Below, piece after piece: positions 1-64,000 of a stretch of 64,000 nucleotides of DNA (position 1 is its first letter; each line of letters opens with the position of its first letter). The notes beneath the pieces were generated by a model. The model was not told the origin of the DNA and ran no database searches. It saw only the letters and a list, made by a program, of their open reading frames with translations. This DNA comes from an uncultured Lachnospiraceae bacterium (GTDB lineage: Bacteria; Bacillota; Clostridia; Lachnospirales; Lachnospiraceae), in assembly GCA_947564735.1 (NCBI GenBank), contig CANOEC010000008.1, forward strand, positions 51,176-115,175. The letters are read 5' to 3'. The translations under genes and the position numbers were made by a program.

Positions 1-161
1 ATTCCCGCTCCTACTGGTGTCAAGTAATTGCTACAAATTTTTTCAAATATAATGCTATTGAAATGCGCATATAATATCGACTTCTGATAAATTATATGAT
101 GTAACCCCTTTTCTTACAGCATAACAAAACAACATGTCGCAGAACACAAAAGGGTTCTCCA

Positions 162-195
162 TTGACTTGACCCGAAACCTAATATAGAATATATA
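162..195 (+). promoter_or_regulatory. putative promoter of the cytosine methyltransferase gene
   Basis: TTGACT at 162-167 is followed after 17 bases by TAGAAT at 185-190. An overlapping pair, TTGACC 167-172 and TATATA 190-195, also has 17-base spacing. The start codon is at 226, with AAGGAGA at about 213-219 as ribosome binding site. Bases 1-160 are AT-rich and I see no other gene in them. Confidence 0.55.
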
Positions 196-225
196 TAACA
201 TATTTTCTTCCCAAGGAGAAATACA

Positions 226-1347
226 ATGGCATATAATAACATTGTCCCCACTGCCATAGATTTGTTCTGTGGTGCTGGCGGTTTATCAAAAGGACTTGAA
301 GACAGCAATATTAATGTAGCATTAGGCGTTGAAATCAACACTATTGCCACCCAGACATACAACAACAATCTGCCCGGCATTGTTCTGAATTCCAATATAT
401 GTGATGTCACAGGTCAACAAATCTTAGCACGGTTAAACATTCATAAAAATGAATTGTTTCTCCTTGCTGGTTGTCCACCTTGTCAAACATTTTCATCGCT
501 CCAAAAAGACGATGTATCAAATGATGCCAGAAACAACCTTATTTTTGAGTACACCAGACTTATCCATGAAACAGAACCATTGTTCATTCTAATGGAAAAT
601 GTTCCTGGTCTGCCAAATGGACGCGGCAAAAAAATTTTTAAAAAAGCCACTACTGAATTGCAAAAGCTTTACCATATAAAATATGATATACTCAATTGTG
701 CTGATTACGGTGTTCCCCAAACTCGAAAACGTCTGGTACTGCATGGAATCCGGAATGATGTATATGATTTGTTAAAGCAACACAATGCCCGTTTTGAAGT
801 CTCGCTTCCTTCTCAGACTCATACCAGCGACTCGGAAACAAATCCTACGCTCCTACCATGGGAAACTGTAGGTACTGCATTGGCTACACCACCACTTCCA
901 GATATTGCTGCCGGACAACCTGCACCTGCTGGCTATCCAAATCATGAAACAAGCGGACTTAACAATACAAACTTAGAACGCATTCAATATATCCGAGCCC
1001 ATGGTGGTAGCAGAACTTGTCTGCCTCCCCACTTACAATTACCTTGCCATCAAAGAGGAAACGTTGGTTACACTGGCGTATATGGAATTATGGATGCTAC
1101 TAAACCCGCACCGACAATTACAAGTGGATGTATATTTTTTAGTAAGGGGCGCTATGGACATCCTACACAAGATCGCGCTATTACAATTCGTGAAGCCGCT
1201 CGTTTCCAATCATTCCCAGATAATTTTATTTTCTCTGGAAACCGGTCAGAAGCTGCTTTGCAGGTCGGAAATGCAGTTCCGCCCCGCCTTGCCGCTGCCA
1301 GTGGATTTTATTTCTTAAATCTACTCAATTATATACATTCTCTATGA
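226..1347 (+). CDS. DNA (cytosine-5-)-methyltransferase (Dcm/type II-like)
   Basis: This 373-residue protein shows the ordered motifs of C5 cytosine methyltransferases: motif I DLFCGAGG at residues 12-19, motif IV GCPPCQTFS around 82-90 with catalytic Cys86, motif VI ENV at 124-126, motif VIII QTRKRL at 165-170, and motif X GNAVPP near residue 350. The family transfers a methyl group from S-adenosylmethionine to cytosine C5 in a short recognition sequence. Residues roughly 190-290 are the variable target-recognition region; the target cannot be read from sequence. The ATG follows AAGGAGA at good spacing. No recognisable restriction endonuclease lies beside it. Its stop is 4 bases from the stop of the convergent receiver-like gene, so the two units face each other. 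It could be a stand-alone regulatory methylase, but the context favours a defence-type module. Confidence 0.93.
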   Translation: MAYNNIVPTAIDLFCGAGGLSKGLEDSNINVALGVEINTIATQTYNNNLPGIVLNSNICDVTGQQILARLNIHKNELFLLAGCPPCQTFSSLQKDDVSNDARNNLIFEYTRLIHETEPLFILMENVPGLPNGRGKKIFKKATTELQKLYHIKYDILNCADYGVPQTRKRLVLHGIRNDVYDLLKQHNARFEVSLPSQTHTSDSETNPTLLPWETVGTALATPPLPDIAAGQPAPAGYPNHETSGLNNTNLERIQYIRAHGGSRTCLPPHLQLPCHQRGNVGYTGVYGIMDATKPAPTITSGCIFFSKGRYGHPTQDRAITIREAARFQSFPDNFIFSGNRSEAALQVGNAVPPRLAAASGFYFLNLLNYIHSL

Positions 1348-1351
1348 AACA

Positions 1352-2941
1352 TCAGTTTTTATTGGCTGGTGTTTCAGGCAGATGTGCCAACGATATTCCA
1401 ACTCTATTGCCATCCGCAAATGCCATATTAGCCATTCTTTGTGTATAATTTTCTTTCAGAGTACAGATAAACTCCAGTTCGCAATCTTTCCCCATTAGAT
1501 TTCCTTGTAATGTTCTTCCTTTAATTATCTTATAATCTAATATATAAATCGTATTCAGTTTCTTCTTCCATTCAACAGCAATAGATTTTTTATCTTCATA
1601 ATACAAAAAACTAAAATATTCTTTTTCTGCATTCTCTAGTGCTTTTCCACTCTTACACTTTATACCTCGAATGAAAATATAATTATTATTTATTTTTTCG
1701 GGCCTTCTACAATCACATTTTGCTGTTACACATAATAAATAGCATTCCTCATTTCCATCCTTATATTTGAATACATCCCCAAAAGAAATAGTATGGTTCA
1801 TATTAGAAAGTGTTCCATTAATATTTATCTTAGCATTAAGTTGTATCAAGTCATTAATGATTAAACTTGCAGTTATGCGATCTGCTCTTGCAAGCAATTC
1901 TTTTGCAAACAATTCAGGGATGAGAGCATTTTGTATGTCAATTTGCTGCTCCAATTCCTGCTTATATAGCCCTTTAATAAACAATTCAAACTCATCCCAC
2001 CCTTCCTCTTCTAACAAGATTTTCGCATAATATGCAAAAGCGTCAAATGAGATATCGCCAAGAATCTTTGCCCTATGCGTGAGTACCTCCTGAAATTGAT
2101 TAGAATAATACAAACATATCCCGTCCATGATACTTCCTGGTGATTCAATAATATTTTGCGCAATTTTAGATATAATATGCTCTGGTGAAATCATATCAGA
2201 TGTATCCTGTTCATTATTAAGATTTTTGGAAAAAAAGAAAAATTTTCTCCCATTCACCTCCAAGCCATTGCTTTTTTTATTTGCGACATATTCTCTTTCT
2301 GACGGCAAAAGATAACTACACCAATCTAAATATAACTTATACCACTCTTCAGAATTCTCATAATTGAATTGTTCCTGATCAATTTCAATACCGAGTTCAA
2401 TCATTTTCTTTTTCAGCGGTTGAATATTATTTTTTGAACCGCTAAAACATCCTTTTATAATATTTACAAATTCATCTTTTAAAATGCCTAGTTTTTCACA
2501 TATCTCCGAAATCTGTTTCACTTCTTCTTTGAAATGCCCAGAATAGTATGCTTTTAATGCATCCTCAATACCCTCTGTATTCTGTTCATTAGTATAAATG
2601 CAAATATAAGGAATCTCATTTTTCAATGCACAGTTAATGATACCTATTGTATATTCTGGGCGAACCGGCTGAGTCAGCTCCCAATCAATAATAAGTAAAT
2701 CTTTTTGCTTCATTTTTTTCTCTAAATATTCCCACGTATTTTTCAAATTATATGAAACCATTGTAACTGCACATTCACATTCTGTAGAAAGTGCTGTATA
2801 CATTCTACCAGACAATTCCAATCCCTTAGCATTACTATCTACCACCTCATATGGTTCCAGAAAATCATCATCAATACAAATAATATTTCTTATTGACTGT
2901 TTCACAATATCGCCTAAAATCTGCTCTTTTGTTTTTTCCAT
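1352..2941 (-). CDS. receiver-like protein paired with a GHKL ATPase
   Basis: This 529-residue protein has an N-terminal segment resembling a response-regulator receiver: an acidic triplet DDD at residues 24-26, a candidate phosphoacceptor Asp86 in LLIIDWEL, and a Thr at 117 in IYTNEQ. The remaining roughly 400 residues are not recognised and contain no helix-turn-helix I can see. The start ATG follows GGAG at 7 bases and lies 1 base after the stop of the upstream ATPase gene, so the two are almost certainly co-translated. Receiver-like domains of this kind are known next to Hsp90/MORC-type ATPases in predicted bacterial conflict systems. That link is from family knowledge; a signalling or effector role here is inference. 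Confidence 0.6.
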   Translation of the reverse strand: MEKTKEQILGDIVKQSIRNIICIDDDFLEPYEVVDSNAKGLELSGRMYTALSTECECAVTMVSYNLKNTWEYLEKKMKQKDLLIIDWELTQPVRPEYTIGIINCALKNEIPYICIYTNEQNTEGIEDALKAYYSGHFKEEVKQISEICEKLGILKDEFVNIIKGCFSGSKNNIQPLKKKMIELGIEIDQEQFNYENSEEWYKLYLDWCSYLLPSEREYVANKKSNGLEVNGRKFFFFSKNLNNEQDTSDMISPEHIISKIAQNIIESPGSIMDGICLYYSNQFQEVLTHRAKILGDISFDAFAYYAKILLEEEGWDEFELFIKGLYKQELEQQIDIQNALIPELFAKELLARADRITASLIINDLIQLNAKININGTLSNMNHTISFGDVFKYKDGNEECYLLCVTAKCDCRRPEKINNNYIFIRGIKCKSGKALENAEKEYFSFLYYEDKKSIAVEWKKKLNTIYILDYKIIKGRTLQGNLMGKDCELEFICTLKENYTQRMANMAFADGNRVGISLAHLPETPANKN

Positions 2942-2942
2942 T

Positions 2943-5876
2943 TCATTTCTCCATCTTTTGACTTATCACAAAACATGCACCATTTAAGGAATTAAGTAAC
3001 TTCTCATCCGTCGCATAAATATCCATATCAACTGAATTTAGACACTTACGCGCTAAATATAACCCAATTCCTCGTCCTGATGCTTTTTTAGTGTAAAATA
3101 GTTCAAAACACTTTTCCAATTCTGAATGTGACATCTTAGGACCAGAGTTTAATACTAAAACATCGCTATCTTTTACATCAATTTTAATTACCTTTTCTCC
3201 TTGTGCATATGCAACCCAATAAATGGCATTATTGACAACATTTAAAAAGACGGGAATAATAATAGACTCATAAGATTCTATTTTATAATCTATAAATCTC
3301 TCTGTACATATAAAAGAAATATCTTCTTTATCCATTATACTTTCATAAAAATTTATAATTGTTTCCCTAATAGCTTTTCCCGTAATTGATGTTTTAGTTC
3401 GCCGTGTTGTACGGTACATTGGCATTAGCATCTTATGATTCGATTCCAAGTGTTGAAATGAAATGCTAAGCGGCTTATATATTTCCTGCACGTTCTCATC
3501 TTTGACGGCTATGTTTTTCAAATCTCTTAGCGCAGATGCAATCTGAGCATACAATACATTAAACTGATGATCTATGACTTCTATCGCCATTCCTACCTGC
3601 GCCAACTCATAAAAAGTATCAATCTTCTTTACAAGCTGAATTTCCTTGCTCTTATACGCTCCCAGCAACTCACCATTTTGAGAATTGATAGAAATACAAT
3701 TCAATTGTTTCAAAAATGGTTCGTATACATCAACATACATATCACGAATTTTATCGACAGTAACATTCATACGATCTGTAATTTCTATTACATTTTCTTC
3801 TGTTATTTCCGTAATATGAAGACCTTGTGGCGCATATTCAAACAAACTTTCCTTATTCTCAAAAATCTTATTATCCACCTCATCACGTATTCGTTGAAAT
3901 TCAATTGAAATTCTTTCCAAAACAGCATAAAATTTATTATTCAATTCTTCTTCTACATTAAGGTAATTTTTCTTATATTCCTCCAATAAAATATTTTTCA
4001 GTGTATGCTCAGATGCCAATTTCTGGCTTTCTGACACCTTTTGTTCCAATCCATTTCTTTCGGCTTCATAATCATAAAGAAGGTCGCTTACGGAATCATT
4101 ACCGGAAAGAGTAATGTTTGATGGAATCTTGATTTTTAAGTCCACAATTTCTGACTTTAATCTGCTAAGTTTTTCTAAGATGTCTCTCTTATCAGAATCA
4201 ATAACTAAACTCTTTTCTATCTGCTCATTAAGTTTTCTCTTTATTTCATTAAATTCTACCTTTTTATCCGCAATCTTTGACCTGCTAGCTATGATTTCTT
4301 TGCGTATCTGAACTACTGCCTGATAATTTCTTTTCTTTTCCTCCTGAATTAACCTCTCTTGCTTTTGTTCTCTTTTCTTTTCCTCCAGAATGTCCTTTCT
4401 TTGTTGTGCTTGAGATCCATATTTATCAATAGCAATTTTTTTAAAAAATTCCACCAAAAGAAACTTCATTGCTCTATACGCGTCATTTGCAACAAATCCT
4501 TCCCTGCCGGATTTGTCAATCAACTTTTGATTTCCTTCTTTAGAAATTCCGACATATCCAAACATCTTACGATGACTAAAGTAATAATATCCTGCACCAT
4601 ATGATCGTCTCTTTTCAAATTCCAGGAAATCAAAATCTGTTCTTCCATAAGGAAGTACACGAAATCCATCTCGGTAAACATATAAACCACTGTATGTTTC
4701 GCCCTTATTCTCATACATATGCCATTTTTCAATATTCATAGTTGTATTATTTTGTGCCCCCTCCCAAAAAGCCATTTTTAATCTTAACCTTCCAGGAGAT
4801 GTTCTTGGCTTTTTTCTTGGAGCAAATGTATAGTTTTCTATTTTTCCCCATACTTTTATGTTGCCTTGGAAATTTCCAGATTCATCAAATTCGCCATCAA
4901 TCCAATTTTCACAATTTTCAAAATCTTCTTCATCAAAAAAATCTTTTAACTCTAAAAAATCATATTCATTTCCGTTTGATGTGTATATCTTAAAACTTGG
5001 CGATTCTTTCCAATCATTACCAAGAATCTCCCGTCTGTCCTCTATCAATGCCTTGTCAAATGGATTAAATAAGCCTGAAAGAGCTGATCTCACATATTTT
5101 GTCCGTTCAGACATTTCCTCACGATCCTCAATTAGATTGTCCTTCTGCTCATCCTCAAGCCAAATCAGTTCATCAATTGGATCAAATATCACGAAAAAAG
5201 TGCCATGCCCATAATGCTCAAAATGTTCTCTAATTCTATCGTATATTGCTTTAGGTATGCGATGATATTTTACCAAATCATCCATAATATCATTTTTTAG
5301 CTTCGAAAAATGCTCCCATGATTTGCTATCAAAATTTTTCATATATTGCTTCTGTAACCGTTTATAATGATTGTCCAAATCAGACAAATCATGAAATTCT
5401 TCTATAGGAACCTCAACCTCATCCAGATATAACTCATAATTTTCCATTGCCCGCCAATTCATAAATACCATCTGATACGGTTCCATCTGTTTCTTAGATA
5501 GCATAAGCATATGATTTCCAAGATAAGTTACAGACAATCTACCAATACCCTTTTCACCTAACGGTATACGCTCTTTCTTTCCAAAACGCTCTTCCACAGA
5601 TACTGTACACGTCATTATATCTCTTTTACTCTCTGTGCCTATCACAATCCACTTTTCCAGAATATCTGTCTTCCCCATTCCAAAGCCATCATCCGATATT
5701 GTAAATACATCTGATACCACGTCCTTATACCCCGATCTATAGAGAGCGGCATCTAGATAATCCCCATAGGCATCATAACCATTTTTCCACAATTCCGTAA
5801 TTGCTGTTGGTAAATCTGCAATTTGGTTTCTGCCGAGCAAATCAATTGCTCTGGCTTTTGTTCTAAAATTTGCCAT
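2943..5876 (-). CDS. large protein with two GHKL-type ATPase domains
   Basis: This is 977 residues from the chosen ATG at 5876, which follows AAGGAG; an upstream TTG would add 12 residues. The N-terminus is an Hsp90/MORC/MutL-type ATP-binding domain: E28 and N32 in ELWKNGYDAYGD, G1 box SDDGFGM around 61-67, and lid motif GEKGIGR around 117-123. The middle is long and charged, Glu/Lys-rich and probably coiled coil. The last 200 or so residues look like a histidine kinase: an H-box-like segment EVIDHQFN, an N-box VVNNAIYW, and a G-box region ASGRGIGLYLAR. It is translated with the receiver-like protein downstream. Such ATPases occur in predicted restriction-modification and MORC-like systems. 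Whether the C-terminal half is an active kinase is unknown. The AT-rich codon use differs from the core genes. Confidence 0.75.
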   Translation of the reverse strand: MANFRTKARAIDLLGRNQIADLPTAITELWKNGYDAYGDYLDAALYRSGYKDVVSDVFTISDDGFGMGKTDILEKWIVIGTESKRDIMTCTVSVEERFGKKERIPLGEKGIGRLSVTYLGNHMLMLSKKQMEPYQMVFMNWRAMENYELYLDEVEVPIEEFHDLSDLDNHYKRLQKQYMKNFDSKSWEHFSKLKNDIMDDLVKYHRIPKAIYDRIREHFEHYGHGTFFVIFDPIDELIWLEDEQKDNLIEDREEMSERTKYVRSALSGLFNPFDKALIEDRREILGNDWKESPSFKIYTSNGNEYDFLELKDFFDEEDFENCENWIDGEFDESGNFQGNIKVWGKIENYTFAPRKKPRTSPGRLRLKMAFWEGAQNNTTMNIEKWHMYENKGETYSGLYVYRDGFRVLPYGRTDFDFLEFEKRRSYGAGYYYFSHRKMFGYVGISKEGNQKLIDKSGREGFVANDAYRAMKFLLVEFFKKIAIDKYGSQAQQRKDILEEKKREQKQERLIQEEKKRNYQAVVQIRKEIIASRSKIADKKVEFNEIKRKLNEQIEKSLVIDSDKRDILEKLSRLKSEIVDLKIKIPSNITLSGNDSVSDLLYDYEAERNGLEQKVSESQKLASEHTLKNILLEEYKKNYLNVEEELNNKFYAVLERISIEFQRIRDEVDNKIFENKESLFEYAPQGLHITEITEENVIEITDRMNVTVDKIRDMYVDVYEPFLKQLNCISINSQNGELLGAYKSKEIQLVKKIDTFYELAQVGMAIEVIDHQFNVLYAQIASALRDLKNIAVKDENVQEIYKPLSISFQHLESNHKMLMPMYRTTRRTKTSITGKAIRETIINFYESIMDKEDISFICTERFIDYKIESYESIIIPVFLNVVNNAIYWVAYAQGEKVIKIDVKDSDVLVLNSGPKMSHSELEKCFELFYTKKASGRGIGLYLARKCLNSVDMDIYATDEKLLNSLNGACFVISQKMEK

Positions 5877-6122
5877 ACCATTTCCGCTCCTTATGGGATT
5901 GTTTCCCAACAACTATATCTACAAAAAAATTTTTCGAAAACTCTCTCAAAAATACCTTCTTATATCAATTGTATCAGAAAAAAGTTCTAATGAACAGAAT
6001 TTGTGCTATTTTATCAAAATTATACCAATTCCAGCGCAAGCGTCTAATCCCCAAAATATCTGATTCGAGTATTTCCAGTTCTATCATGGAACTCCATATT
6101 TCATTCCCGATTCCTCTTTCCA

Positions 6123-7901
6123 TTAACGCCGCATCGGCACCCGCACCGTAACCTTCGTATAGCAGCCCAATTTAGAATCAATTTCAATTCCGTACCTCTC
6201 TCCGAAACTCATGCGTATTCTGTCCTGTACATTCTTTAAACCGATTCCGTTACCCGCACCTCCGCTCGTCTCAATCTCACCCGCTATCTTTTTCCTCAGA
6301 CTTTCTACTTCTTCCTCGCTCATGCCCCTTCCAGCATCCGTAATCTCAATCATACAGTCTTCATCTCTTACGATACCCTTGATATAAATGTTGGTGTCTT
6401 CCGCAAGTTCCTCAATCCCATGGCAGATTGCATTCTCAACCACAGGCTGCAGCGACATTTTCGGAATCTCCTGCTTCAAGACTTCTTCCGGTATATTCAG
6501 GGACAGATAGATTTCATAATCAAAACGCAGGTTGATCAAAGCCAGATAATTCCTGATATATTCGATTTCTTCCTCTACGATCACATTGTTCGACACCCAT
6601 TTCATACTGTAACGAAGCAGGCTGCCAAGCGATGTGATTGCGTCCGAAATGGCATACTCCTCATCAATCTCCGCCATCATCTTAATTGACTCAAGCACAT
6701 TATAGATAAAATGAGCGTTAATCTGATTCTGCAGCGCACGAATCTGGGAGTTTTTTGCCAAAATCTCCCTGTCGATATTTTCCTTCATAAGCTGCTCGAT
6801 GTAATCCAGCATCTTATTGATCTGGATACCTAACTCTCCCATTTCATCGTTTCCGCAATTCTCAATCCTAACGCTTAAATCTCCCTTTTGTATCATACGT
6901 ATGGATTTTAAAATATCATAGAACTGCCGCAGAAGACGCGTCACAATATAATTGATCAGAAACGACAGTCCGATCATGATCACAATCATAATCGCAATAA
7001 AACTGCTCCGCATCCAAAACACATAATGTATGCTTTCCGAGATATTTTTGACAGACAAAAGCGCCCCCTGCATTTCACGAATATATAAATAGGAGACAAC
7101 AAGATGCTCCCTGCCTTGTTTCATATACTCCGTATGGATGCCGTCTTTCTCAAGCCCGTCTTCAATCAGGGCACGTACAAACTCCCCAGAAATTTCCTGC
7201 CCATTATCGCCAAAATACAGTTCACCCTCATCCGCAATAAAACAGCTCCACTCATCCGCAATATCCTCATACAGCATCGGAAACATGTTTTCCATTGTGA
7301 CCGCTGTCTCAATCACACCGATACGACCATTCTCATAATCCTCTACATTTGTTACCAGAGAAGCGATTGCCGTCACGCCGTAATCGTCAAACAGTTTATC
7401 CTGATAATTGTAATTCCAGCCAGCATAGTCCCTTTTCTTCGACCATTCCATTTTGTCCATGCGGGAATGGCTGTATAGAATCGGCATCATCTCCTGCACA
7501 TTGTCATTTACCGTGTAAACACGTACTCCATACAACAGCGTATTGTTATAGACAAGCCGTTCCAGTGATGCAATATCGGAATGGTAAAATTCCATCAATT
7601 CCGTGGTTTCCAACTTCTCCCTGCGGGCTGCTTTGGCAAGCATCTTCAGCAACGATTCATCATTCAGAAAGAATTGTGTCGTCATATTGATGGAATCAAT
7701 ATTCTTGCGAACATTATCTTCGCCGCGTTTCATGATATACTGCATATAATTTCTATTCTCACTGATCACATTCTGCTCCATATTGTAAAACAAAAGCCCC
7801 GCCAATATGGAAATCGGCATAATTACAAGAAGAATAATGACAAGCGTAAACTTTCTATTCAGTTTTAATCCGTTCCAGAATTTCTTCCAACGCTTTTCCA
7901 T
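6123..7901 (-). CDS. YesM-type sensor histidine kinase
   Basis: This 592-residue membrane kinase has a transmembrane segment near 18-40, an extracellular sensor region, a second segment near 298-320, a HAMP-like linker, and a HisKA_7TM/YesM-type dimerisation region with His397 in NAHFIYN. The ATP-binding core has N490 in VVENAICHG, a DAGRGM box near 522-527 and GNGIGL near 550-555. YesM kinases sense sugars, often through a solute-binding protein, and phosphorylate an AraC-type YesN regulator. No response regulator adjoins it. It starts 3 bases after the stop of the solute-binding protein gene and is probably translated with it. The family usually reads NPHF; here NAHF replaces it, which may still be functional. 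Confidence 0.9.
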   Translation of the reverse strand: MEKRWKKFWNGLKLNRKFTLVIILLVIMPISILAGLLFYNMEQNVISENRNYMQYIMKRGEDNVRKNIDSINMTTQFFLNDESLLKMLAKAARREKLETTELMEFYHSDIASLERLVYNNTLLYGVRVYTVNDNVQEMMPILYSHSRMDKMEWSKKRDYAGWNYNYQDKLFDDYGVTAIASLVTNVEDYENGRIGVIETAVTMENMFPMLYEDIADEWSCFIADEGELYFGDNGQEISGEFVRALIEDGLEKDGIHTEYMKQGREHLVVSYLYIREMQGALLSVKNISESIHYVFWMRSSFIAIMIVIMIGLSFLINYIVTRLLRQFYDILKSIRMIQKGDLSVRIENCGNDEMGELGIQINKMLDYIEQLMKENIDREILAKNSQIRALQNQINAHFIYNVLESIKMMAEIDEEYAISDAITSLGSLLRYSMKWVSNNVIVEEEIEYIRNYLALINLRFDYEIYLSLNIPEEVLKQEIPKMSLQPVVENAICHGIEELAEDTNIYIKGIVRDEDCMIEITDAGRGMSEEEVESLRKKIAGEIETSGGAGNGIGLKNVQDRIRMSFGERYGIEIDSKLGCYTKVTVRVPMRR

Positions 7902-7904
7902 CTT

Positions 7905-9536
7905 CTAATCAATTCCCAGCTTCTCTTTTGCCGTCTTCATAAGTTCCGTCTTCGCCGCCTGCACCTCTTTAAATCCATACGCTTCCCTCTTCTCTTGAAA
8001 TTGTTCCAGAATTTCATCAAAACGTTCCTCCGACTCCGCAAGCAGAAGCTGCGGAAGCGTCTCGCTCCATAGCGCCTCGATTCTGTTATCCTCAAAGGCT
8101 TCTTTTGAACCGTTTGGAAGGAGCGAATCGTATTGTCCGTTGTAAACCGGATAAAGATACGACCATTCATAAATCTGTCTTAGCGGTTCCGAAGGTTCCT
8201 GTTTCCACTGCAATTGCACGATATCATTCTGAAGCATCCAATAGGCATCATCCGCACCATATATTCTGTCATACTCCGTACGGTCACTGTTTAAAAGTTC
8301 TTTGACTTCTTCTTTTATAATCGGTTTACCGTCTATATAATCAAATGTCTCTCCCTCTACGCCGATTGAAACGCGAAGCTGTCCTCGCTCGCTGAGCAGA
8401 TAATCAAAAAAAGCAATGGCGCGCTCGGGATGCTCACAATTCTTTGATATCATTGTGACAGTCCAGCCGTTGATTCCGGTTGTCGTAAGCGTATGGTCGT
8501 CTCCCGCCGCATTCTTCGGTCCGTCTACCGCCAGATAAATCCGCTCTGGATGGCTGGCATAAAGTTCTTTCTGCTGTGCCGCCATGTCCGTATGCTGATA
8601 AATCATGCAGAAATACCTGCCCTTTGCCATCTTTTCTTCCATCTGCGTTCTCTGATCAATAAAAATATCGTTGGCAAGCAGCCCTTCCTCGCCAAGCCTG
8701 CGGAACATCTTAAGCCATCTGATATAATCTTCATCCGTATAGCGGTCATAAATCTCGCCGTCTTTCTCGAAAGGCACTGCCAGAAAATTCATCAGATATT
8801 TGTCAAAGGACACATTCCCCTGTCCATTAAAAACATGCGCACCCACCGGAATCAAATCTTCTCCGTCCACAGTCGGGAACATCTCATATGCTTTTTCCAC
8901 CGCCGCCTGAAAACCTTCCGGCGTCGTCATGTCCGGACTTCCGATTGCCTCGTATATATCTTTCCGCACCAGAAATGTCTGGTTGGAACCAATATTATCA
9001 TACTCCTCTATATCCTTTGCACTGTAACTGGAATTCGGATAAATATAAATATTGCCGTCTTCCTGCGTATACCATTTGACCGCATCCGCATCGCATACCT
9101 GATAAAAATACGCATCATACTCATCCGCAAGTTCATTCAGCGCATAAACCATGTCTTTATCAATCATCTCATTGACCTGCGGTTCCCACCAGCCAAGTGT
9201 AATAAAATCCGGTAAAGAATCCGCCGCTATCAATGCGTTAAGTTTCTCGCTTTCGTTTCCGCTCGGCGTGATGAACCGCAGACTTACACCTGTCTCCTCC
9301 GTAATCTTGCGGGAGACAACATTCTCTCCCCACCCGGTCGTAAACCATGAATAGTTGATATACCAGTCAAACGTAACAGGTTCCTTGGCATATCTTTCCC
9401 ATGCCGGCACATCTTCCGCCATGCCCGATTCCGTACCCTGCAATGCCCCATCGTCTCTTGCACATCCTGTACAAAGCAGACACATAAAAAGCCAGACTGC
9501 CATCCGATAGATTATTCTCTCATTCCTCTTCTGCAT
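7905..9536 (-). CDS. solute-binding lipoprotein, accessory to the sensor kinase
   Basis: This is a 543-residue lipoprotein from the ATG at 9536. It has a short signal with lipobox-like LLCTGC, then a type I/II extracellular solute-binding fold with residues typical of carbohydrate ABC binding proteins (ITEETGVSLRF, LNALIAADSLPDFIT). An ORF extension to 9710 exists, but the internal ATG has an AGG-rich site and begins a clean signal peptide. It has its own promoter at 9585-9613 and is directly coupled to the YesM-type kinase, so it may deliver ligand to the kinase as much as to the permeases upstream. The ligand is unknown; the locus suggests a glucooligosaccharide. Confidence 0.82.
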   Translation of the reverse strand: MQKRNERIIYRMAVWLFMCLLCTGCARDDGALQGTESGMAEDVPAWERYAKEPVTFDWYINYSWFTTGWGENVVSRKITEETGVSLRFITPSGNESEKLNALIAADSLPDFITLGWWEPQVNEMIDKDMVYALNELADEYDAYFYQVCDADAVKWYTQEDGNIYIYPNSSYSAKDIEEYDNIGSNQTFLVRKDIYEAIGSPDMTTPEGFQAAVEKAYEMFPTVDGEDLIPVGAHVFNGQGNVSFDKYLMNFLAVPFEKDGEIYDRYTDEDYIRWLKMFRRLGEEGLLANDIFIDQRTQMEEKMAKGRYFCMIYQHTDMAAQQKELYASHPERIYLAVDGPKNAAGDDHTLTTTGINGWTVTMISKNCEHPERAIAFFDYLLSERGQLRVSIGVEGETFDYIDGKPIIKEEVKELLNSDRTEYDRIYGADDAYWMLQNDIVQLQWKQEPSEPLRQIYEWSYLYPVYNGQYDSLLPNGSKEAFEDNRIEALWSETLPQLLLAESEERFDEILEQFQEKREAYGFKEVQAAKTELMKTAKEKLGID

Positions 9537-9842
9537 GAAAAACCTGCCTTTCCACTCCGCCCCTATCAAGAATATATTAATAACAGTATAGGGCTTTTTC
9601 TTTGTGATTTCAATGTGGTTCGTATATTGTCCGCCCGGAAGTCGGTCGATATCTCCGTCGTCGCGCCTGCACTCCGCTAATGAAAACCATACAAACAGCA
9701 TTTCCCACACAGAGAAAAGACGATATTTCCTTAAAGAAATACCGCCTTTCTTTTATGTTTGCTCTATCTTCTTACCTAACCACCATAATTCCGCCATGCG
9801 AAACCCAAAATTCACACGGAGAATGCCCTATTTGGGGGCATT
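9537..9842. other. intergenic region between permease and accessory binding protein
   Basis: This 306-base gap holds a good minus-strand promoter (9585-9613) and a small hairpin directly after the permease stop: AATGCCC at 9822-9828 and GGGCATT at 9836-9842, without a clear T tract. I see no gene in it. Confidence 0.6.
9585..9613 (-). promoter_or_regulatory. promoter for accessory binding protein and kinase
   Basis: On the minus strand TTGAAA (9608-9613) is followed after exactly 17 bases by TATACT (9585-9590). The start codon at 9536 lies about 50 bases downstream. This makes the binding protein and kinase pair an independent transcription unit. Confidence 0.65.
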
Positions 9843-10676
9843 CTATTCCTTAACGCTCCCCGCCGAAATACTGCTGATGATATATTTCGAGCAGAAACAG
9901 AATACGATTAGGATCGGCACTACCGAAATCGCGACGCCCAGATAGATTGCTCCCTGATTCTTCTGTAAGTCCGTCGCCGCATTCAGTGTGGTGATCATGA
10001 CCGGCAGCGTCATCTTATCCGGCGTATTGAGCAAAATGAGTGGCACCAGATAGTTGTTCCAGTTTCCGATAAATCCACCGATTGACATGGTAGCGATACC
10101 GGGAGCCATGATTGGAAGAACAATTCTGTGGAAAATATGTAACTCGCCCGCACCGTCAATCCGTGCCGCCTCCAAAAGCGCCTTGGAGAGTGTCGCCTGC
10201 ACATACTGCCTTAAGAAGAACACCGTACCGGGTGAAGCAATTGCAGGCAGAATCAGCGGAAGATATGAATCCACCATGTGCAGTTTCTGACACAGGTTAT
10301 AAAAACCGATCAGGCTAAGCTGTGCCGGAATCATCATAAATACCACGATGATCTTGAACAGCCATGCACTGCCCTTAAAGCGGTAAACCGCCATGGCATA
10401 TGCCGTGATCGATGAAAAGTATGCCGTCAGTATCGTCGCCGGAATAGCGACGATAAGGCTGTTTCCGAAACCTCTGAACAGATTGACATAGTCAAATAAT
10501 GCAATCCAGTTTTCCTTTAAGTTTCTGCCGGGTATCAACGTAAAGGAATGCGTAATCTCTACGCCGCTTCTCGTAGCGTTTACAATCATCAACAGAAACG
10601 GAAGGAAGCACATTATTCCAAGCAGGATTAAGCATACATAAATGATTCCTCTTTTTATCTTCGTTGCCATTGCCAT
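9843..10676 (-). CDS. carbohydrate ABC transporter permease (MalG-type)
   Basis: This 277-residue protein has six predicted transmembrane segments and the permease EAA loop EAARIDGAGELHIFHRIVLP near residues 165-185, which contacts the cytoplasmic ATPase. It is the MalG/LacG-type partner of the upstream permease. The ATG comes 1 base after the upstream stop and shares its GGAGG site, so the two are translationally coupled. No transport ATPase is encoded in the locus; a shared MsmK-type ATPase elsewhere is the usual arrangement in this group of bacteria. Confidence 0.92.
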   Translation of the reverse strand: MAMATKIKRGIIYVCLILLGIMCFLPFLLMIVNATRSGVEITHSFTLIPGRNLKENWIALFDYVNLFRGFGNSLIVAIPATILTAYFSSITAYAMAVYRFKGSAWLFKIIVVFMMIPAQLSLIGFYNLCQKLHMVDSYLPLILPAIASPGTVFFLRQYVQATLSKALLEAARIDGAGELHIFHRIVLPIMAPGIATMSIGGFIGNWNNYLVPLILLNTPDKMTLPVMITTLNAATDLQKNQGAIYLGVAISVVPILIVFCFCSKYIISSISAGSVKE

Positions 10677-10677
10677 A

Positions 10678-11601
10678 TTAATCTTCCTCCTTCCCTATCG
10701 TCTTAAACTGGATAATCGACACGATCAGGATAATAAAGAACAATGTATAGGCAATTGCCGAAGCATACCCAACCTGATGTGTTTCAAAACCGAATTTATA
10801 CAAATACATAACCACTGTCTGCAGGCTTCCCGCCGGCTCTCCTGCAGTTCCCGGCGCAGCGCCATTCATAAGAAACGGCAAGTCGAAAAGCTGTAATCCG
10901 CCGATTAGAGAAGTTACGAAAACATACAGCATAATCGGTCGAAGAAGCGGCAGAGTAATCTTTGCGAATACTTTCCATCTGCCCGCGCCGTCAATCGCAG
11001 CCGCCTCAAAATAGTCCTTCGGAATACCCTGTACACCCGCCATCAGCATGATGAATGAATTGCCGAACCACATCCATGCACCGAGGACGGAAATGACATA
11101 GGGCGCCGTTGCGGTTGAGCCCAGCCAGTTGACCTGCTGCTGTGTAATACCTAACCCCATGAGAATCTGATTAAAGCTTCCGTACTTCCAATCCAACAAT
11201 GTTTTAAACAAAAATGCCACAGACGTCGCCGCAATCAAGTTCGGCAGATAATAAACCGCCCTAAATACCGCAAGTCCGCGAATCTTATATTTGATATCAC
11301 TGAAAATCACCGTGAGCAGGAACGCAAGTCCCAGCTGAAGTATAATGTTCACGCCCCAAATCTTAATCGTATTTAAAAGATCTCTCCAGAAGAATTTATC
11401 TTTCACGACTCTCACATAATTATCAAGTCCCGCCCATGTCGGGTCTCCATAACCTTTGTAATTCATAAAACTTAAATAGAATGTCCGCAATACCGGATAA
11501 ACACTGAATACAAGGAAAACAATGATAAAAGGTAACACGAACAAATATGCTATACGATTAATATCTCTTTTTTTCGTCTTTACTGCACTTGTTTTTGCCA
11601 T
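10678..11601 (-). CDS. carbohydrate ABC transporter permease (MalF/UgpA-type)
   Basis: This 307-residue inner-membrane permease has six predicted segments and the EAA loop EAAAIDGAGRWKVFAKITLP. The start has GAGGAGG 5 bases upstream. It pairs with the MalG-type permease that follows and is preceded by the main binding-protein gene, from which it is separated by strong hairpins including an intrinsic terminator. It probably imports an oligosaccharide used by the intracellular GH30 and phosphorylase enzymes of the same locus. Confidence 0.93.
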   Translation of the reverse strand: MAKTSAVKTKKRDINRIAYLFVLPFIIVFLVFSVYPVLRTFYLSFMNYKGYGDPTWAGLDNYVRVVKDKFFWRDLLNTIKIWGVNIILQLGLAFLLTVIFSDIKYKIRGLAVFRAVYYLPNLIAATSVAFLFKTLLDWKYGSFNQILMGLGITQQQVNWLGSTATAPYVISVLGAWMWFGNSFIMLMAGVQGIPKDYFEAAAIDGAGRWKVFAKITLPLLRPIMLYVFVTSLIGGLQLFDLPFLMNGAAPGTAGEPAGSLQTVVMYLYKFGFETHQVGYASAIAYTLFFIILIVSIIQFKTIGKEED

Positions 11602-11613
11602 ATTTCCCTCCTC

Positions 11614-11658
11614 AAAAAAACGAGCAAGCTCGTTTGCGAGATTCGCTTCGCGAACTCG
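11614..11658 (-). terminator. intrinsic terminator plus adjacent hairpin between binding protein and permeases
   Basis: Read on the minus strand, AAACGAG, a CTTG loop and CTCGTTT form a 7-bp stem that runs into a T tract (stem 11618-11635, T run down to 11614). Just upstream lies a second stem, CGAG-TTCGC/GCGAA-CTCG (about 11637-11658). Confidence 0.6.
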
Positions 11659-11687
11659 AAAAAACGTAACGATTTTCTATAAAGGGT

Positions 11688-11710
11688 GGGGGCAGTCATC
11701 TGCTGCCCCC
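11688..11710 (-). terminator. GC-rich hairpin downstream of the binding protein gene
   Basis: GGGGGCAG at 11688-11695 pairs with CTGCCCCC at 11703-11710, 16 bases after the binding-protein stop. No clear T tract follows, so it may be an mRNA 3' stabiliser working with the terminator at 11614-11658. Confidence 0.5.
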
Positions 11711-11725
11711 TCCTCCTACAATTCA

Positions 11726-13189
11726 TTATCTGTTAACCGTAATCTCCGGATATGTAGATTCTATTACATCGTAGAACTCAGCCAGAGCTTCCTCTTTTGT
11801 CTTCTCACCTGTCTTGATGGAAGTTGTTGCGCTTGCCCATGCATCGCCGATAGCCTTATCGTATCTGGTTACCTTGGAATAATCGATTCCCTTTGCCTGT
11901 TCAAGCCAGAACTTGTATAACTGCTGTCCGCCGTATACAGAGTTCGGATCCTCAGCATGCGCTTCCAATACAGGAATCAGAGATACGGTATCACCTTCGG
12001 AAACCTCGATCCACCAGTTTGATGTCTCCTCATCTAACGTGCAGAACTTCAGGAAATCCCACGCTAAATCTTTTCTTTCGGACTGTGAAGAAATACCGAT
12101 GAATGTACCGCCGCCAAATCCATAAGCCGGTCCTGCACATACACCCCATTTACCGGAAGTATCCTGTACGTTATCTCTCATGGTAAGTACGCCCCATGAA
12201 GGAAGACCGAATGCAAATACCTCTGTTTTATCCATGCCCTCTGTTGCCTCTGCAAACTGCTCTGCATCCCATACATTTACGGAATCATCTGCATAGTTCT
12301 GAATATCTGCGGAAAGGATCGGCACCTCTCCTGCCATTGCCTGATACCAAGGTGTGGACCACTGATTTGCATAGGCTGTCAGATCATCCTGATATAAGGA
12401 AACACAGAGATCCTGATAGTCATATCTGCCCTGATCCACATTCAGAACACCATCGATAACCCATGCCGAGTCACCGGAGAAATAACTGATTTCCGCATCG
12501 GAAGCAAAAATACGATAACCTTTGCTCTTTAATTTCTGAGCTGTATCCAAAATTGTCGGATAGTCTGCAAATAATTTGCCGATTTCATCCGGATCCTCTG
12601 TTCCAAATACTTCCTGTGCAATGTCTCTTCTATAATAAATTCCTGCCGGAGTAATCTGGTAAGAGATCGCTCTCTGAATGCCGTCTGCGTCCTGACCTAC
12701 TTCCCAGACATAATCCACAATCTGGTCTGCATAGTCCTGTGCGTTGTAGGGCGCCTGATTCAAATCCTCGAAATATCCTGCATCGTAGAAATCTTCCAGC
12801 ATCTGCGGCTCACCTACGATAATATCAGGCTCTTTCTGTCCGCCGTTTAATGCTGTCTGAACTTTGGTCACATAGTTGGCGGGCTCAATGACTACTGTTT
12901 CAATCGCAACATCAGGGTGTGACTCCATATAATGTTCTGCAAATGTCTCCAGATCCTTAGCAAGTGTCCAGACAACTAACTTCTCTCCTGCCGCCGAGGC
13001 TGTATCTCCTGATGCGCTCTCATCATCTGATGCGCCCTCATCTCCTGCCGCTGCTTCCGAAGAAGCGCTGCCGCTGTCTGCGTTGCTGTTACTGCCCGAA
13101 CTGCTTCCTGAGCCGGATCCGCCACATGCCGTCAATCCGAATACCATGGTTCCGGCAAGCATGATTGCCATAAGTTTCCTCAATTTCAT
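11726..13189 (-). CDS. main carbohydrate-binding lipoprotein of the ABC importer
   Basis: This 487-residue lipoprotein has signal MKLRKLMAIMLAGTMVFGLT ending in an LTACGG lipobox, then a Ser/Gly/Asp/Ala-rich linker to about residue 65, then a type I extracellular solute-binding fold (EKLVVWTLAKDLETFAEHYM). The start has AAAGGAGG. It is first in its unit and is followed by terminator-like hairpins before the permeases, which would give more binding protein than permease. It captures an oligosaccharide outside the membrane; the ligand is inferred to be a beta-glucan fragment from the adjoining enzymes. Confidence 0.92.
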   Translation of the reverse strand: MKLRKLMAIMLAGTMVFGLTACGGSGSGSSSGSNSNADSGSASSEAAAGDEGASDDESASGDTASAAGEKLVVWTLAKDLETFAEHYMESHPDVAIETVVIEPANYVTKVQTALNGGQKEPDIIVGEPQMLEDFYDAGYFEDLNQAPYNAQDYADQIVDYVWEVGQDADGIQRAISYQITPAGIYYRRDIAQEVFGTEDPDEIGKLFADYPTILDTAQKLKSKGYRIFASDAEISYFSGDSAWVIDGVLNVDQGRYDYQDLCVSLYQDDLTAYANQWSTPWYQAMAGEVPILSADIQNYADDSVNVWDAEQFAEATEGMDKTEVFAFGLPSWGVLTMRDNVQDTSGKWGVCAGPAYGFGGGTFIGISSQSERKDLAWDFLKFCTLDEETSNWWIEVSEGDTVSLIPVLEAHAEDPNSVYGGQQLYKFWLEQAKGIDYSKVTRYDKAIGDAWASATTSIKTGEKTKEEALAEFYDVIESTYPEITVNR

Positions 13190-13273
13190 AAAATGTTCCT
13201 CCTTTTTTCTTTCAACTCTTTTCTCATGTTGTCTTTGTTGTTTGTTGATAACTTGATTATAGATAGATATTCA

Positions 13274-13312
13274 TTTGGTTATAATGTCTCAAATTTTACA
13301 AAGGTATCATTT
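13274..13312 (-). promoter_or_regulatory. putative activator box upstream of the binding protein gene
   Basis: AAGGTATCATTT (13301-13312, plus strand) is identical over 12 bases to the element at 20614-20625 upstream of the phosphorylase gene. A TATAAC (13278-13283, minus) lies at promoter distance but without a good -35, as expected for an activator-dependent promoter. Both units belong to the same pathway. Confidence 0.4.
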
Positions 13313-13314
13313 TT

Positions 13315-14646
13315 TTAGTAGCAGATTGTATGAATAGAATGAGGGGATAATACTGTCTCTATTCCACATCCTGCCTCTCTTACCGTCACAGGCGCCTCCT
13401 TTTCGGTCTTATTTAACAAAACAAGAACTCTCTCCCCATCAGGATTCAAAAATGCCGCCGCTTCCACAGTATCGCTGTAGCGCGTTGTACCAATCCTCAC
13501 GGCGCCCGGCTCGATATAGCGGCTGAAGTGCCCGATATAATAGTAGGACAAGCGTTTTTCATAGGAATTGTTTTCCGTATCACACATAATCGGGGCTGCG
13601 CAGAAGTTACCGACATGATTCGGTCCGCCCTTTACATCCAATAACAGATTCCAATCTAGCGATGCGCTAATTCCTGCATTCAAATTACCCAGAATATCAT
13701 GTGCATACATCTCCGCTTTTTCAACTTCGCCCGAATCGGCAAAACGAGAACACTCGACACATCCTTCCGTAAAGAATACTTCTTTATCAGGATACTGCTT
13801 ACGAATCAATTCAACAGCCTCGAAATGATCTCCCGTATACCAGTGCACCGCAGCACCACTGACATATTTCCGTGTCCTGCCGTCCTCAACGATTTCCTTA
13901 AAACGCTGATACGCCTCTTCCTTGTTATGATCCCATACAAAGATACCGATATCGGAAAGTCCCGCTTGCTCCAACGCCGGTCCCAGATACTCACGGACAA
14001 ACAGAGCCTCTTCCTCCGAAGTATAGATGCATGAATCCCACGTCTGTACCGCCATCGGCTCATTTTGCACCGTCAAAAATCCGATTGATATTCCTTCTTC
14101 CTTATAAGCTTTGATAAACTTCACAAAATACTCTGCCCAAGCCGCATAATATTCCTTCTTAAGCTTTCCTCCATGGTTCATCTCACCGTTTGTTTTCATG
14201 AAAGCCGGCGGTGACCACGGAGAAACCAGAAATTCCATCTTACCTGCACATTCTGCCTGCGCTGCTCGAACCATCGGTATAATCTGCGCACGGTCATGCT
14301 CGATTGAAAATGTCTTTAACTTCGCATCGCCATCCTCCACATACGTGTAATTACCCAGCGCGAAATCACAACTGTTCATATGGAGCCTTCCGAAGTGATA
14401 CCGAAGTCCCGCTTCTCCAAAATACGCTGTCATGAGTTCTTTTTGCTTTTCTTCATCCATACCCGCATAATTATGTGCGGCGCTTTCGGTAAATGCTCCG
14501 CCAAATCCGCGTACTTTCTGATAAGTCACATCCGGATATAGATTGATCACATGCATACAGTCCTGTACTTTCCCGGCTTCATGTATGGTCTCCTCCCAGA
14601 ATTTTCCGGAATGATAATCTGTAATAATTTCTCTGATTTTTTCCAT
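13315..14646 (-). CDS. cytoplasmic glycoside hydrolase family 30
   Basis: This 443-residue protein has the GH30 pattern: substrate region VRGFGGAFTESAAHNY near 45-60, acid/base Glu196 in TVQNEP, nucleophile Glu294 in FFTEGC. There is no signal peptide, so it acts on imported oligosaccharides. GH30 enzymes are retaining beta-glycosidases such as glucosylceramidase-like beta-glucosidases and beta-1,6-glucanases; the subfamily cannot be fixed by eye. Its place in front of the importer and behind two phosphorylases suggests it trims beta-1,6 linkages or branches from glucooligosaccharides. The start has GAGGG at suitable distance. It is 39 bases after the phosphorylase gene. Confidence 0.88.
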   Translation of the reverse strand: MEKIREIITDYHSGKFWEETIHEAGKVQDCMHVINLYPDVTYQKVRGFGGAFTESAAHNYAGMDEEKQKELMTAYFGEAGLRYHFGRLHMNSCDFALGNYTYVEDGDAKLKTFSIEHDRAQIIPMVRAAQAECAGKMEFLVSPWSPPAFMKTNGEMNHGGKLKKEYYAAWAEYFVKFIKAYKEEGISIGFLTVQNEPMAVQTWDSCIYTSEEEALFVREYLGPALEQAGLSDIGIFVWDHNKEEAYQRFKEIVEDGRTRKYVSGAAVHWYTGDHFEAVELIRKQYPDKEVFFTEGCVECSRFADSGEVEKAEMYAHDILGNLNAGISASLDWNLLLDVKGGPNHVGNFCAAPIMCDTENNSYEKRLSYYYIGHFSRYIEPGAVRIGTTRYSDTVEAAAFLNPDGERVLVLLNKTEKEAPVTVREAGCGIETVLSPHSIHTICY

Positions 14647-14685
14647 AATTAATCCCTCATGCCTTTCCTAAATCTTCCTATCTCC

Positions 14686-17600
14686 CTATCCAAGCTGAAT
14701 CTCAATCCGTTCCACCCTTCTGGCACGGATATCTTCTGCAAGCTTCCCACTGATAAACTCCGCATTCACATCAACCTCGCTTTTGTTCTTATAGATGAAA
14801 TGCATGTTTTCAATCGTATACTCTCCCGGTACATAGTCTTTCTTCTCCTGCATCCGGTACTCCACGGCAATCTCGCCTAACATGACCGCGCAAACGGTCT
14901 TTGTTTCCGGAATCAGATATTTCGGAATCGCCGGTCTTGGTGCAAAGACAAGTTCACCGTTTTTCAGAGTAAATAGATTTTTCCCGAACATCATCAGCTT
15001 CCACATACTGATAAACTCGATTGTAGAACCGGACAGCCTCGCCACAAATCCCTTGCCGTGAATCTTTTCATTCGGATTCCTGCTGCTTGCAATAAAAGAA
15101 GAATTCTCATAGATGCTTCTCCCGTATATTTCCGAATCAAGAAACGGAACCGCAGCCTTATGGAAATCATCAAAGAACTCCTCATACATGCCGCTTCTTA
15201 ACAGTTCCAGCAAATATTTGTACTCCATATGCAGCCAGATTGATTCATTCTCCAGCCAGCCCGGCGTAAACGCCCGTGCCCTGCCAAGCTCATAGGAAGT
15301 GCTTTCCAAGGAAGCGTTCACCTTATACATGGACAGTTTTCTATCATACAATTCACTATCCTTCACATTCTCATACAGTTTCCGCTTTGTATCCTGCGGC
15401 AGATCCAGCTTCAGATAACGCACAGGACCTTCCAAGAATGCCGGAATGCACCTTACTTCAAACCGGAGCGGATAGATGCCCTCCTGTCTCTTCTCATATT
15501 CCGGCACCTCATATGAGAAATATGTGGGACAGATGCCTTCTCCATAAGCACACGCCTTATCGATTCCGTGTGCAACAGCCTTCTCCCATTCCTTCAATAC
15601 CACCGCAAGTTCCTCACTGCGATAACTTTTCTTCTCGCCGGAAATTCCATCAAAGACCTTGTCACGATACAATTCCTTCACATCATTGATGCGATTCCAG
15701 AACGACAGTACTTCCCCTCCACCCATAAGATGATCCTTTTCCAGACGCACAATCAGCTGCAGTTCATCGATAAAATTACCTAGCTCCTCCGTCACCGCCA
15801 CGTCCGCCGGATATTTTTGCAGTGCGCAAACCGTATAGTGAAGCATCCGCGCCAGCTCATATGTCTCCGCCATAGAAGAACCGAAAACACCCGGTAATCC
15901 GTTTAGGGCGTCATACCAGCCCGGTTTTCCTCCTTCCATCTCGATACCCATACCATAGGCGTCTAATGTGGCAAATTTTGTGGCGCATAACAGGAGCAGT
16001 TTTTCCATCAAAGTTACATATACCACTTCTCCCTTTCCAAACTGCGCCCGAACCAACTTCTCTTCAGTGTCTCGCTTGCTCTTTTCATTGAGCGCATGAT
16101 ACTGGCGGAGCCCGTTTTCGGTCTCTTCATAGCGTTTTACACGGTGGTTGATATTCACTTGTGAAAGAAAATAAGTGTAATCCTCCTCATAGAGCATTTC
16201 CCGTTCCTTCTCAGGATTGATCTCCAGATAATCCTCAATCAGATCGAGATTGTAAGTCCAATGGTCACTCCAATAACCTTCGCCGAATTTCCCATTCACC
16301 ATACTGTCAGCAAAGTCGATGATCTGATAGAAAAACGATTCTTTCCACTCACCCAGCACATCGTCTAACTTCGCCCACAATGCGCCCGGCGTAAACGGAA
16401 TGTCCACAAAGGCAAGGAGTTCTTCCTTCACCGCCTCATCCATTCCACTAAACAGTGCTGTCGCCTTTTCCCGACCCAGCCTGTAAGTAAGTTTCTCTAC
16501 CCCTAACGGATTGTAGCCGTCTAACTGAATCAAACTGTAAAATTCCTTGATATTCTCCCTGCCTACAAATGGCGCGAAGAATGTGTCACAGCGGCGGTTC
16601 TGGTTCACGTCACGGAAATTACCGTTGCCCTGTGAGAAAAATTCCGGCAGCATGGAAAAATAATTGTAATCCCGTTCCAGATCACCGTGTTTTCTGGAAT
16701 ACACATAATACAACTTGTTGTTACCAAGAGGCAGCGGATAGCCGCCGCGAAGTATGTTATCCATATAAGTATACCGGCAGTAAATGTCAAAACTCTCCGA
16801 AGCAGTTTTCGTCGCAATTCCACTGCAAAGCTCATCTATAAGACTTTCCGCCTCTTCCCGTTTCTCTTCAAAATAAGCCCCGTCTTTCCTCTCCTCCATG
16901 AACAGCTTTAAGATTTCTTTTTTCTTCACCTGTCCGACAACTTCATAAATCGTTATGGTTTCTTCCGGCGCCAAGGCTCTCTGTGTGCCGTAGAAACTGC
17001 ACGGTAGAAGATTCGTGGTAATCTGCTTTTGCGCATATACGTTATCGATTCCCCCCTCTGCGAAACAGACCGCTGTCTGAAGAGAACAGTCATACGAGAA
17101 AACGACATCTGTGTCAACAATGGGTTTAAGCGGTGTCCCATCTTCAACACAGCCAAAAGAAAAATTTCCTCCTTCTATCGCGCGTACCGCCGCACTGTCA
17201 TCCATGCTCGCACGCACACGATAAAACGGTACATTCTCCTCCAAATCTTCCACCTGCATCCACGCCTTTGCTGTCTGCGTCATATTTTTCATGCTGTCGG
17301 TTTCCACCCCATAGGGAATCAGTGCGGGCATACCGTCCAAAATCTCCAGTGAAATCTCCTTGTCGTCCTCGTTCGTCACCGTCACCTTTCTGACAAGCGC
17401 CCCAACCTTTTCCCCCGGCAGAGTAAAATAATCTACCTGCGTGAGCAGCTTTTCCGCCTCATTCCTCTCCTGTATGGACAGCCTGTTCATTCCAATCTCC
17501 ATCTCCTGCCTCAGGCTTTCGTCCGAGAAACATTCCATATACCTGCCGTCTTTTCTCAAGAATGTGCGGAACCCCGTCCGCTTTACATTCTGATAAGCCA

Positions 17601-17793
17601 CATGCGCCGGATAAAACTCCATGATTGCACAGTCTTTATTATCCACGCCGAAACTGACCACGCACTGACCACGGTTCACATAGTAGCACCAGATTGGAAT
17701 CCCATGGAGCCCTGCAATGCCCGGCAGGAAACTCGCAAACACGGACTTTCTTCCGTAATCTTCTATGATATATTTTTGTTGTTCTCGCTTCAT
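14686..17793 (-). CDS. long inverting oligoglucan phosphorylase (GH94/GH149/GH161 superfamily)
   Basis: This is 1035 residues from the ATG at 17793, which has AAGGAGG 7 bases before it. It shows the long-form phosphorylase pattern: [12 protein letters not shown] near residue 32, FRDVNQNRR near 393-401, [10 protein letters not shown] near 421, and [11 protein letters not shown] around 625-635 with Asp628 a likely general acid. Enzymes of this type split beta-linked glucooligosaccharides with phosphate and release glucose 1-phosphate. The length of over 1000 residues fits beta-1,2-oligoglucan (SOGP) or beta-1,3-oligoglucan (GH161) phosphorylases; I cannot choose between these. It has no signal peptide, so it is cytosolic. 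It is the middle gene between GH94 (15 bases upstream) and GH30. Confidence 0.85.
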
Positions 17794-17808
17794 AAACAAA
17801 CCTCCTTC

Positions 17809-20535
17809 TCATGCGTTAAGCAGAATCTCTATTGTGTGCACTTCTTCGGACAGCTTTTCAATCTTATTCCTCTCTAAAAGCGCCTCAACCGATATTGTCC
17901 CGTCCTCATTCCGCCTTTTGGCAAGCGTTAATACCTTACCCTCCATAACCGCCGCTTCGATGTGGTAGTCGCCATATTCCAATCCCTGAGGATTTTTTAT
18001 TACGATACAAAATCTCCTGTCTGCAAAAGGAAGCTCCACTTCGGCTTTGCCCTTCTCGTCAAACTGCTCCCGCATCAATGCCGGATGAATCACCAAATCC
18101 CCCGCCCTGCCTCTGATGCCAAATGCTTCTGTCAGGAATGTCAACATATACCAGCTTGCCGCCCCGGTCAGATAATGGTACATTCCCCGCCCTTTCGCAC
18201 TAAAGTACTCCGGGATACCGGGATATATTTTGCTCGTCTCAAAATCCATTGCCGTGTCCGCCAGCGTCTGCAGCGCTTTGTATCCTTCCTTTGCAAATCC
18301 CCGCTGATACAATGCATTCGCATACATGACCGCCATGTGGGAGAATACCGCTCCATTCTCCTTCTCCCCGTAAGCAAAACCAAACATTCTTCCCAAGTCT
18401 GTTTTTAACTCATGAAAATCGGTGTTCAGACGGTAGCCGCCGATACATTTGTCATATAAGTATTTATCCGCACTCTTTGTAATACTGCCAATCTGATCTT
18501 TAGTCGCCGTACCGCCCATGATTGCAAAAACCTGCCCGGTCAGCATCATGCGCACGCCTCTTTCATTTTCACCTTCCACCTGTCTGCCGTTGTTGTCGTA
18601 ATACCCGTTGAACCAGCCGTATCCTTCCTTGTCTGTTACCCATTCGGTCTGCCTGATATGCTCCATCATCCAGTCCGCCTTCTCCTGTAAATTTTGGGCG
18701 AGCACACTGATCTTGATATGGGTTGTTCTACCGCTCACATTGTGCCTGCAGGATTTCACATATTCTGAGAGCACACGGTTCTTTTCGTCACTGTTGTCAT
18801 AGACTGCCTGCTCCACACTGATAAGCCGCATCAGCTCCTCCGCAACAAGTACCTCTTTGTTTCCGGTCTTATTTTCATAAAGCATTAAATAGTCTGCCAA
18901 TTCCCGTAGATTACCGGCATAAGCATTCGTAAATGCAACGCTCTCCCCACGCTCCTGCGCCATATCCAGTGCATCATTCCAGTCTGCTCCACGCAGTCTG
19001 CAATGGTTGTGTTCTCCAACCTCATAAAACGCACACAGATTCTGTAAAAGCAAATGTTCCAAAACCGTTCCGTAATAAACGGCTCCTGCCGCATCCTTCT
19101 GCCGGCTGCCGTATTCATCGTCCCACAGTTCGTCTGCGGCGGTTCCGCGCTCCGCCTGTCTGTCTTTAAAATACGGTACTTTCTTCTCAAGAATCTCCAC
19201 GTCCCCGGTCTGATCCATATACAGCTTCGTCGTCATAAATGGCCAGACCCCATGATCCATCCACACACGCGTAATATTGTTTCTATCTGCAATAAACTCC
19301 CCCTGTTTCGTACCAATGATTGTCGCGTTTGTCCCATCCATGCGGACGCCGCCGAAATTGTCAAGAAGCATCCGGCGCACCCCGTCGGGATTCATCAGAA
19401 GCAGCGCCAGACAATCCTGCCACAGATCCCGCCAGCCCCGCCCGCCTTTGCCGTAATCGTGATGGGGAAGGAAAGAGCAGCCGTATATCCTGCGCAGAAT
19501 CGGTTGGAAGCTGACCCAGCGCATGAAATTGTCAAAATCCGTAGTGCCTGTACAATAAGTAATATTGACTTTCTCCTGCCAGTAAGATTTCATCCTTGCA
19601 AGTGCCGCTTCCGTTTTGTCCGCCGTCCTATACCCGCTTATGATTTCCGTTATGTCCTCCGCATTCCCGGTCGCTCCCATCAGTATGGTATACGAAGCAT
19701 GTTCCCCCGGCGCCAGTGTAATCTCCTCAAATTTCAGACCACCTGCCGCCTCTTTGCCGTCTATACATGTGCCGGACGGCACACCCGGCGCGTTCTCCAC
19801 AACTGCCCGCGGGGTGGTATAGCTTCCGCCCTCTCCAATAAAGCTCTCCGTCGTCGGAAAAAAAGCCGCCGGTGTTTTTCCGTCACCTGTTACTCCGCAG
19901 ACAAAATAGGTGACCTGATTAATCTGATGCCCCCGCTCGTCAAAGGAAAGCGTGGGCGTAACCGTCACCCCCTCGTCCCGCACCTTGATGCGGTGCAGCA
20001 GTGAAGTGACATGTCTATGGTCTCTGATATTATCCGCGCTTCTTCCATAGATCGGAACCGCCGCCACCGGCACAAAGGCAACCGGTTCCTCTCCACGGTT
20101 TGTTATTTCCACATACATAATCTCTACGTCATGCTCCACCGGCACAAAAGAAGTCACTTTCGCTTCCAGCTTATATTTGGAGGAAACCCGCGTAACGCTC
20201 TGCCACATCAGCCCCGCCTTAAGTCTGCTTTCATCCTGTGCCTTTGTAAATTTCACCTGCTCCGCCTCCGCCGAAGCCCCAGTCACCGACCAGTTTCCGA
20301 CACCTTCCATATGGCACCAGAAATTTCTGGTAGAGCGGTTATTATGTAAATTTTCCGCGCTAACCGGCTCCAGTAAGAACTCATTCTGGTTCCGCTTACT
20401 GTCACCTCCGAGATTAGGTGTCAATACACTCTTAATTCCCTTTTCTCCCGCCACCGGAAAATACTGATAACTGTAATTCTCCGGCATATCCAGTTCAAAA
20501 GTTCCATATCCGTCCACAAAATGATAACCTTTCAT
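17809..20535 (-). CDS. GH94-type disaccharide/oligosaccharide phosphorylase
   Basis: This is 908 residues from the ATG at 20535, which has AAGGAG; an upstream start at 20577 lacks a site. It carries GH94 hallmarks: an N-terminal beta-sandwich, GGRGWRDLWQD near 364-374, and ADWNDALD near 517-524 with Asp521 matching the catalytic acid of cellobiose and chitobiose phosphorylases. The reaction is phosphorolysis of a beta-glucoside to alpha-glucose 1-phosphate. The length and N-terminal sequence resemble laminaribiose-type members rather than chitobiose ones, but this is a judgement. It heads the three-gene enzyme unit and has activator-type boxes at its promoter, so sugar supply probably induces it. 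Confidence 0.87.
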   Translation of the reverse strand: MKGYHFVDGYGTFELDMPENYSYQYFPVAGEKGIKSVLTPNLGGDSKRNQNEFLLEPVSAENLHNNRSTRNFWCHMEGVGNWSVTGASAEAEQVKFTKAQDESRLKAGLMWQSVTRVSSKYKLEAKVTSFVPVEHDVEIMYVEITNRGEEPVAFVPVAAVPIYGRSADNIRDHRHVTSLLHRIKVRDEGVTVTPTLSFDERGHQINQVTYFVCGVTGDGKTPAAFFPTTESFIGEGGSYTTPRAVVENAPGVPSGTCIDGKEAAGGLKFEEITLAPGEHASYTILMGATGNAEDITEIISGYRTADKTEAALARMKSYWQEKVNITYCTGTTDFDNFMRWVSFQPILRRIYGCSFLPHHDYGKGGRGWRDLWQDCLALLLMNPDGVRRMLLDNFGGVRMDGTNATIIGTKQGEFIADRNNITRVWMDHGVWPFMTTKLYMDQTGDVEILEKKVPYFKDRQAERGTAADELWDDEYGSRQKDAAGAVYYGTVLEHLLLQNLCAFYEVGEHNHCRLRGADWNDALDMAQERGESVAFTNAYAGNLRELADYLMLYENKTGNKEVLVAEELMRLISVEQAVYDNSDEKNRVLSEYVKSCRHNVSGRTTHIKISVLAQNLQEKADWMMEHIRQTEWVTDKEGYGWFNGYYDNNGRQVEGENERGVRMMLTGQVFAIMGGTATKDQIGSITKSADKYLYDKCIGGYRLNTDFHELKTDLGRMFGFAYGEKENGAVFSHMAVMYANALYQRGFAKEGYKALQTLADTAMDFETSKIYPGIPEYFSAKGRGMYHYLTGAASWYMLTFLTEAFGIRGRAGDLVIHPALMREQFDEKGKAEVELPFADRRFCIVIKNPQGLEYGDYHIEAAVMEGKVLTLAKRRNEDGTISVEALLERNKIEKLSEEVHTIEILLNA

Positions 20536-20586
20536 ACCCAATCTCCTTCTTATTTTGTTTCTTTCTCCGTAAAGCATTTTTCTTAA

Positions 20587-20639
20587 ATTCTAGTCAAACA
20601 ATAGCAGCGATTTAAGGTATCATTTGTTAGTTAGGTATC
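20587..20639 (-). promoter_or_regulatory. activated promoter with two direct repeats upstream of the phosphorylase operon
   Basis: On the minus strand TAGAAT (20587-20592) has a weak -35, TTAAAT (20610-20615), 17 bases upstream. AGGTATC (plus) occurs at 20615-20621 and again at 20633-20639, an 18-base period directly abutting the -35. This is the layout of an AraC-type activated promoter. Confidence 0.5.
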
Positions 20640-20683
20640 TTTTTTTTAGTTTTCCGGTCATCCGGCGTCATTTCCTATTGCAT

Positions 20684-20743
20684 AAAAACAGGACTCAGTT
20701 GATGCCGAAACGTTTCTCCGTCCCGGACTTCAACTAAGTCCTG
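20684..20743 (-). terminator. intrinsic terminator of the OPT/PqqD unit
   Basis: AGGACTCAGTTGATGCC (20690-20706) pairs with GGACTTCAACTAAGTCCT (20725-20742) with few mismatches. On the minus strand the stem is followed by a T run (20684-20688). It lies 31 bases after the PqqD-like stop. Confidence 0.7.
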
Positions 20744-20773
20744 TCCAAATCATATTGAATAAATTACTATTTC

Positions 20774-21121
20774 CTACTCTTTGAACCGAATAAAATGATA
20801 ACTCTCCATAATCTGCATATATTTTACAACCCGCGGATAGAGCGGTTCAACCTCCTCGCCAAACTCCGCTTTCTGCAAATCGGCAAGCTCCATTACCGTC
20901 CGTCCGCCGTCGATGAGCGGCCATAAGAAACTGCCGTACTTCTCCATATGGACTTTCGTAACCTTCGGCTTCTTAAAAAGCTTCTGTGCAATACGGTTAA
21001 ACACCCCCGTATTTTCTACTTCCAATACAATGATTCCCTCCTCGTCACTGCTCCATGTAAGCGCAGGTGACCTCTCCGGAATCAGATCGAGATAATTCTT
21101 CTGCTGCTTTTTCTTCTTCAT
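20774..21121 (-). CDS. PqqD-like small protein
   Basis: This 115-residue protein matches the PqqD fold pattern: a conserved Leu/Asp winged-helix core with FLWPLIDGGRTVMELADLQ around 66-85. PqqD domains (RiPP recognition elements) bind leader peptides for radical SAM enzymes, but no such enzyme or precursor peptide is visible here. The ATG overlaps the stop of the OPT transporter gene by one base, so the two are translated together. A role in binding a peptide or sensing the transporter is inference; the pairing is unusual enough to note. It ends in front of a strong terminator. Confidence 0.65.
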   Translation of the reverse strand: MKKKKQQKNYLDLIPERSPALTWSSDEEGIIVLEVENTGVFNRIAQKLFKKPKVTKVHMEKYGSFLWPLIDGGRTVMELADLQKAEFGEEVEPLYPRVVKYMQIMESYHFIRFKE

Positions 21122-23019
21122 CAGTTCTTACTCTTCTTCCACAAGGAGAACTTCAGGAGACACAGAATCATCACAGCCATCAGCACAACGCCGCCGATAT
21201 TGCCTAGGTTAAGGGAGCCCGACAAATCCATGGTAATGCCGCCGACAGCTAAGATTGCCAGCAGAATTCCTACCAGTCCTTCACCCGCAATCATACCCGC
21301 ACAATATAATGTACCGTCTGTTGCCTGACGCTCTTTGGTCTTTGCATCCACTTTCTTTCTGCCGTCCATCAGCATACGGACAACGCCGCCAATCATAATG
21401 CTGGCATTTAAGTAAATCGGCAGATACAGACCGATGGCAAAGGGCATAACCGGAACCCGTAAGATTTCCAGACCAAGTGCAAGGAATACACCGATAAATA
21501 CGAGATTCCAAGGAAGCTCACCGCCCATGATTCCTTCCACAATCATCTTCATAAGCGTTGCCTGCGGAGCCGGAACTTCCGCGCCGCCGTAGCCCCATGC
21601 ATTATTCAGCAGATACAATACGCCGCCGATGGCAAGACCGGAAGCAACGACACCTATCAGTTCCCCGATCTGCTGTCTCTTCGGTGTCGCCCCAAGCAGA
21701 TAACCGGTCTTTAAATCCTGTGACGTATCGCCCGCAATCGCCGCGATAATACAGATAACGGAACCGATGGCAATGGCGCCTGTCATACCTGTAATTCCGC
21801 TGTCTCCTGTCGCCTTAATCGTGATCGTGGCAATTAGGAGCGTAGCAATCGCCATACCGGACACCGGGTTATTGGAGCTTCCAATCAGACCTACCATCCG
21901 GGAAGATACGGTTGCAAAGAAGAAACCGAATACAACGATGAGCAGTGCACCCAGAATATTAACCGGAATCGCCGGAACAAGCCATATTATCAGAATCATT
22001 ACTGCGATACCTGCCAGAACAATGCCCATAGGCATATCCTGCGCCGTCCTCGCATCGCTTGTATTCCTGCTGCCCTTCATGCTCTTAATAGAGTCTCTGA
22101 AGGTCGTCACGATAAGCGGCAGGGATTTAATCAGGGAAATGATACCACCCGTTGCGATTGCACCGGCGCCGATATATCTCACATAGGAACTCCAGATTGC
22201 AGACGCACCGCCGCCCTCATAGAGCTGTCCGATTGTCGTTCCCACATCTGCCGGATACATCCACGTATTTGCACCAAACAGGCAAATCATCGGAATGATT
22301 ACCATCCATCCGAACAGAGAACCTACAAACATGTAGGAAGCAATCTTCGGACCAACGATATATCCTACACCGAGAAGCGCCGGATAGACTTCCATACCAA
22401 GCTCGCCCTTAAATGCGCGAAACTCTGCCGCAATATCCGCCGGAATCACCTTAATGCCATCCACAAGGAACTTAAAGACTGCCGCCAGTCCCATGCCGCT
22501 GAATACGGTAGAGGCGTTGGAGCCGCCCTCTTCACCCGCAAGAAGCACTTCCGCGCACGCCGTTCCTTCCGGATACAGAAGCGTCGCATGCTCCTTCACA
22601 ATCAAGGCATTGCGCAGCGGAATCATAAACAGTACACCCAAGATACCGCCGCAGAGCGCAATCAGCGTAATCTCCACGAGACTCGGCATACCACACAGAC
22701 CGTCTTCCGCCCATAAAAACAGCGCCGGCATCGTAAAAATTGCACCAGCCGCCAAAGACTCACCGGCAGAACCGATGGTCTGAACCATGTTGCTCTCCAG
22801 AATGGAGTTTTTCTTCATAATGACACGAATCACACCCATTGAAATAACTGCCGCCGGAATGGAAGCCGATACGGTCATACCGACACGAAGTCCCAGATAC
22901 GCATTCGCCGCGCCGAATACGACGGCAAGGATAATTCCCATGATGATTGATGTCACCGTAAACTCCGGCGTAATCTTCTCCGCCGGAATATACGGTTTGA
23001 ACTCTTTGTTGTCGTTCAT
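21121..23019 (-). CDS. OPT-family oligopeptide/metal-chelate transporter
   Basis: This 632-residue polytopic membrane protein has about 14-16 hydrophobic segments. Its N-terminal signature (AEKITPEFTVTSIIMGIILAV..GAANAYLGLRVGMTVSASIPAA) and internal GSSNNPVSGMAIAT motif are typical of OPT transporters. The family moves small peptides or metal chelates with protons. The ATG at 23019 has AAGGAGAGGG; an upstream start would add 11 residues without a site. It is translationally coupled to the PqqD-like gene. The substrate is not predictable. Confidence 0.92.
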   Translation of the reverse strand: MNDNKEFKPYIPAEKITPEFTVTSIIMGIILAVVFGAANAYLGLRVGMTVSASIPAAVISMGVIRVIMKKNSILESNMVQTIGSAGESLAAGAIFTMPALFLWAEDGLCGMPSLVEITLIALCGGILGVLFMIPLRNALIVKEHATLLYPEGTACAEVLLAGEEGGSNASTVFSGMGLAAVFKFLVDGIKVIPADIAAEFRAFKGELGMEVYPALLGVGYIVGPKIASYMFVGSLFGWMVIIPMICLFGANTWMYPADVGTTIGQLYEGGGASAIWSSYVRYIGAGAIATGGIISLIKSLPLIVTTFRDSIKSMKGSRNTSDARTAQDMPMGIVLAGIAVMILIIWLVPAIPVNILGALLIVVFGFFFATVSSRMVGLIGSSNNPVSGMAIATLLIATITIKATGDSGITGMTGAIAIGSVICIIAAIAGDTSQDLKTGYLLGATPKRQQIGELIGVVASGLAIGGVLYLLNNAWGYGGAEVPAPQATLMKMIVEGIMGGELPWNLVFIGVFLALGLEILRVPVMPFAIGLYLPIYLNASIMIGGVVRMLMDGRKKVDAKTKERQATDGTLYCAGMIAGEGLVGILLAILAVGGITMDLSGSLNLGNIGGVVLMAVMILCLLKFSLWKKSKN

Positions 23020-23151
23020 CTTTCCCTCTCCTTTGTTTTTATTTCGATACAAATAGAATTATACTGGAATTGTGTAGTTTTTACAAGAAAACTTTTCGCT
23101 TCATGCCTTTTCCCGTGATTTCGCCAAAAAAATGCAGTTCTTCCAACACGC

Positions 23152-23181
23152 TTGTAAACTACCCTCAACCTCGTGTATAAT
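23152..23181 (+). promoter_or_regulatory. purC promoter
   Basis: TTGTAA (23152-23157) is followed after 18 bases by TATAAT (23176-23181). The leader before the start at 23293 is about 105 bases and contains short inverted repeats such as ACGGC (23220-23224) with GCCGT (23255-23259). I do not recognise a riboswitch in it. Confidence 0.65.
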
Positions 23182-23292
23182 CTACATAGACAGCTTCACA
23201 CAGCAACCCGAATGGGAAAACGGCGTGCCGGACAGCGTCCTTTTACCTAAAACAGCCGTCCGAGTGCTCCAAAAGAAAGGAAATGTACAAAT

Positions 23293-24165
23293 ATGACTGA
23301 ATTAAAACCCATCAAAGAAGGTAAAGTACGCGAAATCTACGACAATGGCGACAGTCTGATTATGGTTGCCACCGACCGCATCAGTTGTTTTGACGTGATT
23401 TTGAAAAACAGGGTGACCAAAAAAGGCGCCGTACTGACGCAGATGTCCAAGTTCTGGTTTGACATGACACAGGACATCCTGCCCAATCACATGATTTCTG
23501 TAGACGTAAACGATATGCCGGAGTTTTTCAGACAGGAACAGTTTGACGGCAACAGTATGCTGTGCCGTAAATTAGAGATGCTCCCTATCGAGTGCATCGT
23601 GCGCGGCTACATCACCGGAAGCGGCTGGGCGAGCTACGTCAAAGACGGGACCGTATGCGGCATCAGGCTCCCGGAAGGTCTGAAAGAGTCCGACAAATTA
23701 CCGGAACCGATCTACACGCCGTCCACCAAAGCTGAGATTGGCGACCATGATGAGAATATCTCCTATGAGCAGAGTATCGATTATCTGGAAAAGCGATTCC
23801 CCGGCAAGGGTGCAGAATATGCCGAAAAACTTCGCGACTACACCCTCGCGCTCTATAAGAAATGTGCCGAATATGCGCTGACGCGCGGTATCATCATCGC
23901 AGATACGAAGTTTGAATTCGGGCTGGACGAAGACGGCAATATCGTCCTTGGCGATGAAATGCTCACCCCCGACAGCTCCCGTTTCTGGCCGGCGGAAGGA
24001 TATGAACCGGGACATGCACAGCCCTCCTTCGACAAACAGTTCGCAAGAGACTGGCTAAAGAGTAACGAAGGTCATGACTGGACGCTGCCGGATGATATCG
24101 TACAGAAGACGATTGATAAATATCTGCAAGGTTATGAACTGCTGACAGGAAAGAAACTGAATTGA
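23293..24165 (+). CDS. purC: phosphoribosylaminoimidazole-succinocarboxamide synthase
   Basis: This 290-residue enzyme shows SAICAR synthetase signatures: KVREIYDNGDSLIMVATDRIS near 11-31, IECIVRGYITGSGW near 98-111, and DTKFEFGLDEDG near 199-210. It joins aspartate to CAIR with ATP in purine biosynthesis. The length and N-terminal GKVREIY form match the longer SAICAR synthetases. The gene stands alone, on the opposite strand to its neighbours, with its own promoter and a strong terminator. The other purine genes are not in the window. Confidence 0.97.
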   Translation: MTELKPIKEGKVREIYDNGDSLIMVATDRISCFDVILKNRVTKKGAVLTQMSKFWFDMTQDILPNHMISVDVNDMPEFFRQEQFDGNSMLCRKLEMLPIECIVRGYITGSGWASYVKDGTVCGIRLPEGLKESDKLPEPIYTPSTKAEIGDHDENISYEQSIDYLEKRFPGKGAEYAEKLRDYTLALYKKCAEYALTRGIIIADTKFEFGLDEDGNIVLGDEMLTPDSSRFWPAEGYEPGHAQPSFDKQFARDWLKSNEGHDWTLPDDIVQKTIDKYLQGYELLTGKKLN

Positions 24166-24166
24166 C

Positions 24167-24216
24167 AAAGAGTCTGTGTAACGGTCATTACAGTGCCGTT
24201 ACACAGACTCTTTTTA
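24167..24216 (+). terminator. purC intrinsic terminator
   Basis: AAAGAGTCTGTGTAACGG (24167-24184) pairs perfectly with CCGTTACACAGACTCTTT (24195-24212), followed by further Ts. It begins next to the purC stop. Confidence 0.9.
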
Positions 24217-24276
24217 CGATAGCCTATCCTTTTCTATCAAATTTCTTTGTGCCTTCGTGCTTTTTCTCCGAAGCCT

Positions 24277-27200
24277 TTACGCTTCCTGCAGCAGCCCAAT
24301 CATCTCATCCGCCACATTCATGACTTCCTCCATCATGACATCTGTGACCGCAACGCGCAGCGTCTCCATCTGCGTACTGCATTTCTCCGGTATACGGCAC
24401 TTTTCCAAATCCTGCATTGCCGCATCCACACCATCCAATTCAAACTGATCCATGCAGTCTCTCATATTTATCAGAATCTCAATGAGTTCTTCCGCAGAGA
24501 CCGCTTTCTTATTCTGGTTGCCGGCTTCCCCGTAAGGACGCAGAACATCCTTGAAGCTGCGAAGCTCCTCTAAGAGTCCCGGCGTCTCTGCCGTGATTGT
24601 CTCCACATCTCCGGCATTTCCACAGTCCTCCATGCGGTGGAACCACTCGGAAAGATGCGCCGCACCGACCATGCGCGCCGTATTCTTCAAGGCATGGACT
24701 TCAATCGTATAATCCCTGATCAAACCGTCGGCAAGGCACTTTTCAATCTTATTTGCTTTGGCATCTATCAGTTTATAAAAATCACCAAGCAGCTTATACC
24801 ACAGCTTCTCACTGCCGGAATACTTGACGCCGTCCGCCGCATTGATACCCGGCAATTCCGGAAGCGGCGCGCCCTGTGCATTGCCCGGACTGCCGGCTGC
24901 TGCTGACGGACCCGACGGCTCTGCCATCACCGTACCCGGCGTTTCTACCCCGGCTGCCCCGGACCCTCCCTGTGGTCCTGCATTATCCTGATTCGGAAGA
25001 ATCAGTTCATCCGGAAGCCACTTTTTAATGCACTTGCAGATTTCCTTCATCTCTATCGGTTTTGCTACGAAATCATTCATACCTGCCTTTGCGAATTTCT
25101 CACGGGCGTCCATCAGCGCGTTTGCCGTCAAAGCGACAATCGGCACCGTATGGTAATATTCGTCTTCCATCCGGCGCAGCCTTTCCGTCGTCTCGATACC
25201 GTCCATAACCGGCATCATATGATCCATGAAAATAAGATGATACTTCTTTTCAGCCGCCATCTGCAATGCACGCTTCCCACTGTCCGCCAGATCGATCTTC
25301 ATGTTTAACGGCTCCAGAAGTCCTGCCGCAACCTCAAGATTAATTTCATTATCATCTACAATCAGTATATTTGCTTCCGGCGCCGTAAAATTCATGTAAT
25401 CCTCCGTGACGGGACCGACATACAGAGCCTCATGGTTGATTGTCTGACAGAAATTCAGTGCATAGAGCGGCTTGTTGACTGCCGTGATACCTGCCGCATT
25501 GCACTCCTCCAAGAGCGGGTTGCGCAGCAAGCAGAGTTCACCCATCTGCGCACTGTAATTATCCACATCGCCTTTCAGCCTCTCATATCCCTGCATATCC
25601 ATAAAGAAGCAGTCAAGCTGCTGTCTGGAGGTTTTCCATTCTTCATAAGGGATACAGGAAATCCCGAACCTCTGCGCCAAATCTTCCAGTCCGTGCCACA
25701 GACACATTTTACTGAAATATCCACTGATTTTCAGATTCTTCCGCGCTTCCTCGTCATGAATCTGCGTGGCAAGCTCATCGGTACATTTCTTCTGCATAAT
25801 ATTAAAATAAAATTCACTGCCTTCTCCGTAGGTGCTGCGCACACCGATACTGCCACCCATCATCTCCACGAGCTGCTTCGAGATGGACAATCCCAGACCG
25901 GTACCCTCTTTACCCCGGTTCTTCTTACTGTCTACCTGCTGGAACGAACCGAAAAGCTTATCCAAATCTTCCTCTCTGATGCCCTGTCCCGTATCCTGTA
26001 CGGACACTAACAGTTCTATGTTATCGCCGTTCACCTTTCCAAGACGCACTTTAAGCTTCACGAAGCCCCGCTCTGTAAATTTAATGGCATTATTGACAAT
26101 ATTGATGATAACCTGTCTGATGCGCAGTCCGTCACCGTACAGCTTCTGAGGCAGTTTTTCATCAATATCAAATAATATCTCCATGTCCTTGTCACCGATA
26201 CGCGTCAGAAAAATCATGCTCAGGTCGCTGAACATGGACATCGGTTCATATTCTTCTTCCACCAGTTCCATTTTACCCGACTCCATCTTTGAAAAATCTA
26301 ATATGTCATTTACAATATTCAACAGCGCGTTGCCAGAGTTCTTAATGTTGACCAGATATCCTCTGTCCTGTTGCGGAAGGTCTTCCCGCAGAAGAATCTC
26401 CGTCATACCCACAATCGCATTCATGGGAGTACGGATTTCGTGCGTGATATTGGAGACAAACGTGGATTTTGCCTGATTCGCCGCTTCCGCACGCTCCTTC
26501 AAGCCTTTCATAATATCCGCCTGTTCCTTTGCATTTCTCGCATACCGGAAGCTGTCCGTGATATCATTGAAGACATACATTTTACCGAAATATACATTCT
26601 GTTTAGTCAGCAGACGGCTTCCCACATCATATACCTTGTTGCCCTGCTCAATCGTCCTCTTCTCAATAATGCATTCATCCAGTTCTTCAATCACCGACGG
26701 CAGAGAACTAATATTGTCAAGCGGATACAACTCCCCCGCCTTCTTATTATGATAAATAACCGTATTATCACGGTCAAGCACAATCAGACCGGAGGAAAGC
26801 TCGTCAATCGCCTGATCCTGCGCCATGGACAGTGTCTCTAGTATCTTGTCTTTGTACAGATAAACAGACAGTATAATAACCGACACAAAATATGCCACCA
26901 GCGTGGAATCATAACCGCCGAACCAGTTCAGCATATATCCTGCCCAGCCCACACTCATCACCACAAAGATTGCAAAAAAGGCACGCAGCCTGTTTCGCTC
27001 ATTTTCACTGCCAACATGCATATACTTGCGCACGCAGGCAATAACCATCGTCACGACATAGCCAATCAGTCCTATATGATAGATAACGTACACCGGACCA
27101 TAGTCAAACTCAAGATGCGGAAAAACTCCTGCTGTCGTATATCTGACGGCACTGTAATAGAGTTGCTGCTTTTCGCATGTCATGACTAAAAAGGTAATCG

Positions 27201-27513
27201 CAATGTGACAGCACGTCAGCACCGCCGGCAGCCATTTTGGAATTCTGACCTTACAGTAGTCCATGACAAACAGAAACATCGTCAATACGATAATCGGCTT
27301 TCCGATATATGAAAATTTCACTGCCTGCAGCGCCATTTCCGGCGTATCCGCCTGTATCTCATACAAATACCCCACAAAGTTGACAATCAACGCAATCATA
27401 AGGAGCAAAAGCCTCGTCTGCTGCCTCGACGGACGTTGGTTCATGAGATAGAGCGCTTCCCCGAATAACACGATAATTCCAAGAACTTGTAAAAACACAA
27501 ATAAAATATACAT
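24277..27513 (-). CDS. hybrid histidine kinase with 7TM sensor, PAS, receiver and Hpt domains
   Basis: This is a 1078-residue multidomain kinase. Residues 1-222 hold about seven transmembrane segments of the histidine-kinase N-terminal 7TM type, followed by a PAS-like domain (about 235-325) and a short coiled coil. The HisKA phosphoacceptor is His358 in THEIRTPMNAI, with a GHKL core to about 585 (ATP lid GTGLGLS). A divergent spacer (about 590-700) follows, then a receiver with NILIVDDNEINL and acceptor Asp in FMDHMMPVMDG, and a C-terminal Hpt-like segment with HALKNTARMVGA. All phosphorelay residues seem present. Its ATG overlaps the stop of the GGDEF/EAL gene by one base, so both act in one signalling unit linked to cyclic di-GMP. 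Confidence 0.92.
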   Translation of the reverse strand: MYILFVFLQVLGIIVLFGEALYLMNQRPSRQQTRLLLLMIALIVNFVGYLYEIQADTPEMALQAVKFSYIGKPIIVLTMFLFVMDYCKVRIPKWLPAVLTCCHIAITFLVMTCEKQQLYYSAVRYTTAGVFPHLEFDYGPVYVIYHIGLIGYVVTMVIACVRKYMHVGSENERNRLRAFFAIFVVMSVGWAGYMLNWFGGYDSTLVAYFVSVIILSVYLYKDKILETLSMAQDQAIDELSSGLIVLDRDNTVIYHNKKAGELYPLDNISSLPSVIEELDECIIEKRTIEQGNKVYDVGSRLLTKQNVYFGKMYVFNDITDSFRYARNAKEQADIMKGLKERAEAANQAKSTFVSNITHEIRTPMNAIVGMTEILLREDLPQQDRGYLVNIKNSGNALLNIVNDILDFSKMESGKMELVEEEYEPMSMFSDLSMIFLTRIGDKDMEILFDIDEKLPQKLYGDGLRIRQVIINIVNNAIKFTERGFVKLKVRLGKVNGDNIELLVSVQDTGQGIREEDLDKLFGSFQQVDSKKNRGKEGTGLGLSISKQLVEMMGGSIGVRSTYGEGSEFYFNIMQKKCTDELATQIHDEEARKNLKISGYFSKMCLWHGLEDLAQRFGISCIPYEEWKTSRQQLDCFFMDMQGYERLKGDVDNYSAQMGELCLLRNPLLEECNAAGITAVNKPLYALNFCQTINHEALYVGPVTEDYMNFTAPEANILIVDDNEINLEVAAGLLEPLNMKIDLADSGKRALQMAAEKKYHLIFMDHMMPVMDGIETTERLRRMEDEYYHTVPIVALTANALMDAREKFAKAGMNDFVAKPIEMKEICKCIKKWLPDELILPNQDNAGPQGGSGAAGVETPGTVMAEPSGPSAAAGSPGNAQGAPLPELPGINAADGVKYSGSEKLWYKLLGDFYKLIDAKANKIEKCLADGLIRDYTIEVHALKNTARMVGAAHLSEWFHRMEDCGNAGDVETITAETPGLLEELRSFKDVLRPYGEAGNQNKKAVSAEELIEILINMRDCMDQFELDGVDAAMQDLEKCRIPEKCSTQMETLRVAVTDVMMEEVMNVADEMIGLLQEA

Positions 27514-29570
27514 TACGCATCCTTCTCCACTTTTTCTTCAAACTCTTCAATCGGCATAGGCTTCGCAAAATAGAAGCCCTGAATCATATCGCACCCCTGA
27601 CTTGCAAGGAAATCCACCTGCTCCTTTTTTTCAATTCCTTCCGCTACCACACGCATATCCAGATTTCTCGCTAGCTGTATCGCCTCTTTTACGACGACCT
27701 GACCTCTTCCGTCATCGTCCTCTCCCCGGAAGAACTCTCCGTCCAGCTTCAATACATCAAGCGGTATATCTTTCAAAGAATTTAAAGAAGAATATCCTGC
27801 ACCGAAATCATCCATGGATACATGGAAGCCGTAAGCCTTTAACTGTTTGACCGTCTCCACAAGAATATCCTTATCATCAAAAAATGCACTCTCTGTCACT
27901 TCCAGTTCAATCAAATCATGCTTTGGTCCGTATGCATCCACAAGCTGACAGATATGATCCGCCAGTCCTTCCTGCGCAAAGTGCGCTCTCGACACATTGA
28001 CGGAAATCGGAATCATCTTTCTGCCCTGTATCATCCACTCCGCCTGTAACTTTGCCACATGCGATATCATGTAATCATCTAACTGTGTGACAAAACCGGT
28101 ATCCTCAAAAATAGGAATAAAGCGGTTCGGCGGTATCAATCCCTCCGTAGGGCTGATCCAGCGCACCAAAGCCTCTGCTCCCACCAGCTTTCCGTTGAGC
28201 GGGCTGTACTTCGGCTGCATATATACGTGAAACTCTTCGTTATTCAGCGCTTCCTCCATGGTATCTTCCACCCAGCGCTCCCACACCTGTCTGTCAAGCA
28301 TCTCCTGATCAAAGAAGGTAATCTGCTTCTCTTCTGCACCGGCGTCCGTAATTCTCGCCGCATTGGCATATGTATACAGCTGATTGATATCCACATCTTT
28401 TCTCGTATGATACCATTTACCATCCTCTGGCACATAGGGCGGAATCAGATTGATTCCCGCACTGAAATGAATCTTCTGATCCGGCTTTAAGCCCGACAGT
28501 TCCGCCAGCAGGGAGCGAATCCGCTTCCTGCAGTATGCCTGATTAGCCTGCTCATTCTCCCCCTCGCAGGAAAGCAGCAGTCCGAAATCCGCGCCCTCAT
28601 ATCTTGCAAAAAATTCGTTCTTGCCCATTCTCGCTTTTAAAAAGCCTTCCATTGCCTCCAACAATTCCTCGCCGGCTTTCACCCCGTAGCATGCGCAATA
28701 ATTCTGATACCGCTCCAGATGCAGATTTACAATGGCAAAAGGCTTCCTGCTGTTTCTTCTTCTCGTCAGTATCCGCTCCGCATAATTATGGAAATAAAAC
28801 CAGTTCTTTCCGCCGGTCACCGCATCCAGATAGATAAGCTGCGTCATTCTCCTCTGTGTAACAATGGAACGAATTGTATTGATAAACAACAGTATAATCG
28901 GAATCATCAATAAAAGCAGCGCAATGATTCCGAAAATACAGATATAGAAAATATCCTGCCGCTGTACCTGTATGAGACATTTGACATACGCATCGTATTC
29001 GCTGCCAAGCGATGTACGCAGCCAGTATCTCTGCGTGATAATCGTATCGTTCAGCCACGCTCCCAGTCCGTTGTGACCCGGTGAAAACGTCATCTTAACG
29101 ACTTCATCGAGGGGCAGGGCAAATATGGTATAAGCGCCGTCCTCATATGCCGCTTCATTGCGGTTGTCCGCCACTGCCACAAAACCGTCAGCAAGACCGA
29201 ACGCCTCATCCAGCTTAAAATCAAGAACCATGTTGAAGTCCGGTTCCGAAAATCCGGTCTTCAGCACAAACCGTCCTTCCCGGTCAATCACATAGATATC
29301 ACTCTCACCAAGCGTATATCTGTGCATATTTTCCACCGCTTTTTCAAGCGGTTCCCCGTTACTCAGAAAACCTTCCAAGACCGCCTTTACATGCTGTGCC
29401 TCGCCATACTGCCGCACAATCTTTGTTCCCATGATATACAATGCAAACAACTGCAGAAAAAGCGCTACCATAACGACACACATGATAATAAACAGGACAA
29501 ATGCCGCAATGGACGGCCAGATCTTCTTTCTCTTTAATTTCCTAAAGTGCTTCTCCTTCACGCTGCTCAT
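27513..29570 (-). CDS. membrane GGDEF/EAL protein, likely cyclic di-GMP phosphodiesterase
   Basis: This is 685 residues from the ATG at 29570, which has AGGAGG; an ORF extension to 29714 would run into the upstream gene. Two transmembrane segments flank an extracellular sensor region (about 15-245), then a GGDEF domain, then EAL. The GGDEF signature reads RYEGADF, so diguanylate cyclase activity is probably lost. The EAL domain keeps EALVRW, NVSRAHF, LEVTE, DDFGAGYSS and KLDGEFF, so cyclic di-GMP hydrolysis is likely. It starts 40 bases after the tryptophan-synthase-like gene and overlaps the hybrid kinase gene by one base. Confidence 0.92.
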   Translation of the reverse strand: MSSVKEKHFRKLKRKKIWPSIAAFVLFIIMCVVMVALFLQLFALYIMGTKIVRQYGEAQHVKAVLEGFLSNGEPLEKAVENMHRYTLGESDIYVIDREGRFVLKTGFSEPDFNMVLDFKLDEAFGLADGFVAVADNRNEAAYEDGAYTIFALPLDEVVKMTFSPGHNGLGAWLNDTIITQRYWLRTSLGSEYDAYVKCLIQVQRQDIFYICIFGIIALLLLMIPIILLFINTIRSIVTQRRMTQLIYLDAVTGGKNWFYFHNYAERILTRRRNSRKPFAIVNLHLERYQNYCACYGVKAGEELLEAMEGFLKARMGKNEFFARYEGADFGLLLSCEGENEQANQAYCRKRIRSLLAELSGLKPDQKIHFSAGINLIPPYVPEDGKWYHTRKDVDINQLYTYANAARITDAGAEEKQITFFDQEMLDRQVWERWVEDTMEEALNNEEFHVYMQPKYSPLNGKLVGAEALVRWISPTEGLIPPNRFIPIFEDTGFVTQLDDYMISHVAKLQAEWMIQGRKMIPISVNVSRAHFAQEGLADHICQLVDAYGPKHDLIELEVTESAFFDDKDILVETVKQLKAYGFHVSMDDFGAGYSSLNSLKDIPLDVLKLDGEFFRGEDDDGRGQVVVKEAIQLARNLDMRVVAEGIEKKEQVDFLASQGCDMIQGFYFAKPMPIEEFEEKVEKDA

Positions 29571-29610
29571 AGAGTCGCCTCCTGAATAATACCCATATTG
29601 ATTCTGTCTG

Positions 29611-30996
29611 CTACAGTTCGTTTCCCGGAAAAGATGGAACGCCTGCAAGCCCTTTTGCCAGCTCCTCGTCCGTCGGTACATAATCAGACATCTCTCCGTC
29701 ATGAAATTTGCCATATGCCACCATATCGAAATACCCCGTGCCGGTCAGCCCAAAGACAATGGTTTTCTCCTCCCCCGTCTCCTTGCACTTCATCGCTTCA
29801 TCTATCGCAACTTTGATGGCATGTGCGCTCTCCGGCGCCGGAAGGATGCCTTCCACTCTCGCAAACTGCTCCGCCGCCTCAAATACCTCCGTCTGCTTGA
29901 CGCTCGTTGCCTCAAGCAGCCCGTCATCGTACAACTGTGATACAACCGAGCTCATACCGTGATAACGCAAACCACCCGCATGGTTAGGCGCAGGTATAAA
30001 CCCGCTTCCCAGCGTGTACATCTTCGCCAGCGGACACACCTTACCGGTATCGCAGAAATCATAGACATATTTCCCTCTTGTCAGACTTGGGCAGGATGCA
30101 GGCTCTACCGCAATAATACGGTAATCCGCCTCACCTCGCAGCTTCTCTCCCACAAACGGGGAAATCAATCCGCCCAGATTGGACCCGCCGCCTGCACAGC
30201 CGATAATCATATCCGGCTTGATGTCATATTTCTGAAGCGCCGCTTTCGTCTCCTCGCCAATGATGGACTGGTGCAGCAATACCTGCGACAAAACGCTGCC
30301 TAACACATAACGGTATCCTTCCATGCCGGCAGCCGCCTCCACCGCCTCGGAAATCGCACAGCCGAGGCTTCCCGTTGTGCCGGGGAACTCTTCGAGAATC
30401 TTTCTGCCCACATTGGTGGTGTCGGAAGGCGACGGCGTCACCTGTGCACCGTAAGTACGCATTACCTCGCGCCTAAAAGGCTTCTGCTCATAAGACACCT
30501 TCACCATGTACACACGACAGTCCAAATCAAAATAAGAACATGCCATCGAAAGCGCCGTTCCCCACTGACCTGCCCCGGTCTCCGTGGTAACACCCTTAAG
30601 TCCCTGCTGTTTCGCATAATACGCCTGCGCAATGGCGGAATTGAGTTTATGGCTTCCGCTCGTATTATTGCCCTCAAACTTGTAATATATCTTCGCCGGC
30701 GTATCCAGCTTTTTCTCCAGACAGTAAGCCCGCACCAGAGGAGACGGACGATACATCTTATAGAAATCCAGAATTTCCTGCGGGATATCAATATATGCAT
30801 CCGTATCGTTCAACTCCTGCTTCACCAGCTCGTCACAAAACACACCCCTGAGCTCCTCGAACGTCATCGGCTTAAGCGTCGCCGGATTTAAAAGCGGAGC
30901 CGGCTTATTCTTCATATCGGCACGGACATTGTACCACTGCTTCGGCATCTCGTTTTCTTCCAGATAAATCTTATATGGTATCATTTTTTCTGACAT
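29611..30996 (-). CDS. tryptophan synthase beta-like enzyme (TrpB2 type)
   Basis: This 461-residue pyridoxal-phosphate enzyme has the Schiff-base lysine in NNTSGSHKLNSA, the ETGAGQWG substrate loop, the GCAGGGSN phosphate site, and the N-terminal extension of the TrpB2 subfamily. The family makes tryptophan from indole and serine. No trpA or other trp gene is nearby, so it may salvage indole. It has a strong promoter and GGGAG before the ATG, and is the first gene of a probable unit with the GGDEF/EAL and hybrid-kinase genes. Confidence 0.9.
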   Translation of the reverse strand: MSEKMIPYKIYLEENEMPKQWYNVRADMKNKPAPLLNPATLKPMTFEELRGVFCDELVKQELNDTDAYIDIPQEILDFYKMYRPSPLVRAYCLEKKLDTPAKIYYKFEGNNTSGSHKLNSAIAQAYYAKQQGLKGVTTETGAGQWGTALSMACSYFDLDCRVYMVKVSYEQKPFRREVMRTYGAQVTPSPSDTTNVGRKILEEFPGTTGSLGCAISEAVEAAAGMEGYRYVLGSVLSQVLLHQSIIGEETKAALQKYDIKPDMIIGCAGGGSNLGGLISPFVGEKLRGEADYRIIAVEPASCPSLTRGKYVYDFCDTGKVCPLAKMYTLGSGFIPAPNHAGGLRYHGMSSVVSQLYDDGLLEATSVKQTEVFEAAEQFARVEGILPAPESAHAIKVAIDEAMKCKETGEEKTIVFGLTGTGYFDMVAYGKFHDGEMSDYVPTDEELAKGLAGVPSFPGNEL

Positions 30997-31067
30997 TTGC
31001 TGCTCCCTTCTTCATAAAACATTTCGTATTCGGCACATAGACGCCCTATATAAAATATCTACACAAA

Positions 31068-31096
31068 ATTGTAAGAAATATCATTTGAAAAGTCAA
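31068..31096 (-). promoter_or_regulatory. promoter of the TrpB2-type gene
   Basis: On the minus strand TTGACT (31091-31096) is followed after 17 bases by TACAAT (31068-31073). The ATG at 30996 is about 70 bases downstream. Confidence 0.75.
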
Positions 31097-31121
31097 TCAT
31101 TTTTCCATTCCTCTAAATCCG

Positions 31122-31151
31122 GATGGGCGTAAGAAAAATCTCACGCCCATC
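31122..31151. terminator. hairpin after the GH43 gene
   Basis: GATGGGCGT (31122-31130) pairs with ACGCCCATC (31143-31151), 13 bases after the GH43 stop. The T tract is weak (only GATTT on the minus side), so efficiency is uncertain. Confidence 0.5.
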
Positions 31152-31164
31152 TGCTAAGGCAGCA

Positions 31165-32904
31165 TTATTTAGCAAACTGCCATGTCTCTATTTCATACTT
31201 TTCTCCGGCAAAAATGAAATACAAATCATGAATGCCCTCCACTTTGCCGGTAAGCTGTGCGGTATACTCCGTAAATTCCCTGCCCTCCGGTATATTTTCA
31301 ATTGGAAGGCATCCCAGCACAGCGCCTTTTGGTCCGTCAATCCGAACCTGTACCGCACCTAAAGCCTGCGCGCCCTCCTTATTTCTCACCGTGATGCACA
31401 GAGAAGAGGGAGCCGCTTCGCCAAAATCCACGCCCTGAACCTTTATAAAGTCACCACTCTGGATATCTCCTAACGCCATAGCTCCGCTGCCGCAGCTTTT
31501 GCTGACATCATCTGCCGGAACAATACCGATGCCGCCCATTACGGCAAAAGAAGCCGCCCTGTTTTTTGCATAGGCATCCACATACTGTAACTGTTCCCTG
31601 CCCTTCAAAGTCTGCTCAATGACTCCGATTGTCCCATCCTCCTGCATGGTAAAGGCATCAATATGCGTGCAGCGATACCCCTTCAGTATCCCCATTGCCT
31701 TTTCCAATACTCTCGTGTGGTAAGTAATATACCACCGGTCACGGAATCTAAAAACACAGTGATGGTTATTTCCGCCAAGACCGAATGTGCTTTCCGGATT
31801 TTTCAGAATCCTTTCCTTATATGTAAAAGGTCCCATCGGACTGTCGCCTTCCATGCAGATGATTTCGCCATTCTCAAACCCGTATTTCTCCGTTCCTGCT
31901 TCGTCTACCTGAAAATTGGAACAATAGGTGTAATAATATTTGTCCCCAGCCTTATGAATCCCGGAATCCTCAAACAAATAAGGAGGATTGAGCCTCTGCG
32001 GCGTGCCGACAATACTAATCATATCCTCGCCAAGCTCCACGACTCTTGCCGTACCCGGATCAGCCTCTTTTCCTTCCGGAACGCCTCCGCCGAAATACAG
32101 GTAAGCCCTGCCGTCATCATCCATCAATACTGCCGGATCAAACAGCCAGAATACATCCGCACATTCCGGTGTCTGTCTGCTAATCAGCGCCTCACCAAGC
32201 GGATCTTCAAAGGGTCCCGTAGGGCTGTCCGCCTGCAACACCCCGATTCCGCCTCCCGCATCCGCAAAATATAAGAAAAATTTCGGTTTCCCATCAATCA
32301 TCTTCCATGCTGCAGCCGGCGCCCATGAATTGCGCGCCCATTTTGCGCTTCCCTGATTTGATGCGGCGTTCACGGAACCATGATCGGTAAAGTTTACCAT
32401 ATCGTCCGTGGAAATCACATTGATCTGATGAATTCTCCCATAGGTATTCTCCACCACCGCACCAGTCGCATCATGCTCAAAAGCATCTGCAGTCATATAA
32501 AGGTAGACGCGGTCATCATATACAAGCGCGTAAGGGTCTGCGCCAAACCGCTGCGTCATCAACGGATTAGAATCCTCCAGTCCCTTGTAGTTTTCCGTAA
32601 AGTCTATGTTCTCAAAATACTCCATCCACTCCTCCTGTTCCGGCTGTTCTCCTATCATCTGTCGGTCTTCTTTCTGTGTCATCTCGTCTGTTTCTGTTCT
32701 CTCTTCCTGTATGTAACCGGATGTTTCCTCTACACTGTCGTTTTGCGCCTGTATGTTATCGGCTTCTTGCCCAACACTGTCGTTTTGCGCCTGTATGCTA
32801 CCGGCTTCATCACGGTCTTCCGCCGCTTTATTGCCGCATGCACACAATAAAACAGCTTGTAGTGCAGCCATAATTATTATTTTTGAATTAAAACATTTTC
32901 TCAT
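31165..32904 (-). CDS. secreted GH43 glycosidase lipoprotein with C-terminal carbohydrate-binding module
   Basis: This is 579 residues from the ATG at 32904, 8 bases after AGGAG. A lipoprotein signal (LLCACGN) is followed by a low-complexity acidic linker to about residue 85 with two copies of IQAQNDSV. The five-bladed GH43 propeller has catalytic candidates in GADPYAL (base), FDPAV (pKa modulator) and LFEDSG (acid). The last 140 or so residues look like a CBM6-type domain. GH43 enzymes remove arabinofuranose or xylose from arabinoxylan or arabinan. It lies 38 bases after the GH10 xylanase gene, so arabinoxylan is the likely target. Confidence 0.87.
   Translation of the reverse strand: MRKCFNSKIIIMAALQAVLLCACGNKAAEDRDEAGSIQAQNDSVGQEADNIQAQNDSVEETSGYIQEERTETDEMTQKEDRQMIGEQPEQEEWMEYFENIDFTENYKGLEDSNPLMTQRFGADPYALVYDDRVYLYMTADAFEHDATGAVVENTYGRIHQINVISTDDMVNFTDHGSVNAASNQGSAKWARNSWAPAAAWKMIDGKPKFFLYFADAGGGIGVLQADSPTGPFEDPLGEALISRQTPECADVFWLFDPAVLMDDDGRAYLYFGGGVPEGKEADPGTARVVELGEDMISIVGTPQRLNPPYLFEDSGIHKAGDKYYYTYCSNFQVDEAGTEKYGFENGEIICMEGDSPMGPFTYKERILKNPESTFGLGGNNHHCVFRFRDRWYITYHTRVLEKAMGILKGYRCTHIDAFTMQEDGTIGVIEQTLKGREQLQYVDAYAKNRAASFAVMGGIGIVPADDVSKSCGSGAMALGDIQSGDFIKVQGVDFGEAAPSSLCITVRNKEGAQALGAVQVRIDGPKGAVLGCLPIENIPEGREFTEYTAQLTGKVEGIHDLYFIFAGEKYEIETWQFAK
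32732..32810 (-). repeat. imperfect 42-base tandem repeat within the GH43 linker
   Basis: ACACTGTCGTTTTGCGCCTG occurs at about 32732 and again at 32774 (plus-strand reading), followed by similar bases. It encodes two copies of IQAQNDSV in the flexible linker after the lipidated cysteine. Confidence 0.75.
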
Positions 32905-32942
32905 ACTCATAACTCCTGTCAAAAGCAGGAAACCTCTTTCTT

Positions 32943-35003
32943 TTATCTTTTCTTGCCCCTGCTTCTCCACCAGACAAATCCGGCTGCCCCTGCCGCCAAA
33001 ACCGCAGCGACACCGAGCGCTATCCCAAGACCATTCGATTTATCGGCGGTATTCTCATGAGCCGCATAATTTGCATCATCCATGTTTCCAGATGCCACGG
33101 AGCCGGCATCACCATCGATATCCCCGGACACATTATCACTTCCCTGCGCCATTGAGTCTTCTCCCCCGTCTTCTGCTGTCCCGGCGCCGTCCCCATCTTC
33201 ATTGATGACAACGGAAATATCATCCACGTAGAAATCCGCTTTTCCATCCGTCTCGATATAAATATAAGCTGCCGGCGCATCCTCCGGTATCGTATAATTG
33301 ACAGAAAGCTCCGTCCAGTCCTCTGCAGCCGCATCCGCTTCAAGAAGCTGTGTACTTGCATCGAACTCCAGTCCCATACGGATTTTTGCATCCTCTGTCA
33401 TACAGAAAGCTGTAATTGTCACATTCAAGCCGGCATAACGGGAAACGTCAAGCTTCATACTCGCATCCTGCTCTTTTCGCGATACTTTCAGGGAATAACC
33501 GATTGCCGCTCCCTCCGTATGATTGATTCTCGGCGCCAGCACAAGCGTCGCCTGATGTCCCGTTCCCCGTCCTAAGATGCCCACGTCTCTCGGCACCACG
33601 GTCTTCGTCTCTCCCGCTTCCGAATAAGGCTCAAAGGTAATCAGCAAATCTTCCAGCTCGCCGAACGTATCCTGCACAGTCATAGTAAACTCTTCGCCCT
33701 TGGCTGCCATGACGACTGCGTCAAATGCGGGCTTTTTCTCCAAATTTCCATAGAACAGCAGCGGATTGGCATCCACACGCCATGAAGCATCGTCCGTCAG
33801 TCCCCACACGGTGACAGAGGTCAGCTTCGCGCCGCCCTTTACCTCCTCAATCAGACGCGCAAAGAAATCATAATAGAATTTCGCCTGATAATACCATACG
33901 TTTTCGTCCGTCCTACTGCATCCCACATCCAGCTCCGTAATATGTACTTCATCCACAACCGCCGAATATTTCTCCAGCGCCCTCATATACTGGTCAATAT
34001 TCTGGGTATCGGTCAGATGCCCCTGCATACCGATTCCGTCCAGCAGACCATCGCCGTAGATGGTGCCGTCGCCGTCCGGCTTAATCACATCGCTTTCCAC
34101 CTTGGCATGGTTCTCATTCCACTTTTCCTTCGTCAGAAAATTCACGATGGCATCGCTCTTATTGTCAAACCATTCATTATAATCATTATAGAAAAGCTTC
34201 GGCATGATAACGGACAAATCGTCTGTTTCCGCATTCAGTCCGTAGAGGTCTGCATATTCTGCAGCATAAACCGTCTCCGCCTCCCTTGCATACAAAAAGG
34301 CATAATAGAGGTAATCTGGCCCGATGATCTGATACCAGTAGCTCTTTCGCAGACCGTCGTCCTGATTTTCATCCGCTGCCTCGTTCACAACGTCCCATGC
34401 ATAGATGGTCTTTGCATAACCGTTTTTGTAAGTGTATTCCATCACACTGTAAATATAGGTCTTAAGCCTCCTTAACAGTTCTTCCCGGTCAACGAGACAC
34501 TCTTCATCCAGCTTCGCGGAATCCGTCCAAGTCTGTTTCCCATTCTCATAAGCGATGTAATCGACTGCAAAGATTGACGGATCTACCTGCGAATGCCACA
34601 CCAGTGTATGTCCCCGCATTCCCATATCATTCTCAACCGCCCAGTCCAGCATCTCTTCCGCCGCCGGGTCGATTTTGAACAACGATTCCGATTCTGCATT
34701 AAAATTGTACGCAGGCTTCAGTTCGTTTCCGCACGTTATGCTGTTAAAAACAGATTTTATCAGCTCTTCTTTCGCCGGATTACCGATTTCCTTTCCGGAA
34801 TCGTTCCAGTGGCTGATTGCCTCACATGCCGCCCCAAACTTAAAATAATCTCCATACAGCTCATCCAGATGCTCGTAGGACGCCGTATCAATTTCCGATG
34901 CCTGCGCCACCATTTTTCCTCCTGTCAGACTATACACCGCCACTATGGCAGCCATCATCACAGTACCTGTTCTCTTCATGAATTTCTTACTTTTTCGCAA
35001 CAT
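32943..35003 (-). CDS. secreted GH10 endo-beta-1,4-xylanase with C-terminal anchor
   Basis: This 686-residue protein has a signal peptide (to VAQAS near 37) and a GH10 barrel with GNELKPAYNF, acid/base Glu in AWDVVNEAADE and nucleophile Glu in EVHITELDVGC. A beta-sandwich module (about 455-610, CBM4/9/22-like) is followed by an acidic Gly/Ser-rich spacer. A C-terminal transmembrane segment with a basic tail (WWRSRGKKR) would hold it on the cell surface. There is no LPXTG motif. It cuts the xylan backbone outside the cell. It lies between an ABC exporter pair (61 bases) and GH43. Confidence 0.92.
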   Translation of the reverse strand: MLRKSKKFMKRTGTVMMAAIVAVYSLTGGKMVAQASEIDTASYEHLDELYGDYFKFGAACEAISHWNDSGKEIGNPAKEELIKSVFNSITCGNELKPAYNFNAESESLFKIDPAAEEMLDWAVENDMGMRGHTLVWHSQVDPSIFAVDYIAYENGKQTWTDSAKLDEECLVDREELLRRLKTYIYSVMEYTYKNGYAKTIYAWDVVNEAADENQDDGLRKSYWYQIIGPDYLYYAFLYAREAETVYAAEYADLYGLNAETDDLSVIMPKLFYNDYNEWFDNKSDAIVNFLTKEKWNENHAKVESDVIKPDGDGTIYGDGLLDGIGMQGHLTDTQNIDQYMRALEKYSAVVDEVHITELDVGCSRTDENVWYYQAKFYYDFFARLIEEVKGGAKLTSVTVWGLTDDASWRVDANPLLFYGNLEKKPAFDAVVMAAKGEEFTMTVQDTFGELEDLLITFEPYSEAGETKTVVPRDVGILGRGTGHQATLVLAPRINHTEGAAIGYSLKVSRKEQDASMKLDVSRYAGLNVTITAFCMTEDAKIRMGLEFDASTQLLEADAAAEDWTELSVNYTIPEDAPAAYIYIETDGKADFYVDDISVVINEDGDGAGTAEDGGEDSMAQGSDNVSGDIDGDAGSVASGNMDDANYAAHENTADKSNGLGIALGVAAVLAAGAAGFVWWRSRGKKR

Positions 35004-35064
35004 TTTCCTTTCCTCTCACTAATTATTTCCTGCCTGTTTCCGTCTTTCCTCAGAGAAGTACGGT

Positions 35065-36918
35065 CTACGCGATATCCGTATAATATTTTGCCTGTTCGTG
35101 GAACATTTCCGCATAAATGCCCCCTTCTTTGTCTACGAGTTCCTCATGGGTACCATATTCACGGATGGTATCATCCGCAAAAACCGCTATTTTATCGCAG
35201 AACCTGCAGCTTGACATCCTGTGCGAGATATAGATGGCGGTTTTCCCACCCACCAGCGTCTCAAACTGGCGGTAGATTTCATACTCTGCTATCGGGTCAA
35301 GTGCTGCGGTCGGTTCATCAAGAATGACAATCGGCGCATCCCGGTAGAGCGCTCTGGCAATCGCAGTCTTTTGCTGCTGTCCGCCGGAAAGCTCCGTTCC
35401 ATGCTCATCATAGGACTTAAAAATCATGGTGTCCATGCCCTCCGGCAGCTTCTGCACATCCTCATACAGCCCCGTAAGCCGGAGAATATCCACAATCTTC
35501 TCCTCCGCCGCATGTTCCACTTCACCAAGGGCAATATTCTCCTTCATACTGAACGCAAACAACTGAAAATCCTGAAATACCACCGCAAACAGCCGCCTGT
35601 ACTCCTCTTCGGAATATTCCTTGATATTGACGCCGTCAATGAGGATTGCGCCCTCCGTCACATCATAGAGCCTGCTAAGAAGCTTCACGAGTGTTGTCTT
35701 TCCCGCACCGTTTAAGCCTACGATAGACAGATGCTCACCCGGCTGAATCGTAAGATTGATGTGCCGCAGCACATAGTTATCCGCGCGCGGATACCGGAAA
35801 CTGACATCTACAAACGCAATTGTATGCTCCCCCTTCTTCACGCTGCGGCTGCCCTTCTCCATCGCCGCGGGGTATTCCAGAAATTCCAGATAACGGTGGG
35901 CGTAATTACAACGCTTTGTAATCTCCTGCAGCCCGCCTGCAATAGAGAACAGACTCTGGTACAAAACCGAAGCCGCCGCCACGCACATGGAAAAATCACC
36001 GAGAGAAATTTTACGCATGATTGCCAGATAGCCTATGTAAAAATAACTGACTGCATCACGCAGCGTATTGATTCCATCCATCGCCCAGCTGTTCTTCCGG
36101 GTTCCTACGCTCTCTAATCGCCAGTCCTCCGTTATTTTATCAAGCAGAAGCTTTGTTTTTCTGCCCATCATGCCTGCGCTGTGATACAGACGGATATCCT
36201 TTCCGTAGCAGGGATTGGTAAGCTGAAATAGAAAATAGCCCCAAATCCGGTTGCGTGCAGACAGCCTTTCAAAACTTTCCACCTCAATTTTATTATTTCT
36301 CATATTAAAATACAGAAACCCGCCAAGCGCCGCAAGCTGAACAGGAATCAACAACGGGCATGTTGTAAGGACTACCCCGATTCCGCCGCAGAGCACTATC
36401 ACATTGCCAATCAGCCGGAAAAATTCGTTCAGTACACCCTCAACACCGCCACTGTACCATGTCATTCCTTCTCTTGCCTTATTGAGCGCATCTAAGGCAT
36501 CCGGATCCTCGGTATGCTCAAAATCCATTTCCATTGCCCGTTTGGCAATATCGACAGAAATATACTCCCTAAACCACTCTCCCATCACACTTCTGGCTTG
36601 GTTATCCACAACGTTTCCTATGATGCCTGCCAAAAGCGACACGCCCACGGCTATCGCCGCATACATACAGATGTTATGCAGATGCCGTGCCGCCTCTGCA
36701 CCGGTAAGAAACAACTGCAGCTCGTCCATCAGAAGCTTGGGCAGCAGAATCTGCCATGCCCTGTCAAACACGTCCCTCAGCAGACGCACCCCATAGATTA
36801 GAAACAGAACCGGTTTCTTATGCCATGCCAGCTTTAACATGAACACTATCGTTTCCCGGCTTTTGTTCAGACTTTCCCGTCTGTCTTTTGCATCCCGATT
36901 CGTCTTTGTCTCAAGCAT
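35065..36918 (-). CDS. ABC exporter half-transporter, subunit A
   Basis: This is 617 residues from the ATG at 36918, which has AGGGGGTGG; a longer ORF would run deep into the neighbour. It has an N-terminal six-segment transmembrane domain and a C-terminal ATPase with Walker A GLNGAGKTTL, signature LSGGQQQK and Walker B VILDEPTAALD. It overlaps the upstream half-transporter gene by 8 bases, so a heterodimeric exporter is likely. The substrate is unknown. It could export a peptide or lipid; the nearby xylanases use the Sec pathway and do not need it. Confidence 0.9.
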   Translation of the reverse strand: MLETKTNRDAKDRRESLNKSRETIVFMLKLAWHKKPVLFLIYGVRLLRDVFDRAWQILLPKLLMDELQLFLTGAEAARHLHNICMYAAIAVGVSLLAGIIGNVVDNQARSVMGEWFREYISVDIAKRAMEMDFEHTEDPDALDALNKAREGMTWYSGGVEGVLNEFFRLIGNVIVLCGGIGVVLTTCPLLIPVQLAALGGFLYFNMRNNKIEVESFERLSARNRIWGYFLFQLTNPCYGKDIRLYHSAGMMGRKTKLLLDKITEDWRLESVGTRKNSWAMDGINTLRDAVSYFYIGYLAIMRKISLGDFSMCVAAASVLYQSLFSIAGGLQEITKRCNYAHRYLEFLEYPAAMEKGSRSVKKGEHTIAFVDVSFRYPRADNYVLRHINLTIQPGEHLSIVGLNGAGKTTLVKLLSRLYDVTEGAILIDGVNIKEYSEEEYRRLFAVVFQDFQLFAFSMKENIALGEVEHAAEEKIVDILRLTGLYEDVQKLPEGMDTMIFKSYDEHGTELSGGQQQKTAIARALYRDAPIVILDEPTAALDPIAEYEIYRQFETLVGGKTAIYISHRMSSCRFCDKIAVFADDTIREYGTHEELVDKEGGIYAEMFHEQAKYYTDIA

Positions 36919-38770
36919 CAACAGCCACCCCCTCCGCCTCTTCCACATAATACTGCGCCTGCGTATGGAACATCTGTGCATATACGCCGCCCTTCGCAAG
37001 CAATTCTTTATGCGTACCGTATTCCACCAGTCTGCCCTCCTCGAACATCGCCACATGGGAACAGAACTGGGTGGAGCTTAGCCGGTGGCTGATATAGACT
37101 GCGCTCCTTTGCCCAATCAACTGATCAAAATCCTGATAAAGCTTACTTTCCGCCAACGCGTCCAGCGCCGCCGTCGGTTCATCCAAAACGACTACCGGCG
37201 CATCCTTATAAAGTGCCCGTGCAAGGGCAATCTTCTGCCTCTCACCGCCGCTGAAATCCGTACCGTCGTCATAAATCACCTTCAGAACCTCCGTATCCAT
37301 CCCTGCAGGCAGGGTCTCAAGCTTATCGCCCAGACCACTTTTGACCAGACATTCTTCGGCTCTGTCCTTCTTGGTATCCTGCGGCTCCTGCATGGAAATA
37401 TTTTCGGCAAGAGGAAAGGCAAACAGCTCCACGTCCTGAAATACCGGTGCAAACAGCCGATAATAACTGTCCCTTGCATAGCGCTCCACATTCACGCCGT
37501 TTAGTAAGATTTCACCCTCCGTCGGCTCATAGAGACGAAGCAGCAGCTTAATAAATGTAGATTTTCCCGCACCGTTTAACCCAACCACCGCCAGCCGCTC
37601 TCCTGCCGTTAACGTCAATGACAGATTCTTCAAGGCATAGGTATCCGCTTTCGGATAGCGGAACGATACATTCCGAAACTCAAATTCATAGAACACACTG
37701 GCGGGAACCGCTTCCCCCTCTTCCATACCTCCACCTTCAAAATCCATAAAACTTCTGAAATCGTCTACTTCCCTGCTCCTCGCCAGCATATCGCTGAGTC
37801 CGCCCAGCACACTGGATACATAATTATAGAACGTAACGGAAGACGTCAGATACAGTGAGAAATTACCCGGCGTCATCTCGCCCCGTACCACCCTTGCAAT
37901 CAACCAAGCGTAAACCGTTCCCTGCGACAATGCCCATAACACATTCGAGGTGACAGAAGTGACAAACCACATTCTGGCATTCTCGATTTCCTTATCGTAG
38001 CGTATCTTTTTCAACTCCCTGTATTTTGTAAGAAGCCAGTCCTTTAGCCCGAACATACGGATGTCTTTTGCCGCTCTATAATCTGTCGTGATATCCTCCA
38101 TATAGAAGTCCTTGCGCCACCACAATGCCAGTGCATCCCAAACCTTTATCTTGTTTATCTTACCAACCTTGTTGGAAATCCCAAAATTGATAACCGACAG
38201 CACAACCATCCCCAGCATGATGACCGGGTGCATCGTTCCGAGTATCACAATACCTGCAAGCGCGACGGTCAGATTAATCAGACACTGTATGAGCGAGCGT
38301 ATAAGCCCTTCCACACCGCTTGTATTATTATTACATGACTGCTGTGCCTTCTGATGGCAGTCCATCACATCGGAGTCCTCCAGATACTGGTAATGCATGG
38401 TCATGACTTTCTGATTCTTAAGAGCCATCAGTTCTTGACGGACACTGATGCAGCGGAACCATGTATCATTATTCCGGTACGTCCCCAAAGTTTGTGTTGC
38501 AAGCTGCAAAAAAGCAAAGCACACAATAATCCGCAATAACCTCTCTATGCCCCCGTTCTGTGTAATCACGTCTATGATGAACTTCGACAAAAATGTCCAC
38601 AGATACTGCATCACGGGTTCCATAACCATTCCTATCAGCGTAAGGAACAGAATCTTCGGCTGGTACCGTACAATCGCGCTTACAACATAGCGGATATTAC
38701 AAAATAAACCATAGTCTTTATGATATGGATTTTTCTTTTCTTCTTCCTTCTTTTTCTCTTTCCCCTTCAT
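36911..38770 (-). CDS. ABC exporter half-transporter, subunit B
   Basis: This 619-residue protein has six predicted transmembrane segments and a C-terminal ATPase with Walker A GLNGAGKSTF, signature FSGGERQK and Walker B VVLDEPTAALD. It is similar in layout to the next gene and overlaps it by 8 bases. Its start has only a weak AGGT site. The pair belongs to the type IV ABC exporters (multidrug, lipid or peptide). I see no precursor peptide or maturation enzyme beside it. Confidence 0.88.
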   Translation of the reverse strand: MKGKEKKKEEEKKNPYHKDYGLFCNIRYVVSAIVRYQPKILFLTLIGMVMEPVMQYLWTFLSKFIIDVITQNGGIERLLRIIVCFAFLQLATQTLGTYRNNDTWFRCISVRQELMALKNQKVMTMHYQYLEDSDVMDCHQKAQQSCNNNTSGVEGLIRSLIQCLINLTVALAGIVILGTMHPVIMLGMVVLSVINFGISNKVGKINKIKVWDALALWWRKDFYMEDITTDYRAAKDIRMFGLKDWLLTKYRELKKIRYDKEIENARMWFVTSVTSNVLWALSQGTVYAWLIARVVRGEMTPGNFSLYLTSSVTFYNYVSSVLGGLSDMLARSREVDDFRSFMDFEGGGMEEGEAVPASVFYEFEFRNVSFRYPKADTYALKNLSLTLTAGERLAVVGLNGAGKSTFIKLLLRLYEPTEGEILLNGVNVERYARDSYYRLFAPVFQDVELFAFPLAENISMQEPQDTKKDRAEECLVKSGLGDKLETLPAGMDTEVLKVIYDDGTDFSGGERQKIALARALYKDAPVVVLDEPTAALDALAESKLYQDFDQLIGQRSAVYISHRLSSTQFCSHVAMFEEGRLVEYGTHKELLAKGGVYAQMFHTQAQYYVEEAEGVAVDA

Positions 38771-38872
38771 CTGACCTGTTGTTCCTTTCGTGCCGTCCTA
38801 CCCTTCCAAACTATCACGCACCCGCAACTTCATGCCGTGAAGCACTTATGTCCTTTTGGCATCTCCATCCGT

Positions 38873-39790
38873 TTATGCTCTTCTGGCGGCAGATTTCATC
38901 AAATCGGCAAGCGTACTGTCAAGCTTTGTGCGAATGAAATCGACCTTGTCCTCTTTGACAAGAAAATACAGATACGAATCTTTGACAAACTCCATTGGTA
39001 GTCCTCTGCCGACAATTTTAAAGTTTACATAACCTTTTTCAATATAGCTTTCAATCTCATCATTTGAGATGAAAGCCGGGCGTTTCATACACTCTGTAAA
39101 CGACCTTGGTGTAGAATTATTCGGACACTGAAAAGGAAGCGACGGGTCATATGTAAGCTGTGCCTGCGACTGGTTTCTGTAATGCTCCTGCCGCATTTTA
39201 CAGCCCGGATAACAGATTTCATTCACCAGAATCTCCACCCTGTCCGCATAGGGCTGCAAGGCTTTTAAGACCTCCTCATTGTGATTTAAATCGTAATCAA
39301 GTACCACCAGATAATAATCCTTCTCCAGTTCTTCCTGCAATTCTTTCACGTCCAATATCCGCTTCGTGGTCGATGAAATCAATTTGTACCCCGGATATTC
39401 CCTGCGGATATAATCTTCCAGAACTTTCTGGTTGACCAGCACCTGATTCATCCCGTTATCCGCCATCTGCATAATCAGATTACAGTAGGTATCCGTCACA
39501 TGCTTCTGCTCCAGCAGAGAGTTTGTCCATGTAAACCGTACCGGAACATTCTTGTTGTTATATGCAGCGATAATCTTACCGATATCTCCCTTACTTGTGA
39601 TGCCGAACACTGTTCTGCCGCCATTCCAGATTGCTCCGGGAAACGTTCCGTAGACGGAACCAATCCGGTATCCTTCCCGAAAACTTTCCGGATACTTATT
39701 CATAAGATTGAGCAATACCTGATTTAAAAACCTAAAATAACACAGTCCCGGCAAATGCCAGTAAATCTCCCTTTTCTTTTCCATCCTCAT
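38873..39790 (-). CDS. U32-like protein, paralogue 1
   Basis: This 305-residue soluble protein resembles divergent U32 peptidase-family proteins. It has a C-terminal FKIVGRG block near 257-263 (compare KIEGR in the family), a central NEICYPGC at 190-197, and Cys at 17, 103, 193, 197, 222 and 234. Cys103, 193, 197 and 222 have counterparts in the neighbouring paralogue. U32-family members such as UbiU/UbiV use four Cys for a [4Fe-4S] cluster. That assignment here is inference; activity is unknown. It starts 58 bases after the paralogue and has no signal peptide. Confidence 0.6.
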   Translation of the reverse strand: MRMEKKREIYWHLPGLCYFRFLNQVLLNLMNKYPESFREGYRIGSVYGTFPGAIWNGGRTVFGITSKGDIGKIIAAYNNKNVPVRFTWTNSLLEQKHVTDTYCNLIMQMADNGMNQVLVNQKVLEDYIRREYPGYKLISSTTKRILDVKELQEELEKDYYLVVLDYDLNHNEEVLKALQPYADRVEILVNEICYPGCKMRQEHYRNQSQAQLTYDPSLPFQCPNNSTPRSFTECMKRPAFISNDEIESYIEKGYVNFKIVGRGLPMEFVKDSYLYFLVKEDKVDFIRTKLDSTLADLMKSAARRA

Positions 39791-39848
39791 AACACCCCAT
39801 ATTCCTTATCTGTCTGCAAGACTCCATATCCATTCTGTTAGCACCGAT

Positions 39849-40793
39849 TCACTTAGCCGGTCTTGGACGGTTCACCGTTATAACCTTGTTTGCCGTCAGA
39901 TTATTTAACAACAAAATTCTTGTCTGTCCTTGATATTCCGGTCGAATCAGATAATGGCAGTAGGTTTCCACCAGAGAAAAAATGTTTGCCGTCCTGCCTT
40001 CAATCTTAAAGTTATAGAATCCCATGGGTACATATTTTTCCCATATCGCTTCCGGTGAGATGTAGGTACTATAGCCTTGAATGGTATGAATACAATTAAA
40101 TTCACCATACTCACAGTACCATTGTTCCAATGGAATCTGTTTGTCCGCGGGCATTTTACGGTTTTTTAACATAATGCGCTGATTTTTGGCAATGTTCTGA
40201 TAATGCTTCCCCCTCCTCGGACAGTGCGGCGTACACAACGTATTGACAAGGATTTCACATCTTGCCTTGTCCTCAATCTTCTCCAGCTCATCAAACTGAT
40301 TATTGAAGTTATAATCAAGCACTACCAGATAGTAATCCTTCTTCAGCTCCTCATTGACAAGTGCAATTTCTCTGATTTCTTTACATGTGGAACTGTTCAG
40401 CTTAAAACTGGGGTACTTCTCCCTGATGTAGTTCTCCAGAACCGGTGAAAAAATCATGACCTCATTCATACCATTATCCGCCGCCCTCATACAGAAATTA
40501 CACCATGGGTCTTTTAAGTCTTCCTCGTTTAGCATCATATTGGTATATGTATAACGGACGGGTATTCCCTTTGCGTTAATGTGCTTAATCACATTTGTCA
40601 CAAAAGCTTCATCACACTGATCGTAATTAGATGGTCTTCCTCCATTCCAGAGCGACATCGGAAATTCTCCAAAAAAAGAAGCAATTTTGATACCCTCCCT
40701 AAAATATTCCGGTTTCTGCTCGAGCAGACTCAAAACAAGCATATTCAAGGGATAATTCTGCCGCAGACCGGGCAAATGAAACCTTACTTCCAT
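39849..40793 (-). CDS. U32-like protein, paralogue 2
   Basis: This 314-residue soluble protein is a clear relative of the next gene (shared HLPGL, DNGMN, KDYYLVVLDY, ILVN, NFKI). It has NTLCTPHC at 184-191 and FKIEGR at 262-267, the latter typical of U32-family proteins. Cys98, 187, 191 and 227 line up with Cys in the paralogue. The ATG has GGAAG. Known U32 pairs (UbiU/UbiV) work as heterodimers in oxygen-independent hydroxylation. By analogy, this pair may form one complex, but its substrate is unknown. Confidence 0.6.
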   Translation of the reverse strand: MEVRFHLPGLRQNYPLNMLVLSLLEQKPEYFREGIKIASFFGEFPMSLWNGGRPSNYDQCDEAFVTNVIKHINAKGIPVRYTYTNMMLNEEDLKDPWCNFCMRAADNGMNEVMIFSPVLENYIREKYPSFKLNSSTCKEIREIALVNEELKKDYYLVVLDYNFNNQFDELEKIEDKARCEILVNTLCTPHCPRRGKHYQNIAKNQRIMLKNRKMPADKQIPLEQWYCEYGEFNCIHTIQGYSTYISPEAIWEKYVPMGFYNFKIEGRTANIFSLVETYCHYLIRPEYQGQTRILLLNNLTANKVITVNRPRPAK

Positions 40794-40858
40794 ATTTTCA
40801 ACTCTTCCTTTCTTACATCTTTCTTGCTGCTACCGGACTCTGTCAGCAATTTAGCTAT

Positions 40859-40899
40859 CAGAAAAGGGGCGGTGCCCGGAAAACACCGCCCCTTTTCTG
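40859..40899. terminator. bidirectional intrinsic terminator
   Basis: CAGAAAAGGGGCGGTG (40859-40874) pairs perfectly with CACCGCCCCTTTTCTG (40884-40899), with an AT-rich end on both sides. It separates the nine-gene importer unit from the U32-like genes. Confidence 0.85.
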
Positions 40900-40931
40900 T
40901 ATCTTTATCTTATCAATCCACTATCACAAAT

Positions 40932-42440
40932 TTATTGATTTGCTGCATCCACGTAGGACTTCCAAGTGTCTCTGATACCTTCAACCGCCTCGGAAACAAC
41001 TACGCCCTTACCGAAGTTCCAGATGAAATCAGGTCCGAAATCCAGACTCGGAATAACGCCCTGATAAGCAATCGTACCCTTCTCGGTCATCATTGCAAAG
41101 GTCTCGTCAACAGCTCTTGTGTCGCGTGCGCCTGCATAAACATGTGCATAATTGACATAATCTTCATAGCCCGGAACATCATTTGTCCACAGATTCCATG
41201 CAAAGGCAAGTTTCCATGCCTTATCCGCATCATAGCAGGAAGGAATCGCTACCGGGTTATCCGACCAGACATTCACATAATCTGTTGCCTTGGGTCCCTT
41301 CGGGAACATTACAAATCCGAAATCATCCTCCATATCGCAGAGGAATCCTTTGTTGTCCTCACTATTAAAATACATACAATATGCATCGTCCGGCATGAAC
41401 GCTACTTCACCATTCAAGAATGCCTGCTTGTAGTAATCCCACTGTGCATCCTCCGGCGGAACCTGTCTGTATTCGTCAATAATTTTAGCTGCCCACTCCA
41501 ATGCTTCAAGCGTATTGGGATCCTCAAGGGCGTAAGTAAAGTTACCATCCGCATCCTTTCCAATAAAAGCACCATTGTTTGAGAATACTGACATCTGAAC
41601 AACAGCATTGTTCTCGTTAAAGCCGGCAACATCAATTACGCCGTCATTGTCGATATCTCTCTGTACCTTTGACAGATACTCTTCAAATTTATCCCATGTC
41701 CATTCACCGGAAGCCTGTAAATCATAAAGTTCTTCAGGATCGATACCTACTTCCGAAAGAATTCTCTTATTAAAATAGAGTCCTGTTCTCGGTTCCGGTT
41801 TCCCTGAAGACATGCAGTAAATTGCGTCACCCTTGCTAAATTTCTCATGCACCTTATTGGAAAACTTCGATTGTGAGAAATCCAGACAATCCAATGTAGA
41901 AAGGTCATACATAAGTCCGGATGCCATAGCGGATGAAGTTGCAGGAGCCTCACGAAGAACGAAAAGATAGTTCTCATCGCCGCCTGCTGTTGCATACTCT
42001 ACAAAATCCTGAGGCGTTGACTCCCAGTCAGAGATAGCCATCTGCTTGATTGTAAAGTTATATGTCTCCTGAATCCACTCACGATATTCCTGCTGTGCCT
42101 CTTCAAAATCATCCTTGGGTTCCGGAACTGATCCGTCAGCCGGAGACCACCAGTCACGAATAATAATTTCCATTCCGCCAAGATCGTATACATTACCGTC
42201 AGCATCTGTCAGAATAGGATATTCACTGTCTTCTTCTGCTGCTGGTTCTTCCGAAGCCTCACCTTCAGAAACATCCTCAGCCTCTTCCGCAGGTGCACTC
42301 GTCTCATCCTCGCTGCCTGCATCCTCCTGTGCGGGAGCTTCTGCTGGTGCAGCATCATTGCCCCCACATCCTACCATACTTACAGTCATAGCGGTTGCTA
42401 AAGAAGCCGCTAATAACTTGTTAACCATTTTTCTTTTCAT
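40932..42440 (-). CDS. carbohydrate-binding lipoprotein, importer B
   Basis: This 502-residue lipoprotein has signal MKRKMVNKLLAASLATAMTV with lipobox SMVGCGG, an acidic Ala/Glu-rich linker to about residue 75, and an extracellular solute-binding fold. It is the last gene of the nine-gene unit and follows its two permeases. The start has AAAAGGAGG. The linker and fold are typical of carbohydrate ABC binding proteins in Lachnospiraceae-type bacteria; the ligand is unknown. Confidence 0.9.
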   Translation of the reverse strand: MKRKMVNKLLAASLATAMTVSMVGCGGNDAAPAEAPAQEDAGSEDETSAPAEEAEDVSEGEASEEPAAEEDSEYPILTDADGNVYDLGGMEIIIRDWWSPADGSVPEPKDDFEEAQQEYREWIQETYNFTIKQMAISDWESTPQDFVEYATAGGDENYLFVLREAPATSSAMASGLMYDLSTLDCLDFSQSKFSNKVHEKFSKGDAIYCMSSGKPEPRTGLYFNKRILSEVGIDPEELYDLQASGEWTWDKFEEYLSKVQRDIDNDGVIDVAGFNENNAVVQMSVFSNNGAFIGKDADGNFTYALEDPNTLEALEWAAKIIDEYRQVPPEDAQWDYYKQAFLNGEVAFMPDDAYCMYFNSEDNKGFLCDMEDDFGFVMFPKGPKATDYVNVWSDNPVAIPSCYDADKAWKLAFAWNLWTNDVPGYEDYVNYAHVYAGARDTRAVDETFAMMTEKGTIAYQGVIPSLDFGPDFIWNFGKGVVVSEAVEGIRDTWKSYVDAANQ

Positions 42441-42476
42441 TTTTTTCCTCCTTTTAATTTATATGTATCCTTTTTC

Positions 42477-42526
42477 GCGGGTGTATTTTTCCGGAATACC
42501 CCATCTGTATAAAAGGAAATACACGC
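42477..42526 (-). other. stem-loop between permease and binding protein genes
   Basis: GCGGGTGTATTTTTCC (42477-42492) pairs with GGAAATACACGC (42515-42526). It lies between two genes of the same unit and lacks a T tract, so it looks more like an mRNA processing or stability element than a terminator. Confidence 0.4.
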
Positions 42527-42550
42527 ATTGTTATGCACCAACTGATTGCT

Positions 42551-43552
42551 TTACATCTTGATACCGGAGCTGCTAAGACTCTCTACAAATCCCTTCTGTG
42601 CAAACAAATACAGAAGAATCAACGGCACAATAATCATCAAGGTACCGGTGGCAAGAATACAGTTAGAGTATGCAACGGATATCGTTACCGTAGCACCCGT
42701 TTCCCTCTGGATCCAAGCGCCCAGACTGTCCACAATTCTGGAAAGACTGGTACTTACAAGATTGGTGTTGCCGAGGAACATCTTAGAATAAAAACCGTCC
42801 GTCCACTGCCATACAAATGCAAACAGGAAACAGGATGTCAATATGGGCTTCGCGTCCGGAAGCATGATTCTTATAAATGTTTTCAGCGTTCCGCATCCGT
42901 CCACATACGCCGCTTCTTCCAATTCCTTAGGAATATTACGGAAAAACTGACGAATCATATAGATGTACAATCCGTTTTTCAGACCCATACAACCGGCACT
43001 CATCAAATAGTAAGGCAGCTTTGAACCACGCAGATTAATTGTATCGCCCGTAAGCGTCTTAAAAATGCCAAGAATATCAAAAAACCGGAAATGCAGATGC
43101 AGGGAACCTGAAATCGTCTGCGGCGGAATCAAAATTACCAGCATCACACATGCAAACCAGAACTTTTTAAACGGAAACTCAAATCTCGCAAAGCCATACC
43201 CGACCAGTGTACACATGGAAATCTGCAAAAGTGCAATCGTAAGCGACACAACAAATGAATTAAAAAGAGCCTTGCTGTAACTCATCAGTTTTGCTGCCAG
43301 CAGATAGTTCTCTGTCGTAAAATGCTCCGGAATAGAGGTGACTATCGGATTATACAAATCGCTCTCTGTCATAAAACTGATGGATATTTTATTCAGTATG
43401 GGCTGCAGAATCAAGAAGCACATACCAAACAACAATACAAAACGACAGATGCTGACAGCATATTTCATCACAATCTTCTTTAAAAGGTAACCGCCCGATT
43501 TTCTGTTTCTCTCCTTGAATTCACTATATTTCATTCGTTTTTGCTTAGTCAT
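42551..43552 (-). CDS. carbohydrate ABC permease (MalG-type), importer B
   Basis: This 333-residue permease has six predicted transmembrane segments after a basic N-terminal tail and the EAA loop EEAAYVDGCGTLKTFIRIML. It overlaps the upstream permease gene by 8 bases. It is one of two permease pairs in this operon and is followed by its binding protein. Confidence 0.9.
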   Translation of the reverse strand: MTKQKRMKYSEFKERNRKSGGYLLKKIVMKYAVSICRFVLLFGMCFLILQPILNKISISFMTESDLYNPIVTSIPEHFTTENYLLAAKLMSYSKALFNSFVVSLTIALLQISMCTLVGYGFARFEFPFKKFWFACVMLVILIPPQTISGSLHLHFRFFDILGIFKTLTGDTINLRGSKLPYYLMSAGCMGLKNGLYIYMIRQFFRNIPKELEEAAYVDGCGTLKTFIRIMLPDAKPILTSCFLFAFVWQWTDGFYSKMFLGNTNLVSTSLSRIVDSLGAWIQRETGATVTISVAYSNCILATGTLMIIVPLILLYLFAQKGFVESLSSSGIKM

Positions 43553-44453
43553 AATAGTAAACCCTCCTCGAGATAATCAATGAGCTGATACCCACAATAA
43601 CCATGACGACTACGAAATAAATCCATGACAATGCCGAACCGTAACCATAATTAATCTGGTCAACCGTAATCTCGGTAATCTTATCAATAACCTCATTATC
43701 CGAACGCATACAAAAATCAATGACCGTATAAATCCAGTTTACAAGGAACAGCGAACTAAGCATGGGGAACGTAATTTTCCAAAGGCTCTCCCACTTCGTA
43801 CAGCCTTCAATATCCGCTGCTTCATACATACTGGTAGATATTGTCTGTAGACCGGAGAGGAAGATAATAATCTGGATACCTGACGAAATCGCCACATCAT
43901 AGATATTATCAATTACCTCAAATACGGATTCATATGCCCTTGTACCCACACCTGCAGTTGTCAGGATACTCTCTAATGCCCCTGTTATACTGATACCCTG
44001 TGCAGTTTCTTCAATCGCAACGTTCATTGCCGCCATCACAGAGTTTTCCGACTCCAATCCGAGAATAACGCCCGAAGAGAGAATCACCGGCAGGAAAAAT
44101 ACGGCTCTAACCAATGCTCTTCCCTTGAACTTCTGATTCAATATCAGCGCCACGAAAAAGCTGAATACCATAATTGCCAAAGAATAGAGCGCCATTCGTG
44201 AAATTTCTTCCACAAGAAGTCTTGAGAACTCCGGGTCAATCCTGAATGCCCTTATGTAATTATCCAATCCCAGCCATATCGGTGTAAAACTGCCGGCGCC
44301 CACCTGCACATCACAAAAACTCATATACAGAGACTGGAAAAATGGCTGCACCATAAATACCAGAAACCCGATAATAAATGGGGCAATAAACAGATATCCC
44401 GATAAAGCCTTGCGCTTCTGAAGACCCGCCAATTTATTCTTCTGTTTCTTCAT
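43545..44453 (-). CDS. carbohydrate ABC permease (MalF-type), importer B
   Basis: This is 302 residues from the ATG at 44453, which has AAAGGG; a GTG two codons upstream is the alternative. It has an N-terminal basic tail, about six transmembrane segments and the EAA loop YEAADIEGCTKWESLWKITF. An insertion of roughly 40 residues between the second and third hydrophobic cores sits in a predicted extracellular loop. It pairs with the overlapping MalG-type permease. Confidence 0.9.
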   Translation of the reverse strand: MKKQKNKLAGLQKRKALSGYLFIAPFIIGFLVFMVQPFFQSLYMSFCDVQVGAGSFTPIWLGLDNYIRAFRIDPEFSRLLVEEISRMALYSLAIMVFSFFVALILNQKFKGRALVRAVFFLPVILSSGVILGLESENSVMAAMNVAIEETAQGISITGALESILTTAGVGTRAYESVFEVIDNIYDVAISSGIQIIIFLSGLQTISTSMYEAADIEGCTKWESLWKITFPMLSSLFLVNWIYTVIDFCMRSDNEVIDKITEITVDQINYGYGSALSWIYFVVVMVIVGISSLIISRRVYYYD

Positions 44454-44497
44454 AATCACTACCCTTTCTACCTTTTTTATAGGAAAGCATACCTGTT

Positions 44498-47092
44498 TTA
44501 CCGAACCACCTTATAATCTCTCGCCGGCACTTCTATGCCATCCGGCGTAACGGCATCTGCGTAACCATAGTTTACATATACCTTCGTGCCGTCTTCATAT
44601 ATTGTACATTTCAACTCTGAAGTAATACACTCATGACCCGTCATTTCCTGATTAAAGGTATGACCCAGTTCCTCGTTATATCTTGTGTAAATCTCAAGCA
44701 TTCTGTCATGCCATACTTCATAATCCGAACCGTAATATTGCGTATAAAGTGTTTTCTGAAGAGCAAACGCGCTCTCCTGCATCAAAGTGAAATACAAACC
44801 TGCACCATACTCTGCCGAAAGAAGCAGTTCATCTTCCGCATGACCGGAAACATTTAGTGCTGTACCCGTATAATTAACATAGCCATGCAGCGCCATCTGA
44901 TAGAACGGAACATAAGCATCCAAAATGGTATACTCATTACCTTGTAAATCCACATTGGTAATCATATCGCTGTAAACAGCCGCATAATCATTTCCCATGT
45001 TAATCATGATATTCGTACCGTTTTCCGACAGCTTCTTAAGCTGCTCGGACTGGATAGCCATCGACTCCTGCCTGCTCACCGTCTTCTTGCGGTAATAATC
45101 TGCAGACAAATCCATGCCCGTATCCCTGAAAGAAACCCCTGTGCCGTACTGATTTGCTGCCGAAACCAGATTCTCAGCCATCTTCTGTGCTAAATCGGCA
45201 CGCAGAAGATAATAGCTGTCCGTTCCTTCTCTTTGCGCATATGTAACGTCACTGTATTCATAGAGTTCTGCTCTCTCCTTACTAATCAGCCTTGCGGCAT
45301 CCGTATAGGAGAAGAAGCCATTGAAAAGATTACTGTCATATTCATACTGTGTAACGCCATCCAGATAAAGATCAACTCCCAGAGACTTTGCAGTATCCGC
45401 CAGAGATTGAAGATCCTTTTTACTACCCAGACTCGAAATCGGCTTTACTTTCTTCAAAATTTTCTGGTTGATTCCACCATTACACCAGCCGCTAAGCTTG
45501 ACGGACATATTGTTCAATCCCTCAGATTGAAGTTCTCTGATGATATTTTCCGCTTCTTCATAAGTCGTAAGCTTTAACGGTCTGCTCGTGGGAACGCCCA
45601 GAATCTGTTTTACTTTATCAACCGCTCCAACGATTTCAAGAGCAACAGGCGCCTGCGTATCATCATTCAGCGTAAAGCTGCCGTCGTATTTATTTTTTAA
45701 ATAATTCTGATACTCCTTCGCCATATCCACATAGCTTCCGGAATCTACGAAATGATACCGCAGACTCAGCGTCTCGTCCGGCAGCTCCGGCAGATACACA
45801 TAAACGGCACTGTTGGCAATCTCACCTACATCGTACTGTTCACGGAGCGAAATGCTGTAAACTGCACTGGCATAATTATAACTGTTATTGTGTCCGCTGA
45901 TATCAGCCTGTATGGACGCGTATGGCGCTCCTTCTTCCAAAATACAAAGGAAGGAATCATCACCCTGTGAGATACCGAAGGTATTGTAATACGCTCTCGT
46001 ATTGTGCACCACTGCATCACGGGACAATGCCATATCCCAGCCATAAATATTGGCATAATAGCTGTTCTGGGCAATTTTGCCATTGTTGAAATTAATAATT
46101 GCGCCTCCGCCTTCCGGCACCAGCATATATCCTTCATCATCTACTCCGCCTGCGCCAAAATACGGAAGAGGCGTCAGCGTATAGATAGGATAATCCTCCT
46201 CATACTCCAAGTCGCTTAAAGCAAGATCCACAATCAGGTCGTCTCCTTCAAGGCGATATACCATACTTACATTAAAAACCGGGTTCTCTGAGGTTTTCAC
46301 GGATAAATCCAATTCCTTATCTTCCGCCAGCTTCTCGTAAGTATAACCGTATTCCTCAAAGTATTCCTCCATCTTGGTCTTGACACTGTTGCTGGCATTA
46401 TCACGGAGGACATAAATCACTTCTGTTTCCAGAATCGGATAGCTTGCCAGCAGCGCTTCCTTATCATCCTTCTTACCTAAATCATTGATATCATACTTTT
46501 TGTAATACCGCTTTATCATATTCTTGGCATCCGCACTCATCTGGGACAGCATCCCCTCAAAATCTTCTGCCGTGGAAACAGGCGGGATTACATATTCTCT
46601 ATCCACCTTACCGATGGAATAGTTGATTTTAACATAATCCTCTCCCGTCTCTATATCATAAATACCGTTCTTAATGCTGTATTCGTAGTTGTCGTACTGC
46701 GACTCAAGACCCGAAACAACACTATAGGACATCAGCAAAGTAGACTGTAACTTATTCTTCTCCGCCGCCAGCGCCATCGTGTCATTATGCGCATCCTGCG
46801 GATTGGAATACCAGACCTTTCCGGTATCCTTCACTTCCAGCGAAAACTGGGTCGTTATCGGATCCATGACAAACTTTAATCTGTCATTTTCCATCACTAC
46901 AGACTCATCCGAACCCTCATAACCGTTAATACGGACAATTTCTTCCTTTTCCGTAGCATTTTGATAATGCATGACAAAATAGATCCCGCCCAGTATGATG
47001 ATGCAGAGAATCACAGGAACAATTAAACTTTTCATTTGTCTGATAACTGCCGCCTTGATTTCTGCCTGCCTTACCGATTTTTCTTTCTTCAT
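44498..47092 (-). CDS. DUF5696-type membrane-anchored protein
   Basis: This is 864 residues from the ATG at 47092, after GGGAG. One N-terminal transmembrane segment (about 22-42) anchors a large extracytoplasmic domain. A beta-rich half (FVMDPITTQFSLEVKDTGKVWYSNP) is followed by a half resembling an (alpha/beta)8 barrel, with acidic residues at predicted strand ends such as FRDTGMDLSADYYRKK and DLYLDGVTQYEYD. The pattern matches the DUF5696 family by my reading. The fold suggests a glycoside hydrolase-like enzyme, but no catalytic pair is proven. It sits between the YIP1-type gene (19 bases) and importer B. Confidence 0.7.
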   Translation of the reverse strand: MKKEKSVRQAEIKAAVIRQMKSLIVPVILCIIILGGIYFVMHYQNATEKEEIVRINGYEGSDESVVMENDRLKFVMDPITTQFSLEVKDTGKVWYSNPQDAHNDTMALAAEKNKLQSTLLMSYSVVSGLESQYDNYEYSIKNGIYDIETGEDYVKINYSIGKVDREYVIPPVSTAEDFEGMLSQMSADAKNMIKRYYKKYDINDLGKKDDKEALLASYPILETEVIYVLRDNASNSVKTKMEEYFEEYGYTYEKLAEDKELDLSVKTSENPVFNVSMVYRLEGDDLIVDLALSDLEYEEDYPIYTLTPLPYFGAGGVDDEGYMLVPEGGGAIINFNNGKIAQNSYYANIYGWDMALSRDAVVHNTRAYYNTFGISQGDDSFLCILEEGAPYASIQADISGHNNSYNYASAVYSISLREQYDVGEIANSAVYVYLPELPDETLSLRYHFVDSGSYVDMAKEYQNYLKNKYDGSFTLNDDTQAPVALEIVGAVDKVKQILGVPTSRPLKLTTYEEAENIIRELQSEGLNNMSVKLSGWCNGGINQKILKKVKPISSLGSKKDLQSLADTAKSLGVDLYLDGVTQYEYDSNLFNGFFSYTDAARLISKERAELYEYSDVTYAQREGTDSYYLLRADLAQKMAENLVSAANQYGTGVSFRDTGMDLSADYYRKKTVSRQESMAIQSEQLKKLSENGTNIMINMGNDYAAVYSDMITNVDLQGNEYTILDAYVPFYQMALHGYVNYTGTALNVSGHAEDELLLSAEYGAGLYFTLMQESAFALQKTLYTQYYGSDYEVWHDRMLEIYTRYNEELGHTFNQEMTGHECITSELKCTIYEDGTKVYVNYGYADAVTPDGIEVPARDYKVVR

Positions 47093-47111
47093 GGCTACTC
47101 CCATCCTTCCG

Positions 47112-47768
47112 TTATAGTCGGAATAATATCTCTCTGCCCAAGGAGATAAAGTATGCAATACCCTGCGTTATCATACTGAAGAACAACATCAGGATAAAGA
47201 TAATTACCAGCATTGCAAACAGACTGAATACAATAAACAGAAGCGTCTTCCTCATCGTATACTCATGTATCTGTGACATTGCCGCCACAATCAGCAGCGC
47301 CGCCCAGAGCAGAGATATGTAACTGAGCACAGCGTAAAACTCCGCCTCGTCCACCGTCACAAAATTACTGAAAATCATCAGTGGAAACTGTATCAGAGGA
47401 TAGGGCGTTATTGCATAGCATGTCGCCATATACACCTGCCCTAACCGACCCTTGCCGTCAAACAGTGTAGTCAGCCCCCAGTTTCCTACAACCCACAACG
47501 CCAGAGGAAAAACCACACTCGCCAGATACAAAAATATGTTTAGTTCCTCCCAATATACGTTCAAAAAGATAAAACTGGTGTAACGAAGCTTCATAACCCG
47601 GACAAGCAAAGTCAGAATCAGTATGGTATTTGCAGCCGCATAAGTGCCCCTCTTTTCGTGGGTTAAATCCCAGAATCCATCAAAAGGATGGGTGATACAA
47701 TACAGCGCAAACTTAAGTGAATCAATATAGTGTTGATATTTTTCTCTCTTTAATAATGATGCAATCAT
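47112..47768 (-). CDS. YIP1-family membrane protein
   Basis: This 218-residue protein has a short cytosolic start (HPFDGFWDLTHEKRGTYAAA) and five hydrophobic segments, the layout of the YIP1 family. The bacterial members have no firm function. It recurs beside DUF5696 and NHL-repeat genes in sugar-import loci by my recollection. The ATG has GGAGG. It lies 12 bases after the NHL-repeat gene. Confidence 0.75.
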   Translation of the reverse strand: MIASLLKREKYQHYIDSLKFALYCITHPFDGFWDLTHEKRGTYAAANTILILTLLVRVMKLRYTSFIFLNVYWEELNIFLYLASVVFPLALWVVGNWGLTTLFDGKGRLGQVYMATCYAITPYPLIQFPLMIFSNFVTVDEAEFYAVLSYISLLWAALLIVAAMSQIHEYTMRKTLLFIVFSLFAMLVIIFILMLFFSMITQGIAYFISLGREILFRL

Positions 47769-47780
47769 TCCGGCCTCCGT

Positions 47781-49289
47781 TTATGATCTGTATTTAAAGA
47801 TATCTGCAATTTCCATTTCGTGTTTAATTGCCTTCACCCTTCCGATAGAAAGAGGAATTAAGAATGCGGCGAGCACTACGATAATAATAATCACAATATG
47901 TTCCTCTACCCATTCCTTACGATACTGTTTATATGCCTTGGAATAGTTTTCGTCATCATACTTCAGCTCAAAATAATCCATTGCTTCACGATACCGCTCC
48001 TGACGCAGCAGAGAACGTCCGATTCCAATATAGGCAAGGTCATAATTTCCATTCAGGTCCATGACTTTCTGCCATGTCTCGCCCGATGCATCGTAATCGC
48101 CCTGTTCAAACTGATCCATTGCCTGATAAACCAAGGATCCAAACTCCGTAGGCAAAAAGAGCGTCAGACTACAGTCCTGAGAATCCAGCACAAGCAAATC
48201 GTATCCCATATGCTCTACTGCTGACGGACGTCTGAAATATCCGTCCATATTACCGTTACCGCCACATGCAAACACCAGCTTGCCCTGATCGTTATAACCG
48301 AATAAACGACTGCGGTTTCTGTCTAAGCAGACATATACGTCATTATCCATCGTGGTGACATCCTGAAAATATGAAGGTCCCTCATATCCGCCGCCGTTTC
48401 CCATGTACAAATCACCGTACACATCAAACTCACCATTGCGGACCAGAATATCATTTCCCATCAGATTCAGTTTCCGGATTGCCTGCGCCTCTTCATTCCT
48501 AAGGCTGTCTCTGGTAACGGAACTCGTAACCGCATACACAAAGCCTTCATAATCCATATAGATATTATCGTACTCTGTCGGTACGAAGGATTCCATCTGC
48601 GCTCTCTGTTCCTGTGTCGCAAATTTCTTCCATATATAATCCATCCAGTCGTATTTTACCTTCGTTGCGCCCACAAATCCGGAAAATACGCCGTCGTTCT
48701 CATATTTAATCAGTCCCTTATTGATACCTGTCGCAATACAATAAACACGACCTGCCGTATCAACTACAATCTTATTCGGTGTAAAATTGGTTTCGGGGTC
48801 CAACGATGAATCCACCGGTTTATCAAACTGCATCAGATAATTTAAGTCCTTATCCAATTTTAAAATCCGTGAATTTCCCTTGTCCGCTATGTAGATATCG
48901 CCTTCCTCAGAAACTGCAATATCCGAAGGAGAGGAAAACGTTGTGTTCTCTATATCCCCGTTAAAGCTGTCATAGATACGTCTAACCTCAAATTCTTCCG
49001 TAGACACTCTCTCCAGCTCTACGATACGGTTATTACCGGTATCACAGATATAAACCATATTCCCCTTTACAAACATGCCTTCCGGACTCTTCAGACTCAC
49101 ATCGAGACCAAAATCCGCGGATGTATATACGTTGCATACCGTATAAACATCGGGTGAATCCTGTACATCCCCCCACCAGTCATAATTGTAGGTGTAACTT
49201 CTGTCCGTAGCATATGCCGTCATGGAAAAACCGGCAAACAGCATGACGCACAGCATCAGGAGCCCCATCTTCTTTATTCTCATTTTCAT
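47781..49289 (-). CDS. secreted NHL-repeat protein with C-terminal membrane anchor
   Basis: This is 502 residues from the ATG at 49289, with GAGGTGG; the ORF runs to 49364 but lacks a site there. A signal peptide (to TAYA) is followed by repeats of the NHL propeller type (SPEGMFVKGNMVYICDTGNNRI, SPSDIAVSEEGDIYIADKGNSRI). A helical TPR-like segment (YDASGETWQKVMDLNGNYDLAYIGIGRSLL) and a C-terminal transmembrane helix (VIIIIVVLAAFLIPLS) follow. It is extracytoplasmic and probably a scaffold or sugar-binding partner of the importer proteins. It is not known to be an enzyme. Confidence 0.82.
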   Translation of the reverse strand: MKMRIKKMGLLMLCVMLFAGFSMTAYATDRSYTYNYDWWGDVQDSPDVYTVCNVYTSADFGLDVSLKSPEGMFVKGNMVYICDTGNNRIVELERVSTEEFEVRRIYDSFNGDIENTTFSSPSDIAVSEEGDIYIADKGNSRILKLDKDLNYLMQFDKPVDSSLDPETNFTPNKIVVDTAGRVYCIATGINKGLIKYENDGVFSGFVGATKVKYDWMDYIWKKFATQEQRAQMESFVPTEYDNIYMDYEGFVYAVTSSVTRDSLRNEEAQAIRKLNLMGNDILVRNGEFDVYGDLYMGNGGGYEGPSYFQDVTTMDNDVYVCLDRNRSRLFGYNDQGKLVFACGGNGNMDGYFRRPSAVEHMGYDLLVLDSQDCSLTLFLPTEFGSLVYQAMDQFEQGDYDASGETWQKVMDLNGNYDLAYIGIGRSLLRQERYREAMDYFELKYDDENYSKAYKQYRKEWVEEHIVIIIIVVLAAFLIPLSIGRVKAIKHEMEIADIFKYRS

Positions 49290-49336
49290 ATGCCACCTCG
49301 TTCCATACTCATCCTCATTTCCGCGCACACCTTTAG

Positions 49337-49357
49337 CGCATAACGAGTTTGTGTCCT
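49337..49357. repeat. 21-base repeat shared with the right end of the window
   Basis: GCGCATAACGAGTTTGTGTC here recurs as GCGCATAAACGAGTTTGTGT-C at 63841-63861 with one extra A. It lies just upstream of the NHL-repeat gene here and just upstream of the recombinase remnant there, in the same orientation. Function unknown. Confidence 0.6.
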
Positions 49358-49364
49358 GTCTCAA

Positions 49365-50267
49365 TTAATCTTTTAAACCTGAGCTTGCCATCGTTTCAAG
49401 AATCTGGCTCTCAGAGAATACGAAAATTGCTATCGGAACCAGCATCAGAACGACCAATACCGCCGCAGCCTGACCGGTTCTTGCAATACCACCGCTTTGA
49501 ATCTGCTGCATGGCATATACCAATGTCTTCTTCTCCTCTGAATAGATATAGGTAGCCGCTTTGTTATTCCACAAACCCTGTACGGAAAAGATAATCAAAG
49601 TCATCCACGCCGGCTTGACATTGGGCATTACAATACTGCGAAATACTTTCCACTCATTGGCGCCATCGATTTTGGCAGCCTCAATCAGAGAAGTAGGCAG
49701 CCCTTCCATGAACTGCTTCATAAGGAACAATCCCATAGGCGATGCAAAGGCAGGAACAATAATTGCCCAGTATGAATCAATCCAGCCTAATCTGTTCAAA
49801 ATCAAATAGTTGGGAATCTGGGTTACATATCCGGTAAACATCATCGCTACCGTAACCAGTTTAAAGAATCCCTTTCCGCCCGGAAAATCATATTTTGCAA
49901 GCACAAACGCGCCCATGGAAGCAATTAACAGATGCCCTGCGGTTCCGACGAAAGTGATAAACACCGTATTAAACAGATATCTGGAAAACGATACCCACGA
50001 TTTCCCCATTGTGACAAACAAATCGGAGAAATTATCAAATGTTGGATTCTGCGGAAGAATCCTCGGCGGGAACTTAAACAGCTCATCTAACGGCTTCAAC
50101 GCGCAGCTGACAGCATAGATAATGGGAAACGCCATTACCAGCGCAATGAAAGCCAGAAACAGATACAGAAAAATATCCCCCACAATCGAACGATTGGGTT
50201 TTCTTCTCTTGATTAGTTTTTTGCGGTATACTTTTTCGACATTTTCTTGTTTTTTCTTTTTGCTCAT
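49365..50267 (-). CDS. carbohydrate ABC permease (MalG-type), importer A
   Basis: This 300-residue permease has six predicted segments and the EAA loop EAAKIDGANEWKVFRSIVMP. The start has AGGA 6 bases upstream and lies 1 base after the upstream stop. It pairs with the preceding MalF-type permease and feeds importer A with the large anchored binding protein. Confidence 0.92.
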   Translation of the reverse strand: MSKKKKQENVEKVYRKKLIKRRKPNRSIVGDIFLYLFLAFIALVMAFPIIYAVSCALKPLDELFKFPPRILPQNPTFDNFSDLFVTMGKSWVSFSRYLFNTVFITFVGTAGHLLIASMGAFVLAKYDFPGGKGFFKLVTVAMMFTGYVTQIPNYLILNRLGWIDSYWAIIVPAFASPMGLFLMKQFMEGLPTSLIEAAKIDGANEWKVFRSIVMPNVKPAWMTLIIFSVQGLWNNKAATYIYSEEKKTLVYAMQQIQSGGIARTGQAAAVLVVLMLVPIAIFVFSESQILETMASSGLKD

Positions 50268-50268
50268 A

Positions 50269-51207
50269 TCAGGTTCCTACTCTTCTCAACAGACTTTGAA
50301 TTGCTTTATTACATAAAATCATTAATAAGAACAAAATGGTTGCTATCGCACACGCATATCCCATATCAAATCTTGTAAAACCATAGTCGAACAAGTGTGT
50401 AACGATTGTTCTTGCCGCATAATCCGTACTGGGATATCCGCACAGCGCCATCGTAACATCGCAGACGCCAAATGCCTGTGTAATGGACATAACCGCACCA
50501 AACATCAGCATTGGTTTCATATTTGGAAGAGTGATGTACCATAGCTCCTGCCACCTGTTCTTGATGCCGTCCATATATCCCGCTTCAAACTGAGAAGCAT
50601 CCACACCTTGAAGCCCGGCTACGAAAGACAGGAACCCTGTACCAAGACTCATCCACAAAATAACCAGCATACAGACCGGAAGCATATAATCCGGATTAAT
50701 GAACCATAAAACCGGCGTGTCTATAATGCCCAGATTCATCAAAAATGCATTTACATAGCCGTATGCGTCTCCTCTGAAGAATACCGAGAAAATTACATAA
50801 CAGTTTCCCGCGATAGACGGCGCATAAAATATAACGACGGCTATACTTCTGACCCATCTTGGCAATTCATTAATCAGCCATGCAAACAGGAACGACATGA
50901 TATACCCCAGCGGTCCGGTAAAGATTGCTATCATCAGCGTATTCTTAAGGCCAATCAGAAAAATATCATCTTCCAGTATCAAACTGATATAATTGCTTAA
51001 TCCAATAAATTTCGGGCTCTCCAATATGTTATAGTAAGTAAAACTATAAAAAATGGAGATTACAACCGGCAGCACATAGAAAGCGCAAAACAATATCGCA
51101 TATGGCGCCAGAAACGCATAACACATTTTACTTTTCTTCGCCTTCTTCATCGCTACTTGAATATTGTATTTCCGCAAAGCGATGTATTTGCTAAAAAATT
51201 CTCCCAT
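50269..51207 (-). CDS. carbohydrate ABC permease (MalF-type), importer A
   Basis: This 312-residue permease has about six transmembrane segments and the EAA-type loop FEAGYMDGIKNRWQELWYIT. The start has GGAGGG. It lies 11 bases after the binding-protein gene and directly before the second permease. The ATPase would be supplied from elsewhere. Confidence 0.92.
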   Translation of the reverse strand: MGEFFSKYIALRKYNIQVAMKKAKKSKMCYAFLAPYAILFCAFYVLPVVISIFYSFTYYNILESPKFIGLSNYISLILEDDIFLIGLKNTLMIAIFTGPLGYIMSFLFAWLINELPRWVRSIAVVIFYAPSIAGNCYVIFSVFFRGDAYGYVNAFLMNLGIIDTPVLWFINPDYMLPVCMLVILWMSLGTGFLSFVAGLQGVDASQFEAGYMDGIKNRWQELWYITLPNMKPMLMFGAVMSITQAFGVCDVTMALCGYPSTDYAARTIVTHLFDYGFTRFDMGYACAIATILFLLMILCNKAIQSLLRRVGT

Positions 51208-51218
51208 ACTTCCCTCCC

Positions 51219-54179
51219 CTATTCTAACGGCATGCCGAACTCGGTTCGCTTCTTAATAATTTCTTCGTCTATCTTAATCGAGTAATCTATAATCGTCTCT
51301 CTGGAATCATCCTTGTCATTCAGAACCTTTCTGATGGCATTGGTGATGTGACGTCCCGTATAGTATCCTCCCGGCACTTCACGGATACCTACTGTCTGAT
51401 CCCACTGTGCGCTCAGCACTTCAATATCATCATTGCTCCATGAAAGCTGCTTAAACGCATCCTTGTTTGCCGTTGCATACCGGGCGGAAGAGCCGAGCAA
51501 AGCTTCTATCTCACGTCCGAAACGGGTCTGTGTCTCGATGGAAGCCCACCACTTCATGAATTCCCATGACTGATTTCTAAGCTCCTCATCCTCCGTGCGG
51601 ATCATCATCGTCGCGTTACCTGTAATGAAATCAGAACGATCGATATAAGTATTTCCTTCAGCATCGGTATACTCTGTTCCGGGAATCAGTGTGAAATCCC
51701 ATAACCCTCTGATTTCAGGAGCTGATACCATCAAGGTATTGTAAGTAGAGTAAGCCGATATGCCAATAGGCATCTCGCCGGAACGGAAACGGCTGACAAA
51801 ATCATAAATTGTCGGAAGACCATAGTCATTAAAATATCTGATGTAATCGTCGAAGGCTTCTACGCCCGCCTCATCATCAACGGTAGTCTTCGTGCCCTTT
51901 TCGTTATACATATCCCCGCCGTACTGATACAGCAGTGTAAAATACAATGACAAATCTGGAGCCGTGGATGCAACTGCGGTACTCGACTGTGCCGTAGTGC
52001 TGCTTCCTGCCGCTGTCGGAATACCTACCGACAGGTTATTGCCTTGGAGCGTCGGCAAAAGCTCAATAAATTCATCCCACGTCTGGGGTACCTCAAGTTC
52101 CAATTCTTCCAGAACATCTTTACGATAGAACATTACATTAAAGGTCTGGGTTTCCGGAATCGCATAAATATGACCGTCCAGTCCGTACTGTTCATAAGAG
52201 CTGGGGGTATAGTGCGAAAGGACTTCCTCCCATCCTTCAAACTGCGTGATATCCTCCGCAGCATTACGCAGCGCATAGTTTACCGGCTGGTCAGCGCTGA
52301 CAGACAGAACCACATTGGGTCCTCTTCCGGCAAGCACCGCATTCAGCAGCGCACTCGGATCCACAATTTCTACATTGACCTTGACACCCGAATCCGGCGT
52401 AAAGGAATCATCTACCATGGATTTCAAGATGGTACCCTGATCACGACCTGTCAGAACCCATACCTTGACAACTTCGCTGTCATCGTCCTCGTCATACACA
52501 TCACCCACAGAGTTGTAATCTACCGTGAAAGACGCCACAAAGGACTTTGCCTCATGCCATATTTTGGTGAGGGCATTCGCTTTATCCTTCTTATAAGGCG
52601 CCCCCGCCCCTCTTACTACCAGATAATCAACATCCAGCTTTGTATCAGCCATGTTCAGGGATGCCGTACCAAGTGCGGTGATGTTATCCTTGAACGTAAC
52701 AAATTCCAATGAAATCTTCTGCGGCTTTTCACAGAAACGCTCCAGCTGCTGTGCTACCGTCTGAGCCGAAGCAATATTATCGGCTTTCTGACCGCTGTAT
52801 GCCACCATATCATCTACGATCTTAAACAGTCTCTTGGATTCCAAATCCATCGCTTCAATAATTTCCGGATAGTTTCTGTCAATATTATAATCCCTGTACT
52901 GATCCGGATTAGCGCCTGTATATACCAGTACTTTTCGATAAATCTGATTCAGTCTGTATGTAGAATCTTCCAGTTCCTCCAAAATCGCTCCCAATCCGCC
53001 AAGGGATGCTTCCAGCCGGATTGTATGCGTTCCTGCTGTCAGATAGAAGCTGTAAGGATTTCCTTCCTCATCCGCCATGTCCAGACTGTTCCAGTCGTTG
53101 CTGTACTCAAACGCAACCTGCTTCATTTCATGGAAAGGGATTTCTCCGTCTATGTACATAATTCTGTTGGAAACGCTTCCTCTGGAATAATTCTGACGCC
53201 CCTTCACCATAATGTTGTAATAACCGTCTTCCGGAACCTCAAACTCCCATTCAATCCACTGTCCGGAACTTCGCCATGTCTCACCGCCGACATAATTCAA
53301 CACCGTCGTAGTGACACTGTTTGGCATCGTCGTCGGAGATGACCTGTCATATTTTGCATACAGGGAAGACTCTGAACGCCGGACTGAATCCTCTCCCTGA
53401 ATAACCTGTACGTAATCTTTTAAAGAATCAGCATTTGCCGTTCCCGGCTGCTTTGCTGTATATTCCTCATATGTATCAATATCTTCCACCGCACATACAG
53501 ACAGTTTCCGCAGAACCATAGGCTCGTTTTCCGCTTCCAGACTTATTTCATTCTCACCCTGTTCCAGATAAAACATATAGGGTTCAATAATGTATCCCAT
53601 ATTATCTTTGAAGCGCATGTTCTGCCAGTCAAACACTTCCACCTGCACGGGACGGATTTCATTGCCCTGATTATCCACTCTCACTTCGCCGCCGTCCGCC
53701 CAGATTCTGGTAAAGGCAAGGTTTCTTGCATCCTCAAAGGGTATCTCACCATTAATATAGAAAGCTCTCTCTGCCGCCACACCTCTGGACTCTGGAATCA
53801 GATACTCGGCTGACAAATTATAAAACCCTGTCTCCGGAACATTGATTTTCCATGTGACAAGCGAACCGGTTCCGGTATATAACGCTTCCTCAACGCCTTC
53901 ATAATCATTGTAAACCTCTACCTCACCCGTAGCATCATAGTCAAACAGGTCTACATCAATATTCTGTGCCGGATATGCGGCATCGGTATGAGAATTCAGA
54001 TACCCGGTATAGGTTCCCGCTCTCTCCATACCCTCTACGTCGACAGTCAAATCCACGCCTGCATATTTATCATAAAAATTCTCTACGCCGCGCAACGAAA
54101 AAAGAATGACAATCATCACTGCCACCACTACTATAACTGCCGCTATAATTATTTTCTTATTCTTAACAGTGCTTCTCAT
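51219..54179 (-). CDS. large membrane-anchored fusion of carbohydrate-binding modules and solute-binding protein
   Basis: This is 986 residues from the ATG at 54179, 4 bases after GGAGGAAA. An N-terminal transmembrane segment (about 8-30) anchors it; there is no lipobox Cys. Two beta-sandwich modules follow (about 40-235 and 260-430), both with a pattern like GYYNIMVKGRQ and GENEISLEA, CBM-like. A helical linker comes next, then a C-terminal solute-binding domain (about 590-970: PETQTFNVMFYRKDVLEEL, FMKWWASIETQTRFG). It is an unusual arrangement for a binding protein, which is normally one lipoprotein domain. It is the first gene of importer A and of the nine-gene unit. Confidence 0.82.
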   Translation of the reverse strand: MRSTVKNKKIIIAAVIVVVAVMIVILFSLRGVENFYDKYAGVDLTVDVEGMERAGTYTGYLNSHTDAAYPAQNIDVDLFDYDATGEVEVYNDYEGVEEALYTGTGSLVTWKINVPETGFYNLSAEYLIPESRGVAAERAFYINGEIPFEDARNLAFTRIWADGGEVRVDNQGNEIRPVQVEVFDWQNMRFKDNMGYIIEPYMFYLEQGENEISLEAENEPMVLRKLSVCAVEDIDTYEEYTAKQPGTANADSLKDYVQVIQGEDSVRRSESSLYAKYDRSSPTTMPNSVTTTVLNYVGGETWRSSGQWIEWEFEVPEDGYYNIMVKGRQNYSRGSVSNRIMYIDGEIPFHEMKQVAFEYSNDWNSLDMADEEGNPYSFYLTAGTHTIRLEASLGGLGAILEELEDSTYRLNQIYRKVLVYTGANPDQYRDYNIDRNYPEIIEAMDLESKRLFKIVDDMVAYSGQKADNIASAQTVAQQLERFCEKPQKISLEFVTFKDNITALGTASLNMADTKLDVDYLVVRGAGAPYKKDKANALTKIWHEAKSFVASFTVDYNSVGDVYDEDDDSEVVKVWVLTGRDQGTILKSMVDDSFTPDSGVKVNVEIVDPSALLNAVLAGRGPNVVLSVSADQPVNYALRNAAEDITQFEGWEEVLSHYTPSSYEQYGLDGHIYAIPETQTFNVMFYRKDVLEELELEVPQTWDEFIELLPTLQGNNLSVGIPTAAGSSTTAQSSTAVASTAPDLSLYFTLLYQYGGDMYNEKGTKTTVDDEAGVEAFDDYIRYFNDYGLPTIYDFVSRFRSGEMPIGISAYSTYNTLMVSAPEIRGLWDFTLIPGTEYTDAEGNTYIDRSDFITGNATMMIRTEDEELRNQSWEFMKWWASIETQTRFGREIEALLGSSARYATANKDAFKQLSWSNDDIEVLSAQWDQTVGIREVPGGYYTGRHITNAIRKVLNDKDDSRETIIDYSIKIDEEIIKKRTEFGMPLE

Positions 54180-54194
54180 ACTTTCCTCCATCAA

Positions 54195-54526
54195 CTCAAA
54201 TATTAACTTACTCTAAAATTTTAATAGATTATGAAAAATAATCGTACCCCTCAAATTTTACATTTATCCGTAAAAATTATACATTTGTATTTTTATGGCG
54301 CAATTATTCTGCGTTTTATTCTTTATAAATGCAGTACTTTTTATAGTTCCAGAAATATTTTTAGCAATATTTGCAATGATAGATGCAACTAAATGAAATA
54401 GACAAATCCTCTGTAATTTGATATGATAAAAAGAATTATACCCGTCAGCAAACCACAGTACCTTTTTTGTGGATTTGTGCAGTGCAAAGAACATCAGAAG
54501 TGATTAAGGAAATAGGATAATTCATC
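54195..54526. other. divergent promoter region between importer unit and YesN-type regulator
   Basis: This 332-base AT-rich gap holds a minus-strand promoter with abutting direct repeats (54226-54286) and an inverted repeat CCACA...TTGTGG near 54455-54474. An open frame on the minus strand through it has no site or similarity and is not called. Confidence 0.6.
54226..54286 (-). promoter_or_regulatory. importer-unit promoter with two 21-base-spaced operator repeats
   Basis: On the minus strand TTGAGG (54249-54254) is followed after 17 bases by TAATCT (54226-54231). TACATTT (plus reading) occurs at 54259-54265 and 54280-54286, a 21-base period directly upstream of the -35. This is the geometry expected for an AraC-type dimer; the divergent YesN-type gene is the natural candidate. 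Confidence 0.5.
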
Positions 54527-56092
54527 ATGAAGGTGCTGTTGATTGATAACAAACCTGTTATCAGAAAAGAATTGCAGAATATTATTCCGTGGAATCAATT
54601 CGGTTTCTCCAAATTTGTTGAAGCAGACAATGGCGCCGATGCCCTCAGACTGATTGAATCCGTGAATCCCGAACTGATCCTGTTAGATATCCGCCTGAAG
54701 GACATGTCCGGAATGGCACTGATACATGAGATAAAGAAAAACAGTTACACTGGCAAAATCATCATTATAAGCAAAGATACCTCTTTTGCAAATGCGAAAC
54801 TTGCCATCAATTACGGCGTAACCGCTTATCTGAACAAACCTGTAGAATCAGAAGAACTGTCTGAAGCCGTCACGCGTGCCGTTAACGAAATTCACAATTC
54901 AAAACTGATATCCTTTTATTCCGAGCAGGCAACCATGCTGCCTCAAAACTATTTATTATCAAACATTCTTCTTGGCAATATGACCTATGTCAAAGAAATG
55001 AAATCCATATACCATGTAGACCTGAAATCGGATTACTACCGGCTGATTTCTTTCGTCTTACCTCAAAAATCTGATAACAGCGACATCTGGGAAGAAGCAT
55101 TGCTGCTTACCAAAAATTGCCTGTCCGTCACATTCAGCGAAACCCTGCTGGTTCTGATTGCCAAGTCCTACAATCAGGAACAGTTCCTATTAAGACAGTT
55201 AAAAACCTGTCAGGAAAATTATCCGCAGTATGCAACGCTTCTCGGAATCATCAGTCCACAGGCGGAAAGGCACACGGAACTCAGTGCGCTCTATACGGAA
55301 AGCCAGCACATTATCCAAAATTTATACTATTATAAAAAAATACATGACACAGCCATTTCTGCGGATACCCTTTCACAGCGACTCGAAGAAATAAGACAGG
55401 CGGATTGCAACCTTATAAGCTTCACGGAAAATATCATCCGCCGTATACTTCTTCTTCAAAGTTCTGAACTTGAGGCGGATTTTCTGGCGTTGCTTGATTT
55501 TCTGGCACTGCGCAGGCCGCCTAAAGATAGCGCACGGTTTATTCTTCTGAACCACTACGGGCAAATTATCTCAGTCCTTACGGAATACTACCCTAAGCTG
55601 GAATTTGAAATACCCGACAGAAAAGAATTTGCATCCCATCTGTCCTATGACAAATATCTGTGTGACAGTATTTCTTATTTGAACGACCAGCTCCAGAGAG
55701 CCATCGCATATATACGGAACGAATCCAGAAAGAAACCCTGTCAGAGAATCTGTCAATATATTGACACAAATTATTCGGCGCCCCTTAAGCTGAGCAGCAT
55801 TGCCGACTTATTGGGCTATAACAGCGCATATCTTGGAAAACTGTTTTACCGGGAAATGGGTGTCAACTTTAATACCTATCTGGACAAAATACGGATTAAA
55901 AAGGCGGCGGAATACCTCGAGAAAGGTGTACCCGTCATACAGACCAGCGAATTTTCCGGCTTTACCAATCCGGATTACTTCACCAAGAAATTTAAAAAAT
56001 ATATGGGGATGCTGCCTTCGGAATACCGGGCGCAGCACATCCAACAGCGTCCTGCCCAAATTACCCCCCCCCACACGCAGAACGAAGCATAG
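54527..56092 (+). CDS. YesN-type response regulator with AraC DNA-binding domain
   Basis: This 521-residue protein has a receiver at residues 1-120 with DNKP near 7, phosphoacceptor Asp in LILLDIRLKDMSG, and the Lys in YLNKPVE. A middle domain follows. The last 100 residues form an AraC/XylS double helix-turn-helix (LSSIADLLGYNSAYLGKLF and a second FTNPDYFTKKFKKYMGMLP). It is activated by a YesM-type kinase in related loci; none is adjacent. The kinase at 6123-7901 is the only one of that type in the window. It is divergent from the nine-gene importer and probably controls it. Confidence 0.93.
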   Translation: MKVLLIDNKPVIRKELQNIIPWNQFGFSKFVEADNGADALRLIESVNPELILLDIRLKDMSGMALIHEIKKNSYTGKIIIISKDTSFANAKLAINYGVTAYLNKPVESEELSEAVTRAVNEIHNSKLISFYSEQATMLPQNYLLSNILLGNMTYVKEMKSIYHVDLKSDYYRLISFVLPQKSDNSDIWEEALLLTKNCLSVTFSETLLVLIAKSYNQEQFLLRQLKTCQENYPQYATLLGIISPQAERHTELSALYTESQHIIQNLYYYKKIHDTAISADTLSQRLEEIRQADCNLISFTENIIRRILLLQSSELEADFLALLDFLALRRPPKDSARFILLNHYGQIISVLTEYYPKLEFEIPDRKEFASHLSYDKYLCDSISYLNDQLQRAIAYIRNESRKKPCQRICQYIDTNYSAPLKLSSIADLLGYNSAYLGKLFYREMGVNFNTYLDKIRIKKAAEYLEKGVPVIQTSEFSGFTNPDYFTKKFKKYMGMLPSEYRAQHIQQRPAQITPPHTQNEA

Positions 56093-56125
56093 CCGAAGAC
56101 CGGTAATTCCTTACTTCTGCATAGC

Positions 56126-56148
56126 CCGCAGCCTTTTTGCGGTCTTTT
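56126..56148 (+). terminator. weak terminator after the YesN-type gene
   Basis: CCGCA (56126-56130) pairs with TGCGG (56138-56142), followed by TCTTTT. Short stem, low confidence. Confidence 0.4.
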
Positions 56149-56202
56149 GGACATGCTGCATAAAACCTGTCACAAAAACGAAAGCAGCCTGATGCCATCC
56201 TG

Positions 56203-56970
56203 CTATTTCATATAGTTCACAAAAAGAATCACCACACCCAGTACGGCAAGCACCACTCCCGTAGCGCGGTTCAGGGTCGCAGGCGCCGCCTTGTTGGCAA
56301 ACTTCGCTGCAATCCTCGCCCATAATAATGTGGAGACCACACAATAAACAAGACACCACGCATCCGGCATCCCACCGATGACAAAATGACTTACAGACCC
56401 GGTAAACGCAGTGAATGCCATAATAAAGACGCTCGTTCCCACTGCGGTCTTCAACTCGTATCCAAGCACGCTCGTCAGAATCAATAACATCATCATGCCG
56501 CCGCCCGCGCCGATAAATCCACAGATAAAACCAACCGCGACACCACAGATAACCGACTGAATGATTCTCTTTCTGCCGCTAACCCGATTCATGGTTTCCT
56601 TCGTCGTCATGACCGGTCTGACAATGAACTTAATTCCCAGCAAAAACGTCATAAATACAGAAAAATTTCCCATTGTCGTATTCGGCACTTTGCTTGCCAC
56701 AAAGCTTCCAAATAGTGTAAATACAAGTACCGCTGCCATCATGACCAATCCGTTTTGCACATCAAGATTCTTGTTTTTACCATAAGTATAGGCGCTGATT
56801 GCGCTCGCCAGCACATCGCTCGCCAACGCTATCCCGACCGCTTCATAAGCCGGAAGTCCCAGAAACGTAATTAACACCGGACTGATAACCGCCGCTGCGC
56901 TCATACCTGCAAATCCCGTGCCGAGTCCAGCTCCGAGTCCTGCGACAAAACAGATGATAAATTTGTACAT
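56203..56970 (-). CDS. TauE/SafE-family sulfite or anion exporter
   Basis: This is 255 residues from the ATG at 56970, which has AAGGAG; an upstream start adds 16 residues without a site. It has eight predicted hydrophobic segments and the family repeats GLGTGFAGMSAAAVISPVL and GFICGFIGAGGGMMMLL. TauE/SafE proteins move sulfite, sulfoacetate or related anions. It has no sulfur-metabolism neighbours, so the substrate is open. Confidence 0.9.
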   Translation of the reverse strand: MYKFIICFVAGLGAGLGTGFAGMSAAAVISPVLITFLGLPAYEAVGIALASDVLASAISAYTYGKNKNLDVQNGLVMMAAVLVFTLFGSFVASKVPNTTMGNFSVFMTFLLGIKFIVRPVMTTKETMNRVSGRKRIIQSVICGVAVGFICGFIGAGGGMMMLLILTSVLGYELKTAVGTSVFIMAFTAFTGSVSHFVIGGMPDAWCLVYCVVSTLLWARIAAKFANKAAPATLNRATGVVLAVLGVVILFVNYMK

Positions 56971-57086
56971 CGTAAACTGCTCCTTCCTTTTACTTAAGAC
57001 ATCAGATTCCTTCTGCAATGTCCCTCCGAGGATAATTATTCTACTCCATGAAAATCATTTGTCAAGGTATGATTCCAAATTTATCT

Positions 57087-57096
57087 GTGTTATAAT
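57087..57096 (+). promoter_or_regulatory. extended -10 promoter of the broken cyclase gene
   Basis: TGTTATAAT gives an extended -10 (TATAAT at 57091-57096), with no good -35. AGGAGG precedes the ATG at 57125. Confidence 0.45.
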
Positions 57097-57124
57097 TTGA
57101 CTATAAGCACTAAGGAGGAGCACC

Positions 57125-58143
57125 ATGTCTTTATTAAAAAACGCCGGCGATAATCAGACTTTAAATGAAAAACAATGGGAAGACTGGAATACAGCTATTT
57201 TTTCTTTGTTTTGGAAAATCTGGATACTGACCTTATTTGTGGAGCTGCTCCTGTTTATCTTTTACCAGCCGACCCCTGCATGCAGCAAGAGTTATTACTT
57301 TTATCTGTTTATTGTGAAGCCGAGCGGCATTGAGCTTTTTGCCCTTGTCTCTTTCCAGATTTTGTTTACACGGATTTTTAAATTCCGCAGAAGACGGATT
57401 GTCTCCGTCTATACGATTCTGCTTATCAGCATCTTCGCCGGGGCTACCGTATGCGTACATACCAGTGTCGCCATGCTTCCTGCCATGCTGCTCCTTCCTA
57501 TGATGCTGACGCCGCTATATAAGGATATTCTCATGACGGCGCTGCAGGCGGTACTCGTCATATTATTGTACATAGCGGACTATTTTTATTTTATCCCCAA
57601 TTCACCATATATGCCTCCACAGACCTCTTTCAGTCCGGTTGTTGAAGCCTGCATTTTCATCGCCGGAACCATCGTTACCTGTGTAATCCTTGAAAAAGTC
57701 AACAGAGAACTTGTCATAAACGAAGAACGTTCCAGACACGACTCACTGACACATCTGTATAATCACGAAAGTTTTTATGAGGAACTGGAATATTATCAGA
57801 AAAAATTTGAAAAAGACCATCGCCCCTTTTCCGTGATTATTGCCGATATTGACAATTTTAAGAAGGTAAACGATACCTACGGACATGCCTTCGGGGATGA
57901 AGTCATCAACAAGGTCGGCGAGCTTTTCATGGAAAATGGCAAAAAATCCGCGCAGATTTCGCCTCCTTTGTGTTCCAGACACCTCTCGGCGCGGCGCAAT
58001 TTACATTAAGTCTTGGCGCCGCCGTCTACGACCGTCCGCACGCAAGCGCAAGTTCCTTCTTCGAGGAAGCGGACAGTGCGCTTTATGAGGCGAAAAGAAG
58101 CGGAAAGAACCGGGTGGTGGTCAGAAGAGAAAAAATCGAGTAG
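57125..58143 (+). pseudogene. membrane diguanylate cyclase broken by an internal deletion
   Basis: The intact N-terminal part has about six transmembrane segments (residues 25-190) and the start of a GGDEF domain (HDSLTHLYNHESFYEEL, ADIDNFKKVNDTYGHAFGDE). Near base 57957 the frame changes. The first frame runs out at 58009, while the next frame continues at once with the end of a GGDEF domain: ADFASFVFQTPLGAAQFTLS, then EEADSALYEAKRSGKNRVVV, stop TAG at 58141-58143. About 35-45 codons, including the GGDEF signature itself, are missing. The truncated 294-residue product cannot make cyclic di-GMP. A sequencing or assembly error could give the frameshift but not the missing signature. Confidence 0.82.
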
Positions 58144-58178
58144 GGGAAACTTATTACTTTTCCCTCCTACTCGATTTT
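58132..58178. terminator. bidirectional terminator between cyclase and XRE genes
   Basis: AAAATCGAGTAGGGGAAA (58132-58149) pairs with TTTCCC-TC-CTACTCGATTTT (58158-58178). It includes the original stop codon of the cyclase, which supports 58141-58143 as the true gene end. Convergent genes are served from both sides. Confidence 0.85.
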
Positions 58179-58186
58179 CAATACGA

Positions 58187-58687
58187 TTACCGCGTCAAGT
58201 AAGTCCCGGCTATTGCCCCAATCAAGGCAAACGGCGCTGTTCTGACAAACAGCCACTCAAATGCGTGAAATACTGCTCCGGCAACCGCGGTTTCTGGATC
58301 GCTATAATCCCAACCCAAGTAAGAACTATTTAATACTATTAAGACTGCAAAAATTGCCACTATAACTACGCACACTGATATAAAAAGCCAATGAATCGCT
58401 TTTTGTCCCGCCTCCTTCCTATGCGCAAGCTGCAGGTTTATGACCTCAAGTTTTTCAGAAATGGCTTTTACGTCATCAGCCTTCGTCTCGGCTATCTGCT
58501 CTCCAAGCAGCGTGCTTACTGGCATTTCAAATACCTCTGATATGGAAATCAGCATATCGGCATCCGGAACCGACAAACCTTGCTCCCATTTTGATATGGT
58601 TTGTCTCACCACATTCAACTTAATTGCAAGTTCCTCTTGCGAAAGTCCTTTCGATTTTCTGACTGCTTTGATATTTTCGTTTAACAC
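58187..58687 (-). CDS. XRE-family membrane-anchored regulator
   Basis: This is 166 residues from a GTG at 58687, which has AGGAGG 9 bases upstream; an ATG at 58744 lacks a site. The N-terminal helix-turn-helix LSQEELAIKLNVVRQTISKW is followed by a helical linker and two transmembrane segments (about 100-120 and 145-163). This arrangement fits membrane-tethered transcription regulators with a sensing C-terminus. It sits alone between the broken cyclase and a toxin-antitoxin relic, and may be autoregulated; no operator is evident. Confidence 0.82.
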   Translation of the reverse strand: MLNENIKAVRKSKGLSQEELAIKLNVVRQTISKWEQGLSVPDADMLISISEVFEMPVSTLLGEQIAETKADDVKAISEKLEVINLQLAHRKEAGQKAIHWLFISVCVVIVAIFAVLIVLNSSYLGWDYSDPETAVAGAVFHAFEWLFVRTAPFALIGAIAGTYLTR

Positions 58688-58770
58688 CGGGGATCCCCTC
58701 CTTTCACCACCATCATATAGAGGAATGCCCGTTGCGGCAAGCAACGCAGATTAACATTGCGGTTAATTAC

Positions 58771-58816
58771 AAAAAAATGGAAATTCCACCCTGTAACCAG
58801 TTCAAGTGTACAAAAT
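58771..58816 (+). ncRNA. decayed third copy of the antitoxin-RNA element
   Basis: AAAAAAATGGAAATTCCACC followed by CTGTAACCAGTTCAAGTGTAC matches the central part of the antitoxin RNA at 62670-62712. The 3' half of the terminator stem and the promoter are missing, so it is a relic. Confidence 0.45.
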
Positions 58817-58846
58817 CTCTGAAACTGCTGCAAATAGGCTGCTGTC

Positions 58847-59716
58847 TTAATGTTCATACCAGACAACATCGTCCATATCAGGGTACAGCCCAACGTCCCC
58901 GCTCAGAGAATAAGCCTCGTAAATACTTCCGTCTATGGCATTGACCGAACAATTATAATTGAAAAAATCCTCCGGGTCAACCACCTCCTCCTTATTGCCA
59001 AACGGTACAGAATAATACACTACTCCGTTGTCCTCATATAAGCTCAATTTCCAGCCATACCTTTCACAATCAGATGATATGCCTACTTCCAGTTCCTTTG
59101 CCTTCTCGCCGATATCAGCCTCCATCGCCTTCCTTGCAATCTCTATTGCCTCCTCTTCGCTGATTCCGCCTGCCGCTTTTATCTTTGCTTCACGTTCGGC
59201 TCTATCTCTCCGATTCGCCTCGTCTATCTTCTCCTGCGTCCAGCCCTGCGAATTGACAGCTATCCTGACATTACATTCAATAATCTCTAAGAGTTCCTCA
59301 TCTGTAAGTTCTCTGTCCGGAAGATAATATTCCCCTGTAGACCTGATATAGCAGAGTATCCCTTCCATTACTGCTTCCGGACTGTCCACCTCTTGAATCA
59401 TCTTTTCAGGTTTTGTCGTTTCATTATCATAGGACTTTTGTAACTCTGCCATACGCTCTCTTTCTTTGTCAGAATATGCCCGCATGATACTCCCCGTTGC
59501 CGTCTTCTGTTCCTGTGTGCTATCTTGTGTCTGGGCAGCCTCCGGCTCCATCTGTTTCTCCAGATTCTGAGACTGTTCTTCTGAAATTTCATACCGTACC
59601 TCTATATCCGCCTGCGCATCGGCTTCATCTTCGCTCTCACATCCGGTCAGTGAAAAAACACCCAAAGCAAATAACAACAGGAATGCCATTCCTGCAATTT
59701 TTTTTGATTTCTTCAT
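58847..59716 (-). CDS. lipoprotein paralogous to the adjacent sigma-linked protein
   Basis: This is 289 residues from the ATG at 59716, after GAGGG. A lipoprotein signal with SLTGCESE is followed by an acidic Gln-rich stretch and blocks shared with the next protein: LCYIRSTGEYYLPDRELTDE and GISEEEAIEIARKAMEA. The fold is unrecognised. It follows the sigma factor and anti-sigma-like genes, so it probably belongs to an envelope-stress regulon. It acts outside the membrane. Confidence 0.72.
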   Translation of the reverse strand: MKKSKKIAGMAFLLLFALGVFSLTGCESEDEADAQADIEVRYEISEEQSQNLEKQMEPEAAQTQDSTQEQKTATGSIMRAYSDKERERMAELQKSYDNETTKPEKMIQEVDSPEAVMEGILCYIRSTGEYYLPDRELTDEELLEIIECNVRIAVNSQGWTQEKIDEANRRDRAEREAKIKAAGGISEEEAIEIARKAMEADIGEKAKELEVGISSDCERYGWKLSLYEDNGVVYYSVPFGNKEEVVDPEDFFNYNCSVNAIDGSIYEAYSLSGDVGLYPDMDDVVWYEH

Positions 59717-59803
59717 CACTTTTCCCTCTTATCTCTCGAATATCATTATTTTATATAAGCATATACCGGCAAAACAATAGGCATTTTGCCAGTCAGACGG
59801 TGT

Positions 59804-60715
59804 TTATTCATAAGTTTCCAAAACGCTCCCGTCCACAACGTCGATCACACAGTAGTATGTTGAGCTGTCATCCTGAAAAATGACTCCGTAAGCCAAATCG
59901 CTCTTATGTTCATACTTCGTTTCCTCTGATATATCCCATTTCATCACTGCCACGGAACCATCCCGATATCTCAGTATTTCTTTTCCTTCCGCCTCCTCCC
60001 CAAGCTCTGCCTCCATCTGTTTCCTTGCAATCTCTATTGCTTCCTCTTCGCTGATTCCGCCTAAAGCCTGTATCTTTTCCTGCCACTGTTTTTTCTCTGC
60101 CTCCATCTGCGCCCTCGCTTCCTGCGCTGCCGGACCCTGTGAGACCGCATAACTCATCTTATACTGAAAATCAATAATCTCCAACATCTCCTCATCGGTC
60201 ATTTCCTGCGCCGGCAGATTGAAAATTCCCGTAGACCTGACATAGCAGAGTGTTCCCTCTGGCGCATCCTCCGCATTGTCTACCTGTGCAATGACTTTTT
60301 CGGGGAATTTCCCATCCTCATATGCCTGCCAAAGTTCCCTGCTTCGTTCTTCTTCATCTGCAAAATACTCCCTTGAAAAAGTGTCAGCCTCTGTAGGCTT
60401 CGCCTGAACCATATCGTTTATTTCCAGCACCTCATCCTTGGGAATACTTTCCATTCTCTCCCTTACCACACTTGTCACAAATGCCCGGACCGGAAAACCC
60501 ACTACACCCGCCGCCAGCACAAGCGCTGCCGCAGCCGTCACTATCCTTCTCCAGTTCCACATTCCCATATTCTTAGTTTCACTTTCCACTTTCTTCCGTA
60601 TGTTCATAATTATTTTATTCTCCGTCAGTTTCCTGTTCCGGGTAATGACTACCCCTGTTTTGTCCTGAATAATTGTCTGTATGTTCCTCAAGTTCTCTCT
60701 GCTATATTTTTTCAT
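59804..60715 (-). CDS. membrane protein coupled to an ECF sigma factor, possible anti-sigma factor
   Basis: This 303-residue protein has a short cytoplasmic N-terminus, one transmembrane segment (about 53-75) and an extracytoplasmic domain with LCYVRSTGIFNLPAQEMTDE and GISEEEAIEIARKQMEA, shared with the neighbouring lipoprotein. It overlaps the sigma factor gene by 14 bases, so translational coupling is sure. Topology and position fit an anti-sigma factor, but the N-terminal part lacks a zinc-binding HxxxCxxC motif. Function is therefore inferred from context. Confidence 0.7.
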   Translation of the reverse strand: MKKYSRENLRNIQTIIQDKTGVVITRNRKLTENKIIMNIRKKVESETKNMGMWNWRRIVTAAAALVLAAGVVGFPVRAFVTSVVRERMESIPKDEVLEINDMVQAKPTEADTFSREYFADEEERSRELWQAYEDGKFPEKVIAQVDNAEDAPEGTLCYVRSTGIFNLPAQEMTDEEMLEIIDFQYKMSYAVSQGPAAQEARAQMEAEKKQWQEKIQALGGISEEEAIEIARKQMEAELGEEAEGKEILRYRDGSVAVMKWDISEETKYEHKSDLAYGVIFQDDSSTYYCVIDVVDGSVLETYE

Positions 60716-61268
60716 GTGACACCTCTCCCTCCTGATTCTCCATCCTCTTTTTCAGTTTTTGTCTTACGTAATATAATTTGTTTTCCACCTGCTTTTTTGG
60801 TATGTCCAGAACGACTGCAATTTCTGCCGGCTTTTGTTCATAATAATATCGTCTGGTAATCAGTTCCTTTTCTATTCCATCAAGCTCACCGATACAGGAT
60901 AGCAGCTTTTCACACTCCGCATCAGTTGTTGCTATTTCAGCATATACCGGACTTTCAGCTATGATTTCTTCTATAGGCAGTTCCCTTTTCCTGATGATTT
61001 GACGATATCTGTCAGTTGCCTTTGATCTCGCAATCACTGAAAGCCATGCAGACAGTCTGCCCTTATCGGAATCATACTTTTCGGGATATTGCCATAAATG
61101 AATAAATACATCTGCTACGCATTCCTCTACATCCTGAACAGAAGCAGCATTTACTAAAATCGATGCTGCAATTTTCCAAAGAAGCTTTGAATATTTCTGT
61201 ACAACAAATGCCAGCATCTGCTCATCCCGATTGATAATTGCTGAAATTATTTTTTTGTCATTCAGCAT
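60702..61268 (-). CDS. ECF-type RNA polymerase sigma factor
   Basis: This is 188 residues from the ATG at 61268, after GAGGTG; an upstream start adds 13 residues. Region 2 is seen as DVEECVADVFIHLWQYPEKYD and LSAWLSVIARSKATDRYR. Region 4 is seen as LDGIEKELITRRYYYEQKPAEIAVVLDIPKKQVENKLYYV, split here only for description. It heads a unit with the coupled membrane protein and lipoprotein. It would redirect RNA polymerase to envelope-related genes; no target promoter is obvious. Confidence 0.9.
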   Translation of the reverse strand: MLNDKKIISAIINRDEQMLAFVVQKYSKLLWKIAASILVNAASVQDVEECVADVFIHLWQYPEKYDSDKGRLSAWLSVIARSKATDRYRQIIRKRELPIEEIIAESPVYAEIATTDAECEKLLSCIGELDGIEKELITRRYYYEQKPAEIAVVLDIPKKQVENKLYYVRQKLKKRMENQEGEVSHEKI

Positions 61269-61601
61269 AAACACCTCTTTCTTCAGTACATTTAACTGAC
61301 CAGTCATATATATTACGAATCAAAATGTCGAAAACACTTACTCTTGGCACAAAAAATTCTAATTCATTTTGTACGCCCGAAGGATAAGTTATTTCATACA
61401 TAAGACTGAATTGCTACAAAAAAAAGGAACTGCTTTCATCTGCAATTCTTTGACTGTTGACGGTATTTACTGTTGTTTTGCCAATCATATTTTTGTTACA
61501 CATATTTGGGTGTGAAGTGCTTTTTCTAAGAAAAAGTTTGTATCCAAAAACACTGCTAAATTGCGAACAAACCTTAATTGCATTTCGTCTTCACACTCTA
61601 C

Positions 61602-61730
61602 TTGCATACAATTACAAACTATGCTATATTATAAACACATAAGGAAACAACCGCCCACAAGGTGGTTGACCATTATACAAGATAGAAACTCCACCCTGCA
61701 ACTAGCCAAGTGTACAAGGGTGGTTTTTCT
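61602..61730 (+). ncRNA. antitoxin-type small RNA, copy A
   Basis: TTGCAT (61602-61607), 17 bases, TATATT (61625-61630) gives a promoter. The RNA would start near 61637, with an early hairpin AACCGCC/GGTGGTT. It ends at a terminator, CCACCCT (61691-61697) with AGGGTGG (61717-61723) and TTTTTCT. It is nearly identical to copy B at 62597-62726, but its toxin partner is truncated. Confidence 0.6.
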
Positions 61731-61751
61731 ATCTAAAAAATTAGAAAAACG

Positions 61752-61796
61752 CTACTGACTTATCAATACGATTAAGGTCAGCAATATTTCCTCCAT
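61752..61796 (-). pseudogene. truncated toxin remnant, copy A
   Basis: Only the last ten codons (LLTLIVLISQ) of the toxin in copy B survive here, before the same stop (61752-61754). They are now joined to unrelated bases that chance to give a 14-codon frame from the ATG at 61796. Identity to copy B stops sharply at base 61784. Confidence 0.6.
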
Positions 61797-61809
61797 TTTT
61801 AGATGGAAT

Positions 61810-62181
61810 TTATCGCTTCTCTTTATATGCATATCCAAAATTCATAGGAGGTGCTGTTACCGAAACATATACAAATTCAGTATTTCCATCATTAAATAAC
61901 CCATGAACATCTTTATCTGCAAATCGCACTACATCGCCAGCTTTAAATTCCCTTTCCTGATTTTCTTCCAGTAAAAGCTTTCCTGTACCTTGTGTAGCAT
62001 ACCAAATTTGTTCGGAAGCATCATGTGTATGTCTTGGTTGACTTGCTCCTACCTCTAAATGTACTTCTGTTATTGTTACCCTTTGACTCTTCGAATTTTC
62101 AGTATTTAACAGTTGTCTTGATATCACTCCGGGATTTGCCAATTCCTTGATATCTTTTTTTTGAATGAACTCCATATTCAT
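61810..62181 (-). CDS. single-domain cupin
   Basis: This 123-residue protein is a small cupin barrel. The two cupin motifs are visible as PRHTHDASEQIWYATQGTG (metal-binding His, His, Glu pattern near 54-62) and GDVVRFADKDVHGLFNDG (near 86-103). Members bind metals and act as small isomerases, dioxygenases or sugar-binding sensors; this one cannot be placed. The gene lies between toxin-antitoxin copies A and B with a promoter module upstream that recurs at 63525-63595. This suggests it came in as cargo. Confidence 0.85.
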   Translation of the reverse strand: MNMEFIQKKDIKELANPGVISRQLLNTENSKSQRVTITEVHLEVGASQPRHTHDASEQIWYATQGTGKLLLEENQEREFKAGDVVRFADKDVHGLFNDGNTEFVYVSVTAPPMNFGYAYKEKR

Positions 62182-62596
62182 ATACCTCCATCACTCACGA
62201 TTTATTGACATAAGTATATCACATTTCCATACCCAGTATATAACTTTTCTATTCGCTACATTTTTTATCTGCTATAGCGTCATTGCACCGACCATCTCAA
62301 AAGCCATGTGCCGCTTAGGGGTAAAAAGCCAATATCAAATCAAAAAGTATCCACGCTCTGCGCAGAACGGTATCTTCCAAGCTGAACGCTAGATTACCAA
62401 GCGCAACCGCCGCTCTTATTATGGGGCATACAGAAGAAATGAACAAAATCACTATAATAATGATATCGTGGAACTACAGGTCAAAAAGGATGCAATAGCA
62501 CAGATTTACACACTTTCTTTCTAAGGAAAAGTTTATATCCAAATATAATATTATATTACAAATAAGTCTTAACTGTATTTCGTTCTTGCACTCTAC
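62182..62596. other. intergenic region upstream of cupin with promoter module and relic sequence
   Basis: 62200-62273 resembles 63525-63595 and ends in the same ATCTGCT; it is probably the cupin promoter (TATACT-like -10 read on the minus strand). Bases 62280-62520 contain fragments of open frame (for example LGVKSQYQIKKY) that may come from a transposase, but they are too short to assign. Confidence 0.5.
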
Positions 62597-62726
62597 TTGA
62601 ATAAAACATCAAAATATGCTATATTATAAACACATAAGGAAACAACCGCCCACAAGGTGGTTGACCAATTGCAAAAAAATAGAAATTCCACCCTGCAACT
62701 GCCAAGTATACAAGGGTGGTTTTTCT
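62597..62726 (+). ncRNA. antitoxin small RNA, copy B (RatA-like arrangement)
   Basis: TTGAAT (62597-62602), 17 bases, TATATT (62620-62625) gives a good promoter. The RNA would start near 62632, form a hairpin AACCGCC/GGTGGTT (62644-62662) and end at a terminator CCACCCT (62688-62694), AGGGTGG (62713-62719), TTTTTCT. It is antisense to the 3' part of the toxin transcript that reads from 62831 to below 62748. On the opposite strand the same stem is followed by AATTTCTATTTTTTT, so it can end both RNAs. About 95 bases long. Confidence 0.6.
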
Positions 62727-62747
62727 ATCTAAAAAACTAGAAAAACG

Positions 62748-62831
62748 CTACTGACTTATCAATACGATTAAGGTCAGCAATGCAAGAATGAACATCCCGA
62801 AAGACATAAGGTCTCTGAAACTAAACTTCAT
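62748..62831 (-). CDS. small hydrophobic type I toxin (holin-like toxin family)
   Basis: This is a 27-residue peptide starting at the ATG at 62831, which has GGGAGGTGG at good spacing: MKFSFRDLMSFGMFILALLT followed by LIVLISQ. It has a single transmembrane helix with a basic N-terminus, the pattern of putative holin-like toxins and TxpA-type type I toxins. A longer frame to 62930 has no site. The convergent small RNA overlapping its 3' region is the likely antitoxin. When not repressed, such peptides damage the membrane. Confidence 0.65.
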   Translation of the reverse strand: MKFSFRDLMSFGMFILALLTLIVLISQ

Positions 62832-63002
62832 TCGCACCACCTCCCATCTTTTGTAATGAGAGGTCAACACCTTGCAGTGACGCGATTGTCTCCATACCCC
62901 AATCTTACCATATATTGTTCTACTCGGCAAATATTTATCACTGATATTTCGCCATACAAACTTTTAATCGTTTGCTTTATTCCCACAGACTGGAATTTTC
63001 AC

Positions 63003-63491
63003 CTACAGTACGAAGCGAATTACCAGTCCCACAATCGTACATACAATAAGCGCAATCACTTCGCCTTTTAAGCTTTCTTTAATATGAAACCAGTAGTCGT
63101 GGTACTCTGTAACCATATCCTCTGTTCCTTCAAAAACAAATCTTGGATTCTGACAAAACCAGCAGATATCTATTACAACTGCATCATAAATATTAACGAT
63201 AGTCCAAAGTAGAAATCCATATCCAAACCCTTCTAAGAAGGTGGTATATCCATTTACATATCTGAGAATCAAACTGATAATCACTATAATTATTATTGAA
63301 AAAGTTCCTTTTGCTGCTATCTTATTTTGTTTTGTCGGTATTTTATCCTTATACATTTCCAACGATTTCACTCGCTCTTGTATCTTAGGTGGATAATTAT
63401 ATAATGTTTTAATTGGTTCTTGCGATATGATATATACCATAACCGAAAACATTGCACATACTACAAGTGCTTCTATTGCTAAAATCAACAT
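63003..63491 (-). CDS. uncharacterised membrane protein
   Basis: This 162-residue protein has four or five hydrophobic segments (about 3-23, 62-82, 86-108, 143-162). A conserved-looking central stretch reads WTIVNIYDAVVIDICWFCQNP. The start has AGGAGG 7 bases upstream. I do not recognise a function. It lies in the accessory tail, downstream of the second copy of the promoter module, and its AT-rich codons agree with foreign origin. Confidence 0.75.
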   Translation of the reverse strand: MLILAIEALVVCAMFSVMVYIISQEPIKTLYNYPPKIQERVKSLEMYKDKIPTKQNKIAAKGTFSIIIIVIISLILRYVNGYTTFLEGFGYGFLLWTIVNIYDAVVIDICWFCQNPRFVFEGTEDMVTEYHDYWFHIKESLKGEVIALIVCTIVGLVIRFVL

Positions 63492-63524
63492 CCAATCTTC
63501 CTCCTAAACGACAAATTCCGATTT

Positions 63525-63595
63525 GCTGACACGATTATATCACATTCCTATACCCCAGTATACAACCTTTACCACCCCTACATCTTTTTATCTGC
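63525..63595 (-). promoter_or_regulatory. duplicated promoter module, copy 2
   Basis: This segment resembles 62200-62273: shared order TATATCACATT, CC-rich CCAGTATA, TACAACC/TATAACT, and CATCTTTTTATCTGCT. TATAAT lies on the minus strand near 63534-63540, upstream of the membrane protein. It begins exactly at the end of the recombinase remnant. Confidence 0.5.
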
Positions 63596-63813
63596 TGAAG
63601 CCTCATACTCCCTAACCCTCCGATAAAAAGTCGATGGCGCAAGCCCTAATTCCCGCATTGCCGCCACAGCCTTGATTTCCCCAGCTTTCCACCTCGCATA
63701 TACCCCTGCAAATTTTCCCCGTCAACCGCTATCGGCTTGCGTCCTTTATACTTTCCATTCTGTCTGACTGTGTTCTGTTCTTCTGTGCTGACTCTCACAT
63801 ATACGACCTTCAT
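63578..63813 (-). pseudogene. serine recombinase (resolvase) remnant
   Basis: From the ATG at 63813 (after GGAGAAAG), MKVVYVRVSTEEQNTVRQ matches the N-terminal start of a serine recombinase with the catalytic Ser. It is joined at once to the C-terminal linker and helix-turn-helix segment (KYKGRKPIAVDGEN). After a frameshift near 63722 the helix-turn-helix continues in another frame (AGVYARWKAGEIKAVAAMRE, then LGLAPSTFYRRVREYEASAD). The stop is at 63578-63580. More than 100 residues of catalytic core are missing, so it is inactive. It marks past mobility at this end. Confidence 0.75.
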
Positions 63814-63840
63814 ACTTTCTCCATTTCTGCGCTGCTTTTT

Positions 63841-63861
63841 GCGCATAAACGAGTTTGTGTC
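63841..63861. repeat. copy of the 21-base repeat near 49337
   Basis: GCGCATAAACGAGTTTGTGT-C repeats the sequence at 49337-49357 with one added A. Confidence 0.55.
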
Positions 63862-63916
63862 TGCGGCATCTATCCGCAGACAAAGAACAGAAGCGTCTCC
63901 AAAGGAGGACGCTTCT
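63859..63916. other. two hairpins at the right edge
   Basis: GTCTGCGG (63859-63866) pairs with CCGCAGAC (63874-63881). AGAAGCGTCTCC (63889-63900) pairs with GGAGGACGCTTCT (63904-63916) with one bulge. No T tract follows on either strand, so their role is unknown. The bases to 64000 hold no gene I can support. Confidence 0.5.
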
Positions 63917-64000
63917 AAGCAAAAAAACGGAAAGCCAATAAAATCAAGGGCACTGAAAAAGTCTGATTCTTTTGTTGAAAGAATTGGGCTTTTTTCTGTT

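Follow-up and report, generated by a model that had tools for sequence, protein, structure and literature searches.

A mobile three-gene member of the HEF_HK/Response_reg_2/C5-methylase class as a candidate phosphorelay-controlled defense system in a Lachnospiraceae bacterium

What might a C5-cytosine methylase do beside a receiver-like protein and a kinase-like protein with two GHKL ATPase domains? In order to answer this question, we analyzed the window, a 64,000-nucleotide stretch of an uncultured Lachnospiraceae genome, which carries these three genes in a 6-kb cassette. They encode a C5-cytosine DNA methyltransferase of 373 residues (positions 226 to 1347, plus strand; PF00145, E value of 2.3e-61), a Response_reg_2 (PF19192) receiver-like protein of 529 residues (1352 to 2941, minus strand; E value of 8.4e-16; AlphaFold2 model with a mean pLDDT of 90.9; here, the regulator), and a HATPase_c_3/HEF_HK/HATPase_c sensor-kinase-like protein of 977 residues (2943 to 5876, minus strand; PF13589, PF19191, and PF02518; model mean pLDDT of 82.2; here, the kinase). 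The kinase gene starts with an ATG preceded by AAGGAG, and an alternative TTG start is open at 5912. The methylase and receiver genes are convergent, with stops 4 bases apart, and a single base separates the receiver and kinase genes; an earlier sequence-only reading had given this layout exactly, to the base, and its dual-GHKL and receiver-like assignments agree with PF13589 and PF02518 in the kinase and PF19192 in the regulator. Our leading answer, held tentatively at a little short of an even chance, is that the trio is a mobile member of the HEF_HK/Response_reg_2/C5-methylase class and most likely a phosphorelay-controlled, methylation-marked defense system.

The trio, without other genes, forms a 6.1-kb AT-rich insertion (8 to 6098) separating yesM (6123 to 7901, minus strand) from yesN, which begins at the window's left edge on the minus strand. 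Its G+C content is 34.5%, against 41.1 to 49.9% elsewhere in the window (6.1-kb stretches, every 500 bases); the AT richness remarked on before is thus borne out, and the suspected locus boundary proves to be the insertion itself. The insert is flanked by an 11-bp direct repeat, TTTCATTCCCG, whose right copy occupies 6099 to 6109 (plus strand) and whose left copy spans the window edge (4 bases outside plus positions 1 to 7). All 10 same-genus regions that were fetched have an empty yesM-yesN junction, with a spacing of 13 to 148 bp, and the trio proteins had no match in those regions at an E value of 1e-15. No inverted repeat was seen by eye at the insert ends, and Rfam and tRNA scans yielded nothing useful. 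In this window, the cassette interrupts a sugar-uptake operon, and there is no defense island there. The insert holds no fourth open reading frame longer than 118 residues and so no endonuclease gene, as the sequence-only reading had also found, and none was recognized by eye among the reading frames of at least 100 residues in the 20 kb to its left.

The HEF_HK/Response_reg_2 pair and its linkage to C5 methylases were described by Bellieny-Rabelo et al. in 2021 (PMC8011034), and the trio is therefore no new class; by its domains, it is assigned to the published one. It shares both Pfam domains, the predominant HATPase_c_3 plus HEF_HK plus HATPase_c architecture, the adjacent receiver gene (1-base gap here), and the C5 methylase neighbor (4 bases away here), which is frequent but not obligatory in the class (PMC8011034). 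The differences here are the trio-only insertion with empty sites, the convergent methylase, and the lack of a Vsr or endonuclease gene. The trio-only insertion and the empty sites in relatives are new here beyond the published class, which here takes a minimal form, a mobile unit of three genes. Among the titles and abstracts listed in literature searches, we found no experimental test of the HEF_HK/Response_reg_2 module, which three further papers mention or cite (PMC10663231, PMC8895600, and PMC9953108).

In its model, the kinase combines a MORC/Hsp90-type ATPase with a histidine kinase core, and a long helical linker connects the two. The N-terminal GHKL-S5 ATPase module (residues 5 to 493; 4398 to 5864, minus strand), as in MORC/paraMORC, is followed by a coiled-coil-like linker (residues 491 to 733; 3678 to 4406, minus strand; from AlphaFold2 secondary structure) and by the core (residues 734 to 977; 2946 to 3677, minus strand), in which a DHp with HEF_HK precedes the catalytic domain. 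HEF_HK (PF19191, E value of 4.6e-23) scores 81.9 bits against a cutoff of 24.1 and is flanked by HATPase_c_3 on the N-terminal side (PF13589, E value of 2.5e-09; 37.7 bits against 25) and HATPase_c on the C-terminal side (PF02518, E value of 2.5e-09; 38 bits against 26.4). The phospho-donor His770 (3567 to 3569) is present in 80 of 80 aligned kinases, and Asn879 and Asn883 of the ATP-binding box are present in 79, the remaining row having a gap. In 62 of the 80 rows, the window's included, Asn replaces the first Asp of the C-terminal DxGxG box, and the Asp is kept in 17; kinase activity is not assured because of this replacement in most rows. According to Iyer et al. 2008 (PMC2292703), MORC/paraMORC proteins of restriction-modification operons share the GHKL plus S5 N terminus, the methylase neighbor, and, with relatives of the trio, Vsr; in the kinase, however, a histidine kinase core replaces their nuclease or TIR domain, a receiver partner is present, and the helicase gene is absent from the insert. 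A GHKL module also forms the N terminus of VcSduA, a paraMORC3-like Shedu protein with demonstrated anti-phage activity (PMC12137116), but VcSduA carries a fused PD-(D/E)xK nuclease, whereas the output here would be a separate receiver protein.

By sequence and model, the regulator is a receiver protein in which every phospho-acceptor residue is present. Its PF19192 match scores 59 bits against a cutoff of 27, and the receiver fold (residues 16 to 240; 2222 to 2896, minus strand) has a helical insertion and the phospho-acceptor Asp86 at 2684 to 2686. Asp86 and Asp24 are each conserved in 79 of 79 sequences, position 25 is Asp or Glu in 77 of 79, and Lys239 is invariant. A helical middle (residues 253 to 380; 1802 to 2185, minus strand; from AlphaFold2 secondary structure) leads to a C-terminal β-barrel (residues about 383 to 515; 1397 to 1795, minus strand), possibly MazF-like, by fold only, whose C-x4-C-D motif (1712 to 1732) is conserved at Cys409 in 79, Cys404 in 75, and Asp410 in 74 of 79 rows. 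This barrel is a conserved domain without a Pfam match. In the Foldseek search of the regulator model, the top PDB row was 1ub4_A (MazEF; E value of 0.011, probability of 0.99, TMt of 0.54); the search covered the whole regulator without printed ranges, and the row is placed on the barrel by inference. The barrel may thus weakly resemble MazF in fold, without sequence support. PF02452 gave no match to the window's regulator at E values up to 1 or to its C terminus at E values up to 10, and it was not among the matches listed (25 of 40 families) for 53 regulator C-terminal domains; hhalign profile comparison with MazF gave a probability of 0.7%. A MazF homologue by sequence is therefore unsupported, and although the MazF/PemK toxins may share the barrel fold by Foldseek, the regulator lacks sequence similarity to them and, by eye, a counterpart of the Arg that is invariant in 15 MazF sequences. 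Against viral models, the regulator fold gave no E value below 0.001, and the row at rank 10 was named an endoribonuclease. The VIA-align list for the regulator was filled by receiver-domain matches and barely probed the C terminus. A search of phages and plasmids with the regulator yielded nothing useful.

PorX was the best fold match to the receiver part. PorX combines a receiver with a large, non-DNA-binding, phosphatase-type effector, whereas the trio regulator has the barrel with the C-x4-C-D motif.

The methylase motifs are intact: Pro85-Cys86-Gln87, Glu124-Asn125-Val126, Gln165, Arg167, and Arg169 are 100% conserved in 80 aligned rows. Its best PADLOC match is the type II methylase model PDLC03378 (E value of 1.3e-87), which would suit ordinary type II restriction-modification, with the endonuclease elsewhere or lost here and the pair as an accessory. 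Nucleases are indeed linked in relatives; however, neighbors are varied and no nuclease is constant, while the pair is, and we consider this explanation unlikely, bearing in mind that the endonuclease absence here refers to the insert. Assignment to Druantia or DISARM was rejected: models of both match the methylase, but so do many type II models, and no other large gene is present in the insert. The search of known defense systems proposed earlier returned only these generic methylase matches among the trio proteins; for the window's kinase and regulator, PADLOC-DB 2.0.0 gave 0 families at E values up to 0.001, and for three other kinases the match to a type II enzyme model is confined to the ATPase domain.

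The constancy of the pair was assessed at 80 loci, the best-scoring of 226 relatives found by a kinase profile built from the window and three plasmid trios, and the tally therefore covers close relatives. The regulator adjoins the kinase in 76 of 80, the other four contigs ending too early, and a C5 methylase lies within 7 kb in 76 of 80; of the remaining four loci, three are on contigs that end too early, and the fourth carries an adenine-methylase-like gene. Broken genes were scored as present (kinase in two reading frames in L061 and L090; receiver in L053 and viral L149). The same trio recurs across phyla and is thus not a chance grouping, and the idea of a methylase orphaned by accident was rejected on the co-occurrence of the genes. 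Pairwise-distance rank correlations among 70 full trios were 0.91 (kinase-regulator), 0.83 (kinase-methylase), and 0.81 (regulator-methylase), against a permuted maximum of 0.19, although any set of genes with a shared inheritance would be expected to give such values. Partial correlations with the methylase recognition region were 0.13 to 0.24 across seven pair regions, none standing out as the one that reads the target site. Among 299 same-family genomes, receiver and kinase occur in the same two, the window's own and G676 (methylase identities of 100% and 64%); two further genomes have a methylase (48% and 45%) without the pair. In G676, adjacency is not shown because the methylase and pair sit at ends of separate contigs; by length and content, contig C41 of G676 is also locus L013. 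Among 398 genomes of the phylum set, Response_reg_2 was found in the window's own genome only. The trio thus behaves like a single unit in close relatives, where methylase and pair do not regularly occur apart.

Neighboring genes were scanned as sets of 37 downstream and 32 upstream genes, hand-picked from at most the four closest at each locus, and for viral trios as 50 of 95 in-frame neighbors; the family counts do not name individual members. Families were varied (HNH_2, NOV_C, an OLD-like AAA ATPase, Vsr, and others), and no single nuclease is therefore a constant partner, while the pair is constant. HNH_2 in 6 of 37 and NOV_C in 3 of 37 downstream genes mean that a nuclease may be the true effector at some loci. 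Vsr, matched by 6 of the 37 downstream and 9 of the 32 upstream genes, together with the MORC/MutL-type ATPase of the kinase, would fit a methylation-linked DNA repair or mismatch module (a MutL-like ATPase with Vsr) rather than defense; however, the insert has no Vsr-sized extra gene, and a phosphorelay is not known to take part in mismatch repair; we regard this as very improbable. The HNH_2 and Vsr genes downstream, and an endonuclease gene lying just after the trio in two E. coli genomes, also favor the 2021 authors' suggestion, a cytoplasmic two-component-like system tied to restriction-modification in which the pair would respond to a cytoplasmic cue by tuning the methylase and a linked nuclease; restriction-modification domains are overrepresented around the receiver gene (PMC8011034). 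We find this proposal doubtful, as the window's insert has no nuclease gene, the regulator has no DNA-binding output family by sequence, and the endonuclease gene outlives the trio in one inspected E. coli deletion.

We therefore return to the defense system as the favored reading. The three genes are kept and moved together, here without a nuclease gene, and their carriage in viral contigs and islands fits defense. In the proposed mechanism, the methylase would mark host DNA, and the ATPase module would clamp DNA and respond to whether that DNA is unmethylated, entering, or damaged. This response would lead the kinase to phosphorylate itself at His770 and to pass the phosphate on to Asp86 of the regulator. 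Once phosphorylated, the regulator would free its C-terminal domain, which would block the invader or stop the cell, perhaps acting on RNA given the possible MazF-like fold. At loci with a linked nuclease gene, the nuclease may serve as an additional effector or as a partner in restriction. The sequence-only reading had likewise proposed that methylation marks self DNA and that the ATPase/receiver pair detects unmodified DNA or infection; of this, one-unit behavior holds in the conserved trio and defense fits viral and island carriage, but the cassette here lies in a sugar-uptake operon rather than a defense island, and detection of unmodified DNA by the pair remains a conjecture. In a bolder version, which we rate as rather doubtful, the trio would be the first example of immunity controlled by a His-Asp phosphorelay. 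A clamp of the MORC type would sense DNA without the methylase mark and phosphorylate the receiver, whose MazF-fold barrel, carrying a C-x4-C-D site of its own, would be the growth-stopping effector; nearby nucleases would be optional. The whole would be a bacterial relative of MORC-based silencing, with a clamp that sends a signal rather than compacting. Should the phosphorelay reading hold, two-component signaling, MORC ATPases, and DNA methylation would be united in one defense mechanism. For defense, we count the domains and models, the invariant relay residues, trio conservation, the distance correlations, the trio-only insertion, and the carriage, joint loss, and possible methylase swap described below; against it, we count the weak MazF resemblance, the lack of a co-varying pair region, the DxGxG Asn, the linked nucleases, and plasmid L011.

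A full trio is found in 13 of 18 viral-contig relatives. Of those without it, L156, L157, and L160 stop inside the kinase gene because the contig ends there, and L158 and L159 carry a distant kinase without a receiver match, as do L009 and L010 among the plasmid loci; L148 and L149 appear to be one and the same element. Single-sequence scans of the viral contigs were uninformative, and the phage-borne trio of L154 had no match among named phages. The Phocaeicola plasmid L011 has the methylase and only the start of the kinase gene (a 105-residue piece), with no receiver match. At least 80% of the trio is present in 205 of 5426 E. coli genomes, which opens it to laboratory-strain tests, and in both genomes inspected the island that holds it also encodes a MobH relaxase. 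In one genome inspected of 26 others, a joint loss beside an IS1 has removed the methylase and kinase genes along with most of the receiver gene, while the neighboring endonuclease gene is still present. The receiver's last 419 bp, its barrel, are kept there alone; if expressed, this lone barrel would count weakly against a free toxin. Locus L021 shows one possible methylase swap.

The C5 methylase (MT), the receiver-like protein (RR) and the sensor-kinase-like GHKL protein (HK) encoded at the left end of the window form a real, conserved and mobile three-gene unit of an already described class. The methylase gene (226-1347, + strand; Pfam DNA_methylase) converges with a 4-base gap on the receiver-like gene (1352-2941, - strand; Response_reg_2), and one base separates the start of the latter from the stop of the large GHKL kinase gene (2943-5876, - strand; HATPase_c_3, HEF_HK, and HATPase_c). 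All of these Pfam matches are above cut-off, and the ORF calls reproduce the gene coordinates of the sequence-only reading. At E 0.001, Response_reg_2 has a single match, the window's, in the whole 4.5-Mb, 102-contig genome.

The trio is carried by an insert (8-6098) between yesM on the right (6123-7901, - strand) and yesN, which begins at the window's edge, on the left; we take these two genes to encode a sugar ABC operon's sensor and its AraC-type regulator. The yesM protein was searched in 61 genomes of the genus, of which 13 matched at E 1e-100, own genome counted, and regions of 5.6 to 13.5 kb were fetched from 10 of the 12 others. In all 10, yesN comes after yesM, the aligned ends being 13 to 148 bp apart, and none of the 10 regions matches a trio protein at E 1e-15; in the window, the junction is interrupted by about 6.1 kb. 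The insert is bounded by the 11-bp repeat TTTCATTCCCG, with one copy at 6099-6109 and another across the window's left edge; target duplication and short-homology joining would each produce a repeat of this kind. Its G+C content is 34.5%, versus 41.1 to 49.9% for 6.1-kb stretches in the remainder of the window, so the AT-rich character ascribed to the locus holds. The insert consists of the trio alone: ORF calls found no fourth ORF longer than 118 aa in it, so that no recombinase gene of its own is evident, and likewise no gene for the restriction endonuclease earlier reported missing. The yesN gene left of the insert is broken by an in-frame stop (contig stretch L002, 18506-20000, plus window 1-2); in a same-genus relative (L104, 1848-3341) it is intact as one open frame. 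Window 6123-64000 holds, by eye, apparent sugar-uptake and polysaccharide-breakdown genes, and no tRNA or Rfam match.

The trio is a unit, as had been proposed from sequence. A kinase profile search of GTDB contigs gave 226 relatives, and in 76 of the best 80, which were retained, profile search places the receiver gene, in the same orientation, 3' of the kinase gene; the remaining four loci (L014, L055, L063, and L069) lie on contigs that end in or immediately past the kinase. A C5 methylase likewise lies within 7 kb in 76 of the 80: in 68 it is the same-strand gene directly upstream, no more than 300 bp away; in L082 it is 405 bp upstream; and in seven it is downstream on the opposite strand (at 5.3 kb in L073). 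Contig ends cut three of the four methylase-less loci (L013, L014, and L056); the fourth, L021 (5386-10217), has no C5 methylase in 2.5 kb upstream (to the contig end) or 8 kb downstream. Its receiver is followed by a gene whose 995-aa product bears marks of an adenine methylase, namely, a motif recognized by eye in its sequence, a PDB adenine methylase match (E 1.8e-4), and the one N6_Mtase match among 37 downstream neighbors scanned, which we count toward this protein; it is possibly a swap of the marking enzyme, in one case only. In 62 of the 80 kinases, the window's among them, the C-terminal GHKL box DxGxG (kinase residues 909-914, window 3135-3152) has Asn instead of its first Asp, a substitution that may change how the kinase core uses ATP.

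Pairwise distances among 70 full trios correlate at 0.91 (HK-RR), 0.83 (HK-MT), and 0.81 (RR-MT), with a permutation maximum of 0.19; because co-inherited genes correlate anyway, these values add only that reshuffling is rare. Within one clade of 42 trios, the methylase is the looser partner, since HK-MT and RR-MT reach 0.59 and 0.63 versus 0.89 for HK-RR. Searches of 299 genomes of the same family found the pair in 2 and a methylase (E 1e-50) in 4: the two pair-carrying genomes, with the window's own and a 64% methylase, and two pair-less ones (48% and 45%). The 64% case is counted by genome and not by adjacency, because methylase and pair lie at the ends of different contigs in that second genome (G676).

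All three genes are found in 13 of 18 viral-contig relatives, two of the 13 being near-identical. The 50 flanking genes scanned gave 4 integrase matches, the others including repressor, portal, and terminase proteins, consistent with prophages. The trio of Escherichia coli SE15, used as query, matched at ≥99% identity in 231 of 5426 E. coli genomes, with at least 80% of it covered in 205 and less in 26, and one copy among the matches listed has IS1 within the kinase. Two E. coli genomes were inspected, and in both the trio is part of an island that also carries genes for a MobH relaxase and a tyrosine recombinase, the latter frameshifted in one of them; the receiver gene is followed by one for a "phosphorothioated DNA-binding restriction endonuclease," and the SE15 island begins at tRNA-Leu.

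The main alternative to a defense role of the trio itself is that the pair regulates a restriction system, a role in restriction-modification control on which Bellieny-Rabelo et al. (2021; PMC8011034) speculate; we consider it rather unlikely. In the two weakest rows among the E. coli matches listed, the sole remnant is the 419-bp 3' end of the receiver gene. In the one of these inspected, NCCP 13983 (L167, 3288-5536), a deletion adjoining IS1 has taken out the methylase and kinase genes together with most of the receiver gene, but the endonuclease gene is retained, which suits loss of the trio as a block and an endonuclease apparently not dependent on it, from one deletion only.

Neighbors chosen near the trio (37 downstream and 32 upstream genes) were also scanned. 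The downstream genes matched Vsr (6), HNH_2 (6), AAA_15 (5), and NOV_C (3) in Pfam and PADLOC models including HNH, Vsr, HEC-04, and Old, with PDC-S36 in L015; Vsr also matched 9 of the 32 upstream genes. A varied nuclease or ATPase gene therefore often follows the trio, in agreement with the 2021 paper, and in loci with an adjoining nuclease gene, that nuclease may be the effector. No such gene follows the trio in the window. A family of about 600 aa lies directly 3' of the receiver gene in L017, L022, L024, L062, and L067, and is presumably the one behind the five genes matching AAA_15 and HEC-04.

The 2021 paper names both domains, HEF_HK and Response_reg_2, gives a linkage of 91.6% over 644 regions, reports the C5-methylase and Vsr association, and considers paraMORCs the likely ancestors. 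MORC and paraMORC ATPases are tied to restriction-modification operons by Iyer et al. (2008; PMC2292703), and anti-phage activity is demonstrated for a GHKL-Shedu protein in PMC12137116. Our literature search found no experiment on the HEF_HK/Response_reg_2/C5-methylase module in the titles and abstracts listed. Our best guess at mechanism, held at slightly less than even confidence, is that the trio would serve in defense, marked by methylation and controlled by phosphorelay. On a plasmid (L010, 7971-16447), a shorter kinase relative stands beside a hypothetical protein, followed by AbiE-type genes, Vsr, a cytosine methylase, and a second ATP-binding gene, possibly a defense cluster.
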